From a virus, in IMG/VR virus record IMGVR_UViG_3300025093_001715, positions 1 through 29,268 of that record: 29,268 nt of DNA; one strand, given 5' to 3'. The notes beneath the pieces are model-generated. The model made no database searches and was not told where the DNA came from. It worked only from the letters and a program-made list of their open reading frames with translations. A program made the position numbers and the translations under genes. Positions 1 through 29,268 of this stretch are shown here, in pieces (the first letter of the stretch is position 1; each line of letters starts with the position of its first letter).

Positions 1-1665
1 ATGGGTATCGGCAATTGGCTGCTTAACGGGGTGGAAAAGGCGGGCAACCGCTTGCCCGACCCGGTTTTCATATTTGTCTGGCTCATTCTGGGGCTGATGG
101 GATTCAGCGTCTTCGCTGCCGCTCAGGGCTGGCAGGCCCTGAACCCCATCACGGGTGACGTCATCGCGGCCCAAAGTCTGTTCTCCGGAGAGAATCTTCG
201 TCGCCTGTTCGAAGACATGCCGAAAACACTGACCGGGTTTGCCCCGCTTGGGTACGTTCTGGTCGTGATGCTGGGCGCCGGTGTGGCCGAGCGGACCGGC
301 CTGTTCTCGTCGGCGATGAAGGCCGGTGTGTCCAAGGCACCCCGGGCGTTGCTGACCCCGATCGTGATCTTCGTCGCCATCGTCGCCAACCACGCGGCTG
401 ATGCGGCCTATGTAGTTCTGATCCCGCTGGCGGCGGCCATTTATGCTGCGGCCGGGCGTCACCCGATCGCCGGGATCGCGGCGGGCTTTGCCGGCGTGTC
501 CGGCGGCTTCTCGGCCAACATCTTCCCCGGACAGCTGGATGCGCTGCTTCTCGGCCTGACCGAGCCGGCAGCGCAGCTGGTCGATCCGTCGTTCTCGATC
601 AATATCGCCGGCAACTGGTGGTTCATCGCGGGCATGACCCTGCTGTTCGTCCCGGTCGGCTGGTGGGTGACCGACAAGATTGTCGAGCCGCGCCTCGGAA
701 CCTGGACCCCGATTGCCGGTGCGCCCATCGAGGACGCCGAAAAGCCGCTGGAGAGCCGCGAGCGTGCAGGCCTCGTCTGGGCCGGCCTTGCGGCCCTGCT
801 GGTCATCGGCCTGTTCGCCTGGCTGGTCCTGTCGCCCTCGGCGCCCCTCATCGATCCCGAGGGTGAAACCCAGGCTGCGCGCCTTCAGCCCTTCTACCAC
901 TCGCTGGTCGCCGCCTTCTTCCTGATGTTCCTGCTGACCGGCGTGGCTTATGGCATCGTCGCCAAGACCATCCGAAGCCATCGCGACATCGTCCGCATGA
1001 CCTCACAGGCCATGGCCGACATGGGCCCTTATATCGTCCTCGCCTTTGTCGCGGCCCACTTCGTCGCCTTGTTCAACTGGTCAGGTCTGGGCCCGATCAT
1101 GGCGGTCGCAGGCGCTGAGCAGATCCGCCTGCTGTCGGGCATCGAGCCGGGGTCGACCGACCCTATCGGCGCGCTGCAGTTGTTCATCCTGCTGGTCTCG
1201 ATCGTGGTCGTCGCCGCCCTGGTCAACATCTTCGTCGGCTCGGCCTCGGCCAAATGGGCCTTCCTCGCGCCCATACTCGTCCCGATGCTGATGCTGGTCG
1301 GCGTCAGTCCCTATATGACGACCGCCGCCTACCGCATGGGCGATTCGACCACCAACATCATCACACCACTGATGGTCTACTTCCCGCTTATCCTGACCTT
1401 CGCCCAACGGTGGGTGAAAGAGTTCGGCCTCGGTAGCCTGATGGCGGTGATGCTGCCCTATTCGATCGCCTTCTCTATCACCGGGGCGATCCTGACGGGC
1501 CTTTGGGCCGCCTTCCAGCTCCCCCTTGGGCCCGGCGAAAGCGTCCGGTATCAACCGCCCCCGCCTGCGGTGGCTGTACAGCCCGAAGCCCTGACCGGTC
1601 CGTCCGCTCCGGCCGAGCCAACCGGGACGTCCGCGCCGCCGGTTCAAACAGTTCCGGCCGGTTGA
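1..1665 (+). CDS. AbgT-family inner-membrane transporter
   Basis: A 554-residue polytopic membrane protein of the AbgT family. Known members import p-aminobenzoyl-glutamate or export sulfonamide-type antimetabolites using a cation gradient. The N-terminus carries the family-typical stretch GVEKAGNRLPDP, followed by about a dozen hydrophobic segments. The middle contains the ANHAADAAYVVLIPL and GGFSANIFPGQLDALL regions, and the C-terminal third contains GSASAKWAFLAPI and YRMGDSTTNIITPLM, all characteristic of the family. The last 40 or so residues are a Pro/Ala-rich cytoplasmic tail that looks non-essential. ATG is the first base of the window, so its promoter and ribosome-binding site are not visible. 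It is a host gene, followed by a hairpin and tRNA-Asp. Family assignment is firm; the substrate cannot be told from sequence. Confidence 0.93.
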   Translation: MGIGNWLLNGVEKAGNRLPDPVFIFVWLILGLMGFSVFAAAQGWQALNPITGDVIAAQSLFSGENLRRLFEDMPKTLTGFAPLGYVLVVMLGAGVAERTGLFSSAMKAGVSKAPRALLTPIVIFVAIVANHAADAAYVVLIPLAAAIYAAAGRHPIAGIAAGFAGVSGGFSANIFPGQLDALLLGLTEPAAQLVDPSFSINIAGNWWFIAGMTLLFVPVGWWVTDKIVEPRLGTWTPIAGAPIEDAEKPLESRERAGLVWAGLAALLVIGLFAWLVLSPSAPLIDPEGETQAARLQPFYHSLVAAFFLMFLLTGVAYGIVAKTIRSHRDIVRMTSQAMADMGPYIVLAFVAAHFVALFNWSGLGPIMAVAGAEQIRLLSGIEPGSTDPIGALQLFILLVSIVVVAALVNIFVGSASAKWAFLAPILVPMLMLVGVSPYMTTAAYRMGDSTTNIITPLMVYFPLILTFAQRWVKEFGLGSLMAVMLPYSIAFSITGAILTGLWAAFQLPLGPGESVRYQPPPPAVAVQPEALTGPSAPAEPTGTSAPPVQTVPAG

Positions 1666-1674
1666 TGAAAAAAT

Positions 1675-1709
1675 GGGGCCTCGACCCGCTTGACGTCGGT
1701 CGAGGCCCC
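1675..1709 (-). terminator. strong hairpin, rho-independent terminator for leftward transcription
   Basis: A perfect 12-bp stem (GGGGCCTCGACC at 1675-1686 pairing with 1698-1709) encloses an 11-nt loop. On the minus strand it is followed by A and six Ts (1674 downward), the classic intrinsic terminator pattern for leftward transcription. On the plus strand no T tract follows, although it may still attenuate read-through from the AbgT gene. A smaller CGCCC/GGGCG hairpin lies at 1720-1735. The orientation suggests it stops leftward prophage transcripts (D-ogr) that run past the tRNA. Confidence 0.7.
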
Positions 1710-1755
1710 GCCTAAACGACGCCCTCCTTCGGGCGGCGACGCCTGAACGGGAAAC

Positions 1756-1832
1756 GCGGGTGTAGCTCAGTTGGTTAGAGTGCCGGCCTGTCACGCCGGA
1801 GGTCGCGGGTTCGAGCCCCGTCACTCGCGCCA
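1756..1832 (+). tRNA. tRNA-Asp (anticodon GTC)
   Basis: A 77-nt cloverleaf. The acceptor stem GCGGGTG pairs with CACTCGC (one G-U pair). The D arm contains AGTTGGTTA, the anticodon loop CTGTCAC places GTC at 1790-1792, and the T arm reads GCGGGTTCGAGCCCCGT. A discriminator G and an encoded CCA follow (1830-1832). It is read away from the transporter toward the prophage. The T-rich stretch immediately after CCA could help end its transcription. It is intact, so the prophage, if integrated here, restored the 3' end. Confidence 0.97.
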
Positions 1833-1840
1833 CTTTTTCC
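1790..1840. other. probable prophage attachment site (3' half of tRNA-Asp)
   Basis: Prophage genes begin right after the tRNA, with ogr as the first one. P2-like phages have attP between ogr and int, so an att core beside ogr is expected here. Many temperate phages use the 3' half of a tRNA gene, from the anticodon arm through the T arm. No second copy of this sequence is in the window, so the core cannot be delimited. The other copy should lie beyond the right edge next to an integrase gene. This is inference from gene order, not from a visible direct repeat. Confidence 0.5.
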
Positions 1841-1962
1841 TTAGCAAATTCAGGATTAAGTGGCGCGCCCGCCTTTTTGGGCGAGTAGCCATTCCAACTC
1901 GCTCCTGATCCCCATTCCAACTTTTGTCGCCTGGATGTTCCGGAATCGACGACCCGGATGGG

Positions 1963-2328
1963 TCAGATGTCGTTCGCCGGCGCTGTCGGCCTCGCGTTGC
2001 CGACCGGCAGGCGAATCGCCGGGTTGGGGCGGGCCGACGCCACGATCGTGCGGTCGATCGTCAGGCTGGCGACGAAGGTGTGGCCGCACTCGAGATCCGT
2101 GCACTGCAGGCGGAGCTCCTTGAACAAGGGCGTCAGCTCCTTGGAGCTGCGCACCTTGGCGGGTGCGCGACAGTGCGGGCATTTGGTCTGGATGTGGCTG
2201 CCGAAGCGCCGCCCGGGCTCCTTGAAGGCCGCGGGCTGGTGATCACTGGAGAACCTGCCACCGCTCGAGGCGGCCGCAGTGGGCGTGTCTTGCATGTTTG
2301 ACCCCGACTTTGCCCCTGCGCTTGTCAT
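1963..2328 (-). CDS. ogr: Ogr/Delta-type zinc-finger late-gene activator
   Basis: A 121-residue protein carrying the exact zinc-binding spacing C-x2-C-x22-C-x4-C seen in P2 Ogr and P4 Delta (CPHC ... CTDLEC), followed by GHTFVASLTIDRTI. Ogr proteins activate phage late promoters by binding a dyad element near -55 and contacting the RNA polymerase alpha subunit. The start at 2328 is chosen because GGAAGG lies 8 nt upstream. A later in-frame ATG at 2295 has no ribosome site but would still include the finger. An AT-rich stretch (CTTTTATTCT on the minus strand, 2360-2351) could be part of its own promoter, alongside read-through from D. It is the gene nearest the attachment site, as in P2, and it is the obvious regulator of the four 22-bp elements described below. 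Confidence 0.9.
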   Translation of the reverse strand: MTSAGAKSGSNMQDTPTAAASSGGRFSSDHQPAAFKEPGRRFGSHIQTKCPHCRAPAKVRSSKELTPLFKELRLQCTDLECGHTFVASLTIDRTIVASARPNPAIRLPVGNARPTAPANDI

Positions 2329-2387
2329 AACAGAAACCTTCCCTGCCGTCAGAATAAAAGAACCGTGAGTTATGGCGGCGGGCGGGC

Positions 2388-3425
2388 TCAGCCCGGGGAT
2401 GAACGGGAGCCGCCGAGCTCGAGATTGAGGCTGGTGGTCAGGCCGCCGCTGCCGCTCAGGGTGTGGCGCGTCTCGACGATGAGCCAATCGGCGGCGTCGA
2501 TCTGCGGTTTCCAGCCAGACAGGGAGAGCTTCTGTTCCGGGAACAGGTCCGGACGGCCCCGGGCGAGACTGAGATTGAAGCGTGCGCCGGATCGAGACTG
2601 GCGCTTGAACGTCGACTCGGCCGCGCGGCGGGCCGTCCGCTCCGATCCGTAGATCCTGCCGAGGCGCTTGGGGTTAGAGGACGAACCGACCAGGACTTCC
2701 TTGCGCGTGGCGGCCGATCGATCCTGCCAGACGGCGATGACGCCGGAATAGGTGTCCCGCTCGGCCGCCTCCCAGTCGTGCCGGTCCCCGTCGCTGCGCG
2801 TGAGAGACGCCGGCGGAATGGCCGTGCCGCCCGGCGTCTCACCGGACCCAACCGCAGCGAACAGCAGGCGGCGGGCCTTGATGGTGGCCACGGCATCATG
2901 AAGCCGCCCCAGGCGGGCGAGGAAGGCACTGTCGCTTTCCCGCTCCTGATCCAGATGCGCAACTTCGATCGCCGCCTTGTCGTCCGCGACGATGGCCTGC
3001 AGGCCGTTCCTGCCGGCGACGTCGGCCAGCACCTGACCCAGCGTGGTTTCCGTCCAGGTCTGGGTGCGCCGGGTGCGGAAGGCACGGGTCAGGTCAGCCG
3101 ACCGGGCCTGGATCGTCAGGCGATCGGGCGTGCCTGAGTGCCGGCGCGCATCGACCTTGAATATGCCCTTGTCGATCAGGGTGGTCGAACCTCCGTCGAC
3201 CAGGTCGCGCCAGCCCAGCTTGAGCGAGATCTCGGCACCGGCCGGGGGAATGGCCACGCGGCCATCGGAATCGTCCAGCACGATCTCGAGCTCGTCAGCA
3301 TCGGCGCCACGCCGCTCGGACAGGCCGAGGCTGATCAGGCGGGGATAGACGTCGCCGCTGATGCTCTTGCCGTCGACCACCAGGTCATAGGCCGCCTGGC
3401 GATGGACATAGCCTGGGGCCGTCAC
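2388..3425 (-). CDS. D: gpD-like baseplate hub / tail protein
   Basis: A 345-residue homologue of P2 gpD, the baseplate hub protein that sits above the spike and links baseplate to tube (historically called a late control protein). Typical features are the N-terminal DGKSISGDVYPRLISL segment, an LGQVLADVAGRNGL hub motif, and a C-terminal SGWKPQIDAADWLIVETRHTLSGSGG region. The GTG start at 3425 overlaps the U stop as GTGA, indicating translational coupling. The gene is last but one in the leftward tail operon and is separated from ogr by about 60 bp. It is slightly shorter than P2 gpD. Confidence 0.93.
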   Translation of the reverse strand: MTAPGYVHRQAAYDLVVDGKSISGDVYPRLISLGLSERRGADADELEIVLDDSDGRVAIPPAGAEISLKLGWRDLVDGGSTTLIDKGIFKVDARRHSGTPDRLTIQARSADLTRAFRTRRTQTWTETTLGQVLADVAGRNGLQAIVADDKAAIEVAHLDQERESDSAFLARLGRLHDAVATIKARRLLFAAVGSGETPGGTAIPPASLTRSDGDRHDWEAAERDTYSGVIAVWQDRSAATRKEVLVGSSSNPKRLGRIYGSERTARRAAESTFKRQSRSGARFNLSLARGRPDLFPEQKLSLSGWKPQIDAADWLIVETRHTLSGSGGLTTSLNLELGGSRSSPG

Positions 3426-3850
3426 GTCACGGCCTCGGCCGGGGCGTCCTGCCCTTCTGGATCCTGCATGCGCCGAAGCTGAAGGCTGAAGTCCGTCTGC
3501 AGGGCGATGCCGCCCGCGATGAAGTTGCTCTTGCCCTCGTCCAGACCCTCAATGACGAAGGCGCCGTAGACGAAGCCTTCGCCGTCGACGAGCGTCCAGG
3601 CCTGGCCGGTGTCGGCCATGGCAGCGAGCTCCTCAAGGGCATCCTTCTTGCCGATCTGGCCGGGGGCGAGGATTCCCGAAAGCTCGATCAGATCATCGCC
3701 AGGCCCGGCAAACTGGCCCGCCGCCCGCGCATTGACGCGTTCGTTTGTCGGATGCCGCCAGGTGCGCCGGCGGCGCAACCGGTCAAACAGGGCGCTGTCG
3801 ATCGAGAAGCCGAACATCCCAAGCGACATCAGCATGGCCGCGTCAGACAT
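3422..3850 (-). CDS. U: gpU-like tail protein
   Basis: A 142-residue member of the P2 gpU tail family. MLMSLGMFGFSIDSALFD at the N-terminus, the ELSGILAPGQIG motif and WTLVDGEGFVYGAFVIEGL are diagnostic. gpU belongs to the tail tip/tube assembly genes and acts late in tail building, probably at tube-end completion. Its ATG overlaps the tape-measure stop by one base (TGATG), and its stop overlaps the gpD start (GTGA), so T-U-D are translated as a coupled unit. Confidence 0.92.
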   Translation of the reverse strand: MSDAAMLMSLGMFGFSIDSALFDRLRRRRTWRHPTNERVNARAAGQFAGPGDDLIELSGILAPGQIGKKDALEELAAMADTGQAWTLVDGEGFVYGAFVIEGLDEGKSNFIAGGIALQTDFSLQLRRMQDPEGQDAPAEAVT

Positions 3851-6800
3851 CAGGCCTCTCCATAGTCGGGATCATCCGAGAAGCTCGAGAGGTCCGGTTT
3901 ACGGAGCAGCTCGGCCACGCGGCGAGCCAGCGCCTCGGCGTCCTCGCCCGGCCTCTGGACGATGGTGATCTTGAGTTCGCCGATCGCGGGCGGCCCCGCG
4001 GGCCTCGCGCTGGTCGCAGGCGTGGTCGCAGCGCGTGCGGTCAGTCGGGGGCCCGTGTCGAACGCCGGGCGCGCGACGCCGGTCGCATCACCCCTGCCGA
4101 ACGCAGCGGCCGCTTCGAAGGCATCACGCTCGGCCCCTTCGATCTCCCCTGCCCTGACGCCGGGCATGTTGACCGCACCGGCGGCGATCAGGGCGGCGGC
4201 CGCGCCGGCCATGACGCCGGCCGGGCCGCGTCGGTCCTGGCCGAGGCCCAGGGTGAAGCCGGACATGACGTCCCGGCCGACATTCATCATGACGCGCGAG
4301 GGCGAGCGGGTCTGGGTGACGCGCCGGGTTGTAGCCTCGGGCACGCGGGCGACCTCGGCCGTCGCGGCCTGGACTTCGGCCCGCCTGCCCCGGATGCCCC
4401 GGGCGAAGCCGTCCATGGCGTCCGCACCGGCCTTCAGCAGCCTGCCGGGCAGCTCTTGCAGCCAGGTCCACAGGTTGGCGAAGGCCGACTTGAACGCCTC
4501 GAGCGGATTGAAGGCGCGGATCACGTTCCGCACCGCATCGATGCCGGAGGACACGGCGCCGCGCACCCTGTTCCACAGCGCGACGACGAAGCCCGAGATC
4601 GGCCCCCAATTGCTGATGATGAAGCCGAGGGGCGTGAACCGGAGAAGCAGCTGCCCGATGGCCTCAAGGCCGTACTGGACCGTCGACCGATAGCGGTCGA
4701 AGGCCATCAGCAGAAAGCCCGAGATCGCATCCCAATTCCGGACGATGAAGCCGAGCGGGGTAAAGCGCAGGAGGCCTTGGCCGATCACCGAGAGCCCTTT
4801 GCCCACGACGCCCCTCGCGTCTGCCCAGACGCCGGCGATGTGACCGGTGACGCCAGACCAGGCCTTGCGGACATGGGACATCGGGGAGAACCGGGCGAGC
4901 AGGTATTTGGCATAGTCGAGCCCGAGGCCGACGGCCTGGCCGATCAGGTTCCACAGGGCGCGCACGAAGCCGACGATCGGCTGCCAGTTGCGGATGACGA
5001 AGCCGAGCGGGGTGAAGTTGAGGATGTAGGCCTTGATCAGGCCCAGCCCGCCGCTGACCGTGCGCGTGATGCCGTCCCACAGGCCCTTGAGCCACGACCC
5101 GATCCGGCCCCAATTCCGATAGATCACATAGGCCACGGCCGCGACGGCCGCGATGATCAGGGTGGCGATCAGCACCATGGGGTTTGCCAGCAGGGCGGCG
5201 GTGAACCTCCAGACCCCCATGGTCATCAGCTTCAGGCCGGTGAGGACCGGCCCGAACAGGACCGCTGTCTGTGTCAGGGTCAGCTGCAGGAGGGCGAAGG
5301 GGCCGAGGACGGCCGCCGCGGCCATGGCCAGCCCGCCGAACACGACGAGGCCCGCCGCGAGAACCGCGACCAGGGTGCCGACGACCTTGATCAGCCCGGG
5401 GTGGGCCTGAGCAAAGACCCGGAAGCGGTTCGTGGTGTCGCGCACCCACATCGCCCCGGCCTTGATCTGGGGCAGGAAGGCCGTCCCGATCTCGACGCCG
5501 ATCGCCTTGATGGCGTTCTTGCCGAGCTGGACGGCGTTCGACGCCGCCTTCGCGCGCGATTCAAACTCCTTTTGCATCGAGCCGGCGTAAAGGCTGCTGT
5601 CCGCCACCTTGCCGAGGTTCTCCTCGAGGAGCTCGAGGTTGGTCAGCATGGGGGCGATCGCGCCAACCGATTCCGAGCCGAACAGCTGGGTGAGGATGGC
5701 GCTCTGGCGATCGGGGGCAAGTTTCGAGATCCGGCCCAGCACGTCGAGGATCGTACCGCCGGCGTCCTGTTGCATCTGCCTGGCCACCGTAACGGCGTCG
5801 AGGCCCAGGGCCTTCCAGGCCTGGCGCTGCATGCGGGTGGCCGCTTCGCCCTTGGTCAGGGCCAGCACAGTGTTCTTGATGCCGGTCGCGGCGATCTCAT
5901 CGCTGAGCCCCATCCCGGCCATGGTTGAGCCGAGGGCAGCGATCTCGCCCGCCGCCATGCCGGCGACCTCCCCCAGCGGGCCGATGCGGGTAACGATATT
6001 CGAGATCTGCATGGAGGTGGCCGGGCCGGTGTTGCCCAGATAGTTGATCTGATCTGCCAGGCCGCGCACTTCGGGCTGGGTCATGCGGAAGGCCGTCCGC
6101 CAGGTGGCCATCATCGACCCGGACTGCTCGGCAGTCGTATCGAAGGCGATGCCCATCTTGGCGGCGTCTTCGGCGAACCCCAGCAGTTCCGCTCGGGGAA
6201 TGCTGGCCTGTCCCGCCGCTGCGACAATGGCGGTCAGGCCCTCAGTCGCAATGGGAATATGCGTGGCGAGGTCGAGGATATCGTTCGACATTTGCCGGAA
6301 CTGCTGGGGCGTCTCGAAGTCGACGACCTTGGCCACGTCCAGCATACCGTCCTCGAATGACATGGCCTCCCGGCCCGCCATGAACATGGGTGCGGCCAGG
6401 GCTCCACCCGCGGCGACCGACGACATGCCGGCGCCCTGCATCGTGCCGGCGAGCTGCTGGGTGCTGTCGTAGCGCGTGCGGGCGGCCGACAGGCGCTGCT
6501 GACGGGCAGCCACGACCTCGAGTTGGCGCGCCTGTTCGCGCAGCTCGCCATTGGCCACACGCAGTTCGCGGGCCAGCCGCATCTCGTGGCCGCTGAGGTT
6601 CTTGGTCGAGATACCCGCCTCGGCCAGTGATCCCCGAAGATCCTGCAGTCCGAGCCGCCGACGTTGCTCCTGCTCCTGGAGGCCGCGCACCTTGTCGCGG
6701 GCAATCTCGAGGGCGCGTGTCAGCTGACGGGTCGGACGGTCGGCCGAGGCGTGGGCCTGGCCGAGCCGCTGGGCTTCCTTCTGGGCCTCGGCCAGCCGCG

Positions 6801-6999
6801 CCTGGGTCTGGCCCAGTTCGCCCTGCAGGCGCTTGTAGGCGGCGATGTTGCGGACGCTCTTCTGCAGATCCGTGACGCGCTCGCGGGCGGCGCCGAGCGC
6901 TTTGGACGTCCGGTCACTCTCGCCCTTGACGCCTTGAAGGAAAGTCTTCGCGTTTCCAGAGGCTTTGAAGATCAGGTTGAGGCGAAGATTGCGGTCCAT
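3850..6999 (-). CDS. T: tail tape measure protein
   Basis: A 1049-residue tape measure that sets tail length and is ejected with the DNA. Residues 30-180 are predicted coiled coil (long runs of Q, R, E, A). Residues about 200-530 form the TP901-type tail core (AGREAMSFEDGMLDVAKVV ... LFGSESVGAI). Hydrophobic membrane-like segments lie at 539-571 and 609-627. From about 620 to 850 the protein is a tandem repeat with an exact 42-residue period. The Ala/Arg-rich C-terminus ends in PDYGEA. It follows the E/E' chaperones by only 3 nt, as in P2, and overlaps U by one base. It is longer than P2 gpT (about 815 residues), predicting a longer tail. Confidence 0.95.
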   Translation of the reverse strand: MDRNLRLNLIFKASGNAKTFLQGVKGESDRTSKALGAARERVTDLQKSVRNIAAYKRLQGELGQTQARLAEAQKEAQRLGQAHASADRPTRQLTRALEIARDKVRGLQEQEQRRRLGLQDLRGSLAEAGISTKNLSGHEMRLARELRVANGELREQARQLEVVAARQQRLSAARTRYDSTQQLAGTMQGAGMSSVAAGGALAAPMFMAGREAMSFEDGMLDVAKVVDFETPQQFRQMSNDILDLATHIPIATEGLTAIVAAAGQASIPRAELLGFAEDAAKMGIAFDTTAEQSGSMMATWRTAFRMTQPEVRGLADQINYLGNTGPATSMQISNIVTRIGPLGEVAGMAAGEIAALGSTMAGMGLSDEIAATGIKNTVLALTKGEAATRMQRQAWKALGLDAVTVARQMQQDAGGTILDVLGRISKLAPDRQSAILTQLFGSESVGAIAPMLTNLELLEENLGKVADSSLYAGSMQKEFESRAKAASNAVQLGKNAIKAIGVEIGTAFLPQIKAGAMWVRDTTNRFRVFAQAHPGLIKVVGTLVAVLAAGLVVFGGLAMAAAAVLGPFALLQLTLTQTAVLFGPVLTGLKLMTMGVWRFTAALLANPMVLIATLIIAAVAAVAYVIYRNWGRIGSWLKGLWDGITRTVSGGLGLIKAYILNFTPLGFVIRNWQPIVGFVRALWNLIGQAVGLGLDYAKYLLARFSPMSHVRKAWSGVTGHIAGVWADARGVVGKGLSVIGQGLLRFTPLGFIVRNWDAISGFLLMAFDRYRSTVQYGLEAIGQLLLRFTPLGFIISNWGPISGFVVALWNRVRGAVSSGIDAVRNVIRAFNPLEAFKSAFANLWTWLQELPGRLLKAGADAMDGFARGIRGRRAEVQAATAEVARVPEATTRRVTQTRSPSRVMMNVGRDVMSGFTLGLGQDRRGPAGVMAGAAAALIAAGAVNMPGVRAGEIEGAERDAFEAAAAFGRGDATGVARPAFDTGPRLTARAATTPATSARPAGPPAIGELKITIVQRPGEDAEALARRVAELLRKPDLSSFSDDPDYGEA
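4450..5142 (-). repeat. 126-bp (42-residue) periodic repeat inside the tape measure gene
   Basis: Tape-measure residues 620-850 repeat the pattern F-[ST]-P-[LM]-x-F/H ... W-x-x-[IV]-x-G-F. The anchor Phe falls at 662, 704, 746, 788 and 830. The anchor Trp falls at 630, 672, 714, 756 and 798, with Phe at 840. Every step is exactly 42 residues. The best copies share LLRFTPLGFI and NW-x-x-ISGF. At DNA level the copies are diverged, so this is an old duplication rather than recent slippage. Confidence 0.9.
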
Positions 7000-7002
7000 G
7001 CG

Positions 7003-7535
7003 TCATTCGTCCTTCGGGCCGTTGACCCGGTTCCACAGGGCGATCGCGCGCTCCCGCTCTTCTGAGAGGTCGGCCAGGTCGAGGGCCTCCAAGGCCTCCC
7101 TCGACCAGCCGTGCATCACGAACATGATGTCCGCGAAGGCGTCCTCTACTCGGTCAGGGAGGCCTCCCGCCGCTGCGACTTCGTCAGCAAAAAATGGATC
7201 ACCTCGCCGGTCAGCTGGGCGATGTCCTCTCCGTCCATTTCCATGATCTCATTGCGGTGGATCATGGGTTCGGTGACCCGGGGGAGGACGATCGACATGG
7301 CGACGACGTCGCCCGCGTAGAGCTCGGTCAGCTTGGTGCCGCGCAGATCTCCGCCGCGCGGCTTGCGGACGGTGATATCGACAACCTCAGTGCCTCCCCG
7401 GTCGAGGGGGTTATCGAGGGTCACCAGAGCCCAGGGGCGGCCCGTCTTGTCAGTGCCCGATCGGGCCTTTTCCGCAGGAGCGGCGGTCTCGGCCGAGGCT
7501 GGCGCCTCAGGCTTGGGTTCGGTTTTCGTGTCCAT
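7003..7535 (-). CDS. gpE+E' tail assembly chaperone frameshift product
   Basis: A -1 shift at TTTTTTG (7194-7188) moves ribosomes from frame E into a frame that stays open to TGA at 7003-7005, giving a product of about 177 residues. The extension reads FADEVAAAGG and then contains AFADIMFVMHGW and LDLADLSEERERAIALW, which match the small P2 GpE family. In P2 the same heptamer in the same place makes E+E', a chaperone that coats the tape measure during tail assembly. Without the shift E' has no separate start with a ribosome site. The stop lies 3 nt before the T start. The heptamer and the domain are seen directly; the frameshift is inferred from the P2 precedent. Confidence 0.85.
7146..7535 (-). 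CDS. E: gpE-like tail assembly chaperone (short form)
   Basis: A 129-residue zero-frame product of the E/E' chaperone pair, belonging to the family of phage tail assembly chaperones E/41/14. The first 35 residues are an Ala/Pro/Glu-rich extension not needed by the family. The conserved part contains VDITVRKPRGGDLRGTKL, LYAGDVVAMSIVLPRVTEP and DIAQLTGEVIHFLLTK. It ends with a TAG 16 codons past the slippery heptamer, so most ribosomes make this form. The ATG at 7535 has no clear ribosome site but lies inside the end of the preceding small gene (29-nt overlap), pointing to coupled translation. Confidence 0.88.
   Translation of the reverse strand: MDTKTEPKPEAPASAETAAPAEKARSGTDKTGRPWALVTLDNPLDRGGTEVVDITVRKPRGGDLRGTKLTELYAGDVVAMSIVLPRVTEPMIHRNEIMEMDGEDIAQLTGEVIHFLLTKSQRREASLTE
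7188..7194 (-). promoter_or_regulatory. programmed -1 ribosomal frameshift site (T TTT TTG)
   Basis: The minus strand reads CAT TTT TTG in the E frame, a perfect X-XXY-YYZ slippery heptamer. It is the same heptamer reported for the P2 E/E' frameshift. After slipping, the -1 frame is open through the GpE domain to 7003. Confidence 0.85.
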
Positions 7536-7728
7536 TGGAGGTGTCCCGCATGTTTGACCCTATGTTCGCGACGCGGTCGCTCACGGCTTGAGGGTCACTG
7601 GTTCGCCGCGTCAGCGCGGCCATGAATCGATCAAAGTGGCGATCGGCGGCCTGACGACTTGCGATATCGTCCTGGCGCTGGCGCTCGAGCGCGGCCGCGA
7701 TCGGAGGAAGGAAGCGCCCCGCCGTCAT
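7507..7728 (-). CDS. small hypothetical protein between FII and E
   Basis: A 73-residue charged, helical protein (ALERQRQDDIASRQAADRHF). I do not recognise a family, and P2 has no gene here. It is supported by its junctions: its ATG overlaps the FII stop as TGATG, and its end overlaps the E start by 29 nt, the same coupling seen across this operon. Its C-terminal tail GSNMRDT resembles GSNMQDT near the Ogr N-terminus, and the underlying DNA also matches (18 of 20 bases). It may be an assembly factor, or a frame retained mainly to deliver ribosomes to E. Confidence 0.65.
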   Translation of the reverse strand: MTAGRFLPPIAAALERQRQDDIASRQAADRHFDRFMAALTRRTSDPQAVSDRVANIGSNMRDTSNGHENRTQA

Positions 7729-8234
7729 CAGTTGATGATGCGGCGCAGCTCGGCGCGGCGGTCGACGCCGTCGACGATGAAGGTGCCCGCGATCGTGTCG
7801 ATCTCGAACTCGACCCGGCCGTTGCGGGTCTGTTTGTAGTAGGTGCAGGCCGTCTTGTACTTGGTGCCCGACTTGGCGCCGACCTCGTCCGTACCGGAAT
7901 CGATCTCGGTATGACGGCCGCGCACGACGATCTGGACGTCGTCATAGCGGCCGGTCGCGTCGTTCTGATAGGCGCCGGCGAAGCGCAGCTGGCTGCCATC
8001 GATGTCGGTCGAACCGAATTCCCGGTTCAGTTCGGGCATGTCGCCGCCGTACTCGTGTTCGACCTCGAGGCCTTCCAGCCCCATGTCCAGCTTGACGGTG
8101 CCCAGCATGCCGGCGCCGCGATACTCCTCGGTCTTGATGGCCAGCTTGGGCCGGGTGAACTTGGTCGCCTGGCCGGCGAAGGACTCGGTGGCGTTGAAGA
8201 CGCTCATGTCCTTGAGTTGACGGGGCAGTTGCAT
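7728..8234 (-). CDS. FII: gpFII-like major tail tube protein
   Basis: A 168-residue protein matching the P2 tail tube family: MQLPRQLKDMSVFNATESFAG at the start, LPKLAIKTEEYRGAGM-like and DMGLEGLEVEHEYGG segments, and FEIDTIAGTFIVDGVDRR near the end. Hexamers of this protein stack to make the inner tube. AGGAAC lies 8 nt before the ATG. It follows sheath FI by about 50 bp and its stop overlaps the next small gene. Confidence 0.94.
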   Translation of the reverse strand: MQLPRQLKDMSVFNATESFAGQATKFTRPKLAIKTEEYRGAGMLGTVKLDMGLEGLEVEHEYGGDMPELNREFGSTDIDGSQLRFAGAYQNDATGRYDDVQIVVRGRHTEIDSGTDEVGAKSGTKYKTACTYYKQTRNGRVEFEIDTIAGTFIVDGVDRRAELRRIIN

Positions 8235-8287
8235 GGCGGGTGTTCCTGGAAGGGCGGTTGGAAGGGCTCAGACGCGGCGGGGCGAGA

Positions 8288-9445
8288 TCAGGCGGCGCCG
8301 GCCAGCTCGGCGAAGTCGGCGTAGAATTCGTCCGTGATCTCGGGGGCGATGCCGAGCTCCTCGAGCGGGGCGCACGGGGTGAAGCGGTAGCCGATCCTGA
8401 GCTTGCCGGCGGCCAGCAGCTCGGGCGTATTGCCCTCGGCCAGGAAGGCCTCGAACCCGATCAGACGACCGGCCAACACCTCGCGCCGGCCGAGCGCATT
8501 CAGGCTCTCGATGATGTCGATCGCCAGCGACTGGCGGAGCGGCTGATCGATGTAGGGGAAGACGCCTTCGGCGATGGTGTCGCGCAGCACCTGGTCCGTG
8601 CGGACGGCGCTCTCGAAGGCGTAGCGCGGATCATCGGAGCAGGTGCGGTTGCCCCAGAAGCGGAAGCCGTTGCGCCGGATCAGGCCGGTGACGTCCGCGC
8701 CGTTGATCAGGCCGATCTCGGTGTCGGCCGACTGCAGATCCCAGGTGCGGGGGTTGGTCAGGCCCAGAACGCCGGGGACGGCCACGTTGGAGATCGTCTT
8801 GTGATAGCCGACCGCGCGGTCCAGCCAGGCGCGGGCGCCCACGGCCCGGGCGGTGGCGAAGCTGACCACTTCGGCCTCGGCCAGGGCGTCGAAGGCGTTG
8901 AAGTCGCCATCGATCAGCATCAGCTCGCGCGTCGAATAGGTCTGGCGGTAGGTGTAGACCTCGGCCGGGGTGGCGCCGATGGCGCGGGCATAGGCCATTG
9001 CGCGCAGCTGGGCAGCCACAACGCCCATGGCCGCAGTGACGGCGGCATCGTCGAGCCCGGGCGCGGCCAGGATGCGCGGGCGCACGGCCACGGCCTGCTC
9101 GGCCAGCAGCAGCTTCTGGAGCCCAGCGATCACGTTTGCGGCCTGATCGGCTGCAATATCCTCGGGGTCCGCGCCCTCCCCTTCCTCGACGAGGATGAGG
9201 ACGCCGGTCGAGCGGCCAAAGTCGGCGATGGCGCGAAGGGCCCGGGAGGCGGTACCGGCTTCGCCCGTGGCGGCGATGGTGGCCTCGAGGTCCTGGACCA
9301 GGATCGGGGTGTTGAGGCCGAGGCCGACGGCATCCGGAGCCGTGGCGACAATGCCCCAGACAGACAGCGGATTGACGATCAGGGCAACCGCGCCGAGGGC
9401 AGCGGCAGTAATGGCGACGCCGTGGGTGCGAGGGGTCAGGGCCAT
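8288..9445 (-). CDS. FI: gpFI-like contractile tail sheath protein
   Basis: A 385-residue tail sheath of the P2 FI family. The strongest signatures are SADTEIGLINGADVTGLIRRNGFRFWGNRTCS (written here only as landmarks around residues 245-275: GLINGADVTGLIRRNGFRFW and NRTCSDDP) and GFEAFLAEGNTPELLAAG toward the C-terminus. The sheath polymerises around the tube and contracts to drive it through the envelope. AAGGAA sits 6 nt before the ATG. Only 41 bp separate it from W and there is no 22-bp late element in front, so it is probably expressed by read-through from the V promoter. In P2, FI has its own late promoter. Confidence 0.95.
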   Translation of the reverse strand: MALTPRTHGVAITAAALGAVALIVNPLSVWGIVATAPDAVGLGLNTPILVQDLEATIAATGEAGTASRALRAIADFGRSTGVLILVEEGEGADPEDIAADQAANVIAGLQKLLLAEQAVAVRPRILAAPGLDDAAVTAAMGVVAAQLRAMAYARAIGATPAEVYTYRQTYSTRELMLIDGDFNAFDALAEAEVVSFATARAVGARAWLDRAVGYHKTISNVAVPGVLGLTNPRTWDLQSADTEIGLINGADVTGLIRRNGFRFWGNRTCSDDPRYAFESAVRTDQVLRDTIAEGVFPYIDQPLRQSLAIDIIESLNALGRREVLAGRLIGFEAFLAEGNTPELLAAGKLRIGYRFTPCAPLEELGIAPEITDEFYADFAELAGAA

Positions 9446-9486
9446 GGGGGTTCCTTCAGGTCGGGCAGGAGGCGATCACAGGGCGA

Positions 9487-9852
9487 TCAGGCGGCGGACG
9501 AAGCGGGGCGGAGCGGATAGGCGAAGTCGAAGCCCTCGGGCCGGGGCAGATCCACGCGGCGGCCGAGGATGCGAAGATGAAGCGCGCCCGGGCGTGGCCG
9601 CTCGAGCGTCACCCGCGTCACCTGGACGCGAGGCTCCCACCTGAGGAGCGCCATGGCCGTCGCGGCATAGATGGCGAGACGGGTGCGGGGATTGTCGGGC
9701 TGGTCGACCAGATCCGGCAGGCGTGAGCCATACGGGCGAAGCATCACGCGGCTGCCCTCGGGCGTGGTCAGGATGTCGCCGATCGACTGCTCGAGGTGCG
9801 CGGCGCTGCGGCTGTCCAGGGTGCGGCCAGTGGTTCGGGACATGCCGGTCAT
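9487..9852 (-). CDS. W: gpW/gp25-like baseplate wedge protein
   Basis: A 121-residue baseplate wedge protein of the gpW/gp25 family, related to T4 gp25. Seen are the N-terminal helix AAHLEQSIGDILTTPEGSRV, the core MLRPYGSRLPDLVDQP, then AIYAATAMALLRWEPRV. The ATG at 9852 overlaps the V stop (GTATGA), so V and W are translationally coupled. In P2, W is followed by J; here it is followed by sheath FI, because the V-W pair has been relocated. Confidence 0.93.
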   Translation of the reverse strand: MTGMSRTTGRTLDSRSAAHLEQSIGDILTTPEGSRVMLRPYGSRLPDLVDQPDNPRTRLAIYAATAMALLRWEPRVQVTRVTLERPRPGALHLRILGRRVDLPRPEGFDFAYPLRPASSAA

Positions 9853-10454
9853 ACGGGCGCTCCCGTCTTGCCGGAGATCGTGCCACCGGTGTGGACGTGC
9901 GACTTGAGGCTCTTGGGTGCACCGGGGACGTCGACGACGACGTCTTCGGTAGCGGTCACCTTCTTGTCCACGGTGGCATTGCCGGTGATGGCGGTGTCGC
10001 CGTCGATGGAAACATTGCCGGTGATGGTGGTGTCGCCGATGATGGTGACGCCACCCGGGGCCGTCATGGTCACGCGGCCGGGCGTCTCGACCTGAAGGTG
10101 CTCTTCCTCCGGATCGTAAGAGACCTGGGCACCATCCCGGAAGCGGATGGCATTGGCCTGACCGAGGAACAGCGGCGCGAAGGCAGACGACGGCAGGCCG
10201 TTCAGCACCATGCCCTGCTCGATGTCGCCTTCGGGGGCGATCACCAGGACTTGCTGGCCGACCGTCGGCGGGATCCAGATGGTGGTGTCGCCGACCGGCA
10301 TCAGCCAGTCGATCGGCGGAGTGGTCTGTTCGCCCATTGCCACGACCACCTTGCCCGCCTCGAGGTCGATAGACTGGACGGTGCCGACGCGCAGGAGCGA
10401 CCCGATCAGACGATCGGAGTCGGCGGCCGGGCGTTGGAAAGCGGGGCGGGTCAT
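9849..10454 (-). CDS. V: gpV-like baseplate spike protein
   Basis: A 201-residue membrane-piercing spike. The N-terminal OB-fold part has GSLLRVGTVQSIDLEAGKV and a PTVGQQVLVIAPEGD stretch. It then changes into a beta-helix of TITGN/ISIDGD-like repeats (GDTTITGN, GDTAITGN), and ends with LKSHVHTGGTI, where HVH is the iron-binding apex motif of P2 gpV. I prefer the ATG at 10454 (TRPAFQRP) over one at 10487. The 22-bp late element at 10503-10524 predicts transcription starting around 10458, too late for the longer form. There is no ribosome-binding site, which fits a near-leaderless mRNA. Confidence 0.9.
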   Translation of the reverse strand: MTRPAFQRPAADSDRLIGSLLRVGTVQSIDLEAGKVVVAMGEQTTPPIDWLMPVGDTTIWIPPTVGQQVLVIAPEGDIEQGMVLNGLPSSAFAPLFLGQANAIRFRDGAQVSYDPEEEHLQVETPGRVTMTAPGGVTIIGDTTITGNVSIDGDTAITGNATVDKKVTATEDVVVDVPGAPKSLKSHVHTGGTISGKTGAPV

Positions 10455-10502
10455 AGGTTGCGGACGATGGCGCAGCGCGCGCAACATCGCAGGGGCGTGG
10501 TG

Positions 10503-10524
10503 TTGTCAGCACCGCACGGCACAA
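10503..10524 (-). promoter_or_regulatory. 22-bp late-activator (Ogr-type) element upstream of V
   Basis: One of four perfect copies of a 22-mer with TTGT...ACAA ends. On the V coding strand it reads TTGTGCCG...GCTGACAA. Thirty-two nt downstream (10470-10460) lies CCATCGTCCGC, which matches TTAGCGTCCGC at the same 32-nt distance in front of terminase P. With the activator centre at about -55, transcription would begin near 10458, 4 nt before the V ATG. Confidence 0.75.
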
Positions 10525-10531
10525 AAGGGCG

Positions 10532-11215
10532 TCAGCCGATGGCGGTCAGGCTTTCGTCCAGCTCGGGCCAGCTGATCGTGTGCGGGAAGCCACCCTGCTC
10601 AGGCACGTCGCGCAGGTCCTGAATGTAGCGCAGCACGGCCTGATAGTCCTCGGCCGTCAGCGTCGTGGTGATCCTCAGCGCCAGCTCGTCCCGGTGCCGG
10701 TCGATGATCCAGCGAACCCGGGTGATGCGGCGGGCCCGGTCGGACCTGACCGCCTGGGCCAGCAAAACCTCGTCGGGCTCGAGATCGGGATCATCGGCGC
10801 CAGAGGTGGCCGGGCGCACGTTCCAGACGCCATCCTCGAAGACGGCCTCCTCGTCGAAGCTGAAAGCAGGCGGCGCCACCGTGGTGGCGTTGGCAGGGAT
10901 CAGCCAGTGCTCGGGTCTCACCCGGGCGGCGGCTGCGGAGGCGTCGGCCAGAGCGGCGTCGCGGATCTGCATGGCCTGACCAATGGCGGCGTCCAGGTCC
11001 TGTTCGGCCTGGTCCAGCTGGTCGAGGGTTGTGCGCGGGGCATCGGCAAAATCCGACAGCGCCTGCTGGTATGCGGCCGAATAGGCCTCACGCGCCGCAG
11101 CGGCCAGCGGATCGTGGGCAGCTTGCCGCGCCAGCTCGAGCTCCATGGGATCGGCCTCGGCCATACCGGCGCCGCGATACAGGCCTGTAGCGGGGTCGTA
11201 GTGGTAGATGAGCAT
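10532..11215 (-). CDS. tail fibre assembly chaperone (G position)
   Basis: A 227-residue protein directly downstream of the tail fibre gene. The N-terminus (MLIYHYDPATGLYRGAGMAE) and VFEDGVWNVRPA resemble tail fibre assembly proteins. The C-terminal part has IDRHRDELALRITTTLTAEDY, YIQDLRDVPEQGGFP and ISWPEL, the pattern of phage tail assembly chaperones of the Caudo_TAP type. The middle is a long Ala-rich helix. Such proteins fold or trimerise the distal fibre and are often exchanged together with it. It ends just before the V late element. Confidence 0.8.
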   Translation of the reverse strand: MLIYHYDPATGLYRGAGMAEADPMELELARQAAHDPLAAAAREAYSAAYQQALSDFADAPRTTLDQLDQAEQDLDAAIGQAMQIRDAALADASAAAARVRPEHWLIPANATTVAPPAFSFDEEAVFEDGVWNVRPATSGADDPDLEPDEVLLAQAVRSDRARRITRVRWIIDRHRDELALRITTTLTAEDYQAVLRYIQDLRDVPEQGGFPHTISWPELDESLTAIG

Positions 11216-11223
11216 GGCGCGCC

Positions 11224-13953
11224 TCAGTAAGAGATACAGGCCAGAAGGGCCTCGTTGACCGGGCGGGCTTCGCTGCCGCCCTCATATCCGGTGAAGACCG
11301 TCCGGACGACGCCGCCGGAGTCGGTGTCCTCGACGTAGCCCTCATCCGTTCCGTTTGAGCTGCGGGTCGGGACCGAGTGACGGTGCGACAGGTTCTGGCT
11401 GGCCTGATAGGTGCCGGTGCTCAGAGCACGGCCTGCGTCGAGGCCGCGTCCGTTGTCCAGGCCTCGGAAGAAGACGCCCCGCCAGTCGGGGATCTGGAAG
11501 GTGGTCGCGCCGTCGCCTGCGCCATATCGGGTGCCGATGGCGGCGAACAGACGGGCATAGGTGGTGCGCGACACGACCGCACCATTGGCGACGAGGCAGC
11601 GGTTGCCTGCCGGAACTGCCGCCATGTCGAACAGGTGCAGCTTTCCAGCGGGCCAGACGAGGTCGAGCAGGTCCGTGATCTTGGACGCCGTCAGGTTCGG
11701 GATGCGCGCGACGTCGAAGGTGCCACTGGTCGTCTGACTGGCCGGGATGTTCGGGAGCCGGGCCAGCGGCACGGTGCCCGAGGTGATGTCGGCCCCGGAA
11801 TGGGCGTGCCCGGTATCGGACTTGCCCGCCAGCGCGGCGACGAGGCCGGTGATGGCCGACATTGCCAAGGCCGGGATCCGGGCAGCATCGAAGACGCCGC
11901 TGTTCGTCTGGCTGGCCGGGATGTTCGGGAGCCGAGCCAGCGGCACGGTGCCGGAGGTGATGTCCGTACCCGAGTGAGCGTGCCCGGTGTCCGACTTGCC
12001 TGCCAAGGCGGCGACCAGACCTGTGATAGCCGACATGGCCAGCGCCGGGATCCGGGCAGGATCGAAGACGCCGCTGTTCGTCTGGCTGGCCGGGATGTTC
12101 GGGAGCCGCGCCAGCGGCACGGTGCCGGAGGTGATGTCCGCACCCGAGTGAGCGTGCCCGGTGTCCGACTTGCCTGCCAAGGCGGCGACCAGACCTGTGA
12201 TAGCCGACATGGCCAGCGCCGGGATCCGGGCAGGATCGAAGACGCCGCTGTTCGTCTGGCTGGCCGGGATGTTCGGGAGCCGCGCCAGCGGCACGGTGCC
12301 GGAGGTGATGTCCGCACCCGAGTGAGCGTGCCCGGTGTCCGACTTGCCTGCCAAGGCGGCGACCAGACCTGTGATAGCCGACATGGCCAGCGCCGGGATC
12401 CGGGCAGGATCGAAGACGCCGCTGTTCGTCTGGCTGGCCGGGAGGTTCGGGAGCCGCGCCAGCGGCACCGTGCCCGAGGTGATATCCTCGCCCGCATGGT
12501 TGTGGGCGGCATTTGCCTTTGACGCCGGATCGAAATTGCCACTGTCCCAGAACTTGCGCCAGCCAGACCAGACCCCCGCGAGCGCCCCCCGATGGAATAC
12601 ATCCCCGCTGGACGGGCGCGTATAGCGCTGCTCGATCTGGTCGCCCTGGGCCAGCACCTCGATCATGCCTGCAGCCCCGACCGGGTAGTTGGTTCCGTCC
12701 GTCGCGCCAGCGTCCAGAGGCTGGCGGTAGAAGCCCGGTGTCACACACAGGTTGAGATCAGAGCCCGAGGTGCCGAGCGAGCTGACGAACTGAAGAAGGA
12801 CCGGCTTGCCCGTCACCTGGGCCCAGTCATGCGAGTGCAAGGCGTCGGCCTTGGTGGCCGGGTCGAAATTGCCGGCATGCCAGAGCGGGTTCCCGGCCCA
12901 GGCCGCATAGGTCGAATAGACCCTCAGCGCATTGGTCTCGCTGTGCCCGAGGCTGTTGGAAATGGCCATATAGCCGAAGGAGGGCCCGGTCGAACCGCCC
13001 TGGCTGCCGAAGTGGAAGCGGGCACTCTCGTTCGTACCCGCCCCGATACTGAAAGTTCGAACCCAACCACCCGGCCCGGCCGCGCCCTGCGCGGCCGACA
13101 TGCTGAGGCCCGTGGTGATTGTCTCGAGGAAAGTCGAGGTGCCTGAAACTTTGGGGAGATAGCCCGCGAGGGCTGTGGCCAGTCCGGTGATCTTGGCCAT
13201 AGCCAGATCGGGGATCCGCAAGACGTTGAAGACGCCGGTCGTGACATGGCCAGCATCATGATTGTGTGCCGTGTCCGCCTTACCCGCCAGAGCCGTCGCC
13301 AGACCCGTGATCTTGGCCATGGCCAGGTCAGGGATCCGCAGGACGTTGAAGACGCCGGTCGTGACGTGGCCCGCATCATGGTTGTGGGCGGCGTCGGCCT
13401 TGGTCCCAAGCAGGGAGGTGAGCAACACCTTGAGCCGGGACGGGACGACTGCGACATCGGAGCGGATGCCCGCGTCCGTCTCGGACTGATCAGCGAGTTC
13501 GACCACGCCCGGGCGGTCGACCGTCGCCGGCGGATTGATGAAGTCGGTGTTGCCGAATTCGATCATAGCCGTGGTCAGGCTGGCGAGGACGACGTCAACC
13601 GCCAGCAGCATCATGGAGGCTGCGGACTTCTGGACGATCGGCGCCGCTTGTCCGTAGACGGCAAACAGGGTGCCATCCGAGAGGATCAGGCCGAAGCCGC
13701 GTAGATTGTAGACCTGGGTGGATTCATCCCGGATCGTCAGGTGCAGGGTGTCATCCGCGACGACATCGCCAGCGAAGGTGCCAAGCCGCTTGAGCTCGCT
13801 GGGGAGTGCAGTCATGGCGGCAAAGTCGGAGCCAGTCAGATTGGCCGAGGTCAGGGCCACCTGGCTGATCGTCAGCGCGGTGGTGCCCATGTTCTGGGCA
13901 TTGATCAGGGCGGCGCGCCCGGCATTGGTGATGGTGATCGGCAATCCGGGCAT
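11224..13953 (-). CDS. H: gpH-like tail fibre protein
   Basis: A 909-residue receptor-binding fibre. The N-terminal 160 residues (ITITNAGRAALINAQNMGTTAL ... PPATVDRPGVVELAD) are the P2-type attachment domain. The shaft is made of tandem repeats carrying H-x-H motifs (AHNHD, LHSHD, GHAHSG), which in other fibres bind metal ions on the trimer axis. The C-terminus has a tail-collar domain (YGAGDGATTFQIPDWRGVFF) and ends in RPVNEALLACISY. The start overlaps the I stop (TGATG). The shaft contains 174-bp and 120-bp DNA repeats, listed separately. The collar type of C-terminus suggests a fibre whose host range could change by exchange at this end. Confidence 0.93.
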   Translation of the reverse strand: MPGLPITITNAGRAALINAQNMGTTALTISQVALTSANLTGSDFAAMTALPSELKRLGTFAGDVVADDTLHLTIRDESTQVYNLRGFGLILSDGTLFAVYGQAAPIVQKSAASMMLLAVDVVLASLTTAMIEFGNTDFINPPATVDRPGVVELADQSETDAGIRSDVAVVPSRLKVLLTSLLGTKADAAHNHDAGHVTTGVFNVLRIPDLAMAKITGLATALAGKADTAHNHDAGHVTTGVFNVLRIPDLAMAKITGLATALAGYLPKVSGTSTFLETITTGLSMSAAQGAAGPGGWVRTFSIGAGTNESARFHFGSQGGSTGPSFGYMAISNSLGHSETNALRVYSTYAAWAGNPLWHAGNFDPATKADALHSHDWAQVTGKPVLLQFVSSLGTSGSDLNLCVTPGFYRQPLDAGATDGTNYPVGAAGMIEVLAQGDQIEQRYTRPSSGDVFHRGALAGVWSGWRKFWDSGNFDPASKANAAHNHAGEDITSGTVPLARLPNLPASQTNSGVFDPARIPALAMSAITGLVAALAGKSDTGHAHSGADITSGTVPLARLPNIPASQTNSGVFDPARIPALAMSAITGLVAALAGKSDTGHAHSGADITSGTVPLARLPNIPASQTNSGVFDPARIPALAMSAITGLVAALAGKSDTGHAHSGTDITSGTVPLARLPNIPASQTNSGVFDAARIPALAMSAITGLVAALAGKSDTGHAHSGADITSGTVPLARLPNIPASQTTSGTFDVARIPNLTASKITDLLDLVWPAGKLHLFDMAAVPAGNRCLVANGAVVSRTTYARLFAAIGTRYGAGDGATTFQIPDWRGVFFRGLDNGRGLDAGRALSTGTYQASQNLSHRHSVPTRSSNGTDEGYVEDTDSGGVVRTVFTGYEGGSEARPVNEALLACISY
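11986..12442 (-). repeat. 174-bp tandem direct repeat in the tail fibre gene
   Basis: A 174-bp unit (58 codons; motif SDTGHAHSGADITSGTVPLA) starts at 11986, 12160 and 12334. The first two units appear base-for-base identical. The third is identical to them for about 110 bp, until the first mismatch near 12443. More diverged copies continue on both sides (about 11700-11985 and 12443-12510). The length is a multiple of three, so gain or loss keeps the frame. Confidence 0.92.
13189..13410 (-). repeat. 120-bp tandem direct repeat in the proximal fibre shaft
   Basis: Two copies of a 120-bp unit (40 codons; GHVTTGVFNVLRIPDLAMAK in both). The shared landmark ATCTTGGCCAT occurs at 13190 and 13310 on the plus strand. 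The copies are roughly 90 percent identical by eye. They are related in pattern (K-x-D-x-x-H-x-H and AxxxITGLxxALA) to the 174-bp repeats further along. Confidence 0.88.
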
Positions 13954-14513
13954 CAGGCGGCCTCAAGCTGCAGGCGGACAAAGTCGGCGGCGCGCACGGC
14001 GGCGGCGAGGCCGAGACCGCCCTGGGCCGCGAGGCCCTGGGTGAAGGTGAAATGGGCGCGCACTGGCTTGGTCCGGGCGACCTCGTCGATGACCTCCTCG
14101 ACGAACCGGGCCGTGGCCGGCTGGCCGCCCTCCCCGTTCAGGGTCAGCACCAGGTCGAAGGTGTAGGGGTCGCCCGGAGGGTCCTGTTGCCACCATTCCC
14201 GCAGGGCGATCTGACCGCCGAATGCCGCGACGACCTGGCGGACTGAGCCGGCCGTGCCCTTCTTGCGCTGGATCTCGATGGCGGCCGCAACCACGTTGCG
14301 CTTGACGCCTTCCGGCCAGGTCGGATTCCAGCTGTCGATCGACAGCGCATAGGCCAGCCAGGGCAGGAGCTCGATCGGGCAGGTGTCGGGTCGCCAGAGA
14401 TCCCGGAGCGGAACCGGCACGGCATCAAGGCGGCGCGTCAGACGCTCCACCGCGAGCTCGAGCGCAGTGGAGTTCTCGGGTGCCAAGCACTGGCTGTCGC
14501 GGACCAGGGGCAT
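13953..14513 (-). CDS. I: gpI-like baseplate/tail protein
   Basis: A 186-residue P2 gpI family protein, a baseplate wedge component that connects the wedge to the tail fibres. Diagnostic parts are DLWRPDTCPIELLPWLAYAL and SIDSWNPTWPEGVKR, then EIQRKKGTAGSVRQVVAAFG, all conserved in the family. The stop overlaps the fibre start (TGATG), and the start lies right behind J. Confidence 0.94.
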   Translation of the reverse strand: MPLVRDSQCLAPENSTALELAVERLTRRLDAVPVPLRDLWRPDTCPIELLPWLAYALSIDSWNPTWPEGVKRNVVAAAIEIQRKKGTAGSVRQVVAAFGGQIALREWWQQDPPGDPYTFDLVLTLNGEGGQPATARFVEEVIDEVARTKPVRAHFTFTQGLAAQGGLGLAAAVRAADFVRLQLEAA

Positions 14514-14515
14514 GG

Positions 14516-15457
14516 CTATTCCCCGAGGCCGGCGTGGGTGACGTCGATCGACGTGCAGCGGGCCGCCTGGGTACGGGTAACAACGACATTGGCCGCGGGA
14601 GAAATCAGGTCGACGTCCTGGACGCCCTCGGGGGAAAGAGCGGCGATGATCCCGGATCGAGTGACGTCGCGGCCGAGCCGGAAGCAGGCAGCCAGATAGG
14701 CATCGAGACGGGCCAGCGCTTCCGACACCACGACCGAGGCGTCCGGCCCCGCGAAGGTGGTCAGGGTGGCTTCGACCCCGAACGTCAGCACCTGGGCTGC
14801 GGCAACGGTCACCTGATCGGTCAGGGGGCGGACGTCCTCGGCCGAGACATAGGCCTCGACCGTGTCGAGCAGGGCCTGATCCGGCACACCATTGCCGAGG
14901 CGGGACAGGACCGTGACCAGCACCTCACCGGGCGACGGGCTGGTGGCGCTGGCGTCCAGGACATCACCGGACGCGTCGAGAGCCTTGGACACATAGGCGC
15001 CCTCGGGCCCGGCCACGGAATAGGCCTCAGGCGCCAGCAGCGCGCGCCGGCGCAAGGCATCGTCGTCTTCCATGACGGCCGGGACGAGGCCGTCGCCGGA
15101 CGCCGGCACAATGACCAGACGCTCCACGCCGAGCAGGGCGACCAGGTGGTCGAGGTCGGACCCCACGGCATAGGCGATCGTGACGGCCCGGGCAGCATCG
15201 TTGACCCGCTGGCGCAGGCCCAGCTCGCGATAGGCGAAGATCTGGATGATTTTGACGAGCGGCTCGGACGGCAGGGCCAGCACCTGGGCCATCGCGGCGC
15301 CCGCCTCCGGGCTGTCCTCGGCCATGGCGTCGATCAGCAGCTGCCTGGCCTCGGCCACGATGGCGTCGAAGGACAGGGCCTCGACGACTTTCGGGAAGGG
15401 CAGCTTGGACAGGTTGACGGCAGTCGAGCCGCTGGCCTGGCCGGCGAGGACGGACAC
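14516..15457 (-). CDS. J: gpJ-like baseplate wedge protein
   Basis: A 313-residue baseplate J family protein that forms the wedge ring and triggers sheath contraction. Recognisable are the early VNLSKLPFPKVVEALSFDAI segment, LRQRVNDAARAVTIAYAVGSDLD, LRRRALLAPEAYSVAGPEGAY and the C-terminal EGVQDVDLISP. The start is GTG at 15457, preceded by GAGG about 9 nt upstream. It is the first gene after a 22-bp late element (15531-15552), so J-I-H-G should be a late operon of its own. Confidence 0.94.
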   Translation of the reverse strand: MSVLAGQASGSTAVNLSKLPFPKVVEALSFDAIVAEARQLLIDAMAEDSPEAGAAMAQVLALPSEPLVKIIQIFAYRELGLRQRVNDAARAVTIAYAVGSDLDHLVALLGVERLVIVPASGDGLVPAVMEDDDALRRRALLAPEAYSVAGPEGAYVSKALDASGDVLDASATSPSPGEVLVTVLSRLGNGVPDQALLDTVEAYVSAEDVRPLTDQVTVAAAQVLTFGVEATLTTFAGPDASVVVSEALARLDAYLAACFRLGRDVTRSGIIAALSPEGVQDVDLISPAANVVVTRTQAARCTSIDVTHAGLGE

Positions 15458-15530
15458 GGACGGAAACCTCTAGGTCACAAGCGGGCCTCCGTTGTCACCG
15501 CCCGAGCGTCTCGCTGGCGACCGAGGGCTG

Positions 15531-15552
15531 TTGTGCCGTGCGGTGCTGACAA
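15531..15552 (-). promoter_or_regulatory. 22-bp late-activator (Ogr-type) element upstream of J
   Basis: A perfect copy of the 22-mer. On the J coding strand it is in the inverse orientation (TTGTCAGC...CGGCACAA) to that at V. After a 31-nt spacer the coding strand has GGTGAC (15499-15494), similar to GGTGAT in front of O and TGTGAT in front of the methyltransferase gene. Predicted transcription starts near 15486, giving a leader of about 30 nt before the GTG. It begins one base after the stop of the preceding accessory gene. Confidence 0.75.
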
Positions 15553-15553
15553 A

Positions 15554-22907: not shown

Positions 22908-23816
22908 TCAGCAGTCGGCCAGCTGGCTGCCGGTTTCGCTGCCCGTGGCGGCGGGGCGCTGCGAATAGCCCGGCGACGGGGTGTTCTCGATCGTCGCCTT
23001 CATGCCGGCGAACTCGCTCTGCAGGCGGGTCATTTCGGCGCGGTGTTGGGTGGCCAAGGCCTCGCGATCGGCCTTCATGGCCGCGGCCATGTCAGCGAAC
23101 AGACCGGTGAAGCCCTGGATCATGGCGGCGTTCGGATCAGCTGGCGGGGTTTCCGGCTGTTGCGTCGCGGGCTGCTCGGGCTTCTTGCCATCCAGCAAGG
23201 CCGAGAACTTGGCCAGCACCTTGTCCAAGGCGGACTCGGTCGAGGCGTTCGGCGCGGCCTCGAACTCGATGGTGGTCTCGATCAGGGCCGAGAAGAGGCT
23301 GGTCGTGTGCTGTTTGCGCGCATCGAGGACGGCCTTCAGCTGCTTGGCGAAGTCATTGTCGGCCTTGGCCGTGAACTTCAGGGCCTCGGTGCCCAGGCTG
23401 GCCGGGTTATCGGTGACTGCCAGGCCCATCAGGTAGCATTTGCCGGTGCCGGCGAAGTTGGGCTCGATCTCGATCGAGGTGTAGATCTTCTGGCGGGCCC
23501 GGTTGAACTTGACCAGCTGATCGGTCGGGTCGACCTGGGCATAGAGCGCCAGCCGGGTTTGATCCTTGTCGTCGATCTTCAGCGTGACTTCTTCGGTCCG
23601 GACCGCCAGGACGTCGCCATAGGCGATGAAGGGGCCCTCGGCCGAGAAGCCCTTGATGTGCTCCATGTTGACCCGGGCGCCGAAGGTGGCCGGATTATAG
23701 CTGGCGGCCATCTCGAGTAGCCAGTTGCGCTCGATGGTGCGACCGTCCGAAGCGGTGGCCCCCTCGACGGCAACGCGGAACCATTTAGACTTCGGGGTGG
23801 CGGTCGTATCGGACAT
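22908..23816 (-). CDS. O: gpO-like capsid scaffold and maturation protease
   Basis: A 302-residue scaffold with an N-terminal serine protease and a C-terminal scaffolding coiled coil. Putative catalytic residues line up with P2 gpO: Asp24 (ASDGR), His53 (NMEHIKGF) and Ser114 (KIYTSIE). A Pro/Gln-rich linker (about 215-230) leads to a helical scaffold ending (TRLQSEFAGMKATIENTPSP). The start at 23816 is preferred over an upstream ATG because homology begins there and an AGG precedes it. O is the first gene of the leftward capsid operon, driven from the element shared with P. Confidence 0.94.
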   Translation of the reverse strand: MSDTTATPKSKWFRVAVEGATASDGRTIERNWLLEMAASYNPATFGARVNMEHIKGFSAEGPFIAYGDVLAVRTEEVTLKIDDKDQTRLALYAQVDPTDQLVKFNRARQKIYTSIEIEPNFAGTGKCYLMGLAVTDNPASLGTEALKFTAKADNDFAKQLKAVLDARKQHTTSLFSALIETTIEFEAAPNASTESALDKVLAKFSALLDGKKPEQPATQQPETPPADPNAAMIQGFTGLFADMAAAMKADREALATQHRAEMTRLQSEFAGMKATIENTPSPGYSQRPAATGSETGSQLADC

Positions 23817-23915
23817 CGGGGCCTCGGGTGATGGGCGTTCGAAGCGCCGGATGCGGCGCGGACTGATCGAGGCGCAGATCACCGCGTCGGGGGGCGCAAT
23901 CTCAAGCTGGGGCTG

Positions 23916-23937
23916 TTGTGCCGTGCGGTGCTGACAA
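23916..23937. promoter_or_regulatory. 22-bp late-activator (Ogr-type) element shared by O and P
   Basis: A perfect 22-mer lying between the divergent scaffold and terminase genes. Toward P (plus strand) it reads TTGTGCCG...GCTGACAA, and a 32-nt spacer leads to TTAGCGTCCGC (23970-23980), 4 nt before the ATG. Toward O it reads in the other orientation, and a 32-nt spacer leads to GGTGAT (23883-23878). A single dyad could therefore activate two divergent promoters. The six bases before it (GGGCTG) also match the J copy. Confidence 0.78.
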
Positions 23938-23984
23938 CAGGGGGGCGAAGGGCCGTCGCGCGCGCGCGGTTAGCGTCCGCCCCG

Positions 23985-25919
23985 ATGAAACAGCGACCCA
24001 CCAAAGCGGAAGGCACCTCAGCGAAGCGCGCTACCGCTCCGCTGCTTGAGCGCGGCGACGGCGGTACCGACGACCTGGGGGCGATGCTGGCTGCGAACAG
24101 CGGATTTGGGTTTCCGGTTGCGGCCATGCTGGATGCGCGACGCGCGGCCAAGTTCCTCTATTGGGCCTGCTGGCGGCTGTGTGACATCGCCGAGCTGATG
24201 GGCGTGCCGGAAGGCACGATCGCCAGCTGGAAAGCGCGCGAGGAATGGGAGAAGGCCACCCCGCTCGAACGCATGGAGGGGGTGACCGAGGCCCGCTACA
24301 TCGCCGTCGCCATGAAGGACCGCAAGTCCGGCCTGGACTTCAAGGAGCTGGACCTGCTGGGCCGCCAGGCCGAGCGGTTCGCCCGGGTCCGCAAATACGA
24401 GGCAGGCGGCAATGAAGCCGACCTGAATCCCAAGGTCGCCAACCGCAACGCCGGGCCAAAGAAGAAGCCGTCCCGGAACCGGATCACGCCGGACCAGGCC
24501 GAGATCCTGAAGGCGCGGTTCCTCGAGATCCTGTTCGACTATCAGGCGGTCTGGTGGTCGAAGCGGGAGCTGCGCAGCCGCAACATCCTGAAGAGCCGGC
24601 AGATCGGGGCGTCATACTATTTCGCGCTCGAGAAGCTGATCGTCGCGCTCGAGACCGGCAAGAACCAGATCTGGCTGTCGGCCTCAAAGAGCCAAGCGCA
24701 CATCGCCCGCGGCTATGTCCGGGCGTTTGTCATGGAGACGATCGGGGTCGAGCTGAGCGGCGATCCGATCCTGATCGATCGGGGCGAGGATGATGACGGG
24801 CGGCCGCTGGAGCAGCCGACTCTCTATTACCTGGGCACCAATGCGCGGACGGCGCAGGGCTATCACGGCGACTTCTACTTCGACGAATATTTCTGGGTCT
24901 TTGGCTTCCAGGTGCTGAAGAAGGTCGCCTCGGGCATGGCGATGCAGAAGCGGTACCGGAAGACATTCTTCTCGGCGCCGAGTTCGGTCACGCACGAGGC
25001 CTATCAGTTCTGGACGGGTCAGGAGTGGAACAAGAAGCGCGCGAAGGATCGCCGCATCGACTTCGACACCAGCTGGAAGGCGACCAAGGATGGGCTGTTG
25101 CTGCCCGACCGGATCTGGCGCCAGACCGTCACGATCGAGGACGCCGAGCGCGGCGGCAACGACCTGTTCGACCTGGAGGACCTGCGCGACGAGTATTCGG
25201 CGCCGGAATTCGCCAACCTGCTGATGTGCCAGTTCGTCGACGACACCCTGTCGGTGTTCCCGATGACGATCCTGACGCCGTGCATGGTCGACGAGCAGGA
25301 GGTCTGGCCCGACGTCGACCATGTGCGGATCACCCTGGGCTTTGGCAAGCCCTATGACGGCGAGGTCTGGCTGTCATACGATCCGAACGGGGATGGCGAG
25401 AACGCCGACGCCGCGGGCCTGATCGTGCTGGCGCCGCCGAGAACGCCCGGCGGCAAGTTCCGCGTGCTGGAGCGTCGGCAGTTCAAGGGCAGCGACTTCA
25501 CCGAGCAGGCCGAGGTGATCCGCGAATATACCAAGCGCTACAACGTCACCAAGATCGACATCGACAAGACAGGCATCGGCAATGCGGTCTTCCAGCTGGT
25601 GCGGACCTTCTTCCCGCGCGCGACCGGCCATCAGTACGACGCCTTTGTGAAGACCCAGATGGTCTACAAGGCCCTGGACGTCGTCACCAAGCACCGCATC
25701 GAGATCCCGGCTGGCTTTACCGACCTGCTCGGCGCGCTGATGGCGATCCGGCGGACCATGACGGCATCGGGCCGGCACGTGACCTATGAAGCCAGCCGCA
25801 CCAAGAACAGCGGGCACGCCGACCTGGCCTGGGCCCTGTTCCAATCCCTGATCAATGAACCCATCGAAGCCGCCATTGGAGGCGGCTCGAGCTCTCGCGT
25901 GGTGATCTCTGATGACTAG
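23985..25919 (+). CDS. P: gpP-like terminase large subunit ATPase
   Basis: A 644-residue packaging ATPase of the P2 gpP family. Residues 63-88 form a helix-turn-helix (IAELMGVPEGTIASWKAREE). The ATPase has the adenine-side/Walker A region SRQIGASYYFA (204-214) and Walker B FYFDEYFW (297-304). The C-terminal nuclease-like part contains LSYDPNGDGENADAAGL and KIDIDKTGIGNAV. I start at ATG 23985. A TTG 69 nt upstream would translate the late element itself and is rejected. No ribosome-binding site precedes the ATG. Confidence 0.95.
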   Translation: MKQRPTKAEGTSAKRATAPLLERGDGGTDDLGAMLAANSGFGFPVAAMLDARRAAKFLYWACWRLCDIAELMGVPEGTIASWKAREEWEKATPLERMEGVTEARYIAVAMKDRKSGLDFKELDLLGRQAERFARVRKYEAGGNEADLNPKVANRNAGPKKKPSRNRITPDQAEILKARFLEILFDYQAVWWSKRELRSRNILKSRQIGASYYFALEKLIVALETGKNQIWLSASKSQAHIARGYVRAFVMETIGVELSGDPILIDRGEDDDGRPLEQPTLYYLGTNARTAQGYHGDFYFDEYFWVFGFQVLKKVASGMAMQKRYRKTFFSAPSSVTHEAYQFWTGQEWNKKRAKDRRIDFDTSWKATKDGLLLPDRIWRQTVTIEDAERGGNDLFDLEDLRDEYSAPEFANLLMCQFVDDTLSVFPMTILTPCMVDEQEVWPDVDHVRITLGFGKPYDGEVWLSYDPNGDGENADAAGLIVLAPPRTPGGKFRVLERRQFKGSDFTEQAEVIREYTKRYNVTKIDIDKTGIGNAVFQLVRTFFPRATGHQYDAFVKTQMVYKALDVVTKHRIEIPAGFTDLLGALMAIRRTMTASGRHVTYEASRTKNSGHADLAWALFQSLINEPIEAAIGGGSSSRVVISDD

Positions 25920-27057
25920 CCCCCTGCCCCGTGCCCGCCAGCTGGCCCGCGCCCGTGCCCGTAGCGGCGTCGACGCCATCCCGCGCGAAGAGCGCGGCGA
26001 ACTGTCGATGGCCGCGCGCATGTCGCTGGACCCGTCACCCGGGCCAGCTCTCGGCCTCGAGGCCTCGACCGCCACGGCAACCGCCTTCGCCATCGGCGAT
26101 CCTGAGCCGGTGCTGAACCGGCGCGACCTGATCGAGTGCCTGGACTGCTGGGAGGTTTCGGGCGTCGGCGGTCGCTACTATCAGCCGCCGATAGATCAGG
26201 CGGTGCTGTCGCGCGCGATGAATGTGACGTCGCACCATGCCAGCGCGTTCCGGGTGAAGATCAACCAGTTGGTCCGCGACTTCATTCCGCACCCGATGCT
26301 TAATCTCGAGACGTTCGAGGGCCTGGCGCTCGATTATCTGGTCATGGGGCAGTGCTACGTCGAGCAGGTGACCAATCTGGTCAATCGGCCGATGGCGCTG
26401 CGCCGCAGCCTGGCCAAATACACCCGCCGCGGCGTCGAGCCCGGGGCGTTCGTCTTCCTGTCGGCCTATATGAAGGAGCACTGGTTCCGGAAGGGCGCTG
26501 TGCTGCAGCTGATGCAGCCCAGCCTGGATCAGGAGATCTATGGCGTGCCCGACTATCTGAGCGCCCTGCAGTCGGCCTTCCTGAATGAGGCGGCGACTCT
26601 GTTCCGGCGCCGGTATTATATCTCGGGCGCCCATGCCGGCTTCATCCTTTACGTCGGCGAAGGCGGGCTGAGCGATGCCGACGCCGATGCGATCCAGGAA
26701 GCCGTCCGAAGCACGAAGGGCGTTGGGAATTTCCGCTCGCTGTTCATCCACCTGCCGAACGGCAAGAAGGACTCGATCCAGATCCTTCACCCGGGCGAGG
26801 CGGCCGCGAAGGATGAGTTCGTCGGCATCAAGAACGCCACACGCGATGATGTGCTGGCCGCGCACCGCGTGCCGCCCCAGCTGCTGGGGGTGATCCCGCA
26901 GACGGCAGGCGGGTTCGGCGACGTCGAGAAGGCCGAGGCCGTGTTTCACCAGGCCGAGATCATCCCGCTGAAGATGCGGCTTGGGGCGATCAATGACTGG
27001 CTGGGGATACGCGTGGTCGATTTCCGGGAACGGTCCGAGCCGAGGCGCGAGATCTAA
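25912..27057 (+). CDS. Q: gpQ-like portal protein
   Basis: A 381-residue P2-type portal that forms the dodecameric DNA entry ring. Landmarks are LEVSG-like DCWEVSGVGGRYYQPPI, LDYLVMGQCYVEQVTN, the EHWFRKGAVLQLMQPSLDQE region, EIYGVPDYLSALQSAFLNEA and DVLAAHRVPPQLLGVIPQTA. The ATG overlaps the terminase stop by 8 nt. Its stop (27055-27057) overlaps the stop of a convergent small repressor gene by 3 nt. Confidence 0.95.
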   Translation: MTSPLPRARQLARARARSGVDAIPREERGELSMAARMSLDPSPGPALGLEASTATATAFAIGDPEPVLNRRDLIECLDCWEVSGVGGRYYQPPIDQAVLSRAMNVTSHHASAFRVKINQLVRDFIPHPMLNLETFEGLALDYLVMGQCYVEQVTNLVNRPMALRRSLAKYTRRGVEPGAFVFLSAYMKEHWFRKGAVLQLMQPSLDQEIYGVPDYLSALQSAFLNEAATLFRRRYYISGAHAGFILYVGEGGLSDADADAIQEAVRSTKGVGNFRSLFIHLPNGKKDSIQILHPGEAAAKDEFVGIKNATRDDVLAAHRVPPQLLGVIPQTAGGFGDVEKAEAVFHQAEIIPLKMRLGAINDWLGIRVVDFRERSEPRREI

Positions 27058-27230
27058 GCGTCAGGATCGAGCATGCCCATTCCGGCCAGCGCCTCTGCAG
27101 CCAAGATGCGGAGCGCTTCCGGACGGCTAATGCCCGGTCGCTCTTCCACGATGAAGCGGTCAACGGCAGCCATCAGGGCCGGCGGCACCTTGACCATCAC
27201 TGCTGTCGATCCGATCGGCGGACGCCCCAT
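27054..27230 (-). CDS. ribbon-helix-helix (CopG/Arc-type) DNA-binding protein
   Basis: A 58-residue protein with a beta strand (TAVMVKVPPALMAAVDRFIV) followed by ERPGISRPEALRILAAEALA, the standard strand-helix-turn-helix layout of ribbon-helix-helix dimers. The start at 27230 is the ATG directly touching a 16-bp palindromic operator; an earlier frame would read through that operator and is rejected. It has no ribosome site and may be leaderless. Its gene is antisense to, and abuts, the Q gene end. It probably represses itself and the divergent pair at 27350-28242. Confidence 0.8.
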   Translation of the reverse strand: MGRPPIGSTAVMVKVPPALMAAVDRFIVEERPGISRPEALRILAAEALAGMGMLDPDA

Positions 27231-27231
27231 A

Positions 27232-27247
27232 TAACCGATATCCGTTA
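27232..27247. promoter_or_regulatory. operator 1, GATATC-centred dyad
   Basis: TAACCGATATCCGTTA is an imperfect palindrome with only one mismatched pair position, centred on GATATC. It lies immediately before the repressor ATG and ends where the TTGACA -35 box (27248) of the rightward promoter begins. Confidence 0.65.
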
Positions 27248-27276
27248 TTGACAGTCGAAAGCGTAATGGATATCGG
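27248..27276 (+). promoter_or_regulatory. sigma70-type promoter for the 27350-28242 genes
   Basis: A consensus TTGACA (27248-27253), a 17-nt spacer, then TATCGG (27271-27276) as a weak -10. It is flanked on the left by operator 1 and overlapped at the -10 by operator 2, so a repressor bound at both would block it. Confidence 0.5.
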
Positions 27277-27279
27277 ATA
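27264..27279. promoter_or_regulatory. operator 2, GATATC-centred dyad
   Basis: TAATGGATATCGGATA; its reverse complement matches operator 1 at 14 of 16 positions. The centre lies 32 bp from that of operator 1, about three helical turns, so both face the same side of the DNA and could be bound cooperatively. Confidence 0.6.
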
Positions 27280-27284
27280 AGGCA

Positions 27285-27316
27285 GGCTGGAGCAAGGCGG
27301 CAACCTCGCTCCAGCC
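27285..27316 (+). other. stable hairpin in the leader of the small exported-protein gene
   Basis: GGCTGGAGC (27285-27293) pairs perfectly with GCTCCAGCC (27308-27316). After one A-C mismatch, AGG/CCT extends the stem to a 6-nt loop. It starts within a few bases of the expected transcript 5' end and has no T tract after it, so it is more likely a 5' leader structure than a terminator. Confidence 0.55.
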
Positions 27317-27349
27317 CTGACCTGAACCTTCGATCCATAGGAAATCGAC

Positions 27350-27553
27350 ATGGCACAAGCTGGACGAACCAATACCACACGACGCATGGTCTTGGGCAGC
27401 CTGTTGGGAGCGCCCGTTGCTATCACCGTCCCGACCCCAGCATCGACCCAGTGCGCAATGCCCCAGCTGCCCGAAGGATTCATATGGGTGAGCGTGCGCG
27501 AGACGTCGTGGAACGCGCTGCTTGAAGCGGCGCATGGACTACAAAAGCTCTGA
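27350..27553 (+). CDS. small protein with a twin-arginine-like signal
   Basis: A 67-residue protein. Its N-terminus (TTRRMVLGSLLGAPVAITVP) looks like a short twin-arginine or Sec signal, with paired arginines followed by a hydrophobic stretch and then PTPAST. The remaining 35 residues (PEGFIWVSVRETSWNALLEA) show no known domain. AGGAAA precedes the ATG by about 7 nt, and its stop overlaps the next start as TGATG, so the pair is co-translated. Function unknown. Confidence 0.6.
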   Translation: MAQAGRTNTTRRMVLGSLLGAPVAITVPTPASTQCAMPQLPEGFIWVSVRETSWNALLEAAHGLQKL

Positions 27554-28242
27554 TGGCGACAAAGCCGATCCCTACGGGCGCTAGGTTTGGGCGACTTACA
27601 TTCGTCGAGCGCTGCGCCTCACTGAAAGGCGAGTCGCGCGGCCTGTTTCGGTGTGACTGCGGCCAGTCCAAAGAGATTAATCTCGCCAGCGTCAGATCCG
27701 GACGATCAAAGAGTTGCGGATGCGGACACCTTGACGGCTTCCGTTCCCGTCGACGAAATCTTGAGGGGCAGCGCTTTGGTCGCTTGGTGGCGATCTCGGC
27801 CTTCGATCCAGGTCAGTTTGCGCGAACGATGTGGCGATGCCGATGCGACTGCGGCAATCCGACGATCGTCCAAACACAGAACCTCCTATCCGGCCACACC
27901 ACCAGTTGCGGATGTGCAAAGGTCGAACATACACCGGCGAACAAGACACACGGTCGGTCAATGGAACGAGGCAAGTACCTCACCTATCGAAGCTGGCAGT
28001 CCATGATCGCCCGCTGCGAAAATCCGAGGACGACGCGCTTCGAATGCTGGGGTGGCCGTGGCATCAAGGTATGTGACCGGTGGCGCCATAGTTTTCGCTC
28101 GTTCGTTGAAGACATGGGCGAGCGTCCGCGAGGCCTCACGCTGGACCGGGACAATAATGACGGCGACTACGAGCCCGGCAACTGTCGCTGGGCCACGCCG
28201 AAGGAGCAGGCGGCGAATAGGCGGCGGCGCGGTAAGAAGTGA
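27553..28242 (+). CDS. zinc-cluster, HNH-related phage protein
   Basis: A 229-residue protein with two copies of a small module: GxRFGRL at 9-15 and 73-78, CDCG at 34-37 and 98-101, and SCGC at 54-57 and 118-121. Each probably binds zinc and DNA. The C-terminal 95 residues have RSWQSMIARCENPRT, WGGRGIKVCDRW, a DMGERPRGLTLDRDNNDGDY segment and EPGNCRWAT. This is the pattern of a group of phage-encoded HNH/AP2-like DNA-binding proteins that often behave as mobile endonucleases. Nuclease activity is not certain because the core His is not obvious. It is co-translated with the gene before it and ends 1 nt before a late element. Confidence 0.75.
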   Translation: MATKPIPTGARFGRLTFVERCASLKGESRGLFRCDCGQSKEINLASVRSGRSKSCGCGHLDGFRSRRRNLEGQRFGRLVAISAFDPGQFARTMWRCRCDCGNPTIVQTQNLLSGHTTSCGCAKVEHTPANKTHGRSMERGKYLTYRSWQSMIARCENPRTTRFECWGGRGIKVCDRWRHSFRSFVEDMGERPRGLTLDRDNNDGDYEPGNCRWATPKEQAANRRRRGKK

Positions 28243-28243
28243 T

Positions 28244-28265
28244 TTGTCAGCACCGCACGGCACAA
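28244..28265 (+). promoter_or_regulatory. 22-bp late-activator (Ogr-type) element upstream of the methyltransferase
   Basis: The fourth perfect copy, in the orientation seen for J and O (TTGTCAGC...CGGCACAA toward the plus strand). A 30-nt spacer leads to TGTGAT (28296-28301), like the GGTGAT/GGTGAC of O and J. Expected transcription start near 28309, running rightward to the D12 methyltransferase; no leftward gene lies in reach. Confidence 0.68.
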
Positions 28266-28388
28266 ACGGCCGGGGCTATCCGGGATGAGGACTGGTGTGA
28301 TGGACCGGCGCCGTCCCCGGTTCGATAGAGGCGGGGGCCGGGTGCGCTAACACCCGAGCCGCCGAGCGTGAACTCAGCACGTCCAGGG

Positions 28389-28406
28389 GTGCACCCCCTT
28401 CTCGCC
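28389..28406. other. candidate cos (cohesive end) site
   Basis: The minus strand here reads GGCGAGAAGGGGGTGCAC. Aligned with the 19-nt P2 cohesive end as I remember it (GGCGAGGCGGGGAAAGCAC), it agrees at about 14 positions with one gap, keeping GGCGAG, GGGG and GCAC. The location, between the portal gene and the early region, is where cos lies in P2. The flanks are rich in short inverted repeats (GGGGTGCACCCC; CCGG-CCTGA-CCGG), as expected for terminase recognition. No gene covers 28243-28437. Confidence 0.4.
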
Positions 28407-28437
28407 CCGCCACCGGCCTGACCGGCGGGCGCTATCC

Positions 28438-29268
28438 GTGATTGAGTCGCTTGTGAACGCAACAACCCACCTGCCCGTGAACCCTGTTTCCCCGGTTGCC
28501 GCCTATATCGGCGGCAAGCGCAATCTGGCGCGGCGTCTGTGCGCGCTGATCGAGGCCACGCCCCATGAAGCCTATGCCGAAGCCTTTGTCGGCATGGGTG
28601 GTGTCTTCTTTCGTCGGCGTAGCCGACCGAAGTGCGAGATCATCAATGACCTGTCGGGTGAGGTCGCGAACCTGTTCCGCTGCATGCGGGCGCACCCGGG
28701 CGCGCTGTGTGACCTGATCAGCCTGCAGCTGCAGTGCCGTGCCGATTTTGACCACCAGCAGCGGGTGGACCCGACGCAGCTGACGGATCTGCAGCGGGCC
28801 GCGCGGTTTGTGTTCCTGCAGAAGGTGGCGTTCGGCGGCAAGGTGACCGGCCAGGACTTTGGCATGTGCCGTGATCGGGCCAGCCGATTCCAGGCGTCAA
28901 AGGTCGGGGCCGACCTGATGGCGGCGGGCCGTCGCCTCGAGACCGTGGTCATCGAGCAGCTGACCTGGTCGGACTTCGTGCGCCGCTATGACCGGCCGGG
29001 GATGCTCTTCTATCTGGACCCGCCGTATTTCGACTGTGAGGGCGACTATGGGCCCGGCATGTTCGACCAGGGCCAGTTCGAGCTGATGGCCGAGCAGCTG
29101 GCCGGGATCCGGGGCCGGTTCATCCTGTCGCTTAATGACAGGCCGGAGGTGCGCCGGATCTTCGGCCGGTTCAACATCGAGGGCGTGGGCACCCACTACA
29201 GCCTGCAGGGCAAGGGCGCGAAGCCAGCGGGTGAGGTGATCATCACGGGCGGGGGCTCTCGCCCCTGA
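28438..29268 (+). CDS. D12-class DNA adenine methyltransferase
   Basis: A 276-residue adenine-N6 DNA methyltransferase of the Dam/D12 class. YIGGKRN at 23-29 and AEAFVGMGG (48-56, cofactor site) are followed by IINDLSGEVANLFR, a target-recognition region, and the catalytic DPPY at 194-197. LSLNDRPEVRRIF and HYSLQGKGAKPAGEVII complete the C-terminus. The class often methylates GATC, but the target is not readable here. The start is GTG at 28438, with a GTG at 28453 as alternative. No strong ribosome site is seen. It ends at the last base of the window. A phage copy may protect its DNA from restriction or alter regulation. Confidence 0.9.
   Translation: MIESLVNATTHLPVNPVSPVAAYIGGKRNLARRLCALIEATPHEAYAEAFVGMGGVFFRRRSRPKCEIINDLSGEVANLFRCMRAHPGALCDLISLQLQCRADFDHQQRVDPTQLTDLQRAARFVFLQKVAFGGKVTGQDFGMCRDRASRFQASKVGADLMAAGRRLETVVIEQLTWSDFVRRYDRPGMLFYLDPPYFDCEGDYGPGMFDQGQFELMAEQLAGIRGRFILSLNDRPEVRRIFGRFNIEGVGTHYSLQGKGAKPAGEVIITGGGSRP

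Follow-up and report, generated by a model that had tools for sequence, protein, structure and literature searches.

The 22-bp element that occurs four times in the virus record analyzed here is very probably the operator for this phage's own Ogr-type late activator, and none of the other readings weighed below comes near to this one. The stretch under study, referred to as the window, is the 29,268-base record IMGVR_UViG_3300025093_001715. A first-pass annotation had proposed an Ogr-type late regulon, and comparative sequence analysis supports this part of its reading well: ogr follows D, the sites stand at the starts of late operons, and six phage lineages share the arrangement, each with a private allele of the site. 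The accompanying idea, that the orientation of the site chooses the core promoter, did not hold.

Results

The left end of the window is host-like, with tRNA-Asp and an AbgT transporter gene. It is followed by ogr, D, U, T, E, FII, FI and V, then by a tail-fibre assembly gene, H, I, J, a 226-aa cargo gene and lysis and head genes, with O, P, Q, an HNH endonuclease gene and a D12 methyltransferase gene at the right. The prophage carries the P2-like (Peduovirus-type) module Q-P-O-N-M-L ... J-I-H-G, V ... D-ogr (Table 1). Its ogr gene has the same position relative to D as in P2, and the product has a CX2CX22CX4C zinc finger, the cysteine motif of an Ogr-dependent late regulon; this protein is the likely binder of the 22-mers. 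Tail fibre protein H has an internal repeat in about four near-identical copies (GKSDTGHAHSGADITSGTVPLARLPN...). The cargo gene, which adjoins the J site, is kept at 88-99% identity in some close relatives, while others have something else there.

Table 1. Features of the window. The strand of a 22-mer copy is the one on which it reads TTGTGCC...TGACAA; plus-signed distances are counted in bases past the site.
Feature	Position	Strand	Remarks
Copy 1 of the 22-mer	10503..10524	-	Upstream of V operon (V, FI, FII, E, T, U, D, ogr); TTGTGCC toward V
Copy 2 of the 22-mer	15531..15552	+	Upstream of J operon (J, I, H, G); TTGTCAG toward J
Copy 3 of the 22-mer	23916..23937	+	One predicted operator common to divergent P/Q and O-N-M-L operons
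Copy 4 of the 22-mer	28244..28265	-	Upstream of D12 methyltransferase; TTGTCAG toward methyltransferase
ogr	1963..2328	-	121-aa Ogr/Delta activator; PF04606, E 1.9e-17; phrog_603
V (baseplate spike)	9849..10454	-	ATG at +49 past copy 1
V core promoter element CGCCATCGTCCGC	10460..10472	-	+31 to +43; GCCATCGTCCG identical in a1-a3, degenerate in a4-a6
H (tail fibre)	11224-13953		
J (baseplate)	14516..15457	-	
J core GGTGAC (within CGGTGACAACG)	15494..15499	-	+32 to +37; also in a2
226-aa cargo gene	15554-16234		
O (scaffold/protease)	22908..23882	-	Internal ATG is the likely start
O core GGTGAT	23878..23883	-	+33 to +38; kept in a1, a2, a3, a5
TTGAGA, possible -35-like element of O promoter	23900..23905	-	+11; TTGAGA in five lineages, TTGCGA in a6
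P core promoter element GGTTAGCGTCCGC	23968..23980	+	+31 to +43 past site; kept as TAGCGTCCG in 6/6 lineages
P (terminase ATPase)	23985..25919	+	ATG at +48 past copy 3
Q (portal)	25912..27057	+	
D12 DNA adenine methyltransferase gene	28438..29268	+	Downstream of copy 4

The four copies, beginning at 10503, 15531, 23916 and 28244 as first reported, agree at 22/22 bases. Each is intergenic (between G and V, before J, in the gap between O and P, and before the D12 methyltransferase gene), which bears out their assignment to late-operon starts. No further copy within 3 mismatches was found in the window, and the 22-mer was recovered 0 times from 100 dinucleotide shuffles of it; chance predicts none. 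The description of the element as a dyad applies to the TTGT and ACAA arms and to the central CG, whereas the other bases of the inner 14 bp are not symmetric.

That a dyad precedes the P, O and V (and J) late operons is what is expected of a regulon of the P2 type. The P2 promoters PP, PO, PV and PF likewise form a common late regulon, with a zinc-finger activator gene after D and a dyad before the P, O and V operons. The P2 site is TGT-N12-ACA, whereas that of the window is TTGT-N14-ACAA with all copies identical at 22 bases; in addition, the window operons are split as J-I-H-G and V...D-ogr, and there is an extra copy at the methyltransferase gene. The canonical TGT-N12-ACA spacing was not found in any of the six lineages, all of which have N14. 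Since spacing varies among P2-like phages, we regard the window site as a variant rather than as the P2 consensus itself. Stenotrophomonas phage Smp131 has the operon layout of the window, with PP' and PO' on one dyad listed in both orientations, plus PJ' and PV'; its sites are described as similar to TGT-N12-ACA (PMC3931495). Ralstonia phages phiRSY1 and phiRSA1 resemble the window phage in having four late regions and TTGT/ACAA-type arms (TGTTGT-N13-ACAACA, with no sigma-70 promoter), but their spacing is 13 rather than 14 and their inner bases are not reported as fixed (PMC5694545).

Viral contigs contain the exact 22-mer in 35 stretches; of 84,980 GTDB species genomes, 1 contains it, that of Brevundimonas sp. 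A19_0. It is not common in a host: sequences within 3 mismatches number exactly four in the whole A19_0 genome, and a single prophage contains all of them, at the same four positions as in the window. In the annotated carriers (about a dozen records) the site is at V, J, P/O or the methyltransferase gene; others were placed by the similarity of their flanks to those of the window sites.

Six related phage lineages, a1 being that of the window and nearly all being of Brevundimonas, share the placement of sites at V, J and P/O. A search of Brevundimonas and Caulobacteraceae genomes and viral contigs gave five alleles beyond that of the window: a2, TTGTGCGGTGCGGTCCTGACAA; a3, TTGTGCGGGGCGGACCTGACAA; a4, TTGTGCGGGGCGGTTCTTACAA; a5, TTGTGCCGGGTGGACCTGACAA; and a6, TTGTGCGGTGCGGCCCTGACAA. 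All six alleles conform to TTGT-N14-ACAA. Each phage repeats its own allele unchanged in 3 to 5 copies at V, J and P/O; exceptions to this identity are, in a2, some methyltransferase copies and extra copies before R, and a6 has additional copies at two sites between Q and the methyltransferase gene. The extra a2 site before R (L155:14514, L153:4173) again has an ATG at +46, and R therefore seems to have its own late promoter in that lineage. The P proteins of the lineages are 60-75% identical to P of the window, and Ogr is 42-72% identical between lineages. Position 9 of the site is T where Ogr has a CX4C finger (a1, a2, a6) and G where it has CX8C (a3, a4, a5). This correlation is suggestive; shared ancestry alone could explain it, because there are only two clades. 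Viral contigs also contain P2-like relatives at a greater distance (terminase about 53% identical); these have repeated dyads of their own, several of them N13, e.g., TTGTAAGAGGGGATGCTACAA.

These distributions bear on the possibility that the 22-mer is bound by some other phage or host regulator, such as a repressor, a nucleoid protein or a host activator, and that its placement at late promoters is coincidental. Sporadic solo copies in Brevundimonas chromosomes (see below) would fit such a regulator. However, the prophage-bearing host genome has no copy outside its prophage, 124/131 Brevundimonas genomes have no site within 2 mismatches, the alleles are private to each phage as expected for a phage-encoded reader, and the positions agree with known P2-like late promoters. 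We consider this alternative very improbable.

Conservation around the sites is uneven. Among window-type phages the site is 98.7-100% identical per position class, vs. 33-92% for the 20-bp flanks, and over 20 bp one flank is unrelated between phages at the J (45%) and methyltransferase (33%) sites. Over 50 bp this one-sided identity is 41% at J and 33% at the methyltransferase site, while the V and P/O flanks are conserved. The variable flanks mark cargo boundaries. They could also indicate that the element is mainly a site of recombination or cargo exchange, kept identical by gene conversion and only secondarily a promoter component, as could the 448-bp accessory insertion of G048, which has a copy near one end. 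Such a role is very improbable given the conserved V and P/O flanks, the fixed spacing to core elements and start codons, the mixed orientation of the copies and the lack of any recombinase linked to the site.

To compare the promoters, 80 bases past each site were aligned across the six lineages. The downstream words first noted in the window are present: past the sites of P and V, A-x-CGTCCGC occupies +35 to +43, and for J, O and the methyltransferase gene [GT]GTGA[CT] begins at +31 to +33. Sorted by gene, the cores are TAGCGTCCG for P, GCCATCGTCCG for V, CGGTGATCTG for O, together with TTGAGA at +11, and CGG[TC]GACAACG for J in a1 and a2. The proposal that a promoter is of one core class or the other according to which way its 22-mer points is true as a correlation for the five promoters inside the window, but it is almost certainly wrong, because flips of the site leave the cores unchanged: the J site reads TTGTCAG in the window lineage and TTGTGC toward J in a2, yet the J core is the same in both and is not CGTCCGC, and G123 has a flipped P/O site, yet keeps TAGCGTCCG at P and CGGTGATCTG at O. 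As far as these alignments go, the core promoter belongs to the gene and not to the orientation of its site.

When cores were scored with a position matrix, leaving out one lineage at a time, against chromosomal controls, V, P, most O cores and the J cores of 4/6 lineages were above the control 95th percentile; the methyltransferase cores were weak, as were J and O in some lineages. The V, P and J start codons lie +46 to +49 past the site in 17/18 cases, the exception being J of the window lineage. No Shine-Dalgarno sequence was seen at the V start in the window. A -10-like element at +31 to +37 and an ATG at +46 to +49 fit a transcript start near +44. The Ogr sites of P2 are centred near -55 from the transcript start; with the same geometry, transcription would begin near +44, leaving little or no leader. 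This suggests leaderless late mRNAs for P and V, plus J in the other lineages. In Caulobacter, a member of the same family, 375 leaderless mRNAs have been described (PMC4117421).

Single sites away from P2-like genes were found with strict patterns, for which a reversed-pattern control gave no matches; we read these strict solo copies as real and probably responsive to Ogr. At an orthologous locus of G024 and G081, the solo site is followed after 71 nt by a 183-aa gene of unknown function and is flanked on its opposite side by a Gp49-type (HigB-like) toxin and an HTH antitoxin. In G048, the site lies in the insertion mentioned above, which is located by guaB (L162:1628-2076), also has a 77-aa ORF, and is absent in 28 other species. 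The first of two solo sites in G052 is 66 nt before a 73-aa gene. Among 388 genomes, homologues of this small-gene cassette with the same leader occur in G056 and G012 only, and both have TTGT...ACAA in the corresponding position (N14 and N13, respectively), the G012 cassette having been located by protein similarity and not via its site. In the three Brevundimonas species, the gene for the small protein, which is about 66-73 aa long in G052 and G012, has the leader GAGCATC-AT-CTTTCTTTTG-A-GGAG (L134, L237, L254), and a TTGT...ACAA dyad is found upstream of it in each (N14, N14 and N13). The G012 site, TTGTCAGATCGCATCCGACAA (N13), has no second copy in 131 Brevundimonas genomes and is therefore not tied to a phage. 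In G394, an exact a6 site (L252:15117-15138) lies 17 nt before an excisionase-integrase (xis-int) pair; translations of the capsid, protease, portal and terminase genes at its left end indicate that G394 is apparently an HK97-type temperate phage. Single 1-mismatch matches to the loosest pattern in G037, G051, G122 and G125 were discarded, being at the level of the reversed-pattern control (6 matches); the G056 site was retained because its cassette is homologous. Viral records G395 and G398 have single loose-pattern matches. Core-promoter scoring of the solo sites was weak (best p 0.04, at hicA), and the small proteins matched no family in Pfam or PADLOC and had no convincing PHROG assignment.

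The second G052 solo site, TTGTGCGGTGCGGTCGTGACAA (L159:1501-1522; C6:50348), lies in the gap that separates an antitoxin-like DUF1902 gene from a HicA toxin gene, with HicA about 68 nt downstream. We compared this gap across about 30 hicA loci in Brevundimonas species (L259-L288). In some pairs it is 31-52% identical where both genes are 87-91% identical, with a shuffled baseline of 46%; in other pairs it is 84-100% identical. The gap looks modular, with unrelated stretches between near-identical genes, some of them with dyads or repeated motifs. The G087 and G114 gaps have N13 dyads, TGTTGTTTCCGG-N7-ACAACA, which were not found repeated, as a phage site would be, in any Brevundimonas genome; nine viral contigs have a loose match to them. 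It is suggestive that these dyads may be Ogr-type sites. A second motif, GTGCGTTGAG, is present in the hicA gaps of many species (L260-L278) and also beside the G024, G081 and G394 solo sites (L132 around 1490; L252).

Discussion

From these comparisons we infer Ogr binding, activation and transcript starts about 44 nt past the site. As the phage enters the lytic phase, Ogr would be made and would bind TTGT-N14-ACAA. By bringing host RNA polymerase to the weak core promoters that lie about 31-43 bp past the site edge, it would turn on the V, J, P/Q, O and methyltransferase operons as a set. The site would be active in either orientation, and a single copy would drive the divergent P and O promoters; by comparison, the flipped sites point to operator function regardless of orientation. 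Some observations count against the operator reading. The inner asymmetric bases are near-perfectly identical, a degree of constancy that recognition of a simple dyad should not require; the N14 spacing is unlike that of P2 (N12) and phiRSY1 (N13); and the cores at J, at the methyltransferase gene and, in some lineages, at O have low scores.

The solo sites may be promoters responsive to a phage's Ogr, perhaps with a role in defence. There is a precedent for Ogr action on genes outside a P2-like phage, since the late genes of satellite P4 are driven by P2 Ogr or by P4's own Delta (PMC8628076). P4 differs in being a satellite with its own Delta, whereas the solo sites are in chromosomes and an HK97-type phage. 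We tentatively entertain the possibility that Brevundimonas chromosomes and an unrelated HK97-type temperate phage have placed copies of the private late operators of P2-like phages before genes of their own (the HicA toxin gene, the small-protein cassette and xis-int), such that the Ogr of an infecting phage would trigger toxin, defence or excision, with the stretch between DUF1902 and HicA serving as a swappable sensor module. No description of a late-activator trigger for toxin or defence genes was found in the literature searched.

The lineages described here, each with an invariant operator and its own Ogr, constitute a natural data set for the DNA code of Ogr/Delta zinc fingers. Functional solo sites would mean that bacteria and competing phages eavesdrop on a phage's late activator.
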